Below are positions 1-64,000 of a DNA stretch of 64,000 nt, in pieces; position 1 is the first letter of the stretch, and each line of letters opens with the position of its first letter. The notes beneath the pieces are model-generated. The model was not told where the DNA came from. It saw nothing but the letters and a program-made list of their open reading frames with translations, and searched no databases. The stretch is from Lachnospiraceae bacterium (lineage in GTDB: Bacteria > Bacillota > Clostridia > Lachnospirales > Lachnospiraceae). Made by a program: the position numbers and the translations under genes. The stretch spans positions 1 to 64,000 of the forward strand of contig CABJAW010000001.1 in NCBI GenBank assembly GCA_902363665.1, read 5' to 3'.

Positions 1-53
1 CGCACATTTTGCTCCCTATGTCAACCCTTTGGGTAGCCTTTTTGAAAAAATTT

Positions 54-82
54 GGGTTAGACCCATAATTAGGGGCTAACCC
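54..82 (-). terminator. Hairpin after the IS4-type transposase
   Basis: GGGTTAG (54-60) pairs with CTAACCC (76-82). It lies just past the stop codon of the minus-strand transposase and could end its transcript or belong to the end of the insertion sequence. There is no clean T-run, so the terminator reading is tentative. The IS end itself probably lies at or beyond the window edge. Confidence 0.35.
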
Positions 83-88
83 TGTAAC

Positions 89-1666
89 TTAACTAAATGA
101 CATTGCAGACTGATTAGTATCCTTTCTTGGACGCCCTCTTGGGCGTTTGGTTTTTGACACTTCAGGTTCTTTTTTCTTGCGTCCCCGCTTCTTTGGTTCC
201 GGCTTAGGGACGGGTTCTGAAAGACCGAGTGCCTCGAGTTCTTCAAAAACGATCTGCAGTGTATGAACCCAGCAGCCATCATCTGTTTTGGGCTTCTGAG
301 GTGCATCGGCCTTTCGCCATGCACTTGACAGATCATCCATCAGATCGCCGTAGCTCATCTTATTTAGAAGACCGGCCCTGGTGGCTTTACGGATAATCCG
401 GCACGTCATTACTGTAGTGATGAAATTTACGAATTCTGACCCGATAACAGAGAAATCACCCTGGACATTTGTCCTGTCAAGGCAGTCATCACTTTTGTAT
501 CGGTTAAATACAAGTTCAAGCAGCCATCTGTCATCGTAACACTGGTATGCCGTTTTAGGATCAAGATCCTGATCACTCTCAAAAACGATCACGCCGAATA
601 AGGAAGACTTTTTGCTGTATTTCTCGGGTTCAAAGGTTTTTTTGTTTTCAGCCTTTGTCAGGTAATCAGCTTCTTCGATGGCTGCTTTTCTGGCATCTCT
701 GTAGGAGTAGAGAAAACGCCCGCCCCTGATCTGTTTTTTCTTATAAACGACATGGCCTTCAATGCCTTCAAGAACACCAGCGAAAGACAACATGTCATTA
801 TCGGAGATCTGAAGGTCATTTCTTTTGATCGGTGTCAGGAAGTGGAGTTCCGGCCGTTCGGCCAGTTCCTCTTTGATCTTGCTGGGTGGAAATCCCTTAT
901 CGGCAACGATGATTCCTTTTCGGATGTCATTATCACGGATAAATGCAGAATACGAACTTGCATCGATGCTGTTACCCGGAAAGACTTCGGCACACACAGG
1001 TTCCATCCGTTCTATGTCATAAGCATACAATACGGATACTTCACTGCAGCCCCTGGTCCTGGCCTTGTAAGAATACGCAGAAAGATCATTCACGGTACTG
1101 GTATTCTGTTTTAACGTTCCATCGATGGCGATATGATGGTCTTCGGCAACAGATGAAATACGCAGCTGATAGAAGTCCTTCCGCTTGTTTCCGTCCTGTC
1201 CGATACGCTGAAGCAGATTTCCCAGGGTATTCTTTGACATGGCAGCGCCGGGATAATCCTTGCACACGAATGTCCTACGGTAATGGGCAGCCATTCTCCC
1301 AAGAGTGATCTTGGGCTTGATGACACGAAGAGTCGCAATGGACATGATGCTGTATGCTTCGTTTGCCGGATAGATCTTCAAAAGATCTGAGAGCAGATCA
1401 GCCGAAACTGATTTTACGAGGGCCGAAGCTCCGTAAGAAAGCATATCTGGTCCATCTGGGGCTGTGCTGTCAGTCAAGGACACATATTTGTAATCAATGA
1501 TATGTCCGATGACTTTTCCGTTTTTTGGTTGCGGGTTACCACCCGGAATATATTTTGAAGATGCCCGCTGGCGGACTGCATAACGCTTCGGGCTGTTGGT
1601 TCCACTGTCATCAACAATCGTATTGACAGGTCTTGGGACTGCTCTTATTTCTGCCGGGACTGCCAT
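89..1666 (-). CDS. IS4-superfamily DDE transposase
   Basis: A 525-residue transposase that would catalyse cut-and-paste movement of its insertion sequence. Candidate catalytic acids are D182 (AIDGT), D256 (IVADKGF) and E384. The last lies in a spaced Y-2-R-3-E-6-K signature (Y377, R380, E384, K391), the hallmark of the IS4 superfamily, which includes IS1634-like groups. The C-terminus is a basic lysine/arginine/proline tail. The start is supported by AGGGGG a few bases upstream of the ATG. The frame is intact, so the element may be active. The exact IS family and terminal inverted repeats were not resolved. Confidence 0.9.
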   Translation of the reverse strand: MAVPAEIRAVPRPVNTIVDDSGTNSPKRYAVRQRASSKYIPGGNPQPKNGKVIGHIIDYKYVSLTDSTAPDGPDMLSYGASALVKSVSADLLSDLLKIYPANEAYSIMSIATLRVIKPKITLGRMAAHYRRTFVCKDYPGAAMSKNTLGNLLQRIGQDGNKRKDFYQLRISSVAEDHHIAIDGTLKQNTSTVNDLSAYSYKARTRGCSEVSVLYAYDIERMEPVCAEVFPGNSIDASSYSAFIRDNDIRKGIIVADKGFPPSKIKEELAERPELHFLTPIKRNDLQISDNDMLSFAGVLEGIEGHVVYKKKQIRGGRFLYSYRDARKAAIEEADYLTKAENKKTFEPEKYSKKSSLFGVIVFESDQDLDPKTAYQCYDDRWLLELVFNRYKSDDCLDRTNVQGDFSVIGSEFVNFITTVMTCRIIRKATRAGLLNKMSYGDLMDDLSSAWRKADAPQKPKTDDGCWVHTLQIVFEELEALGLSEPVPKPEPKKRGRKKKEPEVSKTKRPRGRPRKDTNQSAMSFS

Positions 1667-1680
1667 AAAAATACCCCCTG

Positions 1681-1715
1681 TATATAGTCCTATTATAACA
1701 TATTTGGACTATATA
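1681..1715. promoter_or_regulatory. Palindrome over the transposase promoter
   Basis: TATATAGTCC (1681-1690) and GGACTATATA (1706-1715) are perfect 10-base inverted arms. The spacer holds a minus-strand TATAAT (1692-1697) placed as a -10 box for the transposase. A related palindrome, GGACTAT-N6-ATAGTCC, lies at 1854-1873. These may be transposase or host-factor binding sites near the IS end. The rest of 1716-1890 shows nothing recognisable. Confidence 0.4.
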
Positions 1716-1890
1716 ATAAATATTTTTATGACAAATTTTGCAAAGAAATATGCCTGCAGAAACGATGTAACCCGCCAAGAATAGCTTAAAATGGGGATTC
1801 TTCTCCTGATGAAAAGCAAAAATCTGGCATAAATCAAAGAAAACCGTATTTTTGGACTATCTTGCTATAGTCCGAAATGTTGGGAATGTT

Positions 1891-2052
1891 TTACACAATC
1901 TCTTCTGCTACATTTTGGATATTATTTACAGTTCCAACCCACACCATCTGATCACGAGCTTTCAATTCTTCCGTAACGCCTTGCTTCTCCATCATCTGAC
2001 GCACCAGAATACCCATCCTCTCCTGTGCTTCATCGTCCACAGCATTCAGATG
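1891..2052 (-). pseudogene. Remnant of a TnpV-type transposon gene
   Basis: Reading the minus strand from 2052 to the stop at 1891 gives 53 residues, beginning HLNAVDDEAQERM and including QMMEKQGVTEELKA and a conserved-looking MVWVG...NNIQ stretch. This resembles the C-terminal half of TnpV proteins of Tn4451-like mobilisable transposons. A stop codon lies directly before it and no start codon is available, so it is a fragment. It sits between an IS and a permease gene, marking this margin as a graveyard of mobile elements. The family match is from memory of the motif pattern. Confidence 0.55.
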
Positions 2053-2070
2053 TTATGTTAATCTGCCTTG

Positions 2071-4515
2071 CTATCCCTGATACCTTATTCTTTCTACCAG
2101 CGTTTCCTTTTTCAGATTACTGCTTAAAACGCAGGAAAGTACAATCTGCAACAGACCGACCAAAAAAATCATAATAAAAATTGGTACGATTGGAACATGA
2201 TAGATATTCATTCCAAATATTCCATTATGTTTTGCATAGGAAAAAAGTGCATAGCCGAGCGGCAGACCAATGATCAAAGCTACGCATATGGTACCAACCG
2301 TAAAAATCAGTCCCTGTAACTGCAGGCATAAATTTAATTGTTTATTTGTCATACCCACAGCCTGTAATATACCATATTCCTGCTTTTTTGTCGTAATATT
2401 CATGATCATGGTATTCGCCATATTCATAAACCCGATGAGTCCTACAATAGCCATAAACAGATAACAGCCAAGCTTCATCATGCTGCTTGCAAATTCGGCA
2501 GATTGTAACTGCGCATGATAAGTATCCATTTTTATATGCGAAGTATTAGAAATCAAAGTATTCAGACTTTGTTCTACAGATGCCACATCTTTTTTATCAC
2601 AGTCCACCCACAGATAGCCATAGGCTGTTCCTCTCGGATTCATGGAACGATATACACCTTCCGGAATGACAAGATAAGTGTCCGCACTTACAAAAGATCC
2701 TGCAATCTTTCCCTGATAGGTATAGGTTCCACTTCCATTCTCAAAGTCAAATGCAATGGATTCACCCGGAGCATATCCATCTTGTTCCATCCACGTTGAC
2801 CAGCCAAAGAAAATATCACCATTCTTTACCGCCTGATCATAGTCCATAGAGCCAATATCCCCTTCTTGGCACATAAAATCAAAATCCTTTTTACTCACAA
2901 TAGTAGCCGGAAATCTTGTTCCGTTCAGATTTACAGAGACAATCTCTCTCGTCATGACATCTGTTACTCCCGGAATGCTTTTGATTTCTTCAATCAGCGA
3001 ATCATTCAATGGGTCATCCGTCAGAATCGTATCCAGATTATTTTCCGGATATCTTTCATCATACTCAGCAGAATAGTCAAGCTGCAGTTCAAATTGTCCA
3101 TGATTAACGGAAAGACGTGCTTCATGCTCCGTGTCAATATTTCCCACATAATTAGAGATAATCACAAACAATACGCAAGAAAAACCCATTGTGAGGATAG
3201 TACCAATAGTTCTTTTGGGATTACCCGTTACATTTGCCATTGCCATAGAAAACACGGTGACATTTTTTCTGCCATTTCGTTTTCCTTTTTTGTGTGTTTC
3301 TGCATTTTCTAAATACCGTGTTGCTTCGATAGGTGAAATCCGTGAAACAATTTTCATTGGTTTACGCAGTGCCAAAGCAACGGTAAGAAATGATACGAAA
3401 ATACAGAGAAGCATAACAGGCAGGGAAAACAGAATCACCTGCTGATTTTGGACTCCCATAGAGCCAGTTCCGGTTGATACAAGGTTTCCCTGTTCTACCA
3501 GCCAGTTAAAACCGCATTTTGCAATCAGAAAACCAAGAAGCAATCCAACTGGTATTGAAAAAAATGTCAAAAACATACCCTCTCTGAAGATCAGTTGTTT
3601 CATCTGCTTTTTTGTCGCTCCCAGAGCCTTGATTTTTCCATACTCCTGTATCTTGTTGGCAATACCGACCTGAAAAATATTATAAATGACCACAACAGAG
3701 AAAAGTACAATTGCAAGAATCAAAACCCCGCATACCGCAATCGTTTCATAACTCGGCTGCAAGACCCATCGCAAATAGAGATCATTGACTATAACGTTTT
3801 TTTCTTCGATCCCACAAACTGCTGCAATCTGCTTTATAACCGAATCAATATTATTCATAGATACATTTGCAGAATCATTTAAAGTAAAAGAAATATTATA
3901 CTGTCTGTCATTCTCTGCGACGTGCTCATCATAAAACTCCTGTGACCCGAAAGCAACATAAGATGCCTCGATGGTATACTCATCCCGATCATATAGGATT
4001 CCGCTGACAACAAATTCTTCCGGCTTATATTCTGACTGCATCCCTGCGCGGTAATCCAGTGTAACCGTATCTCCGACCTTTACATCATCATATCCCATTG
4101 CACGAAAAAATGCTCTTCCTGCGGCAATTTCCTGCGTTCCCCCCGGATACTTTCCTTCCTTTAACTCATATTCCTTATTATAGGGAAGCATTTTTCTTGC
4201 AGTCTCATCCATGCAGACAAAACCACCTTTTTCATTGCCTTTTATGATACCTTCGGTGCACATAGTGCCTGTAGCATCTATTTCCGCACGGCGGTTTACT
4301 TCTTTTAACTGCGATCCGTCTGCGGAAACAAACAGACCATAATTGCTTCCATATGATCCTGCCGCCTGACTTTTCTGTAAATGAATTACCCCATTTCCCA
4401 CAGTACTGATGATAACAAGCAGCATCGTGGTCAGACAGATTGCCATCATGATCAGTATACTTCTTGTCCTGTTCCTTTTGTCATTGCTATATGCAATCCT
4501 GCTTATTGTCTTCAT
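2071..4515 (-). CDS. FtsX/MacB-type ABC transporter permease
   Basis: An 814-residue membrane protein with two FtsX-like modules. A first membrane segment near residues 17-40 is followed by a long extracytoplasmic domain and three helices around 255-385. A second similar unit starts near 430 and ends with three helices in the last 130 residues. This is the architecture of MacB-like and antimicrobial-peptide ABC permeases, which expel or sense peptides and lipids rather than import nutrients. It overlaps the ATPase gene by four bases (ATGA), so the two are translationally coupled. With the adjacent kinase and regulator it probably forms a sensing/resistance module. The substrate is unknown. 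Confidence 0.88.
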   Translation of the reverse strand: MKTISRIAYSNDKRNRTRSILIMMAICLTTMLLVIISTVGNGVIHLQKSQAAGSYGSNYGLFVSADGSQLKEVNRRAEIDATGTMCTEGIIKGNEKGGFVCMDETARKMLPYNKEYELKEGKYPGGTQEIAAGRAFFRAMGYDDVKVGDTVTLDYRAGMQSEYKPEEFVVSGILYDRDEYTIEASYVAFGSQEFYDEHVAENDRQYNISFTLNDSANVSMNNIDSVIKQIAAVCGIEEKNVIVNDLYLRWVLQPSYETIAVCGVLILAIVLFSVVVIYNIFQVGIANKIQEYGKIKALGATKKQMKQLIFREGMFLTFFSIPVGLLLGFLIAKCGFNWLVEQGNLVSTGTGSMGVQNQQVILFSLPVMLLCIFVSFLTVALALRKPMKIVSRISPIEATRYLENAETHKKGKRNGRKNVTVFSMAMANVTGNPKRTIGTILTMGFSCVLFVIISNYVGNIDTEHEARLSVNHGQFELQLDYSAEYDERYPENNLDTILTDDPLNDSLIEEIKSIPGVTDVMTREIVSVNLNGTRFPATIVSKKDFDFMCQEGDIGSMDYDQAVKNGDIFFGWSTWMEQDGYAPGESIAFDFENGSGTYTYQGKIAGSFVSADTYLVIPEGVYRSMNPRGTAYGYLWVDCDKKDVASVEQSLNTLISNTSHIKMDTYHAQLQSAEFASSMMKLGCYLFMAIVGLIGFMNMANTMIMNITTKKQEYGILQAVGMTNKQLNLCLQLQGLIFTVGTICVALIIGLPLGYALFSYAKHNGIFGMNIYHVPIVPIFIMIFLVGLLQIVLSCVLSSNLKKETLVERIRYQG

Positions 4516-5186
4516 CTGAAATCCACCACCTGTCCGTCCTCAATCACCAGAATACGGTCAGCGACCTGTGCAATTTCGTCATCATGGGTAATCATTACAA
4601 TTGTCTGTCCATATTTTTTTGCTGTCATCTTAAGCAGAGCGATTACCTCATCACTGGTCTTAGAATCAAGATTTCCTGTCGGCTCATCTGCAAATATAAT
4701 TTCCGGACGATTCACCAGTGCTCTTGCAATTGCTACTCTCTGCTGCTGTCCTCCGGATAACTGATTTGGCAGATTATAAATCCGGTTTTCAATCCCCAGA
4801 GTTGCAATGATATCATTTACATACGCTTCATCCACTTTTCTTCCATCCAGCCCCAGTGGCAGTACAATATTTTCCCAGACATTAACAGATGAAACCAGAT
4901 TAAATGCCTGAAAAACAAATCCGATTTTTCTTCTGCGGAAAACAGCAAGGGCATCTTCCTTCATCCTGTATAAATCTTTCCCGGCTAAAGTAACACTGCC
5001 TTTTGTAGGGGTGTCAAGCCCTCCAAGCATATGAAGTAATGTACTTTTACCGGAACCTGACTTTCCAACAATTGCGACAAATTCTCCCTGCTCAATCTGA
5101 ATGTCCACCTGATTGACCGCTTTGACCTGATTCTCACCTGCGCCATAAAACTTACAAAGCTGCTTGGTTTCTAATATCACACTCAT
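4512..5186 (-). CDS. ABC transporter ATP-binding protein (MacB/LolD type)
   Basis: ATPase partner of the downstream FtsX permease. It shows Walker A (GKSGSGKST), the signature LSGGQQQRVAIARAL, Walker B with the following EPTGNLD, and a switch histidine in ITHD. About 224 residues is normal for the MacB/LolD group. The reading frame extends further upstream, but AAGGAGG sits seven bases before the ATG at 5186 (protein starts MSVILETKQ), so that start is chosen. Its stop overlaps the permease start. Confidence 0.93.
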   Translation of the reverse strand: MSVILETKQLCKFYGAGENQVKAVNQVDIQIEQGEFVAIVGKSGSGKSTLLHMLGGLDTPTKGSVTLAGKDLYRMKEDALAVFRRRKIGFVFQAFNLVSSVNVWENIVLPLGLDGRKVDEAYVNDIIATLGIENRIYNLPNQLSGGQQQRVAIARALVNRPEIIFADEPTGNLDSKTSDEVIALLKMTAKKYGQTIVMITHDDEIAQVADRILVIEDGQVVDFR

Positions 5187-5318
5187 GTGTTGCCTCCTTT
5201 TCAATTCTGTAAAGCGTACCTTTTCAGCACGCTTTCTTTGCCTGTTTATATATTTGGTCATTTTTCAACCTACATCCAAATTGTATCAGGACAATCTTTC
5301 ATTTCACTTTCAAAAAAC

Positions 5319-5354
5319 GAGCAGAAATCTTACAGAATTGTAAGATTTCTGCTC
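5319..5354 (-). terminator. Rho-independent terminator after the sensor kinase gene
   Basis: GAGCAGAAATCTTACA pairs perfectly with TGTAAGATTTCTGCTC around a four-base loop, and a run of six T follows on the minus strand. It ends the response regulator-kinase transcript and separates it from the ABC genes. Confidence 0.85.
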
Positions 5355-5363
5355 ACTTAAAAT

Positions 5364-6608
5364 TTAACCAACATATGGTAATTGAATCACAAACGTGCTT
5401 CCTTTTTTCTTTTTGCCGGAGGTTACCGTAATCGTACCTGCGTGTTTTTCGATAATTTCTCTCGATAGAAAAAGTCCGATTCCTGTACCACTCTTTTCCA
5501 TGACCTCCTTGGAACTTCCTCTGTAAAATCGTTGAAAAATTTTGTGATACTCATTCTGCGGAATACCAATTCCCTGATCCTCAATTTCCATTCTTACAAG
5601 ATCGTTTCTTTTTTGTAACCGGATAAATATTTTTGAACCACACGGACTGTACTTGACCGCATTATCCAGAACGTTGATCACAGCTTCACCAAGCCACCTT
5701 TTATCCTGCATAATCGTGCATGTTTCCAGCTCTTTTTCATAGTCAAAAACGAATTCAATTTCTTTCTCATCCGCTTTAGGATAAGTGCGGTTCACAGCAG
5801 ATATGACAGTATCCATAAGCGGAAGTTTTTTCTTATTAATCTGAATCAGTCCAGTTTCCATCTTGGATATTTCAAGAAGCGACTGCAATAATGTCTCCAG
5901 TCCATCCAGAGCACTCCGACAACGGATACGAAACTCCTCCTGTTCTGTGGCACTTAAGTCATTCTGCATCAGCACACTAAAACATGTATCCAAAGCTGCA
6001 ACCGGTGTCTTTAACTGGTGAGAAATATCAGAAACCATTTCTTTCGTGTTCTCCTTTTCTGCCCTTGCTTCTTCCTTTATCAACTGAATATGATGTCCGA
6101 TTGCTTCAAGCTGGTCATTCAATTTTTCCAGTTCTGCATGATTTTCCGTTTTCAGTAAATCATCAAATTTATTTTCACGGAATCTGATCAGAATTTCTTC
6201 CAACTGGTCTAAAATTTTCTGATGACACGCATCTTCTTTTTTCTTCCAATAAAGTAAAAAAGTCAAAAGAAGCACGCATATCACAGTGCTTACAGCACCG
6301 GTCACCATAACCTGATGCCGGAATTGCGAATAAAATGCATTCCCTTTATTCCCCCAGTATCCATATTGCTCCAATAATCGCCTTCCCTGTTCGTTAGTTT
6401 CAATATCCTTATCCTTAAGCAATTCCGAAACAGCATCCAGCCCGGAAAATTCTTCCTTTGCAGCAATCTCTGTCATAAGATTCATTTTATATTTATAATC
6501 TTCATAAAACACATACGTGGTAAAGCAATTTAATATTGCAAACAATAATATGACAGGTAATACCAAGGAGAGCACTACTGTAATCTTCTTGCGATATCTC
6601 TTTGTCAC
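5364..6608 (-). CDS. Sensor histidine kinase
   Basis: Membrane sensor kinase of about 414 residues. Two hydrophobic segments (near 9-32 and 100-118) flank a short extracytoplasmic part, followed by a dimerisation helix with the phospho-acceptor box DISHQLKTP and an ATPase domain with N, G1 (DQGIGI) and G2 (GTGIGL) boxes. A GTG at 6608 is preferred: AGGAGGT lies six bases upstream, and the GTG overlaps the TGA of the response regulator gene (GTGA), giving coupled translation. The neighbouring ABC exporter suggests it senses a peptide antibiotic or envelope stress and controls that exporter. This is inferred from context. Confidence 0.9.
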   Translation of the reverse strand: MTKRYRKKITVVLSLVLPVILLFAILNCFTTYVFYEDYKYKMNLMTEIAAKEEFSGLDAVSELLKDKDIETNEQGRRLLEQYGYWGNKGNAFYSQFRHQVMVTGAVSTVICVLLLTFLLYWKKKEDACHQKILDQLEEILIRFRENKFDDLLKTENHAELEKLNDQLEAIGHHIQLIKEEARAEKENTKEMVSDISHQLKTPVAALDTCFSVLMQNDLSATEQEEFRIRCRSALDGLETLLQSLLEISKMETGLIQINKKKLPLMDTVISAVNRTYPKADEKEIEFVFDYEKELETCTIMQDKRWLGEAVINVLDNAVKYSPCGSKIFIRLQKRNDLVRMEIEDQGIGIPQNEYHKIFQRFYRGSSKEVMEKSGTGIGLFLSREIIEKHAGTITVTSGKKKKGSTFVIQLPYVG

Positions 6609-7294
6609 TGCCTTACCTCCTGATTCCATATATACCCAAGACCTCTGATATTCTTTATATAGACCGGTGCAGCCGGATTGTCTTCGATTTTCTCACGGAG
6701 TCTTCTGATATTGACAGCGATTGTATTTTCATCCACAAAATCCCCTTCCAGATCAAACACATTTTCCAATATTTGTGTTTTTGAAAGAATCTGTTTCGGA
6801 TTCTGAAGAAAAAAAGTCAGCATTTTCAACTCCGTTTTTGTCAGACTGATTTCACGACTCTTTATCAGGACTTTCATTTCTCCTGCGATAAATACGATAT
6901 CTCCCGAAATCATCTTTCCGGCTTCCGTTTTCTCCTGTCTGCGTCGGAAATGTGCTTCTATTTTCAAAAGAAGTACCGAAAGACTAAACGGCTTTGTAAT
7001 ATAATCATCTGCCCCTGCTTCATATCCCATGACCTGATCCATCTCCTGATCTAGTGCTGTAAGACAAATAATGTATGTATTATAATTGCATCTCATCCAC
7101 CTTACAAATTCCAGTCCATTCCCATCCGGAAGATTCACATCACAAATGGTAACATCCACATTATTATCACTTGCAATTCTTTTCGCTTTTTTCACTGATT
7201 CTGCTGAAAAAACCTCATATCCGGATTTTTTCAGTGAGAATGTAATTCCACGATTTAAATTTTCATCATCTTCAACCACGAGTATACCTGGCAT
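6605..7294 (-). CDS. OmpR/PhoB-family response regulator
   Basis: A 229-residue two-domain regulator. The receiver has the acidic pocket (VVEDDEN), the phosphorylated aspartate in CDVNLPDGNG, a conserved threonine (LTA) and lysine (ITKPF). A winged-helix DNA-binding domain follows (about 130-225, with VNIRRLREKIE). It is first in a two-gene operon with the kinase. An AGAGGTG ribosome site precedes the ATG. The likely target is the ABC exporter operon next door, though no operator was identified. Confidence 0.92.
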   Translation of the reverse strand: MPGILVVEDDENLNRGITFSLKKSGYEVFSAESVKKAKRIASDNNVDVTICDVNLPDGNGLEFVRWMRCNYNTYIICLTALDQEMDQVMGYEAGADDYITKPFSLSVLLLKIEAHFRRRQEKTEAGKMISGDIVFIAGEMKVLIKSREISLTKTELKMLTFFLQNPKQILSKTQILENVFDLEGDFVDENTIAVNIRRLREKIEDNPAAPVYIKNIRGLGYIWNQEVRQ

Positions 7295-7511
7295 AGCATC
7301 TGCACCTCTCTTTATTAACTATTCATCTTAAAATGCTTCAATGCCGTTACTGAAAACTTATAAAAAGTTATAAACCTCTATGTTTCATTCCTACTTCAAC
7401 GAGTATGCTTTTGATGATATAAATATCAATCTACTCACAAGTTCCTGTACTCTCCATAGGCGTAAATTCCGGACTAACGTATCCGTACCTATTTGCATCA
7501 ACGTTTCAGTG

Positions 7512-8674
7512 TTAACTTGCAAATCTTTCTCCATAAGCCTTGAGATTTATAGATGCCTGGAAATCTCTGTCTATTATATTCCCACACCCACATCTATAAA
7601 TTCTGTCTGATAACTTCAAATCTTTTTTGATGTTCCCACAACAGCTGCAAAGCTTTGATGATGGATAAAACCGGTCAGCCACAATAAGCGGAATCCCTTT
7701 ATCATTGCACTTATATTCAAGCTGTTTCCGAAACAAAAAAATCCCTGTTCCTGGACTGCTTTGGATAAATGTCTGTTTTTCATCATTCCACTGACCTTCA
7801 GATCTTCAATACATATAAATCTTGGTTTTCGATTTACGATTTCCGATATGGCCTGATTCAAATAATTTTTACGGATGTTTGTTAATCTGTGATTTCGTTT
7901 CAATAAAAGCTTTTCCTTTTTGATTACATTATTTGTTTTACAGTAACTTTCCCCTTTCTTATTTTTCCCGTAAGAACGAGAAATACTACGCTGTAATCTG
8001 CGTTTCTGTTTTTCTGATTTTTTTACTTTCTGGCTCTTATTGATGTTCTTATACTTCACGGCATCAGAGCAGACAGCCAGGTCTTTGATTCCCAAATCTA
8101 TGCCGACTCCGTCATCATTAAGCGTTTCCCTGCAGTCCGGAAATTCCACACATACACTGATCCACCAGTTCAATCCGTCAAAGGATATTCTCGGATTCAT
8201 ATATTTAGCATCGGTCGGAATACGTCCATGTTCTGCAAGTCTTACCCAGTTCATTTTTTGTTTATTTGCTTTCCTGCCAGAAGAAAAGCCTTCAAATTTA
8301 ACGTGGGTATTACTGAATCGTATCTTAACATTGTCCTGATAGAACTTCGGCATTGATCTCTTTTTGGACTTGAATCTTGGAAATTTTTGCAAACCCTTGA
8401 AAAAATTCTTATAAGCAGTGCAAACATCTTTAATTGCCTGCTTGGTGACATTATTTGAAATATTCAATAACCATGCATATTCATTAGAATGTCTAAGCTT
8501 TGTAAATTCCTTTCTGAGTTCTGAATCTGAAAGGAACCTGCCGCCTTTTTCATAGTTTTCTTTTTCCATTGCCAAAGCCCAGTTATAAGCAAATCTTGAA
8601 GCACCTGCGTACTGAAACATCTTAGTTTTCTGTACATTGTTTGGTATCAGCATTACTTTTATGGCTTTTACCAT
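7512..8674 (-). pseudogene. tnpB: TnpB (IS607/IS605 type), frameshifted
   Basis: RNA-guided nuclease-family protein of IS200/605 and IS607 elements, split by a frameshift. The first part (8674 to about 7737) has the basic N-terminal half and RuvC acids in GIDLGIKDLA and CIEDLKVSG. The C-terminal part continues in another frame from about 7736 to 7512 and holds the zinc ribbon (CSCCG...CGCG) and the third RuvC acid in DRDFQASINL. The break lies at a run of seven T on the coding strand; one more T would restore the frame. This looks like an indel, though a sequencing error or slippage is possible. The tnpB start overlaps the end of tnpA, as usual in IS607. The guide RNA would lie at the 3' end near 7330-7560, but this is not demonstrated. 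Confidence 0.85.
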
Positions 8675-9281
8675 CTGTATCCCCCTGAATCAATTCCCGA
8701 ATAAGTTTCTTAGCTTTATTTGCTCGCTTTCCTTGTAATTTACAGCTAAATACTGTAATTATCTGAATCAGATCTTCAACAAGTTCCTGCTGTTCGGATT
8801 TTTCAGTATTATCAATAATTTCTATCTCACAATTATAAAGCGAAGCTATATATTCTACTAACTCGAAACCAAACCGTAAAAGCCGGTCTTTATATAAAAC
8901 AACAACCTTCTCAACCTGATTTTGAGAGATCCGTTTGATCAGTTCCTGAAGCCCTTTTTTCTTGTAATTGATACCGGAACCAATATCATATATTATCTCA
9001 AACGGCTGTCCTTTTGCCAGAAGATATGTCTTAACATTATCGATCTGTCGTTCCAGATCATCTTTTTGTTTATGACTGGAAACACGGCAATATCCAATTG
9101 TAATGCGGTTTTTAGGCTTTACATTTAATACCTGGTTCAGTTGCTCATCAGAGTAATATCTATAACCACTTACTGTAGTATGATGCGGATGAAGTTTTCC
9201 ATTGGCATCCCAATTTCGTAATGTCTGGGCAGATACGCCTATAATTTTTGAAAATTCATGTATAGAATAATATTTACTCAA
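8622..9281 (-). CDS. tnpA: IS607-family serine recombinase TnpA
   Basis: Small serine transposase. The N-terminal MerR-like helix-turn-helix (SIHEFSKIIGVSAQTLRNWD) precedes a serine resolvase domain whose catalytic serine lies in IGYCRVSS, with the further active-site region YKDRLLRFG. The HTH-before-catalytic-domain order defines IS607. The frame opens at 9299, but AAAGGAG would then lie inside the gene; a TTG at 9281 with that site eight bases upstream is the better start. It overlaps tnpB. This gene looks intact, so it could still mobilise the element without a working TnpB. Confidence 0.88.
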   Translation of the reverse strand: MSKYYSIHEFSKIIGVSAQTLRNWDANGKLHPHHTTVSGYRYYSDEQLNQVLNVKPKNRITIGYCRVSSHKQKDDLERQIDNVKTYLLAKGQPFEIIYDIGSGINYKKKGLQELIKRISQNQVEKVVVLYKDRLLRFGFELVEYIASLYNCEIEIIDNTEKSEQQELVEDLIQIITVFSCKLQGKRANKAKKLIRELIQGDTDGKSHKSNADTKQCTEN

Positions 9282-9374
9282 AGCATCAACTCCTTTCAAT
9301 ACTATTCTACCCTAATATCCTATAAAACTCAACATGTAATTATATAATTTTATAATTTATATTTATCTGTTAAC

Positions 9375-9543
9375 TGCCTTCATGCCGGCATTATGTTCAG
9401 CCACATACTTCTATATCTCATCATATGTCGCCTTAATATCCGCTGATGTTACATCCATATCATCAAGCTCATATCGTTACATTAATGTAATCATCTGGCT
9501 TTTGTTTCAGTTGGGACAAAAGAACAACCGTCTCAACATGCGT
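9375..9543 (-). pseudogene. Decayed 3' fragment of an RlmD-type methyltransferase gene
   Basis: Minus-strand translation from 9543 gives THVETVVLLSQLKQKPDDY, then a one-base frameshift near 9471, then ELDDMDVTSADIKATYDEI, an in-frame TAG at 9411-9413, and KYVAEHNAGMK. The HVETV start matches the end of the intact RlmD at the other side of the prophage (HVETVCLLSRK). The rest resembles a C-terminal extension I recall on some Firmicute RlmD proteins. It has lost its upstream part and carries two disabling changes, as expected for a displaced 3' end no longer under selection. It marks rlmD as the insertion target. Confidence 0.7.
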
Positions 9544-9673
9544 ACTCTGTTAAGTGTTCTGTTTTTAAATCCTTGTACAGCTTTGTACATTCTCAAATAG
9601 CCTATAAAATCAAGTATTTTTTAATAGTTCAGACTTTACCGCCTTGTTCATCCTTGTGTTGTATGTCTGCAAT

Positions 9674-9708
9674 GGTGGCAAGTCGGTGGCAATGCCACCG
9701 CTGAACCA
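9674..9708 (+). repeat. Left boundary repeat (candidate integrase arm sites, attL side)
   Basis: Two GGTGGCAA units 11 bases apart (9674, 9685), then CTGAACCA (9701-9708). The same order recurs at 50785-50816, also with 11-base spacing. Paired short direct repeats near the phage ends are typical of tyrosine-integrase arm-type sites. The crossover core should be identical in both ends and was not firmly located. The unit lies five bases past the endolysin stop. Confidence 0.6.
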
Positions 9709-9712
9709 TCTG

Positions 9713-11134
9713 TTATACTAATTCGTTGACCCTTTTCTGTACAGCTGTAGGACTGTAACCTGCTGCTTTCAGGCGGTCAATTCGTTCTTGACCATTACCC
9801 CACTTACCAAGAATAACTTCTTTTGCGATAGCGGTCAAGTCTGTTGCAGCATTTCCTTTTAAGATCGCATTAACTGCATTCTGCACTTCCTGATAGTTGT
9901 AACCTGCTGCTTCAAGTTTTTTCTGACGATCAGGGTTATTTCCCCACTGACCATTGATAACTTCTTTTGCAACGTCCTGTACAGATTTTGAAGGTGTCGG
10001 TGTACTTCCATTTACCAGTTCATTTACAGCGTCCTGAACTTCCTGATAATCATACCCGGCTTTTTCCAGTGCTTCCTTTCTTTCCGGGTTGTTACCCCAT
10101 TCACCTGCATATACTTCTTTGGCTACTTCCTGAACTGATTTCTTACCGGAAGGCTGCGGTGTAGTAGAACCACCTGCTGCATAATGCGGTGTGATGAATC
10201 CTCTGATGTGTTTACCGTTCACAGCAATGTCACGATAACCAACCGTATTACTCTTATTACCTTCAATAACTCTGATCGTAGAACCGTCACAAGATACTAC
10301 GATACCAACATGATCACTCCAACCTGTACAATCTCCAACACCGTTATCATCCCAGTCATACAGGATGACGTCACCAACGTCAGGTACATAAGCATCATTT
10401 TCAACCCAAATTCCTGCACTGATTGCAAGGTTGATCATGTTTTCACAAGAGCATTCAACACAAGGGAAAATGCTGGAAAGACCAACTGCAATGAATGCTG
10501 CTGATACAGACGTTGCACACCAAGCGTCATTGACCGTCATTTTATACCTTGTACAAAGTCCTGAATCATTGAATACTTTCAGAATAGCTTTGTGCTGTTC
10601 ACTACCTTCTGCAATACCTTCATACTGTGCAAGCCAGTTTCCCGGCTTCTGTCTGTCACTCATATTATCACTCTTTCCGCTGTCATACTTTGTAAGTTCG
10701 TACTGTTCAACCAAGTTCATATTGTTCTGAACGTATGTTGAACTTGTTGCATAACCGTCTGCCTTGATTGTTTCAAGGTATGTCTTAGGGTCTGTGATTC
10801 CCTTAAGATTCTGATACCGGGATAACTGGATAAATTCAAAGTAACCCTTAACCCCTTCTTCCATTGAATCAAAGACCCTGAAATTATCAGCAATCGTTGT
10901 CAATGTTCCCGGTTCATATTCTTCCTGTGTGTTCATGTTCACACTTTTACCAGTCCACTTTGTACCGCACTTAAGACCAAAATAGTTGTGATAGGTGGCA
11001 GCAAGTTTTGACTTGCCCCACCCACTTTCTAAGATTGCCTGTGCAATGATTGGACTGTGTACGCATATACCAAAAATTGCAGCGTACTTTTTAACGTACA
11101 CTGCAATCTGATCAATAAATTCCTGATTTGTCAT
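9713..11134 (-). CDS. Bifunctional endolysin: glucosaminidase plus CHAP, three CW_7 repeats
   Basis: Lysis enzyme of 473 residues that degrades peptidoglycan from inside at the end of infection. Residues 1-150 form a GH73-type N-acetylglucosaminidase domain (AILESGWG, E36). Residues 155-320 look like a CHAP amidase/endopeptidase, with Cys206 in AWCATS and His275 in DHVGIV. A SGGSTTPQPSGK linker leads to three CW_7 (Cpl-7-type) wall-binding repeats near 332-376, 383-427 and 431-473, each with a WGN core. No signal peptide is seen, so release needs the holin. Its ATG shares one base with the holin stop (TAATG). Confidence 0.92.
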   Translation of the reverse strand: MTNQEFIDQIAVYVKKYAAIFGICVHSPIIAQAILESGWGKSKLAATYHNYFGLKCGTKWTGKSVNMNTQEEYEPGTLTTIADNFRVFDSMEEGVKGYFEFIQLSRYQNLKGITDPKTYLETIKADGYATSSTYVQNNMNLVEQYELTKYDSGKSDNMSDRQKPGNWLAQYEGIAEGSEQHKAILKVFNDSGLCTRYKMTVNDAWCATSVSAAFIAVGLSSIFPCVECSCENMINLAISAGIWVENDAYVPDVGDVILYDWDDNGVGDCTGWSDHVGIVVSCDGSTIRVIEGNKSNTVGYRDIAVNGKHIRGFITPHYAAGGSTTPQPSGKKSVQEVAKEVYAGEWGNNPERKEALEKAGYDYQEVQDAVNELVNGSTPTPSKSVQDVAKEVINGQWGNNPDRQKKLEAAGYNYQEVQNAVNAILKGNAATDLTAIAKEVILGKWGNGQERIDRLKAAGYSPTAVQKRVNELV

Positions 11135-11553
11135 TATTCACCACTTCCTGTATTTTTCTGTAAAATATCAATAGCTTTACTGATTACTTCCGGTAGCGGT
11201 AACCCCATCAGTCCGGCATTCTCTACAAGTGAAATTGTTTCATTGGCAATAAATGCAATAATAACTGCATCTCTGATGTAATTTGTTCCAATAACCAAAT
11301 CAAGACGGTATGCGACTAATACAAAAACAAGTGTCATGCATTTCCTGCAAAGACCTTTCCAACCTGCTTTGCTTTCAAGTGAACCTGTATCTGTTTTCGG
11401 ACTGTTCTTGAACACTCCGGCAACAAGTAAGCCTGAAATGTAATCAAGCCCCATAAAAATTAAAAGGGTTGCAAGTCCTGCATCCCAACCACCAAAAAAC
11501 GATGCAATCACTGAACCAATCACACCTAATACACTGCAAATAGTCTGTTTCAT
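11134..11553 (-). CDS. Phage holin (toxin-secretion/phage-lysis family)
   Basis: About 139 residues with two to three hydrophobic stretches (VIGSVIASFFGGWDAGLATL, an LVFVLVAYRL segment, and AVIIAFIANETISL). It would form membrane lesions that let the endolysin reach the wall. The size and the ANETISLVENAG motif fit the Cp-1-type holin family. The frame opens at 11583, but AGAAAGGA sits correctly before the ATG at 11553 (MKQTICSV). It is followed directly by the endolysin gene, the usual lysis cassette order. Confidence 0.88.
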   Translation of the reverse strand: MKQTICSVLGVIGSVIASFFGGWDAGLATLLIFMGLDYISGLLVAGVFKNSPKTDTGSLESKAGWKGLCRKCMTLVFVLVAYRLDLVIGTNYIRDAVIIAFIANETISLVENAGLMGLPLPEVISKAIDILQKNTGSGE

Positions 11554-11575
11554 TTTCTCTGTCCTTTCTGAACAT

Positions 11576-11625
11576 AAAAACAACCGCTTGTGACCTCATA
11601 TAATGGTCATATAGCGGTTGTTTTT
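11576..11625 (-). terminator. Hairpin with T-runs upstream of the holin gene
   Basis: AAAAACAACCGCT pairs with AGCGGTTGTTTTT (13-base arms), giving a bidirectional terminator shape. The loop contains TGACC-N9-GGTCA (11591-11609), part of a 22-base element repeated near 27760. It would separate lysis genes from the tail/DGR transcript or allow regulated read-through. Confidence 0.7.
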
Positions 11626-11654
11626 GTTCCTGTGATAATTTCCTTGTCTGTTGA

Positions 11655-11780
11655 TTATTCTGCTAATTCAGGACAATCAAGATCAACCAAAACTTCCTTT
11701 ACTTTGTCCTTGATACGATCAGGAACATCAGCAAATGTTTTCTTACCCTTAATGATCAGGGTTGCATAGATAATTGCCAT
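11655..11780 (-). CDS. CD1375-type small phage protein
   Basis: A 41-residue protein (starts MAIIYATLIIKGKKTFADVP, ends CPELAE). The IYATLIIKGKKT pattern is that of small proteins annotated as the CD1375 family, found between tail and lysis genes of clostridial phages. Their function is unknown. AAAGGAT lies upstream of the ATG. A second, related copy follows at 11831-11938, so this is a tandem duplication. Confidence 0.8.
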   Translation of the reverse strand: MAIIYATLIIKGKKTFADVPDRIKDKVKEVLVDLDCPELAE

Positions 11781-11830
11781 AGTCTGCACATCCTTTCTGA
11801 ATAGAATTTTTATGATCAACTGACGTATCA

Positions 11831-11938
11831 TCAGTTATCACCCTCTAAAATAGCCTTGACAGCTTCTTTCAGTCTGTCCGGTACATCGTCCAGTGTTTTA
11901 ACACCTTTAATGATTAGTGATGCATAAATCTTTGCCAT
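11831..11938 (-). CDS. Second CD1375-type small phage protein
   Basis: A 35-residue paralogue (MAKIYASLIIKGVKTLDDVP, ending ILEGDN) of the protein at 11655-11780. The two share the xIYAxLIIKG.KT..DVPDR.K core and differ at the C-terminus. An AGAAAGGTG ribosome site precedes the ATG. The role is unknown. The paired copies may form a heteromer or reflect recent duplication. Confidence 0.78.
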   Translation of the reverse strand: MAKIYASLIIKGVKTLDDVPDRLKEAVKAILEGDN

Positions 11939-11955
11939 ACTTCACACCTTCTTTC

Positions 11956-12222
11956 TTATCCCATCATTTCATAGATTTCACACATAGCAATCTGTGCCTG
12001 TGTAATTTCATTTTCAAGATCAGCATTCTTTTCTGCCTGAATTTTAATGTATTCGTCCTTGTCATACTCGATAAGGTCAAATTCATATCCGGTAAATCCC
12101 GGCTGTCCGTCAGTTTCATCTTCATTCACTTCTGTGACGTTGGAACTGACAAATACTTTTGTTTCCGTCAGTTCCAGTTCTTCCGGTCTGACGGTGCTTT
12201 TCTGTTTTCCATAATCAATCAT
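11956..12222 (-). CDS. Small conserved phage tail-region protein
   Basis: An 88-residue acidic protein with a basic start (MIDYGKQKSTVRPE), a QPGFTGYEFDLIEYDKDEYI motif and a C-terminal helical stretch. I recall similar proteins near the lysis genes of Firmicute phages, without known function. Its ATG overlaps the stop of the reverse transcriptase gene (ATGA), so it is translated with it. It was considered as a DGR accessory (Avd) protein, but it lacks the length and basic four-helix character of Avd. Confidence 0.75.
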   Translation of the reverse strand: MIDYGKQKSTVRPEELELTETKVFVSSNVTEVNEDETDGQPGFTGYEFDLIEYDKDEYIKIQAEKNADLENEITQAQIAMCEIYEMMG

Positions 12223-13349
12223 GATGCTTTCAATCCTTTCTTTGTGTTTGGTTTTATGTTGCGTATATAATAATCATCCGCATAAGGTAACAGCGGTACA
12301 ACATACTTTTGATATAGCCGGAAGGTGTCAGCATATTTCAACCAACCTTTGTAAGAATTGATTGAACACCACTCTGAATAGTTCATCATGTTCCCGGCTT
12401 CCACTTTGTTCCTGATAGCGGTCATTTTCTTTTCCATTTCCAAACAGGTGCTTTTTCTAAGTAATGTATACTTGTAAAATGTTCTGTAACCTAAGAAGTC
12501 AACACCTCTTATGTATGATGGGAACACCTGCCAGTTTTCTTTTATGTTCAATTTCAGTTCATTCCTGAAATAAATATCAATCTCTTTCTTCAAGGCAAAC
12601 AGTTCTTCTTTTGTCTTGCCAAAGATAACCATATCATCCATATAACGGAAGTAGTATTTAACGTGCTTCTGTTCTTTTATCCAGTGATCAAAACTTGAAA
12701 AATAATAGTTACCTGAATACTGTGATAAGTAGTTGCCTATCGGTATACCAGTTTCAGGGTCAATATCTTCTTCCAACAGATAGATTGCTGTTAAGTCCTC
12801 AATCTCTGCTGTTTCAATACTGTCAATGATTTCATTTAACAACCACAATAGTTCATTATCATTGAACATTCTTGAATACTTCTCTTTCAGAAGATCGTGG
12901 TTGATTGACTGATAATAGTGTCTTGCGTCCAATTTTAAGCAATATCTGCATTCTTCCGGGTCATTCCACATTGCAGATTGTAATTTTGTCAGACCCTTGT
13001 GTATACCTCTGTTTGGTATTGCTGAATAGGTGTCAGCAGTTAAGTTATTGATGATACAAGGTTCAATAACCTGTAAGATAGCCCACTGACAAATTCTGTC
13101 AGGGAAATAAGGCAGTTTGTAAATTTTCCTTAACTTCTTACCGTCCTGTTTATAAAACACCTCATAGTCAGATGTTTTGTAAGTGTGGTTGATAAGCATT
13201 TCCTGAATCTGTTTCAGGTACTTGTCAGGGTCTTTGTCAATCTCCTGAACCTCTCCGTACCAACCTTTTCCTTTCTTTGCGTGTTGGTGTGCTTTTCTTA
13301 AATTTTCAAGGTCATAAATCTTTTCATATAAGTGATCATAGCGTTTCAT
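12219..13349 (-). CDS. Diversity-generating retroelement reverse transcriptase
   Basis: A 376-residue reverse transcriptase. Visible features are the first catalytic aspartate in KLDARHYYQSIN (D141), the DGR-type motif IGNYLSQ (204-210, where group II and retron enzymes usually have QG), and the active site YMDD (236-239). A basic thumb region follows. In DGRs this enzyme copies the template repeat RNA with errors at adenines, and the cDNA replaces the variable repeat. The template repeat lies 213 bases upstream and the target gene just beyond, giving the order target, TR, RT on one strand. The frame is intact. Confidence 0.96.
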   Translation of the reverse strand: MKRYDHLYEKIYDLENLRKAHQHAKKGKGWYGEVQEIDKDPDKYLKQIQEMLINHTYKTSDYEVFYKQDGKKLRKIYKLPYFPDRICQWAILQVIEPCIINNLTADTYSAIPNRGIHKGLTKLQSAMWNDPEECRYCLKLDARHYYQSINHDLLKEKYSRMFNDNELLWLLNEIIDSIETAEIEDLTAIYLLEEDIDPETGIPIGNYLSQYSGNYYFSSFDHWIKEQKHVKYYFRYMDDMVIFGKTKEELFALKKEIDIYFRNELKLNIKENWQVFPSYIRGVDFLGYRTFYKYTLLRKSTCLEMEKKMTAIRNKVEAGNMMNYSEWCSINSYKGWLKYADTFRLYQKYVVPLLPYADDYYIRNIKPNTKKGLKAS

Positions 13350-13521
13350 TCCTTGGTATTTGCATTATCCGAATTTCAGTCGGCATTACTGCCCGGTAAA
13401 TACGGTTGACCTTTCCTTATTGTTCGTAAGTAAGACGGTATTCCCGGTTGGGTTGTCTGCACCGTCTATTTTTCTGTTTTGCCTAGTGGCATGGTTGAAA
13501 GAACCGCACAGTATTATAGAA

Positions 13522-13547
13522 ATAGCCGGATGTTTCCACCCGGCTAT
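13522..13547 (-). ncRNA. Hairpin in the DGR template RNA region
   Basis: ATAGCCGG and CCGGCTAT form perfect 8-base arms with a 10-base loop, 15 bases beyond the template repeat on its 3' side. It lies between TR and the RT gene, in the stretch 13350-13561 that has no gene. It may shape the TR RNA that primes or binds the reverse transcriptase, or act as a weak terminator; no T-run follows. Confidence 0.5.
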
Positions 13548-13561
13548 ATTTTGCAATTATT

Positions 13562-13670
13562 AAGTGACCCCTGATATTCCGATTACGATTACCAACACTG
13601 TTATTCAGATTCCAATAGAAACTGCCTGCATTATCCCAATTATTCCAATTACTGCCTAATTGAGCAATAT
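13562..13670 (-). repeat. DGR template repeat (TR)
   Basis: A 109-base non-coding copy of the variable repeat at 13836-13944 (offset 274). Read on the minus strand in the frame of the target gene it encodes ten Asn codons (AAT/AAC), as in SNWNNWDN and WNLNNSVGNRNRN. AAY codons give the broadest range of replacements when adenines are mutated. The two copies differ at 24 sites; 23 are adenines in TR (18 A to G, 4 A to C, 1 A to T). Confidence 0.96.
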
Positions 13671-13759
13671 ATTTGTTTTTTCATGGTGTTCATTACAGGT
13701 AATAACAAACAATATCAGAGATTCTTTCAACCTAATGAATTAAATTTACAAGTTACATT

Positions 13760-15901
13760 TTAAGCTGCCATTTTCTGCTTCCATGCTTCGATTGCAGCGG
13801 TATAAGTAGCAGAATCACGTGTTGGAATATATACCAAGCGACCCCCGATATCCCGATCACGAGTACCAACACCGTTATACAGACGCCAACCGAAACCGCC
13901 CGCATCAGCCCAATCAGCCCAACCACCGCCCAATCGAGCAATACGGTAACCGTTCAAGTTGACAGTGACATATGTGTAATCACCAACAGGTAATGAACTG
14001 TTACCAAGGCATTCTGACGCAATAAATAACCAGTCGCAAGCTGTTGAATATCCCATTGCTGAAATATAACCGTTTGCGTTTGTTACTGTGAATCCGGCAG
14101 GTTCATAGTTTCCACTGTTCTTTGATTCTGCAAAACTGAAATCAGAACAAATATAAGGCTGACCGCCGCCCATTTTTCCATTGCCCCAAATATTGATACC
14201 ATAGACAAATTTCCAAATGTTGCCCCAAAAGTTTTCTTTGCCTCTCCAACATACAGAAGTCTTACCGTCAACAGTGTACTCTTTAGCAACACCACCCTCA
14301 TAAGTAGTTGTTTTCTCTGCCCTACCTGTACCATTTCCAAGGCTTGCTGTACTTCCGGTTGCAGCTGCATATGAACTTGTTGTGTCACTTCCTGTAGTCC
14401 AAGGTAAGGAAACAATACCCTGTGCAATAGCGGTCTGTAAGTTCATCATACCCATTTCAATGAGCATAAGCATCTGTTCAGCAGATACCTGTTTAATCAG
14501 ATCACCATGCCAGTTTGTTCCACGATTCTGTGCCATTGCTTCAATATTCGGTCTTGTAAGGTTCTGTGAAGAACCGGATGCAGGTCTTGCACCTGCGATT
14601 GATGAAAACTTATCTTCACCAGTGTTCATAACCTGTTCATCATTCAACAGATATGCACTTGCTGATGCATCGTAAATACTACCTTCGTAAGCACTTGTAA
14701 GGAAATAATCAATTTCATTTCCTGATGCATCGTAGAATGCCGGGTGAAGTCTGAAACCTGCACGTGGCTTTTCTGACACATAATAGTTTGCCTTTCTTAA
14801 GTGGTAACCAATGCCTGTATCAATAGGGTCATACTCTACAGGACACACCAAATAATAGAACTTTGGCTGATATACCATTACCTGACCCATTGAACCATCT
14901 TCTTTGTAATCTGCATCACCGTACCATGCTACGATAGAACCATCATCAGCAACATTACAGCGTTTACGACCACCAAACATTGTGAACTTGTCAAAATCAG
15001 AACCTTTTGTAAGGTTGGCTGCTCCGGCAAGTCTTTTGAATGTTTTATTTTTGTAATCGACCTGAATACCAACAATATCATCAGCAGTGATACCCAAATA
15101 GGCACGAATATCTGCCACACCTGAAAGAATTTCTTGACTGTTGAAGTTTTCACTTTTCAGTTCATCAATATTACTTGCAGCACTTGCGTTTTCCGCACTT
15201 AGTGACTGTAATACATTATTAGCTGTTGCAACAGATGCATCAAGGTTTGACTTTGCGGTATTGGCTGTACTTATGACATTAGACAATGACGTTTTAACTG
15301 AACTTGCACTGTTAATTACTTCCTGAAGCTGACTTTTTGCTACACTTGCATCAGAAATTGCAGAATCAAGATTTTTCTTTGATGTTACCGCTGTAGCGTT
15401 GGAACTATCCAACTGACCCTTAATCTGATTTGCATTATCAATTACACCCTGTAAATTACTCTGTGTGGTTGTTGCACTTGTAATTACTTTTTCAAGATTT
15501 GTTTTTGCTGCATTGGCATTGCTGATTGCTGTTTTTGCAGCATTAGTTGCTGCTTCAACATTACTTTTTGCGGTATTCGCTGTACTTGTTGCATTGGTCA
15601 GATTTGATTTTGCGGTATTGGCTGTATTCGTAGCGTTCTGCAAATTGGTTTTCGCTGTATTGGCTGCACTTGTAGCATTTTGCAAATTAGTTAATGCAGT
15701 ACTTGCAGCATTAAGTTTCTGCTGTACTGCATCAACATCTTTATCAACCGCATCCTTTGCAGCAATTACTTCTTTTTTCAGATCAGCGTAAGAGTTATTA
15801 TCATCATTTACTTTTTCAAGTGCATTGACAATAGACGATCTTACCTCTTCACCATATACTGCATTTAAAATCTGATCAATATAAGGCTGTATGTTTGCCA
15901 T
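13760..15901 (-). CDS. DGR-diversified tail fibre / receptor-binding protein
   Basis: A 713-residue structural protein. The N-terminus (MANIQPYIDQILNAVYGEEV) is of a type seen in baseplate-attached fibres. Residues about 45-250 are a long alanine/asparagine/threonine-rich helical repeat built from TANTAKSNL-like units, probably a trimeric coiled-coil shaft. From about 430 onwards is a formylglycine-generating-enzyme/C-type lectin-like domain (FWGNIWKFVYGINIWG) ending in the DGR variable region at 653-689. By analogy with Mtd-like proteins the variable residues form the ligand surface. It is downstream of the tail-tip genes, and its start overlaps the stop of the 79-residue gene upstream. Confidence 0.93.
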   Translation of the reverse strand: MANIQPYIDQILNAVYGEEVRSSIVNALEKVNDDNNSYADLKKEVIAAKDAVDKDVDAVQQKLNAASTALTNLQNATSAANTAKTNLQNATNTANTAKSNLTNATSTANTAKSNVEAATNAAKTAISNANAAKTNLEKVITSATTTQSNLQGVIDNANQIKGQLDSSNATAVTSKKNLDSAISDASVAKSQLQEVINSASSVKTSLSNVISTANTAKSNLDASVATANNVLQSLSAENASAASNIDELKSENFNSQEILSGVADIRAYLGITADDIVGIQVDYKNKTFKRLAGAANLTKGSDFDKFTMFGGRKRCNVADDGSIVAWYGDADYKEDGSMGQVMVYQPKFYYLVCPVEYDPIDTGIGYHLRKANYYVSEKPRAGFRLHPAFYDASGNEIDYFLTSAYEGSIYDASASAYLLNDEQVMNTGEDKFSSIAGARPASGSSQNLTRPNIEAMAQNRGTNWHGDLIKQVSAEQMLMLIEMGMMNLQTAIAQGIVSLPWTTGSDTTSSYAAATGSTASLGNGTGRAEKTTTYEGGVAKEYTVDGKTSVCWRGKENFWGNIWKFVYGINIWGNGKMGGGQPYICSDFSFAESKNSGNYEPAGFTVTNANGYISAMGYSTACDWLFIASECLGNSSLPVGDYTYVTVNLNGYRIARLGGGWADWADAGGFGWRLYNGVGTRDRDIGGRLVYIPTRDSATYTAAIEAWKQKMAA
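13836..13944 (-). repeat. DGR variable repeat (VR)
   Basis: Mutated copy of TR forming codons for about residues 653-689 of the tail-fibre gene. Changes replace Asn and Ser of TR by Gly, Ala, Asp, Arg, Tyr and Thr (IARLGGGWADWADAGGFG in VR). One difference (TR 13617, VR 13891) is a T to G on the coding strand and does not follow the adenine rule. VR ends 76 bases before the stop, as usual for DGR targets. Confidence 0.95.
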
Positions 15902-16140
15902 TATTCAGCACCTTCTTTCTTTTCTTCCTGTTCACTGTGTTCAGTCTGTTTCATTCTATTCATATCAGAAACCAATTCAAGGTTTTTCTGTTTTCGGATT
16001 TCAGACAGAAGATCAGCAACGATACCTTCCAACAAATAAGCCGGAAGGTTTGACTGCTCAACGATCTGATTAAATGCATCCGTCATTGCACCTTTTGCGT
16101 TCTCCATCATAAGTGACAAAGGCATATTATTTTCATTCAT
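15901..16140 (-). CDS. Small acidic tail-region protein
   Basis: 79 residues, helical, with a glutamate/lysine-rich C-terminus (HSEQEEKKEGAE). It contains PAYLLEGIVADLLSEIRKQK. I do not recognise a function. It lies between the tail-tip protein and the diversified fibre, with its stop overlapping the fibre start, so it could be a fibre chaperone or small baseplate part. The frame is supported by tight packing in the operon. Confidence 0.7.
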   Translation of the reverse strand: MNENNMPLSLMMENAKGAMTDAFNQIVEQSNLPAYLLEGIVADLLSEIRKQKNLELVSDMNRMKQTEHSEQEEKKEGAE

Positions 16141-16145
16141 GGTAA

Positions 16146-18806
16146 TTACTCCCTTCTTTTCGGTAAAATAATAGGTTCACGCTCATAAGGTTCAGATTCC
16201 AAATATTTTTGACTTGGCATCTTTGCAATGAACGTCTTTTTTTCTAAATAAGTGTAAGGGTCTTTATAAATAGGTTTGCTGTATCGCATTCCCTCTTTTT
16301 CACATAATTCCTGTATAGCTTTAATACAGTAGTATACAAGTTTATCTGTGTTAAGTTTCAAGTGTCCGTCAGATGCATCTTCTGAAATAAGTTCAGGTGC
16401 AAAACTTTGAATCTGCTGTGCAATGATTCCTATAGCCTGATGTTCACCGGACTGAATCCAGTCAAATTCCTTAAGGTCAATAGCATTCACCACTTCCAAA
16501 CCTCTGATTGCCGTGTCCTTGATATTAGTTTTCAATCGAACATCTGAATTATTGGTGTAGCCCCAACCATGTAAGTTTAATGGACTGTAGAAATCAATAC
16601 TTCTGTTGTTGTAAATCTGAAAAGATGTACCTGTGAATGTACAGCAAGTTGATGATGAACTACCAATGCTTACATCTTTATCAGACCATAGTTTAATACT
16701 TTTATCAGAATAATTATAAAATCCTGCACTTTCATTAAATCTCAAATACCCCCACACATAAGTGTTTGCACCTACGTGTAAGCCTTGTTTTTCTTTTCGG
16801 TTATTTGCGTAATATATGAGTTTTACATAATAGTTACTTCCGGGTGAATTCTGATAACCCCACCCCATATAGTCAGCACCGTTCTGTAAGTCGAACATCA
16901 GACCTCTGAAAGTTGAATCACCTGACCAACCGTTAGTACCGATTTTACCGATGGTTGCACCTTTATAGTAGTACCATGCACCTGTTGAGGTCATTGACAT
17001 TAACAGTGTGTTACTGTTTTGTGTCGTACTCTCATAAATACGCATTTCACCATATTCAAATTGAATATATTTACTGATACTATTCCATGCAATTTTAACT
17101 GCATAAGAATTTTGCTGAATCTTGGTTGATAACTCTGAACTGTTCAGCTTCTTCTTAACTTCTGATTCAATCGAATCGGTCTTGACTTTAATCTGTGCTG
17201 ACGTTGAATAATTTTTTAGTTTACCATCAACATACTGTTCAGCTGTTTCTTTGGCAGACAACAGTATAGAATCTTTAGTGTTTTTGATACTTGTTTCAAC
17301 TTCACTTTTTGTATAGTACTTTTTCAACTCACCGTCAGTGTAATCTTCTGCATCTGATCTTGCTGATTCTTTTGCATCTGCTATTTCTTTTATAACCTGA
17401 TTCCTGTAAGTAATATCAAGTTTTTCAGCAGATACCGAACCACCAACCAATCTTTCACCAACAATCTGACCATCCATTGTGATAGCGGTCTTATACGTTC
17501 CATTGTACCCGGTTGACGAATAACCAAGACCGTTCAGATTCCACCGCCACACCTTCCGGGCTGTGTTTACATCGTTAGTGTCCATGATTAACTGTTCGTT
17601 GGCTGTGGTTACCACATGACCATGTGTTGCTGCTGTAATCAGTGCTGTTGCCTGATCAACCGCCTGTTTTACTATAGCAGACGGTACAGGTATTGTTTCA
17701 ACTGCCTTTGATGCAGTATTTGAAATAGTCTGTGATTTTGCAGTAAGTTTTGTATTAACTACTGTACCGAGTGTGAATTTACTACTTGATAGATTGTTAA
17801 GCTGTATTGACATTTTCGACAATGGGAAATACCGATCAAGTCCATGCAGTGAAGAATGTGCCTTGATCTTATCACCAAGTTTAAACTGTTCTATATCTGC
17901 ATCAGTCCAGTGCATATCAACAGCGTTTACTTCCAGTGTCATACTATCCCACTGATAATCAGCAATGTACTTATTTGCTTTATATAACAACATTTTTGGT
18001 GTTGTAACTTCATCCCAAGTAATAGTTTTGGTTATATAACCAAATTTCTTTACAGCGTCCAAATTTACAAGTGAATCAGACCCATTATTTACACTTTCAA
18101 TAGTCAACCGCTGTTCAAGTGCAGCTATTGGACTTTCTTCCAGTTTTGCACCAAGTGGAATAAATACCGTTGCAATATCTGACACATCTGTATTTCTGCT
18201 GAAATCAAGTAGATTTTCACCAAACTCGATACTTTGTGTACTTACATTGTCATAATCACTTATATAGTCCAAATAAGCTGTTCCATTGACATTCCTTACA
18301 CGTAAATAACCACCAAGATCGTCAACCAAATCTTCCTTGATTTCTTTCATGGTACTGTTGTAATTCGTGTACCTGTACAATGAATCATTATTATCTGTTA
18401 CCGTGACAATACCAACCTTGAACTGCCTATCTTTTTTTACCTGCTCATTGTGTGATGTAATCAATGATTCTAAATAACCCCTGACTGTCATATCATGATA
18501 TTCAGCAGGTCTTTGTATACTGTCATTCAGATATGCAAGCTGACCCTCACAAGTAAAATGTTTACGGTTATAAAAATCAATTTTGCATTCTGTAATTCTG
18601 CCATTAAACACTTCTTCTTCATCCTGAAATACCTGAATGCATGACAGCATTTTTTGTGGTAATTCATATTGTGGGTGCTGTGGTGGCATCTTAAAACTAA
18701 AAGCCCCTGCTTTGTTGACCTCTAAATCAAGTTTAGGGTCAATCAAAACAAGGTTTTCATCACGTAAATCATAAATAGGCAGTCCATCACATAATACTCT
18801 GTACAT
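16146..18806 (-). CDS. Tail-tip minor structural protein (Tal) with S74 chaperone domain
   Basis: An 886-residue tail-tip protein. The N-terminal part (about 1-350, YRVLCDGLPIYDLRDENLVL) resembles the tail-associated hub/endopeptidase-like family (Prophage_tail). A helical spacer follows near 460-570. The extreme C-terminus carries an intramolecular chaperone auto-processing domain of the S74/endosialidase type: the motif NSDVRLKTNIKD includes the Ser-Asp pair and Lys used for self-cleavage, followed by GIIAQQIQSFAPELI. After trimerisation the chaperone would be cut off. It lies directly after Dit, as usual in siphovirus tails. Confidence 0.88.
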   Translation of the reverse strand: MYRVLCDGLPIYDLRDENLVLIDPKLDLEVNKAGAFSFKMPPQHPQYELPQKMLSCIQVFQDEEEVFNGRITECKIDFYNRKHFTCEGQLAYLNDSIQRPAEYHDMTVRGYLESLITSHNEQVKKDRQFKVGIVTVTDNNDSLYRYTNYNSTMKEIKEDLVDDLGGYLRVRNVNGTAYLDYISDYDNVSTQSIEFGENLLDFSRNTDVSDIATVFIPLGAKLEESPIAALEQRLTIESVNNGSDSLVNLDAVKKFGYITKTITWDEVTTPKMLLYKANKYIADYQWDSMTLEVNAVDMHWTDADIEQFKLGDKIKAHSSLHGLDRYFPLSKMSIQLNNLSSSKFTLGTVVNTKLTAKSQTISNTASKAVETIPVPSAIVKQAVDQATALITAATHGHVVTTANEQLIMDTNDVNTARKVWRWNLNGLGYSSTGYNGTYKTAITMDGQIVGERLVGGSVSAEKLDITYRNQVIKEIADAKESARSDAEDYTDGELKKYYTKSEVETSIKNTKDSILLSAKETAEQYVDGKLKNYSTSAQIKVKTDSIESEVKKKLNSSELSTKIQQNSYAVKIAWNSISKYIQFEYGEMRIYESTTQNSNTLLMSMTSTGAWYYYKGATIGKIGTNGWSGDSTFRGLMFDLQNGADYMGWGYQNSPGSNYYVKLIYYANNRKEKQGLHVGANTYVWGYLRFNESAGFYNYSDKSIKLWSDKDVSIGSSSSTCCTFTGTSFQIYNNRSIDFYSPLNLHGWGYTNNSDVRLKTNIKDTAIRGLEVVNAIDLKEFDWIQSGEHQAIGIIAQQIQSFAPELISEDASDGHLKLNTDKLVYYCIKAIQELCEKEGMRYSKPIYKDPYTYLEKKTFIAKMPSQKYLESEPYEREPIILPKRRE

Positions 18807-19501
18807 TACAATGAACCCCCTCTGTAACTGATCTTGACTGTACCGTTTCCGGTAAATGTCACATAATTATCACCTTCCTGTAAACGAATGTCATAAACTG
18901 TTGTTTCCCCGGCAGGTAAACTATAAGTATTACCTTCGTGTGTCACCTTCATAGCTGTTGAACAGGTAAATGTCGGTGATACAATCTTGACACGATTAAT
19001 CAGATTTACTTTTTTACTTCCGCTTACTTTCACTTCATTTACATGGATAATACCATTGACAAAACTGAATACATCCCACAGCCACGGTTCACTTGCTGAA
19101 TTTGTTTCAATCTTGTACGGTTCAACATCACAATCAACTGTGATAATGGCAAGTGTACGATCTGTTTTGAATTTATTGATTGTACACCGTCCCCAGTAAT
19201 AAAAAGTTTTATCAGCGTCCATAACAATACGCATCTTCTTACCATGCAGATAGTTGGAAAGATTGGAAAGTGTTGCAGTCCAATCTCTTGCACCATTTAA
19301 CAGGGAAAAAGTAAATGATAACTTCCTGTTTTCAAACTTCACATCATCACCCAACGCATCAGTCAGATCAAGGTCACCATTGCGACCAATTACACTGACT
19401 GATTCTGTTTTAGGTGTAGGCAATCCGATTTCTTTTGAAGAAAGGATAAGCCCAAAATCTTCATAACTGTGTTTAATTCCAAATGTAACACCCTGAATCA
19501 A
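18806..19501 (-). CDS. Distal tail protein (Dit)
   Basis: 231 residues, starting MIQGVTFGIKHSYEDFGLIL, the usual opening of Dit/phage tail family proteins that ring the end of the tail tube and anchor the tip. It contains the SVIGRNGDLDLTDALG segment typical of the family. It shares one base with the start of the tail-tip gene and is three bases from the tape-measure stop. Position and size fit Dit well. Confidence 0.88.
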   Translation of the reverse strand: MIQGVTFGIKHSYEDFGLILSSKEIGLPTPKTESVSVIGRNGDLDLTDALGDDVKFENRKLSFTFSLLNGARDWTATLSNLSNYLHGKKMRIVMDADKTFYYWGRCTINKFKTDRTLAIITVDCDVEPYKIETNSASEPWLWDVFSFVNGIIHVNEVKVSGSKKVNLINRVKIVSPTFTCSTAMKVTHEGNTYSLPAGETTVYDIRLQEGDNYVTFTGNGTVKISYRGGSL

Positions 19502-19504
19502 GGC

Positions 19505-22372
19505 TTATCTTCTCCCTTCCTTATCAAAAATCTTACCAAGTTCTTCATCCATTGCCGGGGCAAGTTCACCTGCAAGCACTCCTGTATCTGTTACCAGTTT
19601 CAGGTTCGCAAGCTGTGGAATGAAAGGCATATAACTTTCAAGGATTGTAAGAATCCGGTCAAGTTTTTCCAGTAATGAAGCGTTTTCCTCATTAACCGCT
19701 ACCCTGATCATATCCATAAGGCTTTGTGTTCCGACAACCGTTTCACTTCCAGCTTCACCACCTGCCAAGAACTGATTTGACTTAGCATTGTAACCGAAAA
19801 TAGTCGGCTGATTCATGATCATACCATCGTCCATTGCTTTCTTATACCAGTCAATACCAAAGTGCGGTACACTTGGCGGTGTCAAGCTGAAAGAACCACT
19901 GATTGAAATGTGTGGTAATTTCAAATGTGGCAATGACCACGAAAAATTGAAGAAACTTTTAATTCTGTTTATAGCGTTACTTACAATGTTCTTTGCACCT
20001 TCAAAGATGCTGCTGAACTTTTCCTTAATTGCACCAAGTATATTTGATATTGTGGATTTTGCAGCATTCAGACCACTTGAAATAGTGGACTTCACACCGT
20101 TGATCACATTAGATACCGTTGACTTGATACTGTTCCAAACACTTGTAAAGGTTGATTTAATGCTGTTCAGTATACTTGAAATAGTAGACTTAATTGCATT
20201 GAACACACTGCTGATTACTGACTTAATCGAATTGATCACATTGGTCACAGTCGTTTTGATTGCATTCCAAATATTTGTAATCGTAGTCTGAATTGCATTC
20301 AGCACTGTAGAAATGGTTGATTTTATCGCATTCCATACAGTTGTAAATGTATTCTTGATACCTTCCAGTATTGGCTTAAGGAATGAAACAATGGCATTCC
20401 ATACGGTTGTAATAACCATCTGAATGTTGTTGATTGCGGTTGATACCGCTGTTTTTATTGCTTCCCATATTGTTGTAAATGTATTTTTAATACCGTCCAA
20501 TATAGGGGTCAGGAATCCAACAATAGCATTCCAAATATTGCTGATGGTGGTTGAGATTGCATCAAGGGCTGTTGATACAGCGTTCTTGATAAACTCCCAA
20601 GCTGCAATGATATATTCCTTGCAGTTTTCCCATATAAACATCCAAGGCATTGTGATGATCTGAAATGCAGCACTGATGATTTCACCAATAAACATGATGG
20701 CGACCTGTACCGCATTCTTGATTGTTTCCCACACTGCACTTACAGTATCAGCTATTGCAGTAAACACATTGGTTACTGTTTCTTTTATGGCATCTATTTT
20801 TTCAGATATTGCCGTTTTGATGTTCTCCCAAGCCTGTTTGATTGAATCAACTAAACCTGTGAAGAATCCTTTGATTGCTTCAATGGCAGTACTTACTGCT
20901 TCTTTTACAGATTCCCATGCAGTCTGTACTTTCTCCACCAATCCACTAAAAAAGCCTTTGATAGCGTCAATAACCGTACCAAAGACTTCCTTTATTTTTT
21001 CCCAAGCATTTGTGACTGCTTCTCTGAATCCATCATTGGTATTCCATAGTGTGATCAGTGCAACCACAAGCCCTGCCACAAGCGTGACTATAAGAACTAT
21101 AGGGTTAGCATTTAATGCAGCATTGAAAAGCCACTGTGCAATAGTAGCACCTTCGTTTGCTGTTTTGTATGCTGTCCATGCTGTTGTTATGGCACTAATC
21201 AATGATGATATTGCCATTGCAACCTTTAAGGTTACGAACCCGGCAGCAACTCCGGCTATAAGTGGTGACCAATCCTTGAACGTTTGAATAATCTTAGGCA
21301 CATCTTCAATAAGACCACCTAGTTTTTCAAGGAAGTTTTCAACACCGTCCATTCCTTTTTCAAAGAATGTTGTAAAATCAATTTTTTGAATCCAGTCAAA
21401 TACCCTTTGTAGGGCATCACCGACAGACGTTGCAAACGCATCCCAGTCTATTGTTTCCATCCAGTCTGACAACTGCTGTAAAAATCCCATAACAGTAGGT
21501 GCAAGTTTTGAACCTACTTTTGTAAGGATATTTTCAAACAATGCCTGTACTGAACTCCATGAACCTGATATTGTAGTACCTGCTTCAAGTGCTGTTGTTC
21601 CGGTTATACCTAAGTTATCCTGAATCTTGTGAATAGCTTCAATCATTTGGTCAAACGTTACGTTATCCAAACTTTCAATCTTTTCACCAAGTACACCTGA
21701 ATCATTTATCAATCTGATCATTTCAGACTGTGTACCACCATAACCAAGTTTCAGGTTATCCAACATCGTGTAATTTTGCTTTGCAAAACCCTGATAAGCG
21801 TCCTGTATAGAACCTATGTCAGTACCCATCTTGTTAGCGTTATCTGACATATCTGTGATAGCAAGGTTGGTCAGTTCAACCGCTTTTGCAGTATCACCGC
21901 CAAGACCCTGAATCAGTGAAGCAGCAAATGACGTTGCTGTATTCATGTACTGATTTGAACTCATCCCGGCTGTCTTATATGCCTTTTCAGCATAATCAAT
22001 CAGTTTACCGGAACTGTCTTTGAATAGTGTTTCAACACCACCAACCAACTGTTCATATTCAGCATAGTGACCAACCGCTGATTTTGTCACATCTGCCATT
22101 TTTTCAGCTAACTGTGTACATCCTGAAATTACTTTTGTGATTGCTGTAGATGCTAAATTCGCAAGCGTGGCTTTCCATGTCGTAAATCCACTGTCTGCAT
22201 TCTTGGCAGCTTGTCCGGCATCTTCTACTGAATCACCTGCACCATCTGCCTTTTTATCAACATCTTCCAGTGTTTCAGCTGTGTCCTTTGCAGACTTTGA
22301 AACCTTTTCAATGTTGTTCACCGCATCAGCGTAATTGATCGTTATTTTTCCGACCAACGAAAAAATATCCAA
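19505..22372 (-). CDS. Tail tape measure protein
   Basis: 955 residues that set the tail length. Helical N-terminus, then a long central part rich in repeated Trp-containing units (TVWNAI.ST.S.VLNAIQ-type repeats, about 450-780) and hydrophobic stretches near 370-450. The end has a GSETVVGTQSLMDMIR motif. The start is TTG at 22372, preceded by AAAGGGGGTGG. It follows the frameshifted tail chaperone gene, the standard order. The repeats make this DNA internally repetitive. Confidence 0.93.
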   Translation of the reverse strand: MDIFSLVGKITINYADAVNNIEKVSKSAKDTAETLEDVDKKADGAGDSVEDAGQAAKNADSGFTTWKATLANLASTAITKVISGCTQLAEKMADVTKSAVGHYAEYEQLVGGVETLFKDSSGKLIDYAEKAYKTAGMSSNQYMNTATSFAASLIQGLGGDTAKAVELTNLAITDMSDNANKMGTDIGSIQDAYQGFAKQNYTMLDNLKLGYGGTQSEMIRLINDSGVLGEKIESLDNVTFDQMIEAIHKIQDNLGITGTTALEAGTTISGSWSSVQALFENILTKVGSKLAPTVMGFLQQLSDWMETIDWDAFATSVGDALQRVFDWIQKIDFTTFFEKGMDGVENFLEKLGGLIEDVPKIIQTFKDWSPLIAGVAAGFVTLKVAMAISSLISAITTAWTAYKTANEGATIAQWLFNAALNANPIVLIVTLVAGLVVALITLWNTNDGFREAVTNAWEKIKEVFGTVIDAIKGFFSGLVEKVQTAWESVKEAVSTAIEAIKGFFTGLVDSIKQAWENIKTAISEKIDAIKETVTNVFTAIADTVSAVWETIKNAVQVAIMFIGEIISAAFQIITMPWMFIWENCKEYIIAAWEFIKNAVSTALDAISTTISNIWNAIVGFLTPILDGIKNTFTTIWEAIKTAVSTAINNIQMVITTVWNAIVSFLKPILEGIKNTFTTVWNAIKSTISTVLNAIQTTITNIWNAIKTTVTNVINSIKSVISSVFNAIKSTISSILNSIKSTFTSVWNSIKSTVSNVINGVKSTISSGLNAAKSTISNILGAIKEKFSSIFEGAKNIVSNAINRIKSFFNFSWSLPHLKLPHISISGSFSLTPPSVPHFGIDWYKKAMDDGMIMNQPTIFGYNAKSNQFLAGGEAGSETVVGTQSLMDMIRVAVNEENASLLEKLDRILTILESYMPFIPQLANLKLVTDTGVLAGELAPAMDEELGKIFDKEGRR

Positions 22373-22375
22373 CGA

Positions 22376-22750
22376 TTAGCCACCCCCTTTCAACGGTGGC
22401 ACGAATCCATTCAGAATTTTATTTGCCTTTTCCACCTGTAACTTAATCTGTGCATTGTTCATTGTCGGTTCAGTTTGTTCAGTCTTTTCAACTTTCGGTG
22501 CTGTACTCATAAACCGCTGTTTAAATTCTTCAAAATTTCCAACATCATCAGCAAGTGGGTTTGCTGTGATTGCACAGTATAAGTCCCACTGTTTATCTTC
22601 ATTGTCCTGTTTCAGGACTGTTCTAACAGTAGCGTCTAATTTCCCCCGGCTGATTGCTTTATCTAAATAGCTGTAGGGGTTACCATATCTACGGTTGCAG
22701 CATTCATCGAATCGTTCTGTTCCGTACCCACTAATTCGGCAACACCCTCG
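22376..22750 (-). CDS. Tail assembly chaperone, frameshift extension (T part of GT)
   Basis: A 124-codon minus-one-frame extension of the G gene, reached by slippage at TTTTTTC (22756-22750; U UUU UUC in the G frame). It reads RFDECCNRRYGNPYSYLDKA, continues through a KLDATVRTVLKQ segment and ends at the TAA at 22376, just before the tape measure. The GNPYSYLDKAI pattern matches T-part proteins in other phages as I remember them. The G-T fusion would be about 244 residues. It has no good start of its own, which supports expression by frameshifting. Confidence 0.85.
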   Translation of the reverse strand, partial: RGCCRISGYGTERFDECCNRRYGNPYSYLDKAISRGKLDATVRTVLKQDNEDKQWDLYCAITANPLADDVGNFEEFKQRFMSTAPKVEKTEQTEPTMNNAQIKLQVEKANKILNGFVPPLKGGG

Positions 22751-23109
22751 AAAAAATCCATAAGATCATCTTTCTTAGCAAAATCTTTCACCATGACAAC
22801 AAACTGTTTCAGCTTGAATTTCTTCACATCATCAGCAGTAACCGCTGTACCGTTGTCCCACTCCATACAGTTAGCAAAAAACTTACAGATTTCATTTCTT
22901 GCCTTTGAAATGTTCTTGATCAGAATGCCACACACCTTCATAGCAATGACAATACCAACTTCTTTCATATCTGTACCGGATTCCTGCAACTGCTGAATCT
23001 CGTCTTTGTCAAATGCACCAATGACCTGTTCTACTCCGATAACTGCAAGAACCTCACAAAAGTCAAATGCGTTATCAACTGTTAAATCCTTAAATCTGAA
23101 ATCTGCCAT
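22663..23109 (-). CDS. Tail assembly chaperone G protein
   Basis: 148 residues (MADFRFKDLTVDNAFDFCEV), encoded between the tail protein genes and the tape measure. It binds the tape measure during tail assembly. A fraction of ribosomes shift at the slippery heptamer (22750-22756) in the DFF codons to make the longer GT form; those that do not finish at 22663. Strong conservation of this arrangement among long-tailed phages supports the call. Confidence 0.85.
   Translation of the reverse strand: MADFRFKDLTVDNAFDFCEVLAVIGVEQVIGAFDKDEIQQLQESGTDMKEVGIVIAMKVCGILIKNISKARNEICKFFANCMEWDNGTAVTADDVKKFKLKQFVVMVKDFAKKDDLMDFFEGVAELVGTEQNDSMNAATVDMVTPTAI
22750..22756 (-). promoter_or_regulatory. Programmed -1 frameshift site TTTTTTC
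   Basis: In the G frame the codons are GAT TTT TTC, giving the canonical X XXY YYZ heptamer. A minus-one shift continues into the 124-codon T extension, which stays open to 22376. Confidence 0.8.
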
Positions 23110-23111
23110 GA

Positions 23112-23429
23112 TTATTTATCCTCACTTTCTTTTTTCGATCTGTTTCTTCTACCACCTTTTGCAGGTTTATCCTGTTTTTGTGCAGATGTTTCTTCATGTT
23201 CAACAGGTTCAGTCTGTTCACTTGCTGTTTCCTGTTCCTGATCTTCTACCTGTTCAGCAGATACAGCAGGTGTTTCCTGCTGCACTACTTCATCAGAAAT
23301 ATCAACCACAAACATTCCTTTGTCCTGAATTTCTGCAAATCTCTCTTCTGTCATATCCAGTTTTTCACCGATCACATGACCTTCACCTGTGTACTTGTCT
23401 GTATATTCTCTTACTACTACAACTCGCAT
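23112..23429 (-). CDS. Phage protein of unknown function with acidic/basic tail
   Basis: 105 residues. The first 45 form a small folded part (MRVVVVREYTDKYTGEGHVI), followed by a glutamate/glutamine-rich disordered stretch and a basic end (KGGRRNRSKK). It lies between the major tail protein and the tail chaperone, a place where similar small proteins of unknown role occur. I do not recognise a function. Confidence 0.75.
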   Translation of the reverse strand: MRVVVVREYTDKYTGEGHVIGEKLDMTEERFAEIQDKGMFVVDISDEVVQQETPAVSAEQVEDQEQETASEQTEPVEHEETSAQKQDKPAKGGRRNRSKKESEDK

Positions 23430-23443
23430 AATTCACACCCCCC

Positions 23444-24028
23444 CTACACAACAGCGTTTGGATAGTAAATAGCAATATCCAACTTGTTTAAGCTGTCGTT
23501 TTCAAGATCAGCTGTACACTCAAACTTGACAGCAAATGTTGTCTGTTCAGCGTTCTTTGTTTCCAGTTCAAACGCTTCTGTGCAGAGTGCGTTCGGTAAA
23601 ATAATAATTACATTTTTACCGCTTGAAAGTGTTCCAACATATGCAACATTTTCAAGATAATCTGCTTCTGTGATGTTTTCCTTAGATACATATTTGACAT
23701 AGGTTGTATCTTCGGAAGTGGATTTTACAAGGTGTAATGCACTTACAAGAATATCTTCTGTAAGTTCTGTCATCTGACCTTCAAGTGTGGCAGATTCACC
23801 AACCTTCTGTTTACTGACACCTTTGATCAGCACCGTTGCACCGTCCACCTCAACATCAAGCCACTGTGCCTCATAGTTGAACTTAAGACCCCCGGAAGTT
23901 GCACCAAGTGGTGTACCAGTCCAACCATTGCTTGGTTTCTCATACTTAAGATTTTTGTAAATGACACCTGCACCCAAGATCATATTCTTGATAGTTTCAG
24001 ATGTAATACCATGCTTTTTTAAGCCCAT
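23444..24028 (-). CDS. Major tail protein
   Basis: About 194 residues that would form the tail tube. The ATG at 24028 (MGLKKHGITSETIKNMILG) is chosen over 24052 because AAAGGAG lies nine bases upstream. Sequence such as LILGAGVIYKN-like openings and the position between the tail terminator and the chaperone genes fit Firmicute siphovirus tube proteins. It is followed by a short gap rather than overlap, in line with high expression. Confidence 0.8.
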   Translation of the reverse strand: MGLKKHGITSETIKNMILGAGVIYKNLKYEKPSNGWTGTPLGATSGGLKFNYEAQWLDVEVDGATVLIKGVSKQKVGESATLEGQMTELTEDILVSALHLVKSTSEDTTYVKYVSKENITEADYLENVAYVGTLSSGKNVIIILPNALCTEAFELETKNAEQTTFAVKFECTADLENDSLNKLDIAIYYPNAVV

Positions 24029-24032
24029 TCTT

Positions 24033-24398
24033 TTATGCTCCTTTCCACTCATTTGTGTTAAGTGTTATCGTAATTCTAAAAAGGTCTTCTTCACCTGTTG
24101 GAATCATTAAACCGTTCCAATAGGTAATAAAAAAAGCAGTTCCTTCCTGAACTGCCCTTAAATCTTCAAATACTTTTTTTAATTTGTCATTTATTTCTGC
24201 AAGCGGTAATTTTGACCCCCTTGACCAACCGTCAAGTGTAAACACACCGCCTGTATATCCGTCCTCTAATCTGTGTTCAGTTTCATTGAACGAACCGACA
24301 AAGTAAGGATAGCTAATTTCACCTGTCCATTCACCAAATTCATAGGGAATACCAAGTTGATCAAGCTGATCAGAAATAAAACCAAGCATATCAACCAT
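24033..24398 (-). CDS. Tail terminator / head-tail completion protein
   Basis: 121 residues (MVDMLGFISDQLDQLGIPYE). It contains a small alpha/beta fold with WTGEISYPYFVGSF, close in style to phage tail-completion proteins. It sits immediately before the major tail protein and after the HK97 gp10-like gene, the normal position of the tail terminator. Assignment rests mostly on order and size. Confidence 0.7.
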   Translation of the reverse strand: MVDMLGFISDQLDQLGIPYEFGEWTGEISYPYFVGSFNETEHRLEDGYTGGVFTLDGWSRGSKLPLAEINDKLKKVFEDLRAVQEGTAFFITYWNGLMIPTGEEDLFRITITLNTNEWKGA

Positions 24399-24400
24399 AA

Positions 24401-24823
24401 TTAACCCCCTAAATTCTGTTTAATGACATTTACAAGCTGTTTTTTTATCTTTGGGGCTACACTCTGAAATGCTTTCGTGAGTGGTTGTCGTGGTGTTTTT
24501 CCGTAAGTATGGTAAAATTTACCGTCTTTCTTACTCTTATAAACCCAACCGCCTTTTCTTCCATCACCATGCAGTGCATATTCACCAGTACCAAATTCTT
24601 CCCAAATCGCATTTTCAAGGTCTGAACCTACAGCAACAGTTGATTCATCTTTTCCTTCATCAACCATATATTTGTAAGACCCTTTTGTTTGTCCGGTATC
24701 AACCCGGCTGTTTCTTTGGGTCTGTGCCTGTATTTCACCACCTGCTTCGTGAAGGAATCCAATAACCCCTTCCGATAATGCAGCTTTAATTTTTGCTGTG
24801 TTATCTGTAAACTCAACTGACAT
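24401..24823 (-). CDS. HK97 gp10-like head-tail joining protein
   Basis: 140 residues. Residues 20-60 include GEIQAQTQRNSRVDTGQTKG and the end has YGKTPRQPLTKAFQSV. The VDTG..KGS and P..PL..A motifs are typical of the HK97 gp10 family that helps join head and tail. It lies in the standard connector cluster, two bases from the next gene. Confidence 0.82.
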   Translation of the reverse strand: MSVEFTDNTAKIKAALSEGVIGFLHEAGGEIQAQTQRNSRVDTGQTKGSYKYMVDEGKDESTVAVGSDLENAIWEEFGTGEYALHGDGRKGGWVYKSKKDGKFYHTYGKTPRQPLTKAFQSVAPKIKKQLVNVIKQNLGG

Positions 24824-24824
24824 A

Positions 24825-25241
24825 CTACTGACCCCCTATAAATCTTAAATAGATTTCTAAATGATCATGCATATTCATAGGGTCATCAATCAGAAGGATT
24901 TCATACACTTCACCATTTACAACCATTCTTGCATTGTCACTTGTCACATTAACGGTTTCCTGTTCATCCGTCTTATTGATCACACCTGTCAGAAAACTGA
25001 ATGGATTCCAAACCCAATCAGTTGACAGATTCTTAAGGTTGGTAAAGTCACACAAGAAAATGTGTGTACTTTCCTGAACCTTGGCATAAAAAGTTGTATG
25101 CTTTGAATCACCTGTTGATAAGTCCAACCAACCTAAGATTGATGTACAATCAACCCATGTGTTTACACGCTCACCTATGGCATTTTTAGCACCGTTCTTT
25201 TTTACCTGTAACAATGCTTGAATGTTACCGCCAACGCTCAT
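24825..25241 (-). CDS. Head closure / head-tail adaptor protein
   Basis: 138 residues starting MSVGGNIQALLQVKKNGAKN. Mostly beta, with the DDPMNMHDHLEIYLRFI end usual for head-closure adaptors. It lies between the gp6-like connector and the gp10-like protein, the conserved order. Function is assigned by order and general resemblance. Confidence 0.72.
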   Translation of the reverse strand: MSVGGNIQALLQVKKNGAKNAIGERVNTWVDCTSILGWLDLSTGDSKHTTFYAKVQESTHIFLCDFTNLKNLSTDWVWNPFSFLTGVINKTDEQETVNVTSDNARMVVNGEVYEILLIDDPMNMHDHLEIYLRFIGGQ

Positions 25242-25245
25242 ATAA

Positions 25246-25770
25246 TCAGAATCTAGCCTTTATATAAGGCTTTAAGAATCCAAGTAGGGCAACAGGATAG
25301 CCCATAACCTGATTGTTAGCATCCTGATCAAAGTAAGTTGCACTGTATCTTGACAGCGTTTCAGACTTGACCCCGGTTTTCGGTCTGTTCTTAATATCCC
25401 ACTTAAGCAGTTCAAGCACACCTGCACGAATATCAGCCGGATATTCCACCTTAGTGATCAGGTTTATACTTTTATACAACTCCTGATTAACTCTGATGAA
25501 ATCATCACCAATTTCAGTAATGGTATACAGTCCATCATTCACCATTGACTGTGAAATCTGAACTGTATCACCCACTTTTAAGAAATCTGATGTTCTAAGC
25601 AAACGATTACCCAAACTATCAGCGGTAAAACGAACAAACCGATTCTGAAAATTGTTATTAGTGTATGCTCTGATCATAAGTTCAGCAGCGTTCAGTTTTT
25701 CTTCAATCACCTTTTCATTTTGCACAGCAAATTCAGGTAATTTCATTACATCATCAACTGCTAATATCAT
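25246..25770 (-). CDS. Head-tail connector (gp6-like)
   Basis: 174 residues, with an N-terminal helical region (ILAVDDVMKLPEFAVQNEKV) and a LLKWDIKNRPKTGVKSETLS segment typical of HK97 gp6/SPP1 gp15-type adaptors that bind the portal. It follows the capsid gene directly. The call is by order and partial motif likeness. Confidence 0.75.
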   Translation of the reverse strand: MILAVDDVMKLPEFAVQNEKVIEEKLNAAELMIRAYTNNNFQNRFVRFTADSLGNRLLRTSDFLKVGDTVQISQSMVNDGLYTITEIGDDFIRVNQELYKSINLITKVEYPADIRAGVLELLKWDIKNRPKTGVKSETLSRYSATYFDQDANNQVMGYPVALLGFLKPYIKARF

Positions 25771-25784
25771 CAGATCACCCTTTC

Positions 25785-26807
25785 TTAGACAACTGCTGTA
25801 CCAACCTTGGACTTGATAAGACCCATCTTAACGTTCTTTGTATTGAACTTAAGGCTGTAGTTTGCAGACTTACCAAGTTCTGCATAAGTCGGTGATTCTT
25901 TTGCAATCTGATCAACTGCTAAAGAAAGACCATTCGGATGCAGCACCTTACCCTGCTTTGTATAGAACTTGTCAATACCTGCGGATGCTTCCGGGTCATA
26001 GTTGGTTGTATACTGATTCTCATAGTTGTTCTTATCGCAAGATAAAAATGCACCTTCACCAAACAGATATGTGCTGTAAACCGCATCTGTACCTACCCCT
26101 GTAGCTGTAAATCTATCAGTTACAAGTACGTGTTTACCTGCGATAGTCGGCAATGTAATTTCTTTCTGAATTACACCGTTGACAACATACTTATCATAGT
26201 CAACCATTTCCATTTTCTTGTACTCTTTGAAGATCATGGAATGCATAACCATCAGACCAAGACCACCTGCCATATCACCAAGTGCTGCCTGTTCTGCATC
26301 GTAAATTGTACCTGCTTCAATGTTTGTCTTAGTACCTTTAGTAAGATCAAGTACATGATCACTAAGTGCTGCAACTGCTAACACTGCCTGTGCAATGTTC
26401 ATCAGTTCTTTTTCCCAAACCTGACCATAATAACCTGCAATCTTATTTCTGATCAGTGTCATAGGGTCAGCACCAGTTAATTCCTTTGTGAAGTCTTTAG
26501 CCTTGAATGCTTTCATTCTCTGAATAAGCATACAAGTCTGTTTGTCACCGCTGATTTCAACAGGTGTGTTGTTTGTTTCACCATCGTTGTTCAGTGCTTC
26601 CATACCGCTTTCATTTGCGTCAATCGGTTTATAAATTGGAATTGTTGCCACGTTTCCATGCTCACCGATTAAGTCCATAATAGAACTGTCCTGCTGCACG
26701 ATACCGGAAGCAATGATTGGTGTAGTCCAATAGTCGGCTTCCTGCATCATTCCGGTAAATACTTCTTCATCAAAAGCAAAACCGCCAAAATTTCCTGTTC
26801 TTGCCAT
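25785..26807 (-). CDS. Major capsid protein (HK97-fold coat)
   Basis: 340 residues: MARTGNFGGFAFDEEVFTGM, then an E-loop-like region, SMIFKEYKKMEMVDYDKYVV and HPNGLSLAVDQIAKESPTYA near the C-terminus. No N-terminal delta domain or protease gene is present; a separate scaffold gene lies upstream, as in SPP1-like phages. It is preceded by a good ribosome site (GAAAGG) and is expected to be the most abundant virion protein. Confidence 0.88.
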   Translation of the reverse strand: MARTGNFGGFAFDEEVFTGMMQEADYWTTPIIASGIVQQDSSIMDLIGEHGNVATIPIYKPIDANESGMEALNNDGETNNTPVEISGDKQTCMLIQRMKAFKAKDFTKELTGADPMTLIRNKIAGYYGQVWEKELMNIAQAVLAVAALSDHVLDLTKGTKTNIEAGTIYDAEQAALGDMAGGLGLMVMHSMIFKEYKKMEMVDYDKYVVNGVIQKEITLPTIAGKHVLVTDRFTATGVGTDAVYSTYLFGEGAFLSCDKNNYENQYTTNYDPEASAGIDKFYTKQGKVLHPNGLSLAVDQIAKESPTYAELGKSANYSLKFNTKNVKMGLIKSKVGTAVV

Positions 26808-26830
26808 TTAATTCACCATTTTAACCTTTC

Positions 26831-27502
26831 TTAGTGTACATTTAACTGTTTGAATAACTCCGGGTTTTCCTCTTTGAGTTTCATTCTTTCGTTGTAACCC
26901 ATCTTAAGGAACTGTTCTTTGGTAACTGTCTTGTCTTTATCCCCACCCGGCAGGTTGTTTTCAAGAATTTTTCTGTTACCACTCTGCTGCTGATTGCCAT
27001 TGGATGCTTCAAACATGGTAGGATGCTGTGTTTTAAGACCTGAAATCAGATCATCTTCACCCTTGATTTTTCCATCATCACCAAGTTTGATTTCACCTTT
27101 TTCCTTTGCCTTGAATACAAGATAATCAACATCAACCGCACCTGCTGCAACCAACGCAAATTTCAATGCATTTTCTGTTTTCAGTTCTGCATTCTCTTTC
27201 TTAAGGTCTGCAATCTCTGTTTCATATGCAGTGATTTTCTGCTGTGTTTCTTCGTCTTTCCCGGCTGACTTTTTCAGTTCTTCAATCAGGTTGTTTGCCT
27301 TGGTCAGTTCTGTAGTCTTACCGGAAAGGTCAGTTTCAAGGTTGGTGTATTTGTCCTTAGACACATAACCACCATCAGTAAGGTTGACCATCTTGATCAG
27401 CTTCTCTTTGTTCTTTTCATCACCGTTATAGGCATTGATAGCCTGTACCAGTTCATCATAGGTGATAGCCTTATCACCAAAAAATGCTTTTAAAAATTCC
27501 AT
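26831..27502 (-). CDS. Scaffold protein (phage minor structural GP20 type)
   Basis: 223 residues. The N-terminus (MEFLKAFFGDKAITYDELVQ) leads into a coiled coil (about 65-120) and a charged C-terminal tail that ends near KLKEENPELFKQLNVH. This is the usual make-up of GP20/scaffold proteins. It assembles the procapsid and is then lost. It is located just before the capsid gene and after a terminator hairpin. Confidence 0.85.
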   Translation of the reverse strand: MEFLKAFFGDKAITYDELVQAINAYNGDEKNKEKLIKMVNLTDGGYVSKDKYTNLETDLSGKTTELTKANNLIEELKKSAGKDEETQQKITAYETEIADLKKENAELKTENALKFALVAAGAVDVDYLVFKAKEKGEIKLGDDGKIKGEDDLISGLKTQHPTMFEASNGNQQQSGNRKILENNLPGGDKDKTVTKEQFLKMGYNERMKLKEENPELFKQLNVH

Positions 27503-27626
27503 GTTCTTCTTCCTTTCTCCGTCATGTTTTTATATCCGGTGTCACCGGGAACGGTCAACAGTTTATATCCCATGTTGCAGGGGTCATTTCAGCAGCAGTT
27601 TAAACGTCATAAGCCTTTTTCGGACA

Positions 27627-27652
27627 AAAGAAAAGACACCCTTGCGGATGCC
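27627..27652 (-). terminator. Terminator between the MuF block and scaffold gene
   Basis: On the minus strand GGCATCC-gcaa-GGGTGTC makes a 7-pair stem (two G-U pairs) with a GCAA tetraloop, followed by TTTTCTTTT. It would end or reduce transcription from the packaging genes before scaffold and capsid. The stretch 27503-27788 otherwise holds no gene I can support. Confidence 0.7.
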
Positions 27653-27758
27653 TTAAAATACTATTTAACCCATAGTTGGGAGATAATCAGGATCACCATA
27701 CCTTTCTACAATACCAAGTGAGTGTGCAACGCTTTCATGTTCCTTTTATCCCCCTTTC

Positions 27759-27780
27759 TGACCTTATATAGCGGTCATAT
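27759..27780. promoter_or_regulatory. 22-base palindromic element TGACC-N9-GGTCA, copy 2
   Basis: TGACCTTATATAGCGGTCAT and two more bases match 11591-11612 at 19 of 22 positions. Each copy lies beside a terminator hairpin. It may be a binding site for a phage regulator; a promoter reading is not clear. Confidence 0.4.
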
Positions 27781-27788
27781 AGGTAATA

Positions 27789-27826
27789 AAAAAGCAAAGG
27801 TGCAGAATTGTATACCTTTGCTTTTT
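27789..27826 (-). terminator. Terminator after the 60-residue acidic gene
   Basis: AAAAAGCAAAGG (27789-27800) pairs perfectly with CCTTTGCTTTTT (27815-27826); T-runs follow on both strands. It overlaps the stop codon of the gene at 27825 and closes the portal-MuF-acidic protein transcript. Confidence 0.85.
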
Positions 27827-28007
27827 AATACATTATATCATCAAGTGACAAGTACCCAAGATCATAAACGTCTTTGTTTTCTTCAATACATTCATCAATA
27901 ATGTCAATAATTTCTTCATCTTCCTGACTTTCAAACGGAATAGTTGGAAAATCGTCATTGAATTTTTCCTTATACCGTTCAAGTGCTTTCTGTAATTTCT
28001 CATTCAT
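27825..28007 (-). CDS. Small acidic protein; candidate partner/immunity of the MuF protein
   Basis: 60 residues, very acidic in its second half (ESQEDEEIIDIIDECIEENK), with the opening MNEKLQKALERYKEKFNDDF. It starts one base after the stop of the MuF-metallopeptidase gene and is followed by a strong terminator, so the two are co-expressed. Acidic partners directly behind MuF fusions are expected of immunity proteins in MuF polymorphic toxins. That role is inferred; it could equally be an ordinary small phage protein. Confidence 0.75.
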   Translation of the reverse strand: MNEKLQKALERYKEKFNDDFPTIPFESQEDEEIIDIIDECIEENKDVYDLGYLSLDDIMY

Positions 28008-28008
28008 A

Positions 28009-29766
28009 TTATTTTACCCCTTTCAGAATTTCAATGAATGCTTCATAGCTGTTTGGCAAGTACTTCTTCACATATTCCAATTCAGAACCACCGTTTACTT
28101 CTGCACCCATGATATTAGCCCACATTTCAGATGCAGATTCATAAACCCTACACTCAAAAGCAGTCTTACCTAAATTACTTGCATCAATACCAAGTTCTTT
28201 ATATGCTGCCTGTATTCCCTTATGATCTTTCATTTGCTTTGCAGAATGATATTTACGGTTATAGTATTTGTCACCATGACCCCAACTAATCCTTTCTGCA
28301 AGAAGTCCGTCAATAGCGTCTTGTACACCTGCACTTGCGTCATGATCTCTAAGGTCTTTCTTGCTCTCATCAGTAAGTGTTTCTTTTAACAGTTCCCTGT
28401 CCTTTCTGACTGCTGCAAGAAATTCATCAGAAGAACTTGCAACCTTATCAAACATCTTTTCTAACCACTTTGTTTTGCTGTGTATAAGTTCTATTTCTTT
28501 GAAATGAAGCCCTTCGTATTCTGCTTTTTTATCAAAATAATGACCATATTCATGTGCTAATGTACTGTATTTACTTCTACCACCGTCAAGGTGTCTTTGT
28601 AGTGGATATGAAAAAACAAGATTATTACCACTCGGTGAATAATAACCACTTTTCCCATACGCTACACCATTGATCTGATCGGCATACTTTGCATACAATT
28701 TTTGAAGTGATGTATTACTATGTTCAGTCAGAATCTTCATGTATTCATCATAATCTGAACTACTCATTGCACCCTTTAGCTTTTGGGTATGTGCCAATAC
28801 ATCATATTCTTTCACATTCATTGTATCAGCATTGTCAGGTAACTTCAAATATTTCTGTTTGAAGTCGTTGAACGACTGTGTTTTATCCAACCCAAAGAAT
28901 GCTGCACGTTCTTGTAAGGTCTTTAGTTCATCATCATCTAAAGCCCATTTTGCACGTTGCAGCAGACAGCACCGACAGTTACAAACGTTCTTTGCAGAAC
29001 CGCCAACACCAGGTGCTTGCATTTTCTCACCGCCAACATCAAACGGTTCATCAAGTTCCATGATCTGCCCATCTGCTTCTCTGTGTTCCGGTCTTGTCCT
29101 ACTATCAAGTGTAGCATCCCATTGTTTTACAATGTCAGCACCCTTTTTCTTTGCCTCATGCTGACCGTCAAGGGTTGCTTCATTCTGTATTCTATGTCCT
29201 TCTGTCCGGGCAATCCGTATTGCATTGTTATATGCTTTACGAAAAGGGCTGTTCATACCCTTGGCAATTCTTAATGCCATTTCATTCCATGTTGAACCGC
29301 TTGCAATCCCTCTTGAAAGTTCAGCACGAATTGACCGCTTAAGGTAACCAACATCTTCACCAAGTTTTGTATACAAACCGCTTGACAATTTACTATCTGT
29401 ACGAACTGCCTTAACAACCTGATCTTGATTGATTGGCACAACCAAAGGTATACCGCTAAGATGCAGGTCATAATACATACCAACATAACCATTGATATAT
29501 GACTGCTGTAGATAATCAGCTATTGTTGTAAACTGCCCTTCATGCAAGTCATACAGGATTGATTCAATCTGATCAACCATAATTTGCTGATATTCTTTTT
29601 GGTATATGATGCTTTGCAGATTTTCAAGGTCTGTCCTTGCAGACAGTTCCCTGATTTTCTGTTCACAATCCTTTTTCGCCTGTTCATATACCAGTTCTAA
29701 CAGCTTGATTACTTTCTTTTCATCGTTAAGCTGTGTCTGTTGTACTTCCTTCTGTGCCTTGTTCAC
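28009..29766 (-). CDS. MuF-type minor head protein fused to an HExxH metallopeptidase-like domain
   Basis: 585 residues. The N-terminal half is a phage head morphogenesis (MuF/SPP1 gp7-like) domain: RIARTEGHRIQNEA (184-197), WDATLDSRTRPEHREADGQ (216-234) and a CNCRC knot (262-266). After a linker a second domain carries HEYGH (405-409), a zincin signature, and a later SASEMWANIM segment that could give the third ligand. MuF fusions to variable C-terminal domains form a known class of phage polymorphic toxins delivered with the virion. The start is GTG inside the portal gene (41-base overlap), with AAGGTGG upstream. Confidence 0.85.
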   Translation of the reverse strand: MNKAQKEVQQTQLNDEKKVIKLLELVYEQAKKDCEQKIRELSARTDLENLQSIIYQKEYQQIMVDQIESILYDLHEGQFTTIADYLQQSYINGYVGMYYDLHLSGIPLVVPINQDQVVKAVRTDSKLSSGLYTKLGEDVGYLKRSIRAELSRGIASGSTWNEMALRIAKGMNSPFRKAYNNAIRIARTEGHRIQNEATLDGQHEAKKKGADIVKQWDATLDSRTRPEHREADGQIMELDEPFDVGGEKMQAPGVGGSAKNVCNCRCCLLQRAKWALDDDELKTLQERAAFFGLDKTQSFNDFKQKYLKLPDNADTMNVKEYDVLAHTQKLKGAMSSSDYDEYMKILTEHSNTSLQKLYAKYADQINGVAYGKSGYYSPSGNNLVFSYPLQRHLDGGRSKYSTLAHEYGHYFDKKAEYEGLHFKEIELIHSKTKWLEKMFDKVASSSDEFLAAVRKDRELLKETLTDESKKDLRDHDASAGVQDAIDGLLAERISWGHGDKYYNRKYHSAKQMKDHKGIQAAYKELGIDASNLGKTAFECRVYESASEMWANIMGAEVNGGSELEYVKKYLPNSYEAFIEILKGVK

Positions 29767-31228
29767 CTATTCCACCACCTTCATCATCCGGTATAATAGA
29801 ATCAAGATCATCTTGCACCTGCTGCACCTTATCAGCTTCATTATCCGGCAACTTGTCCTTTACATCTTCATAGTCAATATCAAGTACATCACAAATATAC
29901 TGAATCGTCAGATCATCACCAAAAATCTGTGCCAGTGATAACAGGGTGTTGATTTGTACCTGTTGTTTCTGTGCTTCTGTAAGTTCATTCTGTTCATTTT
30001 CCTGTTCATTACTCATTACTTCGTGGGTGAACTCAAAATAAACATCTGTGATCTGATAATCTGTACCGTTCTGCTGATTGATTTCATCAATGCACACCGC
30101 CACGATCTTACGCAAGAACCGCTTGATATTCCTTTCAAGGTGTTTACATCTAAGATCAAGCAGTGAATAGGCTGCCTTGATTGCAATATTGGTTGTTGCT
30201 GATGTATCTTTCAGACCTGACAAGTTCAGACCCATACCAAAACGGTATATGTTCTTTTCATCCAGTTCCAACTTAACCTTCCGGGCTTCATACGGTACAT
30301 CTACTGTATGTACTTCAATACCACCATCTGAACCGACACCGACAATCTTTTTTGTCTTAAGATTCTGCTGCAATTCATCAAGGTTATCACCTTCAAACCC
30401 TTTGACCGCATATAATGGATGATCAAAGTCAATCAGGTTGTTGGAAAGACTGGATGCCATAAGGTCATAATCATCAATCAGGTCTTTTACTGCTTTCAGA
30501 TTGCTGATCTGTTTCTTGTTATTATCCAACCGGAAGAATGGCAAGAAACCAAGTGAATCAATATAAGTATTATCATCACCATCAACCTGATACAGTATAT
30601 GTGGTCTTGGATTCACCTTGGCTTTATCGTCAAGCTGTATTTCCCCTTCATCTGTCTGAACATAATAAACAACCTGTTCATCATCCCAATCCATGATTTT
30701 CTTGATTCTGTGACCTTCCTTGTCAACCCGGTCAACGTACCAATAAATTACATGGTCTTTTCCGTCCTCTGCAAATCGTGCTTCTACTTCTACAACACCA
30801 ATACTGTCAGCACACGTGAATTTCAGCTTGTCAGTGCTGTCTTTCATAGCGTACATATAAGCAAAACCTTTTGTCTGACAGTCTGTAAGTGTTTCTGACA
30901 GTTCATCAATAAAATCATCGTTATTATTGAATCTTGCATCAAGTTCACTCTGTAGTTCAGGCACATCACTGAATACAAAACCATCTGAACCTGAAAGGGT
31001 ATACTGTGTACCCTGTTCTGTCAGTTCCTTAAAGAATGGGTGTGGTATTCTCACATTTGCCCGGCTTGTATCTTCCACAAGCTGACCATCAGAATTGAAG
31101 TAAAACATTCTGTAATTTTTAATGTCGTGATCACCGTCAAAATAGCGTTCACCTACTCTTGCAAAATGCTTTTTCACTGATGCAGCATCTTCATCAATGA
31201 ACATTTTTATTTCTTCGACTGTAAGCAC
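29726..31228 (-). CDS. Portal protein (SPP1 gp6 type)
   Basis: 500 residues forming the dodecameric DNA entry ring. Recognisable parts include YWYVDRVDKEGHRIKKIMDW, the LDNNKKQISNLKAVKDLIDD region, and LSGLKDTSATTNIAIKAAYS, followed by an acidic C-terminus. This matches the SPP1 gp6-like portal family in order and length. The MuF gene begins inside its 3' end and the HExxH gene overlaps its start. Confidence 0.9.
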   Translation of the reverse strand: MLTVEEIKMFIDEDAASVKKHFARVGERYFDGDHDIKNYRMFYFNSDGQLVEDTSRANVRIPHPFFKELTEQGTQYTLSGSDGFVFSDVPELQSELDARFNNNDDFIDELSETLTDCQTKGFAYMYAMKDSTDKLKFTCADSIGVVEVEARFAEDGKDHVIYWYVDRVDKEGHRIKKIMDWDDEQVVYYVQTDEGEIQLDDKAKVNPRPHILYQVDGDDNTYIDSLGFLPFFRLDNNKKQISNLKAVKDLIDDYDLMASSLSNNLIDFDHPLYAVKGFEGDNLDELQQNLKTKKIVGVGSDGGIEVHTVDVPYEARKVKLELDEKNIYRFGMGLNLSGLKDTSATTNIAIKAAYSLLDLRCKHLERNIKRFLRKIVAVCIDEINQQNGTDYQITDVYFEFTHEVMSNEQENEQNELTEAQKQQVQINTLLSLAQIFGDDLTIQYICDVLDIDYEDVKDKLPDNEADKVQQVQDDLDSIIPDDEGGGIGEQGTEGSTTDTA

Positions 31229-31548
31229 CTATCACCCCACCTTTCTATAATCTGATTTGTAAGGTCAATGATTTCATCCCCATGAACCCCGAAAAAGTCA
31301 CACATTGCTTCTTCACCTTCAACAGTGTGACCGTATGAAAACATAAATGCATGAACCAATTCATGAATCAGTGTTGAACGTGTTACTGATTCAGAACGTC
31401 CGTCCATAATGCTGATCAGAAGTTCCTTATATTCGGTCAGCCCAAAATTATAGCTGTTTGGGTCAGGGTTCATTTTTTTTGCATTTGCATCCACCAGTTT
31501 GACCTTCCATACATCATTGTGAATCTTTATTTTCATGATTTTAACCAT
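31207..31548 (-). CDS. Small HExxH metallopeptidase-like protein
   Basis: 113 residues with HELVHAF (62-68) and glutamates at 77-80 (EGEEAMCDF), an arrangement of small zinc peptidases such as SprT- or ImmA-like folds. It overlaps the portal gene and lies behind the large terminase, so it is made with packaging proteins. A protease in this place might process a head protein. No substrate is known and an inactive structural role is possible. Confidence 0.75.
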   Translation of the reverse strand: MVKIMKIKIHNDVWKVKLVDANAKKMNPDPNSYNFGLTEYKELLISIMDGRSESVTRSTLIHELVHAFMFSYGHTVEGEEAMCDFFGVHGDEIIDLTNQIIERWGDRCLQSKK

Positions 31549-31552
31549 ACAG

Positions 31553-32917
31553 CTATTTGTATAACCAACCGCTGCCTTTCTTGATATATTTTTCTAATGC
31601 ATATCGCATTGCGTCCATAAGATGATTGAAGTCATCAATAGGGCGGTTCAGTTTATTACCGAACTTGTCCTTGTCCCAAGTGTAGTTGCTGATCTCCGTC
31701 AGGAAGTTCACACACCTTGGATGTATGATGATTTCAAAATCCTGAATGAACTGAATACCACTGTTAATGCTGTCCTTGCCTTTTTCAGCACCTTTGACCC
31801 TAAGACCATAGCCTTTCAACTGATCAATAGACTTTGGTTCTGCTGAATCTGCTGTGATTCTTTCCTTCGCATAGCCCATATCAGTGATATTCTGATATAT
31901 TCGCTCATTGGAAAGACCTGCTGCATACATTTCATCATACACGAATATCTTTTTGTTCTTCGTGTCAATGAATCCACAAAATAATGCAGATGGGTCATTT
32001 GTATAACCAAAGTCAAGACCAAAGGCTGAATCAATACTGTATTGCTGCCTGATCTGTTCCAGTGTAAAGGCTTCTTCATGCCAGTTCTCATATACAAGAC
32101 CGTCAACAATACCCCAATCACCAAGACCTGCCACTGCATAACGTCTTGGGTTCTGTTTCCGCATGGTTTCAAAAACCTTAAGATCGGCTTTATCTAACCA
32201 TTCATTGCACTTGTAATTGGTTGTAAGTGCAAGTGTTTCATCATCAGGGTTATCAAAAAACCGTTTCTTCAACCAATGGTGTTCATTCCAAGGGTTGAAA
32301 GTAACGGTAATCTGCTTGAACAGGTCTGAACCTTCCGGGATTGCACCACGAATAGATTCATCAAGCATATTGAAATCATCTTCACTGCTGATCTCATAGG
32401 CTTCTTCAATCCACATCCAACACAATACACCCTGATCAACGGTGATTGATGTTACTTTCAGTGGGTCATCCAGTCCTCTGAAATAAATCTTTTGACCTGT
32501 TGGCTTATACGTCATTTCAAGTGGTGATTCTTTTATATCCCAAAAAGCATCAACACCAAGTCGATGTATAGCCCATTTCAGTTCAGTAAAACAGGAATCC
32601 TTTAGTGTTCTGTAAGTTTTTCTGACAACTAAGGTATTCGCATTAGGGTACTTCATCATATTGGTGATGTACCATAATGCTGTAGTTTTTGACTTCTTAG
32701 ATGCACGTGAACCTTTGACTGCCCGGTATCTACCTTTCCACCGCCAAAATGTACCGTAACCCTTACCGACTACTTCCGGTAATTTCACATTAACCTTACC
32801 GGACTTTGTAGCCTTGTAATCTTCCGGCATCAGAATGAACTTCTGATAACCAAATACATATTGACTTGATGGCTGCCTGTATTTAGTCCTCAAGTGCGTC
32901 TGCTCCTGAAATAACAA
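31553..32917 (-). CDS. Terminase large subunit
   Basis: 454 residues: packaging motor and nuclease. The ATPase has a Walker A variant VKGSRASKKSKT, a Walker B ending in WIEE, and a coupling motif near TVTFNPWN. The nuclease part has GLDFGYTNDPSALF, ADSAEPKSID and DDFNHLMDAMRYAL with the metal-binding acids. It overlaps the small subunit gene by 35 bases. The family is the PBSX/SPP1-like group. Confidence 0.92.
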   Translation of the reverse strand: MLFQEQTHLRTKYRQPSSQYVFGYQKFILMPEDYKATKSGKVNVKLPEVVGKGYGTFWRWKGRYRAVKGSRASKKSKTTALWYITNMMKYPNANTLVVRKTYRTLKDSCFTELKWAIHRLGVDAFWDIKESPLEMTYKPTGQKIYFRGLDDPLKVTSITVDQGVLCWMWIEEAYEISSEDDFNMLDESIRGAIPEGSDLFKQITVTFNPWNEHHWLKKRFFDNPDDETLALTTNYKCNEWLDKADLKVFETMRKQNPRRYAVAGLGDWGIVDGLVYENWHEEAFTLEQIRQQYSIDSAFGLDFGYTNDPSALFCGFIDTKNKKIFVYDEMYAAGLSNERIYQNITDMGYAKERITADSAEPKSIDQLKGYGLRVKGAEKGKDSINSGIQFIQDFEIIIHPRCVNFLTEISNYTWDKDKFGNKLNRPIDDFNHLMDAMRYALEKYIKKGSGWLYK

Positions 32918-33389
32918 TAGGGGCTGTCACATTCACATCTAACTTATCATTCCACATACCTAAATGTTTACCAAGCAGTTCAAGGGCTTTCATCTTGGAA
33001 GCAATCTTGACTTCTCTCTCAACACTTCCACCAAACTCATTATCAGATTCCTTATATTTGATTGATTCAATACAAGACAGATCATCAGCAGATGCATCTT
33101 GTTTGATTCTTCCGTTACTGTCAACAACGTCTGTCATTCTGACAAATGCAATCTTGGCAAGTTCTAAGACAACCCTATCCTGATTCACTCCGGTTCTTCG
33201 TGACCGTTCTGCCATGTGTTCAGCAATAGCCTGTTGAATATTAGGTTTTGTCAAGTTTTCACATCCGATTGCATCCGCTGTTTTTACTGAATAACCTGCC
33301 CTAATAGCTGCCTGTGTTGCATTCAGGTCAATCAGGTATTCATCAACAAAACGTTGCTGCTTTTCAGTTAATTTGCCTTTTTTTGCCAT
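32883..33389 (-). CDS. Terminase small subunit
   Basis: 168 residues starting MAKKGKLTEKQQRFVDEYLI, then NATQAAIRAGYSVKTADAIG, the classical helix-turn-helix of Terminase_2 proteins that recognise pac/cos DNA. The C-terminus binds the large subunit. It begins the late operon after a strong terminator (33493-33534). A pac or cos site is likely in or near this gene, but it was not identified. Confidence 0.92.
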   Translation of the reverse strand: MAKKGKLTEKQQRFVDEYLIDLNATQAAIRAGYSVKTADAIGCENLTKPNIQQAIAEHMAERSRRTGVNQDRVVLELAKIAFVRMTDVVDSNGRIKQDASADDLSCIESIKYKESDNEFGGSVEREVKIASKMKALELLGKHLGMWNDKLDVNVTAPIVISGADALED

Positions 33390-33492
33390 AACAACACCGC
33401 CTTTCTATCATTTTTATAACAAAAAGTGCTGCAAGGTAGGAAGTTTTAGCACCCTTGCAGTACATAAGACAATAATCAATATAATTTTGCAT

Positions 33493-33534
33493 AAAAAATT
33501 TGCAGGTAATAATAAATTACCTGCAAAAATTTTT
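33493..33534. terminator. Bidirectional terminator before the late genes
   Basis: TTTGCAGGTAAT (33499-33510) and ATTACCTGCAAA (33516-33527) are perfect arms with A/T runs on both sides. It separates the DUF1492 gene from the terminase genes, so late transcription must start or be released downstream of it. Confidence 0.85.
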
Positions 33535-33591
33535 GTACAGCATACACTATAAAAGGTCAGCTTGTATTTGTCAAATATGAAATAGTTGGTT

Positions 33592-34041
33592 TTATGTCAG
33601 ATATGTAAGGTTTTTATAGGTATCTTCAAACGCTGAAAGTGCCTTATTATGCAGTTCTACGGTATATGAATAAGATTTTTTCATTTCCTGTGAAGCAACC
33701 TTGACTGTTTTAAACTGCACATACACTTTTGTAAGAATCTGAATCATATTCTTGTCACGCAATCCCCGGATTTCCTTAATGATCTGCTTCTTTGCATCAA
33801 CAAACTGATCTATTTCTTCATTGATGTGTTGGTCAAACATGGTATACCTTACTACATCCTTACATAACTTATCACCTACAGGTGAAGTCTGCACTTTGTC
33901 CCGGCTGTAATCAATACCGCCTGCACTGCATACATTCATTTTCATATCTGACAACGTGGCAATATCATCGTTTATCTGCATATCTAACACTTCAAGCTGT
34001 TTCAGATATTCCCTTGCACTTAATTTCTTCTGATCACTCAT
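33592..34041 (-). CDS. DUF1492-type putative late transcription regulator
   Basis: 149 residues. The N-terminal helical part (SAREYLKQLEVLDMQINDDI) with IDYSRDKVQTSPVGDK, and a C-terminal helix-turn-helix (QFKTVKVASQEMKKSYSYTV) resembling sigma region 4, fit DUF1492/ArpU-like proteins. They sit between early and late genes of Firmicute phages and are thought to switch on late transcription. It lies directly before the terminator and terminase genes, and right after iteron region A. Confidence 0.82.
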   Translation of the reverse strand: MSDQKKLSAREYLKQLEVLDMQINDDIATLSDMKMNVCSAGGIDYSRDKVQTSPVGDKLCKDVVRYTMFDQHINEEIDQFVDAKKQIIKEIRGLRDKNMIQILTKVYVQFKTVKVASQEMKKSYSYTVELHNKALSAFEDTYKNLTYLT

Positions 34042-34053
34042 TTTTACCTCACT

Positions 34054-34315
34054 TTCTACGGTTGGTTACACTTCGGTTACGGTTAAAAATAGCATAAAAA
34101 TTGCTTCAAACCCTTATAAATCAAGGAAGTTACGGTTTCTACGGTTACGGTTAAAACTCTATTCTCTATATATTCTTATTTTTACTAAATTCTATACTAT
34201 CATAAAATACTAATTATTAAAGAATGTACTTTTAACCGTAGACAACCGTAACCGCCAGTATTTACAAGGGTTTCAACCGTAACCCTTAACCGTAACCAAC
34301 TGTAACTTTACCGTA
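34054..34315. repeat. Iteron-like region A: GGTTAC repeats around an AT-rich core
   Basis: Seven GGTT-containing TACGGTTA-type units lie left (34054-34155), an AT-rich stretch lies in the middle (about 34156-34230), and eight inverted units (AACCGTA/GTAACC) lie right. The same plan recurs at 49097-49294, sharing AACCGTAGACAA. Repeats around an AT-rich core suggest an origin or a binding platform. It occupies most of the 310-base gap between the genes at 34041 and 34351. Confidence 0.7.
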
Positions 34316-34350
34316 ACCACTACCACAACAGCACTGATTGGTGTATCGAA

Positions 34351-34551
34351 CTAATGAAACACCTTACCTGATTTTTTATGTTTCAATGTCACCCTTCCAA
34401 CAATTTCAAACCCGGCAATGTCAACAATGTTCCTGATTACTTGAATCAGTCTGTGGTTACGGTCATTTAGTTCTGCATTTTCTTCCCTTTTAACTGTTGC
34501 CATTGCTGCACCTGCTGTTGGGTCAACATATCCTTCACTATTTTTGTACAT
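34351..34551 (-). CDS. Small early phage protein, unknown
   Basis: 66 residues (MYKNSEGYVDPTAGAAMATV) with a helical middle and a basic end (LKHKKSGKVFH). It overlaps the 3' end of the methyltransferase gene by 14 bases, which supports real translation. I do not recognise it. Confidence 0.65.
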   Translation of the reverse strand: MYKNSEGYVDPTAGAAMATVKREENAELNDRNHRLIQVIRNIVDIAGFEIVGRVTLKHKKSGKVFH

Positions 34552-35548
34552 TTACATCTTTCCTTTCCAAAATATCACTTATGATCACTCTAAACATTTC
34601 TTCAAAAATAGGTACTACTATTGAATTTCCTGATTGGTGGTACAGTGTTCTGTTCATTTTTCCCGGTTCAACTTTGCAGGTTGACTCTGCTGCATAATAA
34701 TCTTCGTCAGAATACCCCATCAACCGCCAACATTCCAATTCTGTTAAATACCTATATTTTCCATCCCCTAAATCAATGACCTGTGCCGGGGTTCTGTCCT
34801 GTCTTGTAGTTATTGTATTTGCATAATCTTCAATAACCTTTGCCCTTCTGATTCCTTTTTTGCCTATCGAATTGTATACGCTTGGTTGTGTCACCATGTA
34901 ACAATCAGATATATTTCCTGATTCAAGAAAATTTGAAATATCACGCATTGGTCTTTTCTGCATCAACTCAAAATCAAAAGGGTGATCACCTAAAACAGAA
35001 ACAGTAAAACATCTTTGTCTTGCTTGCGGTATACCATAATCACGTGCATCTAAGACTTTGTAGTTATTGGAATATCCAAGCTTTTCCATATACGACAGGT
35101 ATCGGTTGAAATTGTGAATCATGTGTTTTGATAAAACATTCTTTACATTTTCCCACACAACAACAGTCGGTTTCCATTCTCCCATCTGTTCGATAATGTG
35201 TACTGTTTCCCACATCAATGATGATCTTGTTCCTGAACCTTCATCAGCACCTTTACCCTTGTTAATTCTTCCATCGGCTGCTGTTGCCTTCCCTTGATGT
35301 CCGGCAATACTAAAATCTTGACAGGGTGAACCATGAATTAAAATGTCAGGTTTTAAATTCCAATTAACAACTGACTGTGTTTCATATGACAGTTCATCAG
35401 CAAACATTGCATTGTACGATCTGACCGCTTTTTCATCTATTTCAACATAATCTATTGCCTTTACAGGTATACCCATATTTCTTAACGCAACCCTTGGTGA
35501 ACCGATTCCACCGAATAATTCAATAATTTGTATCTTTTTCATCTTCAT
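34538..35548 (-). CDS. DNA (cytosine-5-)-methyltransferase
   Basis: About 336 residues with the C5-methyltransferase motif series: I (ELFGGIGSPRVAL), IV with the catalytic cysteine (HGSPCQDFSIAG), VI (VWENV), VIII (QARQRCF) and X (QSGNSIVVPI). No restriction enzyme gene is adjacent, so it is an orphan methylase, probably guarding phage DNA against host restriction. Several ATGs are possible; 35548 (MKMKKIQII) has AAAGGA at good spacing. Confidence 0.92.
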   Translation of the reverse strand: MKMKKIQIIELFGGIGSPRVALRNMGIPVKAIDYVEIDEKAVRSYNAMFADELSYETQSVVNWNLKPDILIHGSPCQDFSIAGHQGKATAADGRINKGKGADEGSGTRSSLMWETVHIIEQMGEWKPTVVVWENVKNVLSKHMIHNFNRYLSYMEKLGYSNNYKVLDARDYGIPQARQRCFTVSVLGDHPFDFELMQKRPMRDISNFLESGNISDCYMVTQPSVYNSIGKKGIRRAKVIEDYANTITTRQDRTPAQVIDLGDGKYRYLTELECWRLMGYSDEDYYAAESTCKVEPGKMNRTLYHQSGNSIVVPIFEEMFRVIISDILERKDVNVQK

Positions 35549-35744
35549 CACCATCCTTTACCGGGCAGTGATCACAATCACCATTTGCAGCACCAAAACA
35601 CCCCCAACAATCATCAATTTCTTTTGTCTTTGGTTTATACTTCTTAGCTGTTGCAGCTAATGCCATTACTACAGCACCAAGGATTAACCCAACCGTAAGA
35701 CCAACGCAAAAACAAACCGTACCTGTTAATACTAACTTTTCCAT
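35520..35744 (-). CDS. Small membrane protein with cysteine cluster
   Basis: 74 residues: an N-terminal membrane helix (GTVCFCVGLTVGLILGAVVM), then a soluble part with CWGCFGAANGDCDHCP, which could bind a metal. It overlaps the methyltransferase start. The function is unknown. Confidence 0.65.
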   Translation of the reverse strand: MEKLVLTGTVCFCVGLTVGLILGAVVMALAATAKKYKPKTKEIDDCWGCFGAANGDCDHCPVKDGDEDEKDTNY

Positions 35745-35748
35745 ACCG

Positions 35749-37647
35749 TCACACCTTTCTGAATATCCTGATAGACTTACCGCCTACCTTAGTCACTACT
35801 GTTTCAAATCCCAACCGCTTATTGATCTGCTTACTGAACACGATGTTTGACATTGGTTGCATACCACAATCAGCACAAAACACCTGATACCGGCTGTATA
35901 CGTCACCTGTCGGTTCATCCTCAATCATTTCAACACCGCAATCATCAATAAATGCCTTGATTGGGTTGTTTTCATTTTCATATTCATCAATCTGTTCAGC
36001 CACTTTTTCAGACTTTGTGAACTCATTGTTTTCAATGATTCTTTTCAGTCCTTCTACACCTACCCTGATCAGATATTCAACTGAACTTTGTTCAACCAAC
36101 TGATACTTGATATAAGGGTTGTAATCCGGGTCAATCTCACCACTTGGTAAATACTTTGTAAATCTTGCGTTGAATGGAATAATTACCAAACGTCTAAGAA
36201 CTGCCCCTGTCTTATCTTTCATTCTTGGTATATCATTTGCTGAAAACAGCAGCTTTACATAAGGGTTAAACTCAAAAGGGTCTTGCCCTTTTCTTTCTGC
36301 TTTGATTCTGTTACCTGTAACTACTTTCTTAAATGTTGCTACCTGTGAACCTTGCAGGAAGTCATCACCAATATCATCACCGATATTTGCCAGTTTTCCG
36401 AACATCATTGATGTGCTGAACCTGTCCCCTAATTCCTTAAGGTCAAGTGCTGATATATTCCCATCACCAAGAATTGCTTTGACACAATCAAGGAATGTAC
36501 TCTTACCATTGGACTTGTCACCTGTCAGGATGAATGCCTTACCAAGTTCATTCCTGCGATAAAAGCAATAGCCAATGCATTCTTCCAGTAATGCCCTGAT
36601 CGGTTGATCACCGCAAGCTAATTTGTTCAGTGTATCATCAGCAAGTTCACTGTAGGCTTTCGGGTTATAATCCCAAGGTATTTGATTGGTTATTACCAAA
36701 TCAGGGCTGAATGGTTGCATTTGTCCGGTCACAATATCCAACACACCGTTCCTGAATGCTATATAACGTGCATCTGCCTGTGCTTTTTCATCAGCTATAA
36801 GTTCCATATACTCTAATACTTCTCTTCGTTGTGTCTTTTTCAGGTTAGGTATCTGATTGATCATAGCTGTTTCAATAGCCTTGTACCCAACCTGATAAAT
36901 CCCATCTTGATAGATATGTAACTGATTACTTATACTGACTACATTTTCATTGTTCTTAAGCCATGTTGCAAAACGGTCAAACAGGAATGTCTTATCACAA
37001 AAGAATACAGGTTTTTGAAATGCTTCATCCCTAAGAATCACTTCCAGTTCATCATCAGATAACGGCTCTTTCAGAACAAATCTGTTCAGAATCCTGATAC
37101 ATTCTCTTGTATCATCAACACTAAAATCATTTGATGTAAGTGTCAGGATATAATTGAATAATGCCTGATTGCGTCCGTCACCTGCATCCATATCAAGAAA
37201 GTCAACCGCTGTACGAACCGGGAACAACCATTTTGGAACTTCCTGATATGTTCCACCTTCTTCAATGTCCCACTCAATAAAGCGTTCTTCACCGTCAATC
37301 TTGATTACTTCATATGATGAACGTGTACCAAGTTTTATATCTGCTGTCAGACCAACCGCAAGCGGTACGTGTGTCCTGTTCCTTGTAATACTATGATTCT
37401 TAAATAAAAAATGTCTGCCCCGGCTTGTACAATACACCCGGCAATCAAGCTGATATTCTTCCACAATGTTCATTAAAATTTCAGACTGTTCAGCATCGTC
37501 AATATCTATCAGGATGGTATCATCAGCAAGAACACCACCGAACCCTTCAAGATTCTTCACTTCGTCATAAGTGCGGTATTTTGTCCGGTCTTTGAATGCT
37601 TCGATTGCTTTCTTGCCTTTTGTCTTTATGTACCCTTTGTACAACAT
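35749..37647 (-). CDS. D5-type primase-helicase
   Basis: 632 residues. The N-terminal part (ADDTILIDIDDAEQSEIL and CTSRGRHFLF) looks like a prim-pol/bifunctional primase module. The C-terminal half is a D5_N plus SF3 helicase: Walker A GDKSNGKSTFLD, Walker B region NIGDDIGDDF, motif C LLFSANDIPRMKD and a following arginine pair. It unwinds and primes phage DNA. P4-like proteins of this kind also bind iterons, which fits the nearby repeat regions. Confidence 0.9.
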   Translation of the reverse strand: MLYKGYIKTKGKKAIEAFKDRTKYRTYDEVKNLEGFGGVLADDTILIDIDDAEQSEILMNIVEEYQLDCRVYCTSRGRHFLFKNHSITRNRTHVPLAVGLTADIKLGTRSSYEVIKIDGEERFIEWDIEEGGTYQEVPKWLFPVRTAVDFLDMDAGDGRNQALFNYILTLTSNDFSVDDTRECIRILNRFVLKEPLSDDELEVILRDEAFQKPVFFCDKTFLFDRFATWLKNNENVVSISNQLHIYQDGIYQVGYKAIETAMINQIPNLKKTQRREVLEYMELIADEKAQADARYIAFRNGVLDIVTGQMQPFSPDLVITNQIPWDYNPKAYSELADDTLNKLACGDQPIRALLEECIGYCFYRRNELGKAFILTGDKSNGKSTFLDCVKAILGDGNISALDLKELGDRFSTSMMFGKLANIGDDIGDDFLQGSQVATFKKVVTGNRIKAERKGQDPFEFNPYVKLLFSANDIPRMKDKTGAVLRRLVIIPFNARFTKYLPSGEIDPDYNPYIKYQLVEQSSVEYLIRVGVEGLKRIIENNEFTKSEKVAEQIDEYENENNPIKAFIDDCGVEMIEDEPTGDVYSRYQVFCADCGMQPMSNIVFSKQINKRLGFETVVTKVGGKSIRIFRKV

Positions 37648-37663
37648 CCTGTTTCACCATCCT

Positions 37664-38110
37664 TTAACTAAATACTTCTGACAGCAATTTACTGAAAAAT
37701 TCTTTGTCCCTGATGCTGTCCTTATATTCCTTTTCGGCTGATCTCAAATCTGCCTTTTTCTCTTTCAATGTGTCCCGGCTTTCTTTTACATTTGTCATGT
37801 AATGCTTGTAACCGTTACTACCTTTCTTATGCTGTGACCGCAAATATAACCAGTGCTGCATGTTCATTTCAGCATCTTTCACTTCTGCCTTATTCCGGTC
37901 AATCCTGTTTTCGGTAATCATTGTAATATTGTCCAACCCTTCCATTCTGTACTGAATGTGATCTTTGATCTGATTCACAATGTCAGGGTTATCACTTCGA
38001 TTGATTAACTTAATCAGCTTACGAACCTTTGAGATACTTCTACATGAAAGAAATTCTTCAAGATGAATAAGCATCTGACCATGATCATATTTGATTGTAA
38101 TGTCTGTCAT
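37664..38110 (-). CDS. Helical replication-region protein, unknown
   Basis: 148 residues, charged and helical throughout. It contains LEEFLSCRSISKVRKLIKLI and a C-terminal coiled coil (LKEKKADLRSAEKEYKDSIR). It lies between polymerase and primase-helicase genes with tight spacing. I do not recognise a family. Confidence 0.7.
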   Translation of the reverse strand: MTDITIKYDHGQMLIHLEEFLSCRSISKVRKLIKLINRSDNPDIVNQIKDHIQYRMEGLDNITMITENRIDRNKAEVKDAEMNMQHWLYLRSQHKKGSNGYKHYMTNVKESRDTLKEKKADLRSAEKEYKDSIRDKEFFSKLLSEVFS

Positions 38111-38128
38111 GTTCCCACCTTTCCGGTA

Positions 38129-40036
38129 TTATGCTGCAATACCAAATTGTTTCAGTCTTTTTCTTGCTAAATCTATGTACCACTGCTTATCTAATTCAGG
38201 TGGTACTTTAACCCCAATTACAGAATCGTTATAAATGAAACTGTGATCAGGTGTGTTTCCAAATTTTTCACCCTTTGGTTTTACAACCTTACGTCTTAAC
38301 AACCTACCGTCTGTAACACGATTGGAAGCAAACACACGATAAGATTTATAAGTATATTTTTGTGTGGTAGGATATGACCACACTTCTGTTCGTGTACCGT
38401 CCCGGTGTTTTGTTGTCTTAATGATCTGACCAGTTCCATGTTCATGCTCAACCCAGTTATAATTGTTTGACAGCTTCACTATTTTTTGGAACATAATCAA
38501 GTCATCACACTGATTGATTGTCTGTTCAACAGGTATCTTTTTCACCATGTAGTCAACCAACGCTTTATTCAGTATTGGTAAGTCATTATCAATAGCAGAA
38601 AGTTCTTTGACGTAAGCACCAATTCTTTCAACACCGCCATCAGTACCAATCCAAAGGTAATTGTTTACGTCCTTCTGATAGATTTCTGATATATTGTCAA
38701 GTTCAAGTAATATTGAACATTGTTCAGTTGAACAACGCTGTTCCCACTCCCAACAAATATCATCAACCATTTCAAAGGCTTCATCAGTGTCAGGAATCCA
38801 AATTATCAGACCATCAGTGTTTGACTGAATCAGTTCAAGTCCCGGCACAACTTCCAAATGCTCAATCAGATCAAGCAACATCAACTGACCGTTGATACAC
38901 ATACAGTTGTTATTACGTGGATCGTATGCAGCATTGGTTTCATCTTTCATTGCCCCTGAAAGTGCATTCAGCATCTTCTTATATGGCAACTGTGCTTTTT
39001 TCCATTGCTTTGCTTCTGCCTTTCTTCCGGCTTTAGCTGCTGCAACCTGTTTCTTTTTCATAGCTTTTCTTGTGTCATACACCAGTTTGAAGTTGTTATT
39101 GGTTGCTGCCCTTGTTACAAGTCCCCACGCAATCAGCATTGACGGATAGTAATTATTTACGTCTACATGAAGAATCTGACCTTTCCGATGTATCGGCTTA
39201 TCAGATGCACCATGCAGACCGCCAAAACCAAATGTGTGCGGTATTCCTGCAACAATCGTTTCAAAGTTCTGTGACTTATACCAAGTCTTTTTATCTTTCT
39301 TGTCAAAATCCTGTAACCCCATTTCAAGGGCTTCTTTTCTTTTCTCTGCAAACCATTCCTGAACATATTTATATTTTTTCAATTTCAGGCATGGCAGAAA
39401 AAAGAAATCAAATTCATCACCAAAATGAGTTTTTGAACACCCAAGAACCTTTGCTGTTATCCGGGCTTCGCTATCTCCAATGTCATACAATGAAGTTTCT
39501 TTTGGAAATGCCTGTATAATTCCATGAACTGCATTGAACTCACTGACCTTTTCAAGAAATACCTTGATCGTCTGTTCTACGTCATGCCTACAGTATTTAA
39601 CCGTCTGTTCTATTTCTTCCTGTGTCAGTTTCCTTTTGATACGGAAATCAACATCTGTTTCTTTAATATTTGAACCAAGAAAACCTTCCATTGTTTTCAA
39701 TCCGACTGTTTTCATGGTTTCATCGTTGCTTGGCATTACATCATAGTTGATCATGGGTAATTTATTGAATGCTCTTGAATATTGCCAACCTTCTTTATTG
39801 TCAACGATAATCCAGTCATTGATCTTTTTAGGATTCATACCAAGCAGAATACCTTTCATGATGTACTGATCGTAGTGACGGTTGTTAAATCCTACCCATA
39901 TATCTTTTCTATTTGCTTCATATAAGGCTTTTAGCTTATCAGGGCTATTTATTATCACGTGTTCTTTCTTCTTCGTCACATCAATGAATACAGCAAGCCA
40001 ATCCTTTTCAAAAACCTCAAAATCGTAGAATATCAT
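38129..40036 (-). CDS. Phage DNA polymerase, family-B-like with 3'-5' exonuclease
   Basis: 635 residues. The exonuclease comes first: YDFEVFEKDW (Exo I, D-x-E), GFNNRHYDQYIM (Exo II), YCRHDVEQT (Exo III). The polymerase part has DVNNYYPSML (motif A), a LNALSGAMKD motif-B-like segment and IQSNTDGLIIWI (motif C, with NTDG instead of the usual DTDS). It is short for family B and divergent. It replicates the phage genome with the neighbouring primase-helicase. Confidence 0.85.
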   Translation of the reverse strand: MIFYDFEVFEKDWLAVFIDVTKKKEHVIINSPDKLKALYEANRKDIWVGFNNRHYDQYIMKGILLGMNPKKINDWIIVDNKEGWQYSRAFNKLPMINYDVMPSNDETMKTVGLKTMEGFLGSNIKETDVDFRIKRKLTQEEIEQTVKYCRHDVEQTIKVFLEKVSEFNAVHGIIQAFPKETSLYDIGDSEARITAKVLGCSKTHFGDEFDFFFLPCLKLKKYKYVQEWFAEKRKEALEMGLQDFDKKDKKTWYKSQNFETIVAGIPHTFGFGGLHGASDKPIHRKGQILHVDVNNYYPSMLIAWGLVTRAATNNNFKLVYDTRKAMKKKQVAAAKAGRKAEAKQWKKAQLPYKKMLNALSGAMKDETNAAYDPRNNNCMCINGQLMLLDLIEHLEVVPGLELIQSNTDGLIIWIPDTDEAFEMVDDICWEWEQRCSTEQCSILLELDNISEIYQKDVNNYLWIGTDGGVERIGAYVKELSAIDNDLPILNKALVDYMVKKIPVEQTINQCDDLIMFQKIVKLSNNYNWVEHEHGTGQIIKTTKHRDGTRTEVWSYPTTQKYTYKSYRVFASNRVTDGRLLRRKVVKPKGEKFGNTPDHSFIYNDSVIGVKVPPELDKQWYIDLARKRLKQFGIAA

Positions 40037-40060
40037 TTACTAAATCACCCACTTTTTTTG

Positions 40061-40088
40061 AAAAAGCGGTGTGCGTTTTACACACCGC
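40061..40088 (-). terminator. Terminator upstream of the polymerase gene
   Basis: GCGGTGTG (40066-40073) and CACACCGC (40081-40088) form perfect arms. On the minus strand the stem is followed by TTTTT. It lies between DUF669 and polymerase, so polymerase expression may need antitermination or its own promoter. Confidence 0.8.
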
Positions 40089-40109
40089 CTTAAGTGTTAT
40101 CTTACTGCA

Positions 40110-40130
40110 AAGTAGATGTTTTATCTACTT
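40110..40130. promoter_or_regulatory. Repressor operator copy (stoperator-like)
   Basis: AAGTAGAT-GTTTT-ATCTACTT, perfect 8-base arms. The same 21-base palindrome occurs in the switch region (48009-48029). Here no obvious promoter is near, and a terminator follows, so it could block passing transcription. Confidence 0.7.
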
Positions 40131-40145
40131 TTAAATTAAAAATTT

Positions 40146-40610
40146 TTACATATCGAATGCTTCATTGATAGTAATTGGATTGAAGTCATCAGCCTTATAG
40201 GTAACTGCTGCACCAACTTTACCCTGTACTTCCTGAAAAATATCAAGTACGCAATCAGCAAAATCACTGTAGTTGATAAATTCCGGTACTGTATCTGTTT
40301 CAAGTTTATCAAGCCATGTGCAAACAGATTTGATTGCCATGCCATTAGTCCACTTCTGTGAAGTATTGCCGGAAATAGTACGGTTGAAGAAAATCTTTCT
40401 ACCTTTCTGATTACCTTCCAAGATGCTACACTGTACAGAAAACATCAGCTTGTCACCTTTCTTTGTTGGCTTGATCTCCATTTTATCAAAACTTACATCA
40501 TAATCCCCATCCGGTACATCTTCAAACTGTGAATCGTCTGCTTCCTGAACCTCTTTCTGTAATGCGTTAAGATCAACCTGTTCATCGAATGCACTAAAAT
40601 CTACTGCCAT
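40146..40610 (-). CDS. DUF669 family protein (likely ssDNA-binding)
   Basis: 154 residues. The FEDVPDGDYDVSFDKMEIKP and KIFFNRTISGN segments are typical of DUF669, often found beside phage recombinases and thought to bind single-stranded DNA. It sits directly after the Sak4-like ATPase, a common pairing. The ATG is preceded by a modest ribosome site. Confidence 0.85.
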   Translation of the reverse strand: MAVDFSAFDEQVDLNALQKEVQEADDSQFEDVPDGDYDVSFDKMEIKPTKKGDKLMFSVQCSILEGNQKGRKIFFNRTISGNTSQKWTNGMAIKSVCTWLDKLETDTVPEFINYSDFADCVLDIFQEVQGKVGAAVTYKADDFNPITINEAFDM

Positions 40611-40633
40611 AATTTTTCACCATTTAACCTTTC

Positions 40634-40780
40634 TTAAAATAAATTTATGATTATAATTGCTATGATACAAGCAATACAAACCCTTGTATAATTATCCCTA
40701 TTTTTCTGAATCCTGTCACCCACTGAACCGAATCCAAAGAATGCTGCCATGACTGCAAGAAAAATATTTAATGCAATCAT
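40634..40780 (-). CDS. Tiny two-helix membrane protein
   Basis: 48 residues: MIALNIFLAVMAAFFGFGSV, a short polar loop (DRIQKNRDNY), then a CIACIIAIIIINLF helix. Its ATG overlaps the stop of the ATPase gene (ATGA). The membrane topology and coupling look real; the function is unknown. Such proteins can be superinfection or host-takeover factors. Confidence 0.6.
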   Translation of the reverse strand: MIALNIFLAVMAAFFGFGSVGDRIQKNRDNYTRVCIACIIAIIIINLF

Positions 40781-42066
40781 GATCTTGTTCTTCTTCGTCT
40801 TTGACCTCTGACGTGCTGTTCAGGTGGGTTCATAGCACCGTCTAAAGGTTCAGCCGGGGTCTGTGCGTCAGCAGGTACAGGGTTGTTTTCCTGTGCAAGT
40901 CTTTTGATTCCTGCATTAAATTCTTCTCTTGTGATTACCTTCATAACCTCAACACCATCAACGATCAGGTCAACCGTATCACCCTTATGCTTCATCACAT
41001 AGTTATCATCAGCCGGAACATAGAAATATGCATCTGCTTTCAGTGTGACAGATTCAGAATCAGTGTTCGTTGTACCGTCCTGAACAGGTTCAGACTTTTC
41101 AGCATTTCTTTCCTTACGTGTTCTTCTTGGTGGTTTCTGTAAATCCGGTTTCGGTACTTTATCGGCAACATCCATTGCTTCATCAAATGGTACTTCTTCC
41201 TGTCCCGGAAAAGCCTGATCAATAGCCTTGTCAACTTCATCCATGTGATCAGCAATCTTCTGTTCATTTTCTGCCTGAACTTCTGCCCTACTCTTACGTG
41301 TTCTTCCAGTCTTTTCTTCCTTTGCATCTGTTGGTGTTGCAGATTCAGCTTTTTTACCTCTTGTTCTTCTGCCTTTGCTGTCAGGTTTTTCAAGATCAGA
41401 TGCAACCGCCTGATCAGCAGCATTCATTTCATCATCTGACTTGTAATCACCAAGTTCATAATAATTTCTGATCTTGTCAACAACATAATTCAGATCATTG
41501 TCAATAGCGTATGCGGTGAACATTCCAAGCGGTGATTTTACTGTATCTTTTCCGCTGTTCTGTGTGTAAAAGTAATACTTGGCTTCATTCACACCAGTTC
41601 TAAGTACAACGGTAAACAGTCCTTCAATGGTGATCTTCTCACGCAACAGTTTACCAATCAGCTTAACAGTTGTAAGACCGTTATCTAAAGTTTCCAAATG
41701 GGTCATATAAACGACTACAACATCATCAGGTAAGTCTTTGCAACAGTCAATGATTTCAAAGTAGTTCGCACCAAAATCATTGTACTTGTCCCACCCAGTT
41801 TCTTTGATACGGTTCATGTACGGTACTGCAAGAATGTACTGGAAGTCATCAACCACCAACAGCTTCTTACCTGCTGTACACTGTTCTTTCATGTACTTCA
41901 CAATTTTTCTTGCATCTGTTTCATTGTTCAGCATTTCAAAGTGATTCTTGAACGGTAACGGTTTACCTACTGGATTGATAACCGCTGTTGTTGCCGGGTC
42001 ACAATTTCTAAGGCTTGTACTTTTACCTGTACCGGATTCACCCATAATTAAAACTTTCTGTGCCAT
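40777..42066 (-). CDS. Sak4-like AAA ATPase (phage recombinase)
   Basis: 429 residues. The first 200 form a RecA/Sak4-like ATPase with Walker A MGESGTGKST, Walker B LLVVDDFQY and a sensor-like YMTHLET. The rest is long, disordered and charged (GRRTRGKKAE, GRTRKSRAEV), ending in RGQRRRRTRS. Sak4 proteins anneal single strands in phage recombination, together with an SSB such as the following DUF669 protein. The long basic tail is larger than usual for the family. Confidence 0.85.
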   Translation of the reverse strand: MAQKVLIMGESGTGKSTSLRNCDPATTAVINPVGKPLPFKNHFEMLNNETDARKIVKYMKEQCTAGKKLLVVDDFQYILAVPYMNRIKETGWDKYNDFGANYFEIIDCCKDLPDDVVVVYMTHLETLDNGLTTVKLIGKLLREKITIEGLFTVVLRTGVNEAKYYFYTQNSGKDTVKSPLGMFTAYAIDNDLNYVVDKIRNYYELGDYKSDDEMNAADQAVASDLEKPDSKGRRTRGKKAESATPTDAKEEKTGRTRKSRAEVQAENEQKIADHMDEVDKAIDQAFPGQEEVPFDEAMDVADKVPKPDLQKPPRRTRKERNAEKSEPVQDGTTNTDSESVTLKADAYFYVPADDNYVMKHKGDTVDLIVDGVEVMKVITREEFNAGIKRLAQENNPVPADAQTPAEPLDGAMNPPEQHVRGQRRRRTRS

Positions 42067-42068
42067 GT

Positions 42069-42245
42069 TTATTTATCTCCTTTCTTGAATAAGCCCATTA
42101 ACTTAGTGAAAAGATTGCTTTTCTCTTTCATTGCTTTCTGCTGTGATACTTTCAAAATCTGTCTGTTCTGAAAATGTTCAGCGGTTGCAACATTGTTTCT
42201 GTAACTTCTGTGACTTCTCTGTTTGTGTTTCTTTGCACTACTCAT
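42069..42245 (-). CDS. Small basic phage protein
   Basis: About 58 residues from the ATG at 42245 (MSSAKKHKQRSHRSYRNN), very basic, ending LMGLFKKGDK. Its start overlaps the end of the upstream gene and it abuts the ATPase gene. Nucleic acid binding is plausible from charge alone; I recognise no family. Confidence 0.6.
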   Translation of the reverse strand: MSSAKKHKQRSHRSYRNNVATAEHFQNRQILKVSQQKAMKEKSNLFTKLMGLFKKGDK

Positions 42246-42579
42246 TGATTTCATCCTCACTTTCTTTGATAACAACCTGTAATTTTGTATTATTATGCAG
42301 TGGTGTAACCTCTACTGTATAACCGTTTGCCAACAGGATTCCTACTAAATCCTGATATGCTGCTGTGATTCTTGTACCTTCGATTTCAATACAACCGCAC
42401 AATCTTGACATTTCATTGAAAAAGTCATCATTTGCAGCATCAACAACACTATGCATATCATTCAGCATATATTTCAGTTCATCACGCTCGTCTTTCAAAT
42501 GTCTATTTTCTTCTTTCAGCTTTGCAACTTCTGCTTCAAGAACTTCATAACTGTTTTTATTCTTCTTCATTATTTTCAC
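42238..42579 (-). CDS. Coiled-coil early protein
   Basis: 113 residues with a coiled coil near 10-45 (LEAEVAKLKEENRHLKDERD) and an alpha/beta end with GTRITAAYQDLVGILLANGY. It overlaps both neighbours by a few bases. The function is unknown. Confidence 0.65.
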   Translation of the reverse strand: MKIMKKNKNSYEVLEAEVAKLKEENRHLKDERDELKYMLNDMHSVVDAANDDFFNEMSRLCGCIEIEGTRITAAYQDLVGILLANGYTVEVTPLHNNTKLQVVIKESEDEINE

Positions 42580-43246
42580 CTTCCTCTTTTACTTCATCGG
42601 TTGTTTCTTCCGACTTCACCTGATCATTGAATCTGTCAAGTTTTCCGACCTCAAGAAACTGTGCTGACCAAAAATCTGCAAAATGAATGATCACCTGCAA
42701 TGGTTCTTCATGACCTTTCAGATCATACGCAAGACTACCATAAGCACCATCATGATAGAAAATAGCGTGTTCTTCTTCCTCTGTCAGATCAATGTAACGT
42801 GCTGCCAGTTCAACCGATCTTAAAGGGTGGTCAATATGGCACAAATCAGAACTGATCTTGTACGGTTTACTTTCTGATCTCTTATACTTCTGTTCAGTGT
42901 TTTTCTTTGTTGGTCTGCCATCCTGTACCATGTTTGCAACATAATATGGGCTTCCATAACGTCCGCACTTGCCAAGATCGTGTAAAGCTGATGCAATAAT
43001 CACGCTGCTGTGAATCTTGTTATATGCTTCACTTCCAAGCAGTGTAAGACCAATCTTTTCAGCGTACTGCATGACGTTTACTGTATGCTCTAACAGTCCA
43101 CCATCTTTACAGCAGTGATTTCCACCGGATGCAGGGGCATCATAAAAACCAAGTTCTTCGATGAAGTCAAGTAAATCTTCTATACCCTCACGACCTGTTG
43201 CCATCAGACAACCTTTGAAATACTCAATCTGTTTTTCTCTTGTCAT
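42557..43246 (-). CDS. HD-domain phosphohydrolase
   Basis: About 229 residues. The HD motifs are GGLLEHTVNVM, SALHDLGKCGR, a downstream HPLRSVELA and HADFW-like end. The GGLLEHT plus ALHDLGK pattern resembles the HD part of YhaM-type nucleases, of which a full host copy lies at 52328. It could be a nuclease or nucleotide hydrolase. ATG at 43246 is chosen because AAGGAGA precedes it; the extension to 43282 has no good site. Confidence 0.82.
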   Translation of the reverse strand: MTREKQIEYFKGCLMATGREGIEDLLDFIEELGFYDAPASGGNHCCKDGGLLEHTVNVMQYAEKIGLTLLGSEAYNKIHSSVIIASALHDLGKCGRYGSPYYVANMVQDGRPTKKNTEQKYKRSESKPYKISSDLCHIDHPLRSVELAARYIDLTEEEEHAIFYHDGAYGSLAYDLKGHEEPLQVIIHFADFWSAQFLEVGKLDRFNDQVKSEETTDEVKEEGENNEEE

Positions 43247-43248
43247 TG

Positions 43249-43623
43249 TTAAATCTCCTTTTCTTCTAACTTTATTTTCCACCGCTTCTGTTCTTCAATA
43301 TTGGAAAGATACCAAGCGTTAGATTTTGATTTGTGTTCATTGAACCCTTTGAAAAGTTCAAAGTCCTTTGGGAAAAGTAAAATCCCATATCCACCGGATT
43401 CTCTTATTTTCCTTAAGTGATAAAGCTGTATCAGTGACGGTTCACCGTTGTCTGCCTTGACTTCAATACCAAGAAAGCAACCGTCTGAACTTACCAGTAA
43501 ATCAGGAATACCGCTTTTTGTGTAAGCTGCACCACCCCAGTATTTGAGCCACCAACAACCGTATTCATCTAAGTATTTTTTAACCCGGTTTTCAAAATTC
43601 TTTTCTGCTGCCACATTAACCAC
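43249..43623 (-). CDS. VRR-NUC domain nuclease
   Basis: 124 residues of the PDDEXK superfamily: WWLKYWGGAAYTKSGIPDLL, GCFLGIEVKADNGEPSLIQL and QLYHLRKIRESGGYGILL. The D-(E-x-K) core is clear. Phage VRR-NUC proteins process branched or replicating DNA. It is tightly packed with helicase and HD genes in the early operon. Confidence 0.88.
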   Translation of the reverse strand: MVNVAAEKNFENRVKKYLDEYGCWWLKYWGGAAYTKSGIPDLLVSSDGCFLGIEVKADNGEPSLIQLYHLRKIRESGGYGILLFPKDFELFKGFNEHKSKSNAWYLSNIEEQKRWKIKLEEKEI

Positions 43624-43651
43624 CTAATTTCAGTATCATAAGTCCAACCAT

Positions 43652-43843
43652 TTAATCACCTAAACAAATCATTCCCGGTATCATTAAAATCACACCTATT
43701 ACAATTTCTTTCATGTGAGCTGTCACCGGTTCATATATATGCATTTCAACAGCATAATCAGATGCACCGACCGCACCAACAATTAAGAAAAATCCAATAA
43801 TTGCCATAATTCCGAATACCTTATCAAGTATTGAACAATTCAT
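43652..43843 (-). CDS. Small two-helix membrane protein
   Basis: 63 residues: a first membrane helix (VFGIMAIIGFFLIVGAVGAS), an acidic short loop, and a second helix (IVIGVILMIPGMICLG). It overlaps the 3' end of the helicase gene by 20 bases. The function is unknown. Confidence 0.65.
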   Translation of the reverse strand: MNCSILDKVFGIMAIIGFFLIVGAVGASDYAVEMHIYEPVTAHMKEIVIGVILMIPGMICLGD

Positions 43844-45176
43844 CAGTTAGTTCCTTTCCTTCCTGCAATGCTGCAAGATTCCTTTCTTCAAAACTTCCCT
43901 TTACCAGTAGGTAATAGTAGAAACATGGTCTGTTCTGACCGATTCTGTGTATACGTTTCTTTGATTGTTCCCAAAGATCACAAGACCCTTTTCCGAGGGG
44001 CAGTGTAAAATACACAATCTTATTTGCTTTCTGATAGTTACCACCCATTGCCCCTGCTTGGTACTGAACAAATGTGACACTGTTATCTACACATTCATAT
44101 GCATACATTGAACGTCCTGAACCATTTACAAAACTGACTTCCCTGTTAAGTGATTCACATATTTTTCTAAGTCTTGTCAGTTCTTCATTGAAGTTATAAA
44201 ACACAATCAACCGATCTTCAGTTGATTCCAGTAAGTCCCTGAATGCTTCCAGTTTTTCCTTATGCCATTGACCGCACAGTTGTCTGCAATATAATGTTTT
44301 GGTCAGGCTATTATCACCGATCAACTCAACCCTTGGTGTCACATCTTCACCTTCAAAATCTGAATCATCTTTGAATCTGACTAAGTTCCTTGTATCAAGT
44401 TCCAAGTAATTGTGTTTGATGAAAAACTTATATTCATTTGTAATCTTCAAGAAAATTTTCTGTTCAGTCTGTTCAGGCAGTTCAATCACTTCTTCTGTTT
44501 TCATAAACACTGCACCAAACTGTGTAAGTCTTTTCTTCAAATGCTCAACGTGCTTATATCCTGTGATTACTTCTTTCTTGTACCCATCACCATTTTCAAT
44601 CCATTCTGTCTGAACATAGGAAGCATAAAAGGCTTTCTTGTTAATATCCCAACCTAACAACTTAAGCTGTGACCACAACCGTTCATACTTTCCTGCTGTT
44701 GGTGTACCTGACAGCAAGATCACGCTTTCCGGTTGTAACTTCAATATGAATTTTGACCGTTTAGCGTTTTCATTACATATAAGGCTTGATTCATCAAGTA
44801 ACAATGTAAAGTCGGTTATATGGGCTATATACTTACGTCTGAATACCAAATCATAATTGATTACACCGACAATCTGAATGTTCTGATCATACAGGTCTTT
44901 GGTTTCAACCAGTGTACGGAAGTTCACACCTTCACTTTTCTTGGTCAAGTCCATAACTCTGTATTCCGGGTAATACGTTTTCATGTGATCAACCCAATCA
45001 TCAACCTTTGACTTTTGGCATACGATCAGATTTACCGTATTGTTCAGCAAGTACATTTTTTCAGCCCCTACAAAAGTTTTACCAAGTCCCATATCTAAGT
45101 AATAAGCACACCTGTTTTTATCATCAGTCAGGTTCAGCACTTCTTCCTGATGGGGCATGAATTGAAGATCATTCAT
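43824..45176 (-). CDS. SNF2-like superfamily 2 helicase
   Basis: 450 residues with Walker A MGLGKT, a DESS box in place of DEAH, LLSGTPTAG (motif III), and motif VI SKKRIHRIGQ. This is the compact phage type of SNF2/DEAD helicase frequently encoded next to VRR-NUC and primase genes. It probably remodels DNA or displaces proteins in replication. The start is supported by overlap with the preceding gene. Confidence 0.9.
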   Translation of the reverse strand: MNDLQFMPHQEEVLNLTDDKNRCAYYLDMGLGKTFVGAEKMYLLNNTVNLIVCQKSKVDDWVDHMKTYYPEYRVMDLTKKSEGVNFRTLVETKDLYDQNIQIVGVINYDLVFRRKYIAHITDFTLLLDESSLICNENAKRSKFILKLQPESVILLSGTPTAGKYERLWSQLKLLGWDINKKAFYASYVQTEWIENGDGYKKEVITGYKHVEHLKKRLTQFGAVFMKTEEVIELPEQTEQKIFLKITNEYKFFIKHNYLELDTRNLVRFKDDSDFEGEDVTPRVELIGDNSLTKTLYCRQLCGQWHKEKLEAFRDLLESTEDRLIVFYNFNEELTRLRKICESLNREVSFVNGSGRSMYAYECVDNSVTFVQYQAGAMGGNYQKANKIVYFTLPLGKGSCDLWEQSKKRIHRIGQNRPCFYYYLLVKGSFEERNLAALQEGKELTDELFNT

Positions 45177-45909
45177 CTACCTTAATGCCTGTACACTGTT
45201 CAAAGATTTCAGCATCAAAGTTTGGTATTGACTTAATGTAATTCCTCTGAAAGTCTGATAAGCTGCCCCACCATAACTGACCACATTCAGATTCATTAAG
45301 CACTTTGAGATAACCGCCTGTTGTTTCATAGGTCGGATTTGCTGCCTTTTCTTCATCAGTCATATCTTCTTCATACACCCATTCAACAACGTCTTTTGGT
45401 ATCTGATTCAGTAAATATCTTGCATCTGATCTCAACCAATCGTTATAGGTTATATCTGACGGTTTATTGAACAGCGTGATCTTCTGTTCTTCTGTATTAA
45501 AACAACCAGTATTGAAAGAAGATTTGTTGCAGTCCCCGGTGTTCCAGTCCCCGGTGTTCCTGTTCCCGGTGTTCCAGTCCCCGGTGTTGCAGAATCCTGT
45601 GCAATCCTTTCCAGTATTTACGATTGTCAAAAGTTCCTGCCAAGGAATTTCACGCACGATCTGAATTTTATTGGTGCATGATTTCTTACCGTCTGTATCT
45701 ACTTCACCAAGTGCAACTACCTCTGCAACCTTGTTTTCAGAATTAAAACTGTAATAGCTGAAACAGTCAGCAGCTTTTTCACAAAAATGAAAACCTCTAT
45801 CACAACATCTTGGCTTAACATCTTCTTCAAAGATTTTTCCTACTTCATACTGGAAACCTCTGCAAGTCCAGTCAGGGTTGAATACCTTATAACCTTTAAC
45901 TTCACTCAT
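45169..45909 (-). CDS. DUF7666-like protein with NTG pentapeptide-type repeats
   Basis: 246 residues. The N-terminal part (CRGFQYEVGKIFEEDVKPRC, then GFHFCEKAADCFSYY) fits a domain of unknown function seen in phages. Residues about 106-140 are five-residue repeats (NTGDWNTGNRNTGDWNTG), expected to form a right-handed beta-helix. The C-terminal part is unique, with WWGSLSDFQRNYIKSIPN. The repeat DNA (15-base units) could change length by slippage. The role is unknown. Confidence 0.78.
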   Translation of the reverse strand: MSEVKGYKVFNPDWTCRGFQYEVGKIFEEDVKPRCCDRGFHFCEKAADCFSYYSFNSENKVAEVVALGEVDTDGKKSCTNKIQIVREIPWQELLTIVNTGKDCTGFCNTGDWNTGNRNTGDWNTGDCNKSSFNTGCFNTEEQKITLFNKPSDITYNDWLRSDARYLLNQIPKDVVEWVYEEDMTDEEKAANPTYETTGGYLKVLNESECGQLWWGSLSDFQRNYIKSIPNFDAEIFEQCTGIKVDE

Positions 45910-45923
45910 TTTCTTTCACCTCT

Positions 45924-46343
45924 CTATACTGTAATTCCTTCGATCTCTGCAAAACGTTTTGCGTTGATGAAGTACACCCATCTGTTATCAGATGTATGAA
46001 TACCGTAACCCCAAGGGAAAACCCCTTGCTGTAACCCCTTACGAACTGTGTTGTGGTTCATTTGTAACAGCTTTGCAGCCTTTTCCACATCTAACCGGGG
46101 AATTACCCCATTTCTTAATTCAGCAGTTGGAAGTACAACCACCTGTTCATCAGATTTTGAAAAGTAATCTGATTCAAGTCCAAGTGCTACTGCAATAGCA
46201 CTCTGAACATCTTCTGACGGTATCTGTTTACCTGAAAGGTACTGACTGACAGAACCTTTACTTTTTCCAGTCATACCGCACACCTGACGTTGATTCAGAT
46301 GTAATTCTTGCATAGCCTGTTTTAACTTTTCACTGAATGTCAT
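45924..46343 (-). CDS. XRE helix-turn-helix plus second HTH domain regulator
   Basis: 139 residues. The first 60 are an XRE domain (LNQRQVCGMTGKSKGSVSQY), and the last 60 look like an excisionase/MerR-type HTH (RLDVEKAAKLLQMNHNTVRK). It may control early genes or excision. An operator-like palindrome (46363-46383) lies 20 bases upstream of its start. Confidence 0.82.
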   Translation of the reverse strand: MTFSEKLKQAMQELHLNQRQVCGMTGKSKGSVSQYLSGKQIPSEDVQSAIAVALGLESDYFSKSDEQVVVLPTAELRNGVIPRLDVEKAAKLLQMNHNTVRKGLQQGVFPWGYGIHTSDNRWVYFINAKRFAEIEGITV

Positions 46344-46362
46344 TTTGCTTCACTCCTTTGTT

Positions 46363-46383
46363 TGGTAGATATTTTATCTACTT
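46363..46383. promoter_or_regulatory. Repressor operator copy inside the early operon
   Basis: TGGTAGAT-ATTTT-ATCTACTT matches the 21-base switch operator with two changes. It lies in the 41-base gap between genes at 46385 and 46343, with no clear promoter. Confidence 0.65.
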
Positions 46384-46384
46384 T

Positions 46385-46588
46385 TTAAGCAAAAAAAATC
46401 TTGTTTGCTTCTTCATTCGTCAACTTCAAAAGTTCTTTCAACACTTTAATTTCAGACGCTTTGAACTCTGTTTCATTGTTGACTTTCTTCATCAATCCAT
46501 AATAAGTTAAACCGCATTTTTCAGCTAAGAACTGTAACTTATAGCCGGATTCATCAATCTTTTGTCTTAACAATGTTGTGTTTGTCAT
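46385..46588 (-). CDS. Small Cro-like HTH protein
   Basis: 67 residues. LQFLAEKCGLTYYGLMKKVN reads as a compact HTH followed by FKASEIKVLKELLKLTNEEA. Such proteins are common second genes of the early operon in Firmicute phages. It shares one base with the gene upstream. Confidence 0.75.
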   Translation of the reverse strand: MTNTTLLRQKIDESGYKLQFLAEKCGLTYYGLMKKVNNETEFKASEIKVLKELLKLTNEEANKIFFA

Positions 46589-46803
46589 TACTTCTCACCA
46601 CCTTCTGTTGTTGGGAATGGGCTTTTGTTGTACTGTCTGTGTATTCTGATACCGATTCTGTCACCCGGTAATTCCTTGCGGTCAACAATACTGTATTCCT
46701 GTTTCTTTGCTTCAATATCAGCAATGTAACGATCAAGTTCAGATGCAGAATCAAATTCAAGCATCAGATCAATACAACCTGCAATTACTTTCTTCATTTG
46801 CAC
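46588..46803 (-). CDS. Small early protein, unknown
   Basis: 71 residues (MQMKKVIAGCIDLMLEFDSA), with DRYIADIEAKKQEYSIVDRK in the middle. ATG at 46803 is preceded by GGAAAGGAAGG. I do not recognise a function. Confidence 0.65.
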   Translation of the reverse strand: MQMKKVIAGCIDLMLEFDSASELDRYIADIEAKKQEYSIVDRKELPGDRIGIRIHRQYNKSPFPTTEGGEK

Positions 46804-47119
46804 AACCTTCCTTTCCGATCAGCAGCCCTTTTATAAATGTTGCCTGTTATGGGGTGGTTTTATTTTTCAGGGAATCACACACCAAGAAACCCTTATCAGA
46901 TTTCACACTAAAACCTGTAAACTTGCTGTCCTACTATAGAATTTTTATAGCGTGTTTTTCTATGAACCGCTGAACAGTTTCACATTAAAACTGAACAAAA
47001 CCTGTCAACCACTACATAACAGACAACACTTATAAAAGAACTGCTATCTTATTTTTGACCTACCATCATCAGTACCGGGTGGTCATTTCCGGTAGACGGT
47101 CATTACTGACCGTTTCGGC
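46804..47119. other. Intergenic stretch with palindrome in the early operon
   Basis: 316 bases without a supported gene. It contains a perfect palindrome ACGGTCA-TTAC-TGACCGT (47096-47113) and, about 10 bases left of it, a looser TGACC...GGTCA pair (47057-47084). A minus-strand TTGACA near 46996 may start a transcript for the gene at 46803, but the -10 box is weak. Confidence 0.4.
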
Positions 47120-47311
47120 TTATATCTGTTTTCCACCCTTAAAGGTTGCTACTGTAAAATATCCGTCACTTATTCGTTCACGATATACACAAAAATCACC
47201 AGTAACGATTGCACGTTTTCCTGTCTTATCCATTACCATGTAGAAAATATCAGGGTGGTGCAAACTCATTTGTTCAGCTTCTTTCATTTTCTCTTCTACA
47301 CTAATTTTCAT
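47120..47311 (-). CDS. Small early protein, unknown
   Basis: 63 residues (MKISVEEKMKEAEQMSLHHP) with a beta-rich second half (RAIVTGDFCVYRERISDGYF). A reasonable ribosome site precedes it. The function is unknown. Confidence 0.6.
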   Translation of the reverse strand: MKISVEEKMKEAEQMSLHHPDIFYMVMDKTGKRAIVTGDFCVYRERISDGYFTVATFKGGKQI

Positions 47312-47316
47312 TTATT

Positions 47317-47577
47317 TTACCCCTCTATTAAATCCCTGATCAATATAATAACTCTGATTTTTGAACACTTTTCTGATTCTTCATAATACAGAACTTCTTT
47401 TACTGAAATCAGTTCAACCTCATAACATTCGTTGTATTCTGCCATAAGAAAATCTTCTGTTGATCTGAATGAATCCACCTCACCACAAGTTGTATTTACC
47501 AGTCTAACGTTCACATATCTGTAATTTTTCTTAAGAAGTTCCTGAACAATGCCAAGTCTTAATTCAGCCATTGTCAT
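47317..47577 (-). CDS. Small early protein, unknown
   Basis: 86 residues (MTMAELRLGIVQELLKKNYR), alpha/beta, with an acidic end. Its first ATG overlaps the stop of a 17-codon leader frame (47574-47627), so initiation may depend on translation of that leader. The function is unknown. Confidence 0.65.
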   Translation of the reverse strand: MTMAELRLGIVQELLKKNYRYVNVRLVNTTCGEVDSFRSTEDFLMAEYNECYEVELISVKEVLYYEESEKCSKIRVIILIRDLIEG

Positions 47578-47627
47578 TTTCTGATCTTAATTTCTTCTTT
47601 CTTATAACCGTACTTCATTAAATTCAT
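47574..47627 (-). CDS. 17-residue leader-like ORF, first of the early operon
   Basis: MNLMKYGYKKEEIKIRK, followed by TGA that overlaps the next start (ATGA). AAAGGACGG lies upstream. The sequence before it (AAACCAAAGGAATGAAA, then TTTGGACTATG) is nearly repeated on the opposite strand before the integrase gene. It may be a control leader rather than a functional peptide. Confidence 0.45.
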   Translation of the reverse strand: MNLMKYGYKKEEIKIRK

Positions 47628-47660
47628 AGTCCAAACCGTCCTTTCATTCCTTTGGTTTTA

Positions 47661-47724
47661 CCTGCTGCAACAGGTTCTTTTATTCGTTCCCGGTCATCAT
47701 GGATGGGGTGAGTAACCGGGAACG
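47661..47724. promoter_or_regulatory. Hairpins in the early leader (untranslated)
   Basis: CGTTCCCGGT (47685-47694) and ACCGGGAACG (47715-47724) are perfect 10-base arms; beside them ACCTG-N6-CAGGT (about 47660-47675). They lie in the gene-free stretch 47628-48153, downstream of the early promoter and before the first early gene, so they can fold in the leader RNA and may serve attenuation or antitermination. Nothing else recognisable lies between 47725 and 48008. Confidence 0.45.
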
Positions 47725-48008
47725 GATTCAAAAAACAAAGTGCTGTGTCCTCTCGCTTGTTGATTCTTCCGTTTAACTGCTTCTTGTTTAAGGAGTAAAG
47801 TCACTATTGGCTAGTGCTGAAATGTTTTCTTCAATTAGTACAGTTCACTTTGCTTTCTTGTCCTACAGTTCCTACTTTCTTCAACTGTTTTGCCGGGTCA
47901 TGTTTATTCTTCACACACTCTGTCTGATACATTTGTCAGCATAACTACCATGTTACTTGTGTGCAGCCCTATCGCTTCACCCGATCTTTCCTGCTTTCTT
48001 TGTTTTTG

Positions 48009-48029
48009 AAGTAGATGTTTTATCTACTG
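48009..48029. promoter_or_regulatory. Switch operator O1
   Basis: AAGTAGAT-GTTTT-ATCTACTG. It lies just downstream of the early promoter -10 box, where a bound repressor would block initiation. A half-site (GGTAGAT, 48047-48053) lies in the promoter spacer. Confidence 0.8.
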
Positions 48030-48034
48030 ACATC

Positions 48035-48063
48035 ATAATACATGATGGTAGATAGAATGTCAA
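48035..48063 (-). promoter_or_regulatory. Early (lytic) promoter
   Basis: On the minus strand TTGACA (48063-48058), a 17-base spacer and TATTAT (48040-48035): near-perfect sigma-70-type elements. It directs transcription into the early minus-strand genes. Operator copies overlap and follow it. Confidence 0.8.
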
Positions 48064-48088
48064 CAGTTATTTTGAAAAAACTTGAAAA

Positions 48089-48109
48089 AAGTTGATATTT
48101 AATCTATTT
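48089..48109. promoter_or_regulatory. Switch operator O2 (imperfect)
   Basis: AAGTTGAT-ATTTA-ATCTATTT, related to the 21-base operator with several changes. It covers the -35 box of the repressor promoter, so binding here could autoregulate the repressor. Confidence 0.6.
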
Positions 48110-48120
48110 CATGGTATTCT
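48092..48120 (+). promoter_or_regulatory. Repressor promoter
   Basis: TTGATA (48092-48097), 17-base spacer, TATTCT (48115-48120), followed by AAGGAAGG and the repressor ATG at 48154. It is divergent from the early promoter, the usual CI/Cro-like switch arrangement. Confidence 0.65.
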
Positions 48121-48153
48121 TTACTTATAAACAAGGAAAGGAAGGTAATCTTA

Positions 48154-48558
48154 ATGAGTATAGGTCAACGTATAAAAAGTAGACGTGAAGAATTGGGAAT
48201 GTCACAGGAAGATCTTGCACATCGGATTGGTTATAAAAGTAAATCATCCATAAATAAGATTGAACTTGACATACAGCAATTAAGACAATCTAAGATTAAG
48301 CAGATTGCAGATGCACTTGAAACTACGACAGATTATATTATGGGTTGGTCTGAAAAGAAAAATGATGAACCAAAAGAAAAGCATGATGTTACTGATCTTA
48401 TTAAAAATCAATATGGTTCAGACGTGTATGAACTTGTTCAGTTATATTTAAAACTGAATGAAGCAGGTAAAAAGAAGATCATGGAAGAACTTCATGATAC
48501 TGCTGCACTAGAAAAATACACCGAACCTGTAAAAAGGGATGCTCAAAAAATGGCATAA
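48154..48558 (+). CDS. CI-like XRE repressor without peptidase domain
   Basis: 134 residues. Residues 1-65 form an XRE domain (LGMSQEDLAHRIGYKSKSSI, then LRQSKIKQIADALETTTDYI). The rest is a helical region (VYELVQLYLKLNEAGKKKIM) that likely dimerises. There is no S24 self-cleavage domain, so induction must work in another way than RecA-driven self-cutting. It is the first plus-strand gene and reads from the promoter at 48092; likely binds the AAGTAGAT palindromes. Confidence 0.85.
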   Translation: MSIGQRIKSRREELGMSQEDLAHRIGYKSKSSINKIELDIQQLRQSKIKQIADALETTTDYIMGWSEKKNDEPKEKHDVTDLIKNQYGSDVYELVQLYLKLNEAGKKKIMEELHDTAALEKYTEPVKRDAQKMA

Positions 48559-48622
48559 TGTACCAAGTTTGGAAACATCAGGAAAATATTATAATTGTAG
48601 ATTTTAGAAAGGATGGTTAATC

Positions 48623-49099
48623 ATGGGATTTTTAAGAAGTACAAAAGGCTCTATCATTAGTGACTATTTCCAGTTACAGGAAGATATTGCAGGTTTTTCA
48701 AAAGGTTATATGTATGACGTTGCGTTGTATAATGATCATTTAGAAATTACCTCAATGCAGAAACGCAAGCTGTTACTTAATTATGATCAGATCACAGATG
48801 TGTTCTATGGTGGAAAGACTGAACTTGTTCAAAAACCAAAGTCTGTGATTGGTAGGGCTGTAGTCGGTGGTGTAATATTTGGCGGTGTTGGTGCAATAGT
48901 TGGTGCTGCATCCGGTACAGGTACAAAAACCGAAAAGAAAACACACCTGTATTTTATCATCAGTTACACCAGTTCAGACGGTGAAGATAAATATATACAG
49001 TTTGAAGATACTAGAATGTACAAAGGTCTTAAGCTATCCAAAAAGCTGAAAGAGCTTGCACATATAGAATCAGCACCTACAGGTGACGTTCAGCTTTAA
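48623..49099 (+). CDS. Lysogeny-module protein: PH-like domain with glycine zipper
   Basis: 158 residues. The first 75 look like a bacterial PH-type beta domain (MYDVALYNDHLEITSMQKRK, then LLLNYDQITDVFYGGKT); an inserted glycine-zipper helix (AVVGGVIFGGVGAIVGAASG, about 75-95) follows; the end returns to beta strands (HLYFIISYTSSDGEDKYIQF). Glycine zippers insert into membranes. Being expressed with the repressor in the lysogen, it may be a moron giving superinfection exclusion or stress resistance. The function is unproven. Confidence 0.75.
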   Translation: MGFLRSTKGSIISDYFQLQEDIAGFSKGYMYDVALYNDHLEITSMQKRKLLLNYDQITDVFYGGKTELVQKPKSVIGRAVVGGVIFGGVGAIVGAASGTGTKTEKKTHLYFIISYTSSDGEDKYIQFEDTRMYKGLKLSKKLKELAHIESAPTGDVQL

Positions 49100-49294
49100 C
49101 GGTTACGGTTGGTTACGGTTACACTTAAAATCTATATCTTATATATTTTACTTTTTAATGTACTTTATTTTTTTATTCATATAAGCGTTATATAAAGAAC
49201 TTGTAACGAACCGTAGACAAGTGTAACCGCCTTGTAAATCAAGGTAATATAACTGTAACCTCGACCGTAACTAAAGCGTAACCAAGTGTAACCA
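49097..49294. repeat. Iteron-like region B: GGTTAC repeats around an AT-rich core
   Basis: Four GGTT units (TAACGGTTACGGTTGGTTAC, 49097-49116, and one more) lie left, then an AT-rich core of about 80 bases, then at least five inverted units (AACCGTAGAC, GTGTAACCGCC, TGTAACC, CGTAACC, GTGTAACC). It mirrors region A at 34054-34315 in order and shares AACCGTAGACAA and a TTGTAAATCAAGG-like stretch. It sits between the lysogeny gene and integrase gene. No supported gene lies in 49100-49427. Confidence 0.7.
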
Positions 49295-49341
49295 GTAAAT
49301 AAAAGACCCCAACCGTTGCAGCGGTCAGGGTCAGCAAAACC

Positions 49342-49372
49342 AAACCAAAGGAATGAAATGATTTGGACTATG
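49342..49372 (+). repeat. Leader element repeated upstream of integrase
   Basis: AAACCAAAGGAATGAAA-TGA-TTTGGACTATG. On the minus strand the same sequence with GGACGG in place of TGA precedes the 17-codon ORF at 47658-47625. Here the ATG opens only MQKPL before a stop. The element includes the ribosome site AAAGGA, so it may be a shared translation control leader. Confidence 0.55.
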
Positions 49373-49427
49373 CAAAAACCATTATAGCATTCATTCCTTA
49401 TGGTTTCAATGAAAGGAAGTGCTATTT

Positions 49428-50702
49428 ATGCAAGGTGGAGTAAGAAAAAGAGGTACAACATGGTCATATTATTTTGACCTTGGAAAAATTGACGGTAAAA
49501 GAAAGAAAAAAGAAAAAGGTGGGTTCAGAACTAAGAAGGAAGCTGAACAGGCATTGACTGCTGCTATGAATGAATACAATAATGCCGGGACTGTATTTGA
49601 ACCGACAGAAATAACGGTTGCTGATTACCTGAATCAGTGGTTTGATCTGTACTGTAAGACCAACCTGAAATATAACACCCAAGTGGGATATTTAAGAATC
49701 ATTCAAGGGCATCTAATTCCAAAGTTCGGTGTATACCGTCTAAAAGCAATCACCCCGGCAGTATTACAAGAGTATGCTGTTGAATTAAAAATGAACGGTA
49801 ATTCAAAAAGTCATTTAGTTGGTATTTTGTCTGTATTCAGTGCAGCACTGAATTATGCAGTTGAACCAATGCACTATTTACAATCAAACCCTATGCAGTA
49901 TGTGAAATTTCCAAAGGTTGAAAGAAAACCACGTGAACGAATTGTACTGACATTAGATGAATGGTGCAAAATTCGTGACAGATTTCAAAACACCCGGTAC
50001 TACATACCTTTAATGATCGGATTTTATACAGGCTTACGAATATCAGAAACCTTTGGTCTTACTTGGGATGATATTGATTTTGATAAAAGAAAAATATCTG
50101 TAAATAAGCAGATTGTAAAACGTAACTTTGGGGCAGATGTAAGAAAGGTTGTTGAAAAGAAAGGTAAGAAAGAACAGCGTTCATCTTGGTACTTTACTAC
50201 ACCAAAAACATTTACTTCCATTCGTGAAGTCCCTTTTGGTGAAACACTATATCAGGCATTGAAACAGGAAAAAGCTGAACAACTTAGGAATGAAATGAAG
50301 TATGGTGAATATTACACGATTCATGTTAAAAAGATTGAAACTGATGAAAAGGGTAATGACATGATCAGGATTGTACCAATTCAAAAATGTGTTGAAAGTC
50401 CACTACAGCGTATCAGGTTGGTGTGTATTGATGAAAACGGTCAGTATACTTCCACTGATTCATTTAAGTATTGCAGTAGGGTTATACACCATGAAATGCA
50501 TCTTGCCTTTGATTATCACAGCTTAAGGCACACCCACGCAACACTGTTAATTGAATCCGGTGCTGATGTTAAGAATGTTCAAACACGATTGGGACACACC
50601 AATATAGAAACTACATTGCAGACCTATGTGCATGATACAGAAAAAATGGCTGAACGTTCTGTTGATCTCTTTGAAAAAATCACACAAGCAAAAACGTCAT
50701 AA
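49428..50702 (+). CDS. int: Tyrosine-type phage integrase
   Basis: About 424 residues. An arm-binding N-terminus (MQGGVRKRGTTWSYYFDLGK), a SAM-like core-binding domain (about 60-160), and the catalytic domain: Arg in FYTGLRISETFGL, HSLRHTHATLL (His-x-x-Arg), LGHTNIETT and the nucleophile Tyr in TLQTYVHDTEKM. The frame opens at a GTG at 49419, but GAAAGGA is right next to it, so ATG 49428 with proper spacing is chosen. It lies at the right prophage end beside the boundary repeat, followed by a terminator. Confidence 0.95.
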   Translation: MQGGVRKRGTTWSYYFDLGKIDGKRKKKEKGGFRTKKEAEQALTAAMNEYNNAGTVFEPTEITVADYLNQWFDLYCKTNLKYNTQVGYLRIIQGHLIPKFGVYRLKAITPAVLQEYAVELKMNGNSKSHLVGILSVFSAALNYAVEPMHYLQSNPMQYVKFPKVERKPRERIVLTLDEWCKIRDRFQNTRYYIPLMIGFYTGLRISETFGLTWDDIDFDKRKISVNKQIVKRNFGADVRKVVEKKGKKEQRSSWYFTTPKTFTSIREVPFGETLYQALKQEKAEQLRNEMKYGEYYTIHVKKIETDEKGNDMIRIVPIQKCVESPLQRIRLVCIDENGQYTSTDSFKYCSRVIHHEMHLAFDYHSLRHTHATLLIESGADVKNVQTRLGHTNIETTLQTYVHDTEKMAERSVDLFEKITQAKTS

Positions 50703-50713
50703 ATAAAAATATT

Positions 50714-50751
50714 GGGAGTGAATCCGCTGATTGTTCAGCGTGTTCACTCCC
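50714..50751 (+). terminator. Terminator after integrase
   Basis: GGGAGTGAA (50714-50722) pairs with TTCACTCCC (50743-50751), with an inner CGCTGA/TCAGCG pair, followed by TTTTC. A strong intrinsic terminator. Confidence 0.9.
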
Positions 50752-50784
50752 TTTTCTTTGTTCAGTGATGATTTTAAAAATTAC

Positions 50785-50816
50785 GGTGGCAAATGGGTGG
50801 CAAATCGACTGAACCA
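50785..50816 (+). repeat. Right boundary repeat (candidate integrase arm sites, attR side)
   Basis: Two GGTGGCAAA units (50785 and 50796, 11 bases apart) and CTGAACCA (50809-50816), the same order as at 9674-9708. It lies 33 bases past the integrase terminator and 26 bases before the rlmD stop. Confidence 0.6.
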
Positions 50817-50841
50817 CACTCATAAAAGCCTGTAAAACCGC

Positions 50842-52197
50842 TTATTTACGTGATAATAAACAGACTGTTTCCACATGCACGCTATTCCCAAACATATCAA
50901 CCGGGCAGCATTTTTGTAACGCATATCCGTTCTCGCACAAGTACTTCAGATCCCTGGCCAGGGTCGCGCTGTCGCAGCTGACATAGACGATGCGCTTGGG
51001 CTGCATCTGGATCATGGTGGTGAGAACGCTCTCCTCGCAGCCTTTGCGCGGCGGATCGACAACGATCACGTCGGCTGTGATGCCTTCGGTTTTATATTTT
51101 TCCGGCAGGACTTCTTCTGCTTTGCCGACGAAAAATTCTGCATTTGTAAAGCCGTTTAAGGCGGCATTTTTTCTGGCATCCTCGATCGCGGCGGGGACGA
51201 TCTCGACGCCGCAGACTTTCTTTGCTCTCTGCGCGAGGAAGAGGGAGATTGTACCGATGCCGCAGTAGAGATCCCATACGGTTTCTTCCCCAGTCAGTCC
51301 GGCGTATTCCAGTGCTTTTCCGTACAGCTTTTCCGTCTGGAGCGGATTCACCTGGAAGAAAGAAAGCGACGAGATCCTGAAACGAACCGCACCGATCGTA
51401 TCCTCAATATAAGGACGGCCCCACAGCAGGCGCTGCTTGCGCCCCATAATGACATTTGTTTTTTCGGTGTTTGTATTTAACGTGATGCTTGCCATTCCCG
51501 GAATCCTGGTCAGTGCGGTGATCAGCGCTTCCTCGTGTGGCAGCTTTGTGCCATTTACGATGAGACAGACCATGATCTCTCCGGTCGAATGGCCGACGCG
51601 CGTCATGACGTGGCGCAGCAGGCCCTTTCCGGTCTGCTCCTCGTACGGCTCGATCTGAAACTGCTCCATATGAGAAAGTACCGTCTCCAGAATTTCCTGA
51701 TTTACCTCTGCTCCAAGCAGGCAGTCCTCGCACTCGATAATCGCGTGGGTACGGCCGGCGTAAAATCCGGCGATCCTGCGTCCGTCTCTGGAATACCCGA
51801 TTGGGAACTGTGCCTTGTTGCGGTAGCGAAACGGGGTGTCCATGCCGATGATTGGTTCCATCGGAGGATTTTCAAACTTGCCGATGCGCATCAGATTATT
51901 CCGCACCTTGTTTTCCTTAAAACGCAGCTGCGCCGGATAGCTCATGGACTGGATCTGACAGCCACCGCACTGGCGCGCTACCGGGCAGCATGCTTCGATG
52001 CGGTCCGGACTTGGCACAAGCAGCTTCGTCATCCGCGCATAGCCATACGTCTTCTTCATCTTCATAATTTTGGCTTCCACTTCATCACCGATCACCGTAT
52101 CCTTGATAAAAAAAGCCATGCCGTCGCTGTGGCCCACGCCCAGGCCGTCACTGCTGAGATCTTCTATTGTTACCCTGATCAGATCGTCTTTCTGCAT
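50842..52197 (-). CDS. rlmD: 23S rRNA (uracil-C5)-methyltransferase RlmD-type
   Basis: About 451 residues. An N-terminal TRAM RNA-binding domain (DDLIRVTIEDLSSDGLGVGH) precedes a 4Fe-4S cysteine set (CCPVARQCGGC) and a SAM-binding fold with VWDLYCGIGTISLFLA, VVDPPRKGCE, and the catalytic cysteine in VYVSCDSATLARDL. It methylates a uracil of 23S rRNA. It ends HVETVCLLSRK, short of the C-terminal extension suggested by the fragment at 9375-9543. ATG 52197 has ACAGGAG upstream. The prophage sits right at its 3' end. Confidence 0.9.
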   Translation of the reverse strand: MQKDDLIRVTIEDLSSDGLGVGHSDGMAFFIKDTVIGDEVEAKIMKMKKTYGYARMTKLLVPSPDRIEACCPVARQCGGCQIQSMSYPAQLRFKENKVRNNLMRIGKFENPPMEPIIGMDTPFRYRNKAQFPIGYSRDGRRIAGFYAGRTHAIIECEDCLLGAEVNQEILETVLSHMEQFQIEPYEEQTGKGLLRHVMTRVGHSTGEIMVCLIVNGTKLPHEEALITALTRIPGMASITLNTNTEKTNVIMGRKQRLLWGRPYIEDTIGAVRFRISSLSFFQVNPLQTEKLYGKALEYAGLTGEETVWDLYCGIGTISLFLAQRAKKVCGVEIVPAAIEDARKNAALNGFTNAEFFVGKAEEVLPEKYKTEGITADVIVVDPPRKGCEESVLTTMIQMQPKRIVYVSCDSATLARDLKYLCENGYALQKCCPVDMFGNSVHVETVCLLSRK

Positions 52198-52327
52198 TCT
52201 GTCTTCTCCTGTCCTGTTTCGTTTATACGTCAAAAAAATATTCGTAATCTGCTTTCGCTGCCTGTAGAATCATAAGGATCTTCCCCTCGCTTAAAACGTC
52301 GGAATGCCTGTCTGCGTTCAATTTTTT

Positions 52328-53275
52328 CTACAGATCCGAGCTCCGTCTCAGATTTGATTCAAACAGCCGATTATACCCAAGCCAGTCCTTTGAATCGCCT
52401 GCTCCCTTGAAGATTTCTTTCATTGTTTCCAGCTTTGCGTCGGTGTTATCGGCGAGGTTCAGCGCCAGCGCCTCGGCAAGTGCCGGTTTTTTCGGAGAAC
52501 CGTACTCCAGCTCGCCGTGATGTGCCAAAATGCAGTGCTGCAGCTCGCTCATCAGACGCTTCGGGAAATTTTTGATATGGCGGCAGCCAAAACCTACGAG
52601 CTCACAGCCCATCACGATATGGCCGAGCAGCTGGCCATCGTCCGTATAATCGTTCTCCGGGAAATTTGAAATCTCCTTGAGTTTTCCGACATCGTGAAAC
52701 AGGGCCGCCGTCAGAAGCAAATCTTTTTTGAGGTACGGATACTGTTTTGTGTAATAATCACACAGCTTTACGACACCAAGCGTATGCTCGAGAAGTCCGC
52801 CCACGAAGCTGTGGTGCACGGTCTTTGCAGCGGAATGATGCTTAAATGCATCGATAAACGCTTCATTTTCGATAAAGTACATAGTGATGAGCTTCTGCAG
52901 ATATGGATTTTCTACCTGCTTCATCAGCTTCATCAGTTCCTCATACATCTCATCAAGGTCGCGGTCACTGACCGGAAGATAATCTGCCGGAATATATTCA
53001 CTCTCATCTGCCTTGCGCGCCCGCTTGATACTCATCTGCAGGGTGCCCTGAAAATTTGTCACATCACCGGTAATAAAGACGTAATCCAGTGCCTCAAATT
53101 CACCGATTCCTGAGGAATTCGGATCCCAGATTTTTGCGTCGATCGTGCCGGTCTTGTCCTGAAGCACGACATTTTCATATGCTTTTCCATTTTTTGCCGT
53201 CGCCGACTGTCTGTATTTGCAGAGGTAGACCTCGCTGATCTTGTCTCCCTCACGAAATGCCTCGATATATTTCAT
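52328..53275 (-). CDS. yhaM: 3'-5' exoribonuclease YhaM family
   Basis: 315 residues: an OB-fold (about 10-90) followed by an HD domain with VHHSFVGGLLEHTLGVVKLC, ALFHDVGKLKEISNF, and ILAHHGELEYGSPKKP. This is the usual YhaM organisation. In Bacillus-like bacteria it trims RNA 3' ends and can act on ssDNA. Gene order with RlmD and the helicase is that of the host core. A run of good frame and codon use supports it. Confidence 0.92.
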   Translation of the reverse strand: MKYIEAFREGDKISEVYLCKYRQSATAKNGKAYENVVLQDKTGTIDAKIWDPNSSGIGEFEALDYVFITGDVTNFQGTLQMSIKRARKADESEYIPADYLPVSDRDLDEMYEELMKLMKQVENPYLQKLITMYFIENEAFIDAFKHHSAAKTVHHSFVGGLLEHTLGVVKLCDYYTKQYPYLKKDLLLTAALFHDVGKLKEISNFPENDYTDDGQLLGHIVMGCELVGFGCRHIKNFPKRLMSELQHCILAHHGELEYGSPKKPALAEALALNLADNTDAKLETMKEIFKGAGDSKDWLGYNRLFESNLRRSSDL

Positions 53276-53420
53276 ATTCTTTTTCCTCTCATTTCACTGT
53301 TTTAGTTCACCATTTTCTCTTTCCACAATCGTGTCCATCCCTGTGATATCCACAGCCACGTGCTATTATAGAAGATTTTCCAGGCATCTGCAACCTGGAT
53401 TTCTGCGCACACCGTCTCTT

Positions 53421-56400
53421 CTACTCTTCCGCCAGAATCTCCAACAGCTCTTCCCTCGTCATCGCCGTCGCGGAAATGCCCTCTCCGCTCAAGATCTGGC
53501 TCGCCATCTCCTGCTTTTTCTCCTGAAGATGGAGAATCTTCTCTTCGATCGTATTCTGGGCAATAAGCCGGAAAACAACTACCTGATTTTTCTGGCCGAT
53601 GCGGTGTGCACGGTCCGTCGCCTGGTTTTGCGCGGCAACGTTCCACCACGGGTCAAAATGGATCACGACGCTGGCTGCCGTCAGATTCAGTCCGGTACCG
53701 CCTGCTTTTAAGGAGATCAGAAAAACCGGGACATCGTCCTCATTAAACGCTTCTGTCAGGCGCTGGCGCTCCTCCTTCGGTGTACTGCCGGTCAGCTCAT
53801 AGCATGGAATTTCGTATGCTTCCAGCTTCTGCTTCAGTACCGGAAACAGACTCGTAAACTGAGAAAAGATAAGCACCTTATGCTTTCCATCCACTGCGTC
53901 TCGCACCAGCTCCATGCAGGCATCCACCTTGCAGGAATTTTCCTTATAATTCTCATACAGAAGCGCCGGATTGCAGCAGATCTGCCGCAGTCTCGTCAGC
54001 TGCGCCAGGATCTGGATTTTTCCTTTGCGTACTTCCTCGTCACTCTGTGTCTCCAGACTCTGCCTCAGCTGCTGCACATGTGCCTGATACAGCTGCTCTT
54101 GTTCCCCTTCCATCCGCGCGTAAACGACCTGCTCCAGCTTTTCCGGAAGCTCCTTTAAGACATCCTGCTTGAGACGGCGCAGGATAAACGGTGTCACTTT
54201 TCGTTTCAGCCGCTGCGTCACCGTCTCGTCGTTCTCCAGCATGATCGGCTTTTCGTAATTTTTCCGGAATTTCTCGTAGCTTCCAAGATACCCAGGCATC
54301 AGATAATCAAAAATGCTCCACAGCTCACCAAGGCGGTTCTCGATCGGTGTACCGGTCAGCGCAAACCGCACCCCGGCATGAATTTTTTTGACCGCCTTCG
54401 CAGCCGCAGTTCCCTGATTTTTGATATTCTGCGCCTCGTCGATGACTTCAGTGGAGAACTGCAGATCACGGTAAAACGTAAGGTCACGCTTCACCATATC
54501 ATAGGAGGTGATAAACACCTGCGCCTCCCCGCTTTCTTTTTGCTGCTGCAAAATCGCCTCCCGCTGAGCAGCCGTCCCTGTCACAAGACAGACCGACAGT
54601 TCCGGTGCAAAGCGTTCAAATTCCTTTTTCCAGTTGTAAAGAAGTGAGGTCGGACAGATGATCAGATCCGGGAAGGTGCTCTCTCCCTCCTGACGCCTTG
54701 CCAGCAGGGCCGCGATCGTCTGCAGCGTCTTTCCAAGTCCCATGTCATCCGCCAGAATTCCACCGAAACGCAGATGCGCGAGTGTCCGCAGCCAACGGTA
54801 CCCTGTTTTCTGATACTCCCGCAGAATTTTTAAAAGCTGCGGTGGAATCTGGTAATCGCTGTCCTCCACATTTTTCATCTCGCGCACCATCGCGCGGTAT
54901 GATTCCCCGCGATCGACCTGCAGCTGTCCATTCTGGTTTTTCAGTGCACTGTCCACATAGTACGCGCTGTATAACGGCACCTCAATCGTTCCGTCGAGCA
55001 GTTTCTTTTCTGAAAGATCCAGCCCCGCAAACAGCTCGGCAAGCGCTGCCACCGAAGAATCCTTCAGATTCAGCAGCTCTCCGCTTTTCAGTCGGTAATA
55101 CGTTTTCTTTTTCTGGTACGCACCGAGAATTTCCGAGAGTTCTTCACTGGAAAATGCTTCCGAGGAAATGTCGAGCGCCAGCAGATCACTTTTGATACTG
55201 ACACCTACCTGTGCTTTCGGCGCACGCACAATTTTGTGTGCCTTTACACGGTCCGTCGCATAAACCTTTCCTTCCGTTTCCAGCTGCGCAAGCCCTGTAT
55301 CCATCAGCTGATACATCCGTGCATCATCCGCTGTATCGAAAAACAGCTGACGCATGGTTTCATCCTCATAGGGGTAATAGCCTCTGAGCATGCCAAGTGC
55401 CCGTCTCTCCCGCATCCGGTCGCGAAACGCACCCTCCTGCTTAAATGCTTCCCGGTCGGTCAGCTCGATCTTTGTCTCTCCATAGCTGCACTGTGCCCGC
55501 GCCGTCATTTTCCCGTTTTCTTCATCAAGATAATAGGTGATCTCCGCTTTTGGCGGCTGATATTCTTTCAGGGAAAGCTTTCCTTTGTCAAGTACCCCAA
55601 GCTCATCCAGTTCCGGAAGTACTGCACTGCAAAATGACATCATATCATTTTTCGCAACACGAAGCACTGTCTCCCGGTCCGCGTTCGCATAATCGAGCAG
55701 CTTTTCCATCCTGATCCGATAGGCATTGCTGCAGCGATAGACCGTCTGCCCTATCCGCACAAACAGATGCTCACTTCCTTTCCAGAGCGTAAGCGGCGGA
55801 AGCACAAGCCGGAATACGTTTTCCAGTTCCCGCAGCGTAATTTTTAATGGTGGATTTTTATCCAGAATTTTTAATGTATCATAACGATATCCCACCGCCG
55901 TATAATTTACTTCCCGTCCGAGATTCAGATTCAGGAACTGTTCCATCGTCACCGTATTGAGCAGAAGTTCTTTCAGCTGACCACCGTTTCTCTGAGCATT
56001 CATTTCATTTGCTGCGCGGATCAGCTTCACATACTCCCAGCCCCTCGCGCTGAACATACTCTTGCAGTGCACGAATGCCAGCTTCTTTCCATAAGCCAGC
56101 TCTTTTTCTTCTTTCACCGCCTCGCAAAATGTGTCCATATTTTTGAGAACATACTTTTTTCCGTCTGCCGGTCCGACCGTAAACGTCAGCGTGTAACTCT
56201 TTCTTCCATAATAATAGTTCCAGCCGTTTTCATGCAGGGTTGCTTCCAGCTCAATATTTCCGCTCGCTTCCTGCGCACTTTGGCGGCGGCGCATGTCGTA
56301 CTCCCGCATAAGTTCCAGAATCTGCGGATCCGAATGGACTTTCGCCGTCTGCTGTACACTCTGGCGATAGCTGCTCATTCTGGTATTTGCACGTACCTGG

Positions 56401-56699
56401 CGCAGATATTTCAGTGCCACAGCGCCACAGTGCTTGCACATCCCATCATAGTTATGGTAGGCTTCGCACTCACACTCATAATCTTCGATGGCGTCCTCTT
56501 CCAGATTAAAGCGGAGCCATACGTAATAATTTTCACCACTGCTTCCTTCAACATTTGCTTCTATATAAAAGGCTTCCGCTCCGTCCTCGCTCTCCTCGGT
56601 CCGGATTCTGGAAACCTTTCCTTCTGCCAGCACCTTCTGCGCCCGCAGGTATGTGATATCCTGTGTACACAGATGCCTGATGTCTTCTTCGTTATACAT
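53421..56699 (-). CDS. SWIM zinc-finger SNF2-family helicase
   Basis: About 1,092 residues. A SWIM finger near 65-100 (CECEAYHNYDGMCKHCG), a long middle region, then the SNF2 motor: LADDMGLGKTLQTIAALL (Walker A), VIDEAQNIKN in the DEAH place, FALTGTPIENRLGEL and the C-terminal helicase lobe with LISLKAGGTGLNL and QATDRAHRIGQ. Acts in transcription or DNA repair in Firmicutes (HepA-like). The frame starts at 56792; ATG 56699 with AGAAGGG upstream fits better. Confidence 0.88.
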   Translation of the reverse strand: MYNEEDIRHLCTQDITYLRAQKVLAEGKVSRIRTEESEDGAEAFYIEANVEGSSGENYYVWLRFNLEEDAIEDYECECEAYHNYDGMCKHCGAVALKYLRQVRANTRMSSYRQSVQQTAKVHSDPQILELMREYDMRRRQSAQEASGNIELEATLHENGWNYYYGRKSYTLTFTVGPADGKKYVLKNMDTFCEAVKEEKELAYGKKLAFVHCKSMFSARGWEYVKLIRAANEMNAQRNGGQLKELLLNTVTMEQFLNLNLGREVNYTAVGYRYDTLKILDKNPPLKITLRELENVFRLVLPPLTLWKGSEHLFVRIGQTVYRCSNAYRIRMEKLLDYANADRETVLRVAKNDMMSFCSAVLPELDELGVLDKGKLSLKEYQPPKAEITYYLDEENGKMTARAQCSYGETKIELTDREAFKQEGAFRDRMRERRALGMLRGYYPYEDETMRQLFFDTADDARMYQLMDTGLAQLETEGKVYATDRVKAHKIVRAPKAQVGVSIKSDLLALDISSEAFSSEELSEILGAYQKKKTYYRLKSGELLNLKDSSVAALAELFAGLDLSEKKLLDGTIEVPLYSAYYVDSALKNQNGQLQVDRGESYRAMVREMKNVEDSDYQIPPQLLKILREYQKTGYRWLRTLAHLRFGGILADDMGLGKTLQTIAALLARRQEGESTFPDLIICPTSLLYNWKKEFERFAPELSVCLVTGTAAQREAILQQQKESGEAQVFITSYDMVKRDLTFYRDLQFSTEVIDEAQNIKNQGTAAAKAVKKIHAGVRFALTGTPIENRLGELWSIFDYLMPGYLGSYEKFRKNYEKPIMLENDETVTQRLKRKVTPFILRRLKQDVLKELPEKLEQVVYARMEGEQEQLYQAHVQQLRQSLETQSDEEVRKGKIQILAQLTRLRQICCNPALLYENYKENSCKVDACMELVRDAVDGKHKVLIFSQFTSLFPVLKQKLEAYEIPCYELTGSTPKEERQRLTEAFNEDDVPVFLISLKAGGTGLNLTAASVVIHFDPWWNVAAQNQATDRAHRIGQKNQVVVFRLIAQNTIEEKILHLQEKKQEMASQILSGEGISATAMTREELLEILAEE

Positions 56700-57097
56700 A
56701 TTTTCCCTTCTGATCTTCCTGTTTTCCTGCATAATCCTGTCATTTTTCACTGCGCACAGCGTAACCTTTCGCTTCTGCTGCATGAAAGTCAAAGCGGATA
56801 TTCGCGGTCACTGCAGCGTCTCTGTTTTTCCGCAGAGTATAAGACAGGTCAAGTATACTGGATTTGCCTGTAAATCTCAATACTCTCTTTTCTGGATTTT
56901 TCTTTCACACCTGAATCACATTCTTACGCAGTAAGTGTTTTGCGCTGAGAAAACAGTATCTTGTAAGATTCTGTTTTCAAATTCCTCTTTTTGCGGTACA
57001 ATGTACAAGTATCGCATGTTTTACCCGGGCAGCCGTTATACAGAAGCTCACGCGGCCGTCCGGTTAAGTGACTGATTTTAAGAAAATGAGGTAACAC
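56700..57097. other. Divergent intergenic region, helicase/mutS2
   Basis: About 400 bases without a supported gene. It has a palindrome (GAAAACAG...CTGTTTTC, 56949-56978, inner ATCTT/AAGAT) upstream of mutS2, and TACAAT at 56997-57002 that could be a weak -10 box for mutS2. No RNA gene is recognised. Confidence 0.4.
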
Positions 57098-59497
57098 ATG
57101 AACGAAAAAGCTTTAAAGGTACTTGAGTACCCGAAAATCATACAGAAACTCACCGACTACGCCGCTTCCCAGCCGGGCAAGCAGCTCTGCCGCGACCTCA
57201 CGCCATCCTCGGATCCTGGCACGATCCGCCGGATGCAGACGGAGACAAGTGACGCAGTCAGCCGCCTTCTCAGAAAAGGAAATATCTCTTTTTCCGGCCT
57301 GACCGATATCCGTGGCTCACTGCGCCGCCTTGAGATCGGCAGTTCTTTAAATATCGAAGAACTGCTTCGTGTCTGCCGTCTTCTTGAGACGACGCTGCGT
57401 GTCAAATCCTGGTCCAGAAGCGCAAGAAACGAAGCCGAAAATGCACCGGAAGATTCCCTGGAATCCATGTTTTCCGGCCTGCAGCCGCTCTCGCCTCTTT
57501 CCGCCGAGATCTCGCGCTGCATTCTCTCTGAGGATGAGATCGCCGACGATGCAAGTCCGGGACTTCGCCAGGTGCGCCGTCAGATTCATCAGACAAACGA
57601 CCGCATCCGTGTACAGCTGAACTCGCTCGTCAACGGTTCCGCCAGGACGTATCTGCAGGATGCCGTCGTCACACAGCGAAACGGGCGCTTCTGCCTGCCG
57701 GTTAAGGCAGAGTACCGCGGTCAGGTGCCTGGCATGATCCACGATCAGTCCTCCACCGGTTCGACGCTTTTTATTGAGCCGATGTCGGTCGTCAAGCTCA
57801 ACAATGATCTGCGCGAGCTTGAGATCAAAGAAGAAAAGGAAATCGAGATCGTCCTTGCAAACTTAAGTTCCCTGGTTGCCGCAGAAACAGATGCCTTAAA
57901 TGACAACATTCTGCTCTTAACCGAACTCGATTTTATCTTTGCACGCGCACAGCTCTCTTTGTTTTACCGCGGTTCTGAACCGGATTTCAATGAGGAGGGC
58001 CGCATCCGCATCAAAAAAGGACGCCACCCGCTCATTGACCCGAAAAAAGTGGTTCCGGTCGATATCCGCATCGGCGAGGACTTTACAATGCTCGTCATCT
58101 CCGGTCCGAACACCGGCGGTAAGACAGTTTCCCTGAAAACCGTCGGACTTTTTACCCTGCTCGGCCAGAGCGGCCTGCACATTCCGGCATCTGACCATTC
58201 CGAGCTCTCCGTCTTTGACGAAGTCTATGCGGACATCGGCGATGAGCAGAGCATTGAGCAGAGCCTGAGTACCTTCTCCTCGCATATGACCAACATCGTC
58301 TCCTTCTGGGAGCAGGCGGATGAACGCTCTCTCGTTCTCTTTGACGAGCTGGGCGCCGGTACCGATCCGACCGAGGGCGCGGCACTGGCTATGGCGATTC
58401 TCTCAAATCTGCACCGCAGGGATATCCGCACAATCGCAACGACCCATTACAGTGAGCTGAAGGTCTTTGCCCTCTCCACACCGGGCGTTGAAAACGGCTG
58501 CTGTGAGTTCAGCGTCGAGACGCTCCGCCCAACCTACCGCCTGCTGATCGGCGTACCGGGAAAAAGTAATGCCTTTGCGATCTCCGAAAAGATTGGTCTT
58601 CCGAATTACGTCATTGAAGAAGCTAAAACGTATCTCTCCAAAGAAGACGAAAGCTTTGAGGATGTCATTTCCGACCTGGAGCAGAGCCGTGTCCTGATCG
58701 AGCGTGAGCGTGAAGAGACCAACCGCTACCGTGAGGAAGCGGAAGAGCTGAAAAAACGTCTCTCCCGCAAGGAAGACCGCCTCGAATCAAGCCGCGACGA
58801 AATCCTGCGCAAAGCGCGTGAGGAAGCACAGGCGATCCTGCGCGAGGCAAAGGAATACGCCGACGAATCCATCCGCAAATATAATAAGCTGGGAAACGCT
58901 TCCGGCTCCGCAAAAGAGATGGAAAAAGAACGCACAAAGCTGCGTGAAAAAATGGCTTCCCTTCAGAAGGACAACGCGGTCAAAACCGATAAAAAGCCGA
59001 AAAAGACGCTCCAGGCAAAGGATCTGCGCCTTGGCGACAGCGTAAAAGTACTGAGCATGAACCTGCGCGGTACCGTGAGCACGCTTCCGGATGCTAAAGG
59101 AAATCTTTTCGTTCAGATGGGAATTCTGCGCTCCCAGGTCAACCTGCGTGATCTTGAAAAGCTTGACGATGATCTTCCGGCTTACGCATCGAAAAAATCA
59201 CCTGCCACAAAGGGCACCGGTTCCGGAAAGATTAAGATGTCAAAATCTGCATCCATCAGCTCCGAACTGAATCTGCTCGGCATGACGACCGACGAAGCAA
59301 TCGTAGAACTTGACAAATATCTTGATGATGCCTACCTTGCGCATCTCTCGCCGGTGCGCATTGTGCACGGAAAAGGAACGGGCGCACTGCGCAAAGCTGT
59401 TCACCAGTTTCTCCGCCGCCAGAAGCACGTAGATACGTATCGTCTCGGCGAATACGGCGAAGGCGATGCCGGCGTTACCATCGTGACATTTAAATAA
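57098..59497 (+). CDS. mutS2: Endonuclease MutS2
   Basis: 799 residues, full length. Core and clamp helices come first, then the ATPase with Walker A ISGPNTGGKTVSLKT, FDELGAGTDPTEGAALA and TTHYSELK, then a long coiled coil (about 515-640), and a C-terminal Smr nuclease domain with NLLGMTTDEAIVELDKY and IVHGKGTGALRKAV. It suppresses homologous recombination and rescues collided ribosomes in Firmicutes. AATGAGGTAACAC precedes the ATG. Adjacent to the following regulator pair in one direction. Confidence 0.95.
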   Translation: MNEKALKVLEYPKIIQKLTDYAASQPGKQLCRDLTPSSDPGTIRRMQTETSDAVSRLLRKGNISFSGLTDIRGSLRRLEIGSSLNIEELLRVCRLLETTLRVKSWSRSARNEAENAPEDSLESMFSGLQPLSPLSAEISRCILSEDEIADDASPGLRQVRRQIHQTNDRIRVQLNSLVNGSARTYLQDAVVTQRNGRFCLPVKAEYRGQVPGMIHDQSSTGSTLFIEPMSVVKLNNDLRELEIKEEKEIEIVLANLSSLVAAETDALNDNILLLTELDFIFARAQLSLFYRGSEPDFNEEGRIRIKKGRHPLIDPKKVVPVDIRIGEDFTMLVISGPNTGGKTVSLKTVGLFTLLGQSGLHIPASDHSELSVFDEVYADIGDEQSIEQSLSTFSSHMTNIVSFWEQADERSLVLFDELGAGTDPTEGAALAMAILSNLHRRDIRTIATTHYSELKVFALSTPGVENGCCEFSVETLRPTYRLLIGVPGKSNAFAISEKIGLPNYVIEEAKTYLSKEDESFEDVISDLEQSRVLIEREREETNRYREEAEELKKRLSRKEDRLESSRDEILRKAREEAQAILREAKEYADESIRKYNKLGNASGSAKEMEKERTKLREKMASLQKDNAVKTDKKPKKTLQAKDLRLGDSVKVLSMNLRGTVSTLPDAKGNLFVQMGILRSQVNLRDLEKLDDDLPAYASKKSPATKGTGSGKIKMSKSASISSELNLLGMTTDEAIVELDKYLDDAYLAHLSPVRIVHGKGTGALRKAVHQFLRRQKHVDTYRLGEYGEGDAGVTIVTFK

Positions 59498-59509
59498 AGG
59501 AGGCTTTTT

Positions 59510-60211
59510 ATGGCTGCCAGACAGAAAATTCTGATCGTCGACGACGATGAAAATATTTCCGAACTGATTTCTCTGTACCTGACCAAAGAATTTTATGATA
59601 CAAAGATCGTGCACGACGGCGAGGAAGCGCTGCGTCAGTTCCGGCTTTTTTCTCCAAATCTGATCCTGCTTGACCTGATGCTCCCCGGCATCGACGGCTA
59701 TCAGGTCTGCCGTGAGATCCGCCAGCAGTCTTCCGTTCCGATCATCATGCTCTCAGCCAAAGGCGAAGTCTTTGACAAAGTGCTCGGCCTGGAGCTCGGT
59801 GCAGACGACTATATTATCAAACCATTTGATACCAAGGAACTGGTAGCGCGCGTAAAAGCCGTACTGCGCCGCTACCAGCCTGCCCAGACTGCCGCCCCAA
59901 AACCGACCGGCAAGTACGTTGAGTACCCGGATCTTGTGATCAATCTGACCAATTATTCGGTTCTCTACAAAAATCATACCGTGGACATGCCGCCAAAGGA
60001 GCTTGAGCTGCTGTATTTTCTCGCTTCCTCACCAAATCAGGTCTTTACACGTGAGCAGCTGCTCGACCACATCTGGGGATATGAGTACCTCGGAGACACC
60101 CGTACGGTCGATGTCCATATCAAGCGGCTGCGAGAAAAGATCAAGGACCATGAGAGCTGGGCAATCTCAACAGTCTGGGGCATCGGTTATAAATTTGAGC
60201 TAAAATCATAA
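59510..60211 (+). CDS. PhoB/OmpR-family response regulator
   Basis: 233 residues. The receiver domain has VDDDENISELI, the phosphorylated aspartate in LLDLMLPGIDG and K in IIKPFDTKEL; the winged helix follows with PPKELELLYFLASSPNQVFT and VDVHIKRLREKIKD. It starts 12 bases after the mutS2 stop with AAAGGAGG upstream. It forms a two-gene system with the next kinase. No target operator is visible. Confidence 0.93.
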   Translation: MAARQKILIVDDDENISELISLYLTKEFYDTKIVHDGEEALRQFRLFSPNLILLDLMLPGIDGYQVCREIRQQSSVPIIMLSAKGEVFDKVLGLELGADDYIIKPFDTKELVARVKAVLRRYQPAQTAAPKPTGKYVEYPDLVINLTNYSVLYKNHTVDMPPKELELLYFLASSPNQVFTREQLLDHIWGYEYLGDTRTVDVHIKRLREKIKDHESWAISTVWGIGYKFELKS

Positions 60212-60224
60212 GGATGGACCTATT

Positions 60225-61325
60225 ATGAAACATAAGCTTTTAAACACTGTGCTTGCCGCTTACCTTGGCTTTCTTCTGGTCAGTTTCATTCTGGCTCTTG
60301 TGCTCGTACCACGCTTTCTGCAGCATTACCTGTATCAGATTTCCGATGATCCGCAGTATCTGCAGTATCTGCACAGCCAGTCGATCGCGATCCAGAATGT
60401 CTGCTATCTGCTGATCGCCGTTATCTTCCTGCTCTCGCTCTTTCCTCTCGCCGTCTTTTATCTGCGGCTGTACCGCCCGATGAATCAGATTTCCGAGGCG
60501 GCTGCCCGCTACACGGAAGACCGGATGGCACACGGTACAAGACCTCCGCACACGGTCTATGACAGGGACGATGAACTCGGCCGCCTCAACGCAAGCCTGA
60601 AATACCTGGTCGAGGCGGCTGATAATTCCAGTGAGTACCAGCGGAAGTTTATTTCCAACATTTCCCATGACTTCCGTTCTCCTCTGACTTCAATCAAAGG
60701 ATACGTCGAGGCGATCCTGGATGGCACAATTCCGCCGGAGCTGCAGGATCGTTACCTTCACATCGTCCTTGATGAGACGAACCGGCTGAACAAGCTGACC
60801 GAAGGCCTGCTGCTGCTCAACACCTTTGACGACAATGCGATTTATCTGGAAATGAGCGAATTTAACATTGTTGATGTGATCCGCCATACAGTGGATTCTT
60901 TTGAAGGGACATGCAAAAAGAAAAATCTGTCTGTGATTATCTCTGCGCAGGAATTTGTACCTGTCTATGCCGATATGAGCCGCATCCAGCAGGTACTCTA
61001 CAATCTGCTCGACAATGCGATCAAGTTCAGCCCTGCGGAAAAAGAGATCTGGATCACCGTCACGACCAGAAAGAAAAGTGTTTTTGTCTCCATCAAAGAT
61101 TTCGGTGTCGGGATTTCAAGAGAAAACCTTTCCCGGATCTGGGATCGTTTTTACAAGACCGACAGTTCACGCGGAAAAGATAAAAAAGGAATCGGACTTG
61201 GTCTCTCCATTGTGCGTGAGATCATTTATGCGCACGGCCAGAACATCAATGTTGTCAGCACGGAAGGCGTCGGAACGGAGTTTATTTTCACGCTTGATAT
61301 GCCGCAAAAAACAGATAAGAAATGA
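60225..61325 (+). CDS. Sensor histidine kinase (PhoR-like)
   Basis: 366 residues with two membrane helices (YLGFLLVSFILALVLVPRFL and VCYLLIAVIFLLSLFPLAVF), a HAMP-like linker, the H box ISNISHDFRSPLTSIKG, N box (YNLLDNAIKF), G1 (IKDFGVGIS) and G2 (GIGLGLSI). It phosphorylates the regulator encoded just before it. The sensed signal is unknown; the outside loop is short. Confidence 0.92.
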   Translation: MKHKLLNTVLAAYLGFLLVSFILALVLVPRFLQHYLYQISDDPQYLQYLHSQSIAIQNVCYLLIAVIFLLSLFPLAVFYLRLYRPMNQISEAAARYTEDRMAHGTRPPHTVYDRDDELGRLNASLKYLVEAADNSSEYQRKFISNISHDFRSPLTSIKGYVEAILDGTIPPELQDRYLHIVLDETNRLNKLTEGLLLLNTFDDNAIYLEMSEFNIVDVIRHTVDSFEGTCKKKNLSVIISAQEFVPVYADMSRIQQVLYNLLDNAIKFSPAEKEIWITVTTRKKSVFVSIKDFGVGISRENLSRIWDRFYKTDSSRGKDKKGIGLGLSIVREIIYAHGQNINVVSTEGVGTEFIFTLDMPQKTDKK

Positions 61326-61326
61326 A

Positions 61327-61369
61327 AAATACCCGGAAGCTGTGATGATTCACCTGCTCCCGGGTATTT
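61327..61369. terminator. Bidirectional terminator between kinase and transketolase genes
   Basis: AAATACCCGG (61327-61336) pairs with CCGGGTATTT (61360-61369). The two operons converge here, so it ends both. The remaining bases up to 61502 hold nothing recognisable. Confidence 0.85.
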
Positions 61370-61502
61370 ATGTTTCTGAATTTTTTTGTGTCCTGCTTTA
61401 CTTTCCGTACTTTTTGCAGAATCTCTTTATTTTTGAATCCACGAAATTATCCCTCAGATCGTCTTTTCCGATGGATTCTTCTCTGATCCTGCATTCATTT
61501 TC

Positions 61503-62441
61503 TTACAGCCACTCTTTGATCTGGGCGTAAACGCCCTCGCCATCCAGCTGATACTTGTGCAGCAGTGCAACTGCCGGGCCGGACTCTCCGAATACATCCT
61601 TTACGCCGATGCGCAGTACCGGAGTCGGTGCTTTCTCAGAAAGTGTCTCGCAAACTGCTCCGCCAAGTCCGCCGATGATGGAATGCTCCTCTACGGTTAC
61701 GACTTTTCCGGTTGCCTTTGCTGCAGCTACGACAAGCTCTTCATCGAGCGGTTTGATCGTGTGGATGTTGATGACCTTTGCGGAAATGCCATCCTTTGCG
61801 AGCATCTCAGCTGCTTCCAGAGAGCTGTTTACGCAAAGTCCAGTTGCGATGATTGTCACATCGGTACCTTCTCTTAAGGTAACACCTTTTCCGATCTCAA
61901 ATTTGTAATCCGGATTGTCATTGATCACCGGAACAGCCAGACGGCCGAAACGCAGGTAAACCGGTCCTACGTACTCATAAGCGGCTCTTACTGCTGCTCT
62001 TGCCTCGATATCGTCAGACGGATTGATGACTACCATGCCCGGAATCATACGCATCAGAGCAAGATCCTCGTTGCACTGGTGGGAAGCGCCGTCCTCACCA
62101 ACGGAAATACCTGCATGGGTAGCTCCGATCTTTACGTTCATATGCGGATATCCGATGGAGTTTCTTACCTGCTCAAATGCTCTTCCGGATGCAAACATTG
62201 CAAACGTACTTGCAAACGGAACCTTTCCGGTTGTGGAAAGTCCTGCTGCGATGCCCATCATGTTGCACTCTGCGATACCGCAGTCGATGTGACGGTCCGG
62301 AAATGCTTTCTTGAAAATACCTGTTTTGGTTGCGCCTGCGAGGTCTGCATCCAGAACAACAAGATCCTCATGCTCTGCGCCGAGCTCAGCAAGTGCCTTA
62401 CCGTAGCTCTCTCTCGTTGCGATCTTCTTTACTTCTGACAT
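61503..62441 (-). CDS. Transketolase, C-terminal subunit
   Basis: 312 residues with the transketolase pyrimidine-binding and C-terminal domains: IAECNMMGIAAGLSTTGKVP, FASTFAMFASGRAFEQVRNS, and VTVEEHSIIGGLGGAVCETL. It pairs with the N-terminal subunit gene just upstream; in many Clostridia transketolase is split in two. It moves two-carbon units between sugar phosphates. The two genes overlap by 13 bases, so they are coupled. Confidence 0.92.
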   Translation of the reverse strand: MSEVKKIATRESYGKALAELGAEHEDLVVLDADLAGATKTGIFKKAFPDRHIDCGIAECNMMGIAAGLSTTGKVPFASTFAMFASGRAFEQVRNSIGYPHMNVKIGATHAGISVGEDGASHQCNEDLALMRMIPGMVVINPSDDIEARAAVRAAYEYVGPVYLRFGRLAVPVINDNPDYKFEIGKGVTLREGTDVTIIATGLCVNSSLEAAEMLAKDGISAKVINIHTIKPLDEELVVAAAKATGKVVTVEEHSIIGGLGGAVCETLSEKAPTPVLRIGVKDVFGESGPAVALLHKYQLDGEGVYAQIKEWL

Positions 62442-63268
62442 AATGCTTCCCCCACTTTCTCTAAGTCTGCCATAGCTACTGCATACTGCTCATCATTCGG
62501 AGCGGTGCCGTGCCAGGATGCCTGATTCTCCATGTAAGATACGCCTTTGCCCTTTACGGTCTTCATGATGATCGCGGTCGGCATGCCCTTTGTCTCGCGT
62601 GCTTCTTTAAATGCTGCGCGAAGCTGATCCATATCGTTGCCGTCTGCCACGTTGATTACATGGAAGTTGAATGCTTCAAATTTTTTGTCGATCGGATACG
62701 GAGAGCATACATCCGCGATATTTCCGTCGATCTGCAGCCCGTTGTTGTCAACGATCACTACGAGGTTGTCCAGCTTTCTGTGGCCTGCGAACATGGAAGC
62801 CTCCCATACCTGACCCTCCTGGATCTCGCCGTCTCCAAGCAGTGTGTAAACACGGTAATCCTTCTTGTCCATCTTTCCTGCAAGTGCCATGCCGACTGCT
62901 GCGGAGATGCCCTGTCCAAGGGATCCTGATGACATGTCAATGCCCGGAACGTGCTGCATGCACGGATGGCCCTGCAGATGAGAACCAAGATGACGCAGTG
63001 TCACAAGGTCCTCCACCGGAAAGTATCCTCTGTGTGCCATTGCAGAATAGTAACCCGGAGCGGTATGTCCTTTTGAGAGAACGAAACGGTCTCTGTCCGG
63101 ATTCTTCGGATCCTTCGGATCGATGTTCATCTCTTCAAAATACAGATATGTAAATACGTCTGCTGCGGAAAGTGATCCGCCCGGATGACCGGCTTTTGCA
63201 CTGTGTACTGCAGTCACAATGCCCTTGCGAACTTCATTCGCCATTTTCTGTAATTCCAATGTCGTCAT
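62429..63268 (-). CDS. Transketolase, N-terminal subunit
   Basis: 279 residues binding thiamine diphosphate: AGHPGGSLSAADVFTYLYFE, SKGHTAPGYYSAMAHRG, and LLGDGEIQEGQVWEASMFAG with the GDG...N cofactor motif. It forms the enzyme with the downstream subunit. Preceded by AAAGGAAAGG. The third gene upstream (63374 onwards) is an epimerase, so the cluster handles pentose phosphates such as those from L-arabinose. Confidence 0.93.
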   Translation of the reverse strand: MTTLELQKMANEVRKGIVTAVHSAKAGHPGGSLSAADVFTYLYFEEMNIDPKDPKNPDRDRFVLSKGHTAPGYYSAMAHRGYFPVEDLVTLRHLGSHLQGHPCMQHVPGIDMSSGSLGQGISAAVGMALAGKMDKKDYRVYTLLGDGEIQEGQVWEASMFAGHRKLDNLVVIVDNNGLQIDGNIADVCSPYPIDKKFEAFNFHVINVADGNDMDQLRAAFKEARETKGMPTAIIMKTVKGKGVSYMENQASWHGTAPNDEQYAVAMADLEKVGEALCQK

Positions 63269-63373
63269 AATGGATATTACCTTTCCTTTCTGCTGAAATT
63301 CCGGCCGCGCGGATCCTGATGCCCCGCACCATGGCCTGATTCGATTGATTTATTGTTTCGGATACCCGCGCTT

Positions 63374-64000
63374 TTATTTGCCCGGCTGTCCGTAGTAAGC
63401 GTTCGGTCCGTGCTTTCTCATGAAGTGCTTTTCCTTGATGCAGTCCGGTGCCGGCTGTACCTTTGGGTTGTTCAGCTCGGTGAGTGTAGCCATCTTTGCC
63501 ACTTCTTCGAGTACGACTGCGTTGTGCACTGCCTCTGCTGCATTTTTGCCCCATGTAAACGGTCCGTGGTTCGTGCACAGCACGGCCGGAACGTATACCG
63601 GGTTAATATTTCTGTTTTTGAATGTCTCGATGATTACAAGACCGGTATTCTTCTCATATTCGCCGTTGATCTCTTCCGGTGTGAGGTTTCTCGCACACGG
63701 GATCGGTCCATACATATAGTCTGCGTGTGTGGTTCCGTAGCACGGGATGTCTCTTCCTGCCTGTGCCCAGGATGTTGCCCACGGAGAATGGGTATGTACA
63801 ACACCGCCAAGCTCCGGAAATGCCTTGTAAAGTTCCAGATGTGTGGCCGTGTCAGAAGACGGATTATATTTTCCTTCCACACGATTGCCTTCCATATCGA
63901 TCACTACCATGTCATCCGGTGTGAGCAGCTCGTAATCCACACCGCTTGGCTTGATCACGAACAGCCCGGCTTCACGATCAATTCCGCTGACATTGCCCCA
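63374..64000 (-). CDS. araD: L-ribulose-5-phosphate 4-epimerase (partial, N-terminus beyond window)
   Basis: The window holds 208 C-terminal codons. The open frame runs to the last base (reading [20 protein letters not shown]), so the start lies outside. Class II aldolase/epimerase features are [33 protein letters not shown] and [12 protein letters not shown], with the zinc histidines (HTHSPWA; later [10 protein letters not shown]). It makes D-xylulose-5-phosphate from L-ribulose-5-phosphate. A homologous enzyme of other sugar acids is possible, but the length and motifs fit AraD. Confidence 0.88.

Follow-up and report, generated by a model that had tools for sequence, protein, structure and literature searches.

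The window analysed here, a 64,000-nucleotide stretch of a Lachnospiraceae bacterium contig (CABJAW010000001.1), carries on its minus strand a diversity-generating retroelement (DGR) of a temperate phage, and this DGR has an unusual mutational spectrum: comparison of its template repeat (TR) and variable repeat (VR) with those of related elements suggests that the reverse transcriptase (RT) turns TR adenines random in some contexts and almost always into G in others. The prophage closely resembles one found in Coprococcus comes, a bacterium of the gut, and its gene set (integrase, terminase, portal, major head, tape measure, Dit, holin and lysin) fits the siphovirus assignment of the preliminary description. 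The order on the minus strand is tail-fibre gene with VR, then TR, then RT, with the following features:

13760–15901, minus strand: DGR target gene, 713-amino-acid tail fibre with a C-terminal variable domain (phrog_5302 tail protein)
13832–13943, minus strand: VR, fibre codons 653–690 (TR/VR alignment; variable in natural homologues)
13558–13669, minus strand: TR, between the fibre gene and the RT gene (alignment; conserved in relatives L001, L002 and L003)
13565–13657, minus strand: TR stretch holding the seven Y-A-G/C adenines for which VR has G (difference list and context counts)
13558–13573, minus strand: putative IMH*-like 3′ end of TR, whose VR partner is 13832–13847 (fixed A-to-G differences)
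13350–13557, minus strand: TR-RT spacer, which probably forms a structured portion of the DGR RNA (conservation in L001–L003 and RT-17 match)
13453–13496, minus strand: sub-threshold match to Rfam RT-17 RNA, RF03020 (29.2 bits against a gathering score of 40.4)
13480–13491, minus strand: conserved spacer hairpin TGCC/GGCA (covariation)
12219–13349, minus strand: DGR-type RT, 376 amino acids (motifs, profile matches, PDB match and tree)
11956–12222, minus strand: 88-amino-acid ORF that overlaps the stop of the RT gene (phrog_18126, a family of unknown function)

The RT reading frame is open and contains the motifs GIPIGNYLSQ and YMDD, and its product matches RVT_1 (1.1e-15), the reverse transcriptase family phrog_1423 (3.3e-117), to which other gut-phage DGR RTs also belong, and PDB entry 8ub7 (2.5e-26). 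In a tree from which RT rows with stops (L022, L065, L079 and L216) were left out, and from whose alignment L031 was left out, it groups with other RTs that have TR/VR pairs, apart from four outgroup RTs, with support of 81/82. Two other RT types scored below their curated NCBIfam cut-offs, group II intron RT with 100.5 of 300 bits (TIGR04416) and retron RT (retron St85) with 32.7 of 235 bits. A DNA similarity search of annotated phages gave six records, all weak matches; those to RT genes of the uncultured phages cr52_1, cr55_1 and cr56_1, which we take to be crAss-like phages, are 69–73% identical over about 2% of the query. Among the closest described systems is the DGR of Bordetella phage BPP-1 (mtd, avd, TR, brt), which resembles the element in the window in its tail-fibre target, in its one-strand order of VR gene, TR and RT and in the adenine-specificity of its TR-to-VR differences; the two RTs are 28% identical (99/348 columns). 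The preliminary description's claim of a DGR with an IGNYLSQ/YMDD-type RT next to a TR and a VR in the tail-fibre gene is confirmed. Its word “complete” applies with a reservation: no Avd gene was found in the window, where the scan took in the proteins flanking the DGR and a number of others. Avd, as in BPP-1, is not known to be required for DGR membership.

TR and VR align without gaps at an offset of 274. Over 108 nt they differ at 23 positions, 22 of which are adenines in TR (17 A>G, 4 A>C and 1 A>T), and adenines make up 33 of the 108 TR bases (hypergeometric p = 8e-14 for differences at A); the 109-nt count given previously (24 differences, 23 at A; 18 A>G, 4 A>C and 1 A>T) is this alignment plus one base. 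Over the full 112 nt (TR 13558–13669, VR 13832–13943) there are 24 adenine differences (19 A>G, 4 A>C and 1 A>T) and the sole non-A difference, T>G at 13617/13891. Pattern searches of viral contigs with VR and TR matched only the contigs L001, L002 and L003, whose TRs are nearly identical to that of the window, yet the four elements have four different VRs (the TR/VR region of L081 is that of L003). TR adenines account for every TR/VR difference in L001–L003, and the window alone adds its one T>G. Changes at non-A positions of TR recur in the VR of the same element, as in L001, with TGGGAT against GGCAGT, and in L003, where both repeats carry a G>T close to the 3′ end.

DGR target genes carry VR near their 3′ end and usually encode a C-type lectin fold. 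The VR of the window lies near the 3′ end of the fibre gene, and the predicted fibre has a fold match to TaqVP of Thermus aquaticus (5vf4), a DGR variable protein, at only 16% identity, the VR part being modelled with low confidence; no match to PDB sequences was found at E up to 0.1. Receptor switching may be what the element serves, judging from its tail-fibre target and this predicted fold. When fibre relatives were ranked on residues 200–650, outside VR, 115 of the best 120 of 7992 scored homologues had a readable VR (the other five were left out), and all 115 VRs were different. An earlier ranking had included VR and so leaned towards that of the window; there, 114/114 fibres of 713 amino acids differed in VR. 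Among the 104 listed fibres of 713 amino acids, the 38 VR residues hold 94% of the entropy of residues 200–713, and outside VR a median of 3/476 residues differ from the window. Variation in the 115 listed fibres falls mainly at TR adenine codons, and codons 686–690 are identical in at least 112/115. These natural VRs are seen after selection. Together with the different VRs beside near-identical TRs in L001–L003, the differing fibres support recent activity of the DGR, as had been proposed; VR is not identical among relatives, and in the window and L001–L003 all changes except the T>G of the window lie at TR adenines.

The comparison does not support the view that all adenine differences reflect random diversification, nor the randomisation of every TR adenine. 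Seven of the 22 adenine differences in the 108-nt alignment are at Y-A-G or Y-A-C sites, five inside the rewritten tract (13657, 13653, 13627, 13623 and 13599) and two in the 3′ IMH-like end (13572 and 13565), and the aligned relatives have G at these sites almost without exception. The contexts were counted in TR/VR pairs from related loci, 10/99 of which gave none (L008, L016, L020, L027, L063, L067, L083, L088, L098 and L099); with identical pairs counted once and scores below 7 left out, 115 pairs from 78 sources remained, the window included. Inclusion of the 3′ IMH-like end inflated the CAC-to-G count (44/44), and we used instead counts trimmed by 22 or 30 nt at the 3′ end; of the 85 pairs outside clade I, 84 had a usable tract at a trim of 22 and 78 at a trim of 30. 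In the 30 pairs of clade I (trim 22), VR has G at 112/116 YAG adenines and A at the other 4, with no C or T, and at YAC adenines it has G in 45/49, A in 4 and C in 0/49. AA-context adenines of clade I gave G in 137/540, with any base seen (Fisher 4e-50), and YAT adenines are not fixed (G 16/38, unchanged 17). When each distinct TR core was represented by a single VR (27 elements), G stood at 99/103 YAG and 44/48 YAC adenines. The context appears in the templates as well: across the columns with G in 90% or more of the VRs, TR has A in 85/178 Y_S-context cells versus 1/161 cells of other contexts. Bases other than A are copied with few changes; at polymorphic non-A cells VR equals its own TR in 432/436 (24 columns, 19 aligned elements), and non-A mismatches occupy 29/4278 tract cells in the family (G>T 10, T>G 8).

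We consider it probable that a phage DGR with an RT-17-type spacer RNA and context-dependent adenine outcomes is the best overall explanation of these observations. Under this explanation TR and its 3′ spacer would be transcribed, the spacer would fold into an RT-17-type RNA, probably used by the RT in place of an Avd partner, and reverse transcription of TR would yield a cDNA which takes the place of VR in the fibre gene, these steps being modelled on BPP-1; that copying runs from TR to VR is shown by comparison of the natural pairs. C, G and T are copied faithfully, adenines in AA-containing triplets (mostly AAY codons) may become any base, and those with a 5′ pyrimidine and a 3′ G or C become G almost always, so that one template letter may carry two instructions, “vary” and “write G”. 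Most likely this comes about because the RTs of this clade misincorporate dC in a manner that depends on context. A wider reading, to which we give even chances, is that of an RT clade with two modes, a coded TR whose fixed edits possibly mark donor versus recipient, and an RT-17 RNA that replaces Avd as organiser.

The fixed sites might instead be long-standing differences between the repeats which homing leaves untouched, as with IMH/IMH*, or at which repair brings back the VR base. We think this improbable as a general account, although it is likely for the 3′ end itself. There, A sites are fixed whatever their context: VR has G in 19/19 aligned elements at the A columns 104 and 111, and TAA adenines, too, are G without exception, which the context rule does not explain. 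These 3′ ends are putatively IMH*/IMH-like. Fixed differences of this kind are known from archaeal DGRs (IMH TGGGGT versus IMH* TGGAAT; PMC4372165). The only candidates for a BPP-1-like hairpin downstream of VR are 7-nt arms, separated by 28 or 37 nt, and an imperfect palindrome of 11 nt, which are unconvincing. The sites counted above, however, are interspersed with rewritten adenines of the same VR; non-A changes confined to a single column have been transferred (the 432/436 cells); whether TR has A or G at fixed columns makes no difference to VR, and this is seen almost exclusively in Y_S context; and a restored site should drift to A over time. The G>T common to both repeats of L003 even suggests that the 3′ end is sometimes copied. 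Slightly less probable still is random mutagenesis followed by selection for glycine needed by the fibre fold at fixed sites. It would account for the three fixed sites that are AGT (Ser) codons in TR, which in the 115 listed natural fibres read Gly in 332/345 cells, Ser in 8 and another residue in 5, but not for third-codon-position YAG adenines of clade I, where the change is silent and VR nevertheless has G in 38/38 (GCA 19, TTA 16, GTA 2 and TCA 1).

A-to-I editing of the TR RNA at YAG and YAC by an adenosine deaminase before reverse transcription would agree with the clade I outcomes at these sites, which are only G or unchanged A, but no deaminase-family match was found in eight scanned proteins around the DGR, and strong context effects have already been seen with the BPP-1 RT plus Avd in E. 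coli (PMC12875486); we regard editing as very unlikely. Most remote is decay, in which TR and VR would be fossils and the fibre unchanging. One-frame RT translations do contain stops in L022, L031, L065 and L079; the RT of the window, however, is open with intact motifs, relatives whose RTs are 97–99% identical to it carry different VRs, and the 115 readable VRs all differ, while the 104 fibres of 713 amino acids are otherwise so nearly like that of the window.

The spacer is conserved in L001–L003, and Rfam RT-17 scores above its gathering score in the TR-RT spacer of 7/20 relatives searched. The spacer of the window shares with RT-17 RNA the ACC-TGCC..GGCA-AAACA hairpin and the GCAGACAA end, and is a sub-threshold copy in which the middle of the model is missing. 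In its TGCC/GGCA hairpin, changes on both sides occur in 3/4 pairs, and 88/88 cells are paired (26 sequences, 23 distinct). Unlike BPP-1, which has avd between mtd and TR, the family of the window lacks bAvd matches (PF22296 in 0/25 records, versus 9/9 BPP-1-type records), and the 88-amino-acid ORF, with no Pfam match, gives no sign of Avd. A search with PF05635, presumably another Avd-like family, matched nothing, controls included, and is uninformative. The term RT-17 was not found in the literature searched for a link between RT-17 and DGRs; a link of this RNA to bAvd-less DGRs would give the RT-17 family a likely function.

In the open-access journal literature searched on DGRs, we found no description of a near-deterministic YAG/YAC rule. 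A comparative study of 155 DGRs has a section headed “Nucleotide substitutions are essentially random” and argues against strong enzymatic bias (PMC3521204), and another paper notes that the second A of AAC rarely becomes C, leaving enzyme versus selection open (PMC10743442). The only systematic context map found is for the BPP-1 RT (PMC12875486), whose mean misincorporation in E. coli is 30.65% and whose G misincorporation (A to C in VR) is raised to 26.8% in NAC; clade I differs, with no YAC adenine read as C in its 30 pairs. The element is otherwise a DGR like many others, and its natural fibre variants serve as a mutation-spectrum experiment. If the YAG/YAC rule is true, estimates of DGR diversity from TR adenine counts are too high, TR/VR differences can be separated into programmed and random ones, and comparison of RT clades could reveal the residues that set the spectrum.

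The YAG bias is not unique to clade I, and other RT groups show weaker biases. VR has G at 15/17 YAG adenines in other family members, 8/10 in L110-type pairs (21 pairs from 26 loci, L212 having been moved to clade I after the tree), 6/9 in BPP-type pairs (49 distinct pairs from 67 loci) and 0/3 in L111-type pairs (13 pairs from 13 loci, with the low-complexity L215- dropped and L111 itself added), all small numbers. At YAC adenines the BPP-type pairs have G in 6/31. L212, a clade I element found with another query, fits less well than the rest (YAG 2/4, YAC 5/6). Tryptophan TGG is never written TAG in the aligned TRs, though the context rule would permit it, perhaps because rare failures would yield stops.

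The DGR, on the minus strand, has the tail module of a prophage on one side and the holin/lysin genes on the other. This prophage further has terminase, portal, major head, tape measure, Dit, primase, polymerase, repressor-like and integrase genes. The parts of the DGR are arranged as follows:

13760–15901, minus strand: tail-fibre gene, 713 aa, first in order of the three
13832–13943, minus strand: variable repeat (VR), fibre codons 653–690, offset from TR to VR 274 nt
13558–13669, minus strand: template repeat (TR), between the fibre gene and the RT
12219–13349, minus strand: reverse transcriptase (RT), 376 aa, last in order
11956–12222: ORF of 88 aa, function unknown (phrog_18126), overlapping the RT stop codon

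The prophage also carries a C5 cytosine DNA methylase gene (34541–35554), and an IS607-type element with a MerR/serine-resolvase gene and a TnpB-like OrfB gene (7616–9299) adjoins its lysin end. Overlapping copies of a 15-nt-period repeat are present at 45525–45599, within the ORF at 45169–45909.

Over 108 nt, TR and VR differ at 23 positions, 22 of them TR adenines (chance p = 8e-14); the preliminary description's count of 23 of 24 over 109 nt extends this same alignment by one base and agrees with it. The lone non-adenine change is T>G (13617/13891). Among non-A changes T>G ranks first in BPP-1-type pairs (14/22) and second in the window's family (8/29, after G>T with 10), a frequency that hints at a secondary error type.

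The proposal that VR variation be compared with TR adenines was taken up with assembled sequences rather than reads. Fibre homologues were ranked on residues 200–650 alone, so VR had no influence on the ranking, and the best 120 of 7992 scored were examined. A VR was readable in 115 of these, and all 115 were distinct. The 104 fibres of 713 aa among these 115 differ from the window's at a median of 3 of 476 residues outside VR and 13 of 38 within it, and 94% of their residue 200–713 entropy falls in VR. In the 115 fibres the TR adenine codons are the strongly variable positions, and the Trp, Gly, Phe, Leu and Arg residues that separate them vary little or not at all. Residue 664 is Gly in 113/115; the other 2 have Trp, like the window, so most of these fibres match a TR of the L001 type (GGC AGT; L001 is a close relative, below) and not the window's (TGG GAT). 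Judged from these sequences, the element is a real DGR of an ordinary kind that diversifies in nature.

Its interest lies in a context-gated mutational spectrum, in which about one third of the window's adenine differences (7/22 over 108 nt) are fixed edits and not random. A search for TR/VR pairs in the neighbourhood of 99 related RTs gave 115 distinct pairs from 78 sources, window included. An adenine was counted only if rewritten AA-context adenines flanked it in the same VR, and the 3' 22 nt were excluded because a TAA-context A there is also G in VR, as would be expected of a fixed difference between IMH and IMH*, the 3' ends of the repeats. In the 30 pairs of clade I, the window's RT clade, YAG adenines (Y, pyrimidine) appear in VR as G in 112/116 and as A in 4/116, and YAC adenines as G in 45/49 and A in 4/49. 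AA contexts gave A 250, G 137, T 92 and C 61 (n = 540), and YAT is not fixed (A 17, G 16, T 4, C 1; n = 38). When each distinct TR core (n = 27) contributes a single VR, YAG and YAC are G in 99/103 and 44/48. Randomisation, on these counts, does not reach all TR adenines, and the context rule is well supported as a pattern within clade I.

At the third codon position, where A to G is silent, YAG is G in 38/38 clade I cases, and at the three AGT codons of TR the 115 fibres from the best 120 of 7992 have Gly in 332 of 345 cells, with Ser in 8 and other residues in 5. Aligning 19 clade I elements with 16 distinct TRs gives independent support. At 24 polymorphic non-A columns the VR equals its own TR in 432/436 cells, so VR is a faithful follower of TR. 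Where G makes up at least 90% of a VR column, TR is A or G, with A in 85/178 cells with a pyrimidine 5' and G or C 3' (Y_S) versus 1/161 elsewhere (p = 3e-28); TR YAS and YGS thus yield identical VR. That both give the same VR argues against protein selection, sites skipped in homing and repair back to VR, and we infer that the RT is the cause of the rule.

Outside clade I, the window's RT family (85 pairs) has G at 15/17 YAG and just 44/129 YAC adenines. The corresponding values are 6/9 and 6/31 in BPP-1-type (49 pairs), 8/10 and 18/32 in L110-type (20 pairs) and 0/3 and 4/19 in L111-type DGRs (13 pairs). L212, retrieved with a different query, groups with clade I in the tree; its YAC adenines conform (5/6) but its YAG adenines do not (2/4). 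With L212 included, clade I has G at 114/120 YAG versus 14/22 in these three groups (p = 2e-4), and at 50/55 YAC versus 28/82 (p = 1e-11). The YAG bias may therefore be general and vary in strength, and YAC to G is the clearer mark of clade I. PMC12875486 describes context effects for the BPP-1 RT: G is misincorporated, which gives A to C in VR, at 26.8% in NAC and 0.08% in NAG. No A to C occurs at YAC across the 30 clade I pairs.

Of 20 relatives searched, 7 have the Rfam RT-17 RNA (RF03020) above threshold in the TR–RT spacer; the window's match is below it (29.2 vs 40.4). The RT-17-like hairpin has two-sided changes in 3/4 pairs, and 88/88 cells are paired. The accessory protein bAvd is present in 9/9 BPP-type records and was found in 0/25 of the window's family, which include two genome assemblies (3.4 and 3.7 Mb) and many fragments. 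These RTs probably function with an RT-17-type RNA and without bAvd.

RT identity is 97–99% in the closest relatives: the IMG/VR contigs L001, L002 and L003, and L081, a contig from a Coprococcus comes genome with matches identical to those of L003. The window, L001, L002 and L003 have near-identical TRs and four distinct VRs, and non-adenine TR changes recur in the element's own VR (TGGGAT vs GGCAGT in L001; G>T close to the 3' end in L003). In L081 (6343–7593), and alike in L003, the fibre ORF is 416 aa, retains the VR module and starts within the final part of the tail gene upstream, which is shortened. Among the further RT loci, L022, L031, L065 and L079 have TR/VR pairs next to an RT region whose one-frame translation is interrupted by stops, through in-frame stop codons or frameshifts, and many of L033–L097, including genome loci of Bacteroidetes genera, have a single TR with 2–3 VRs at varied distances, often in small tandem genes.
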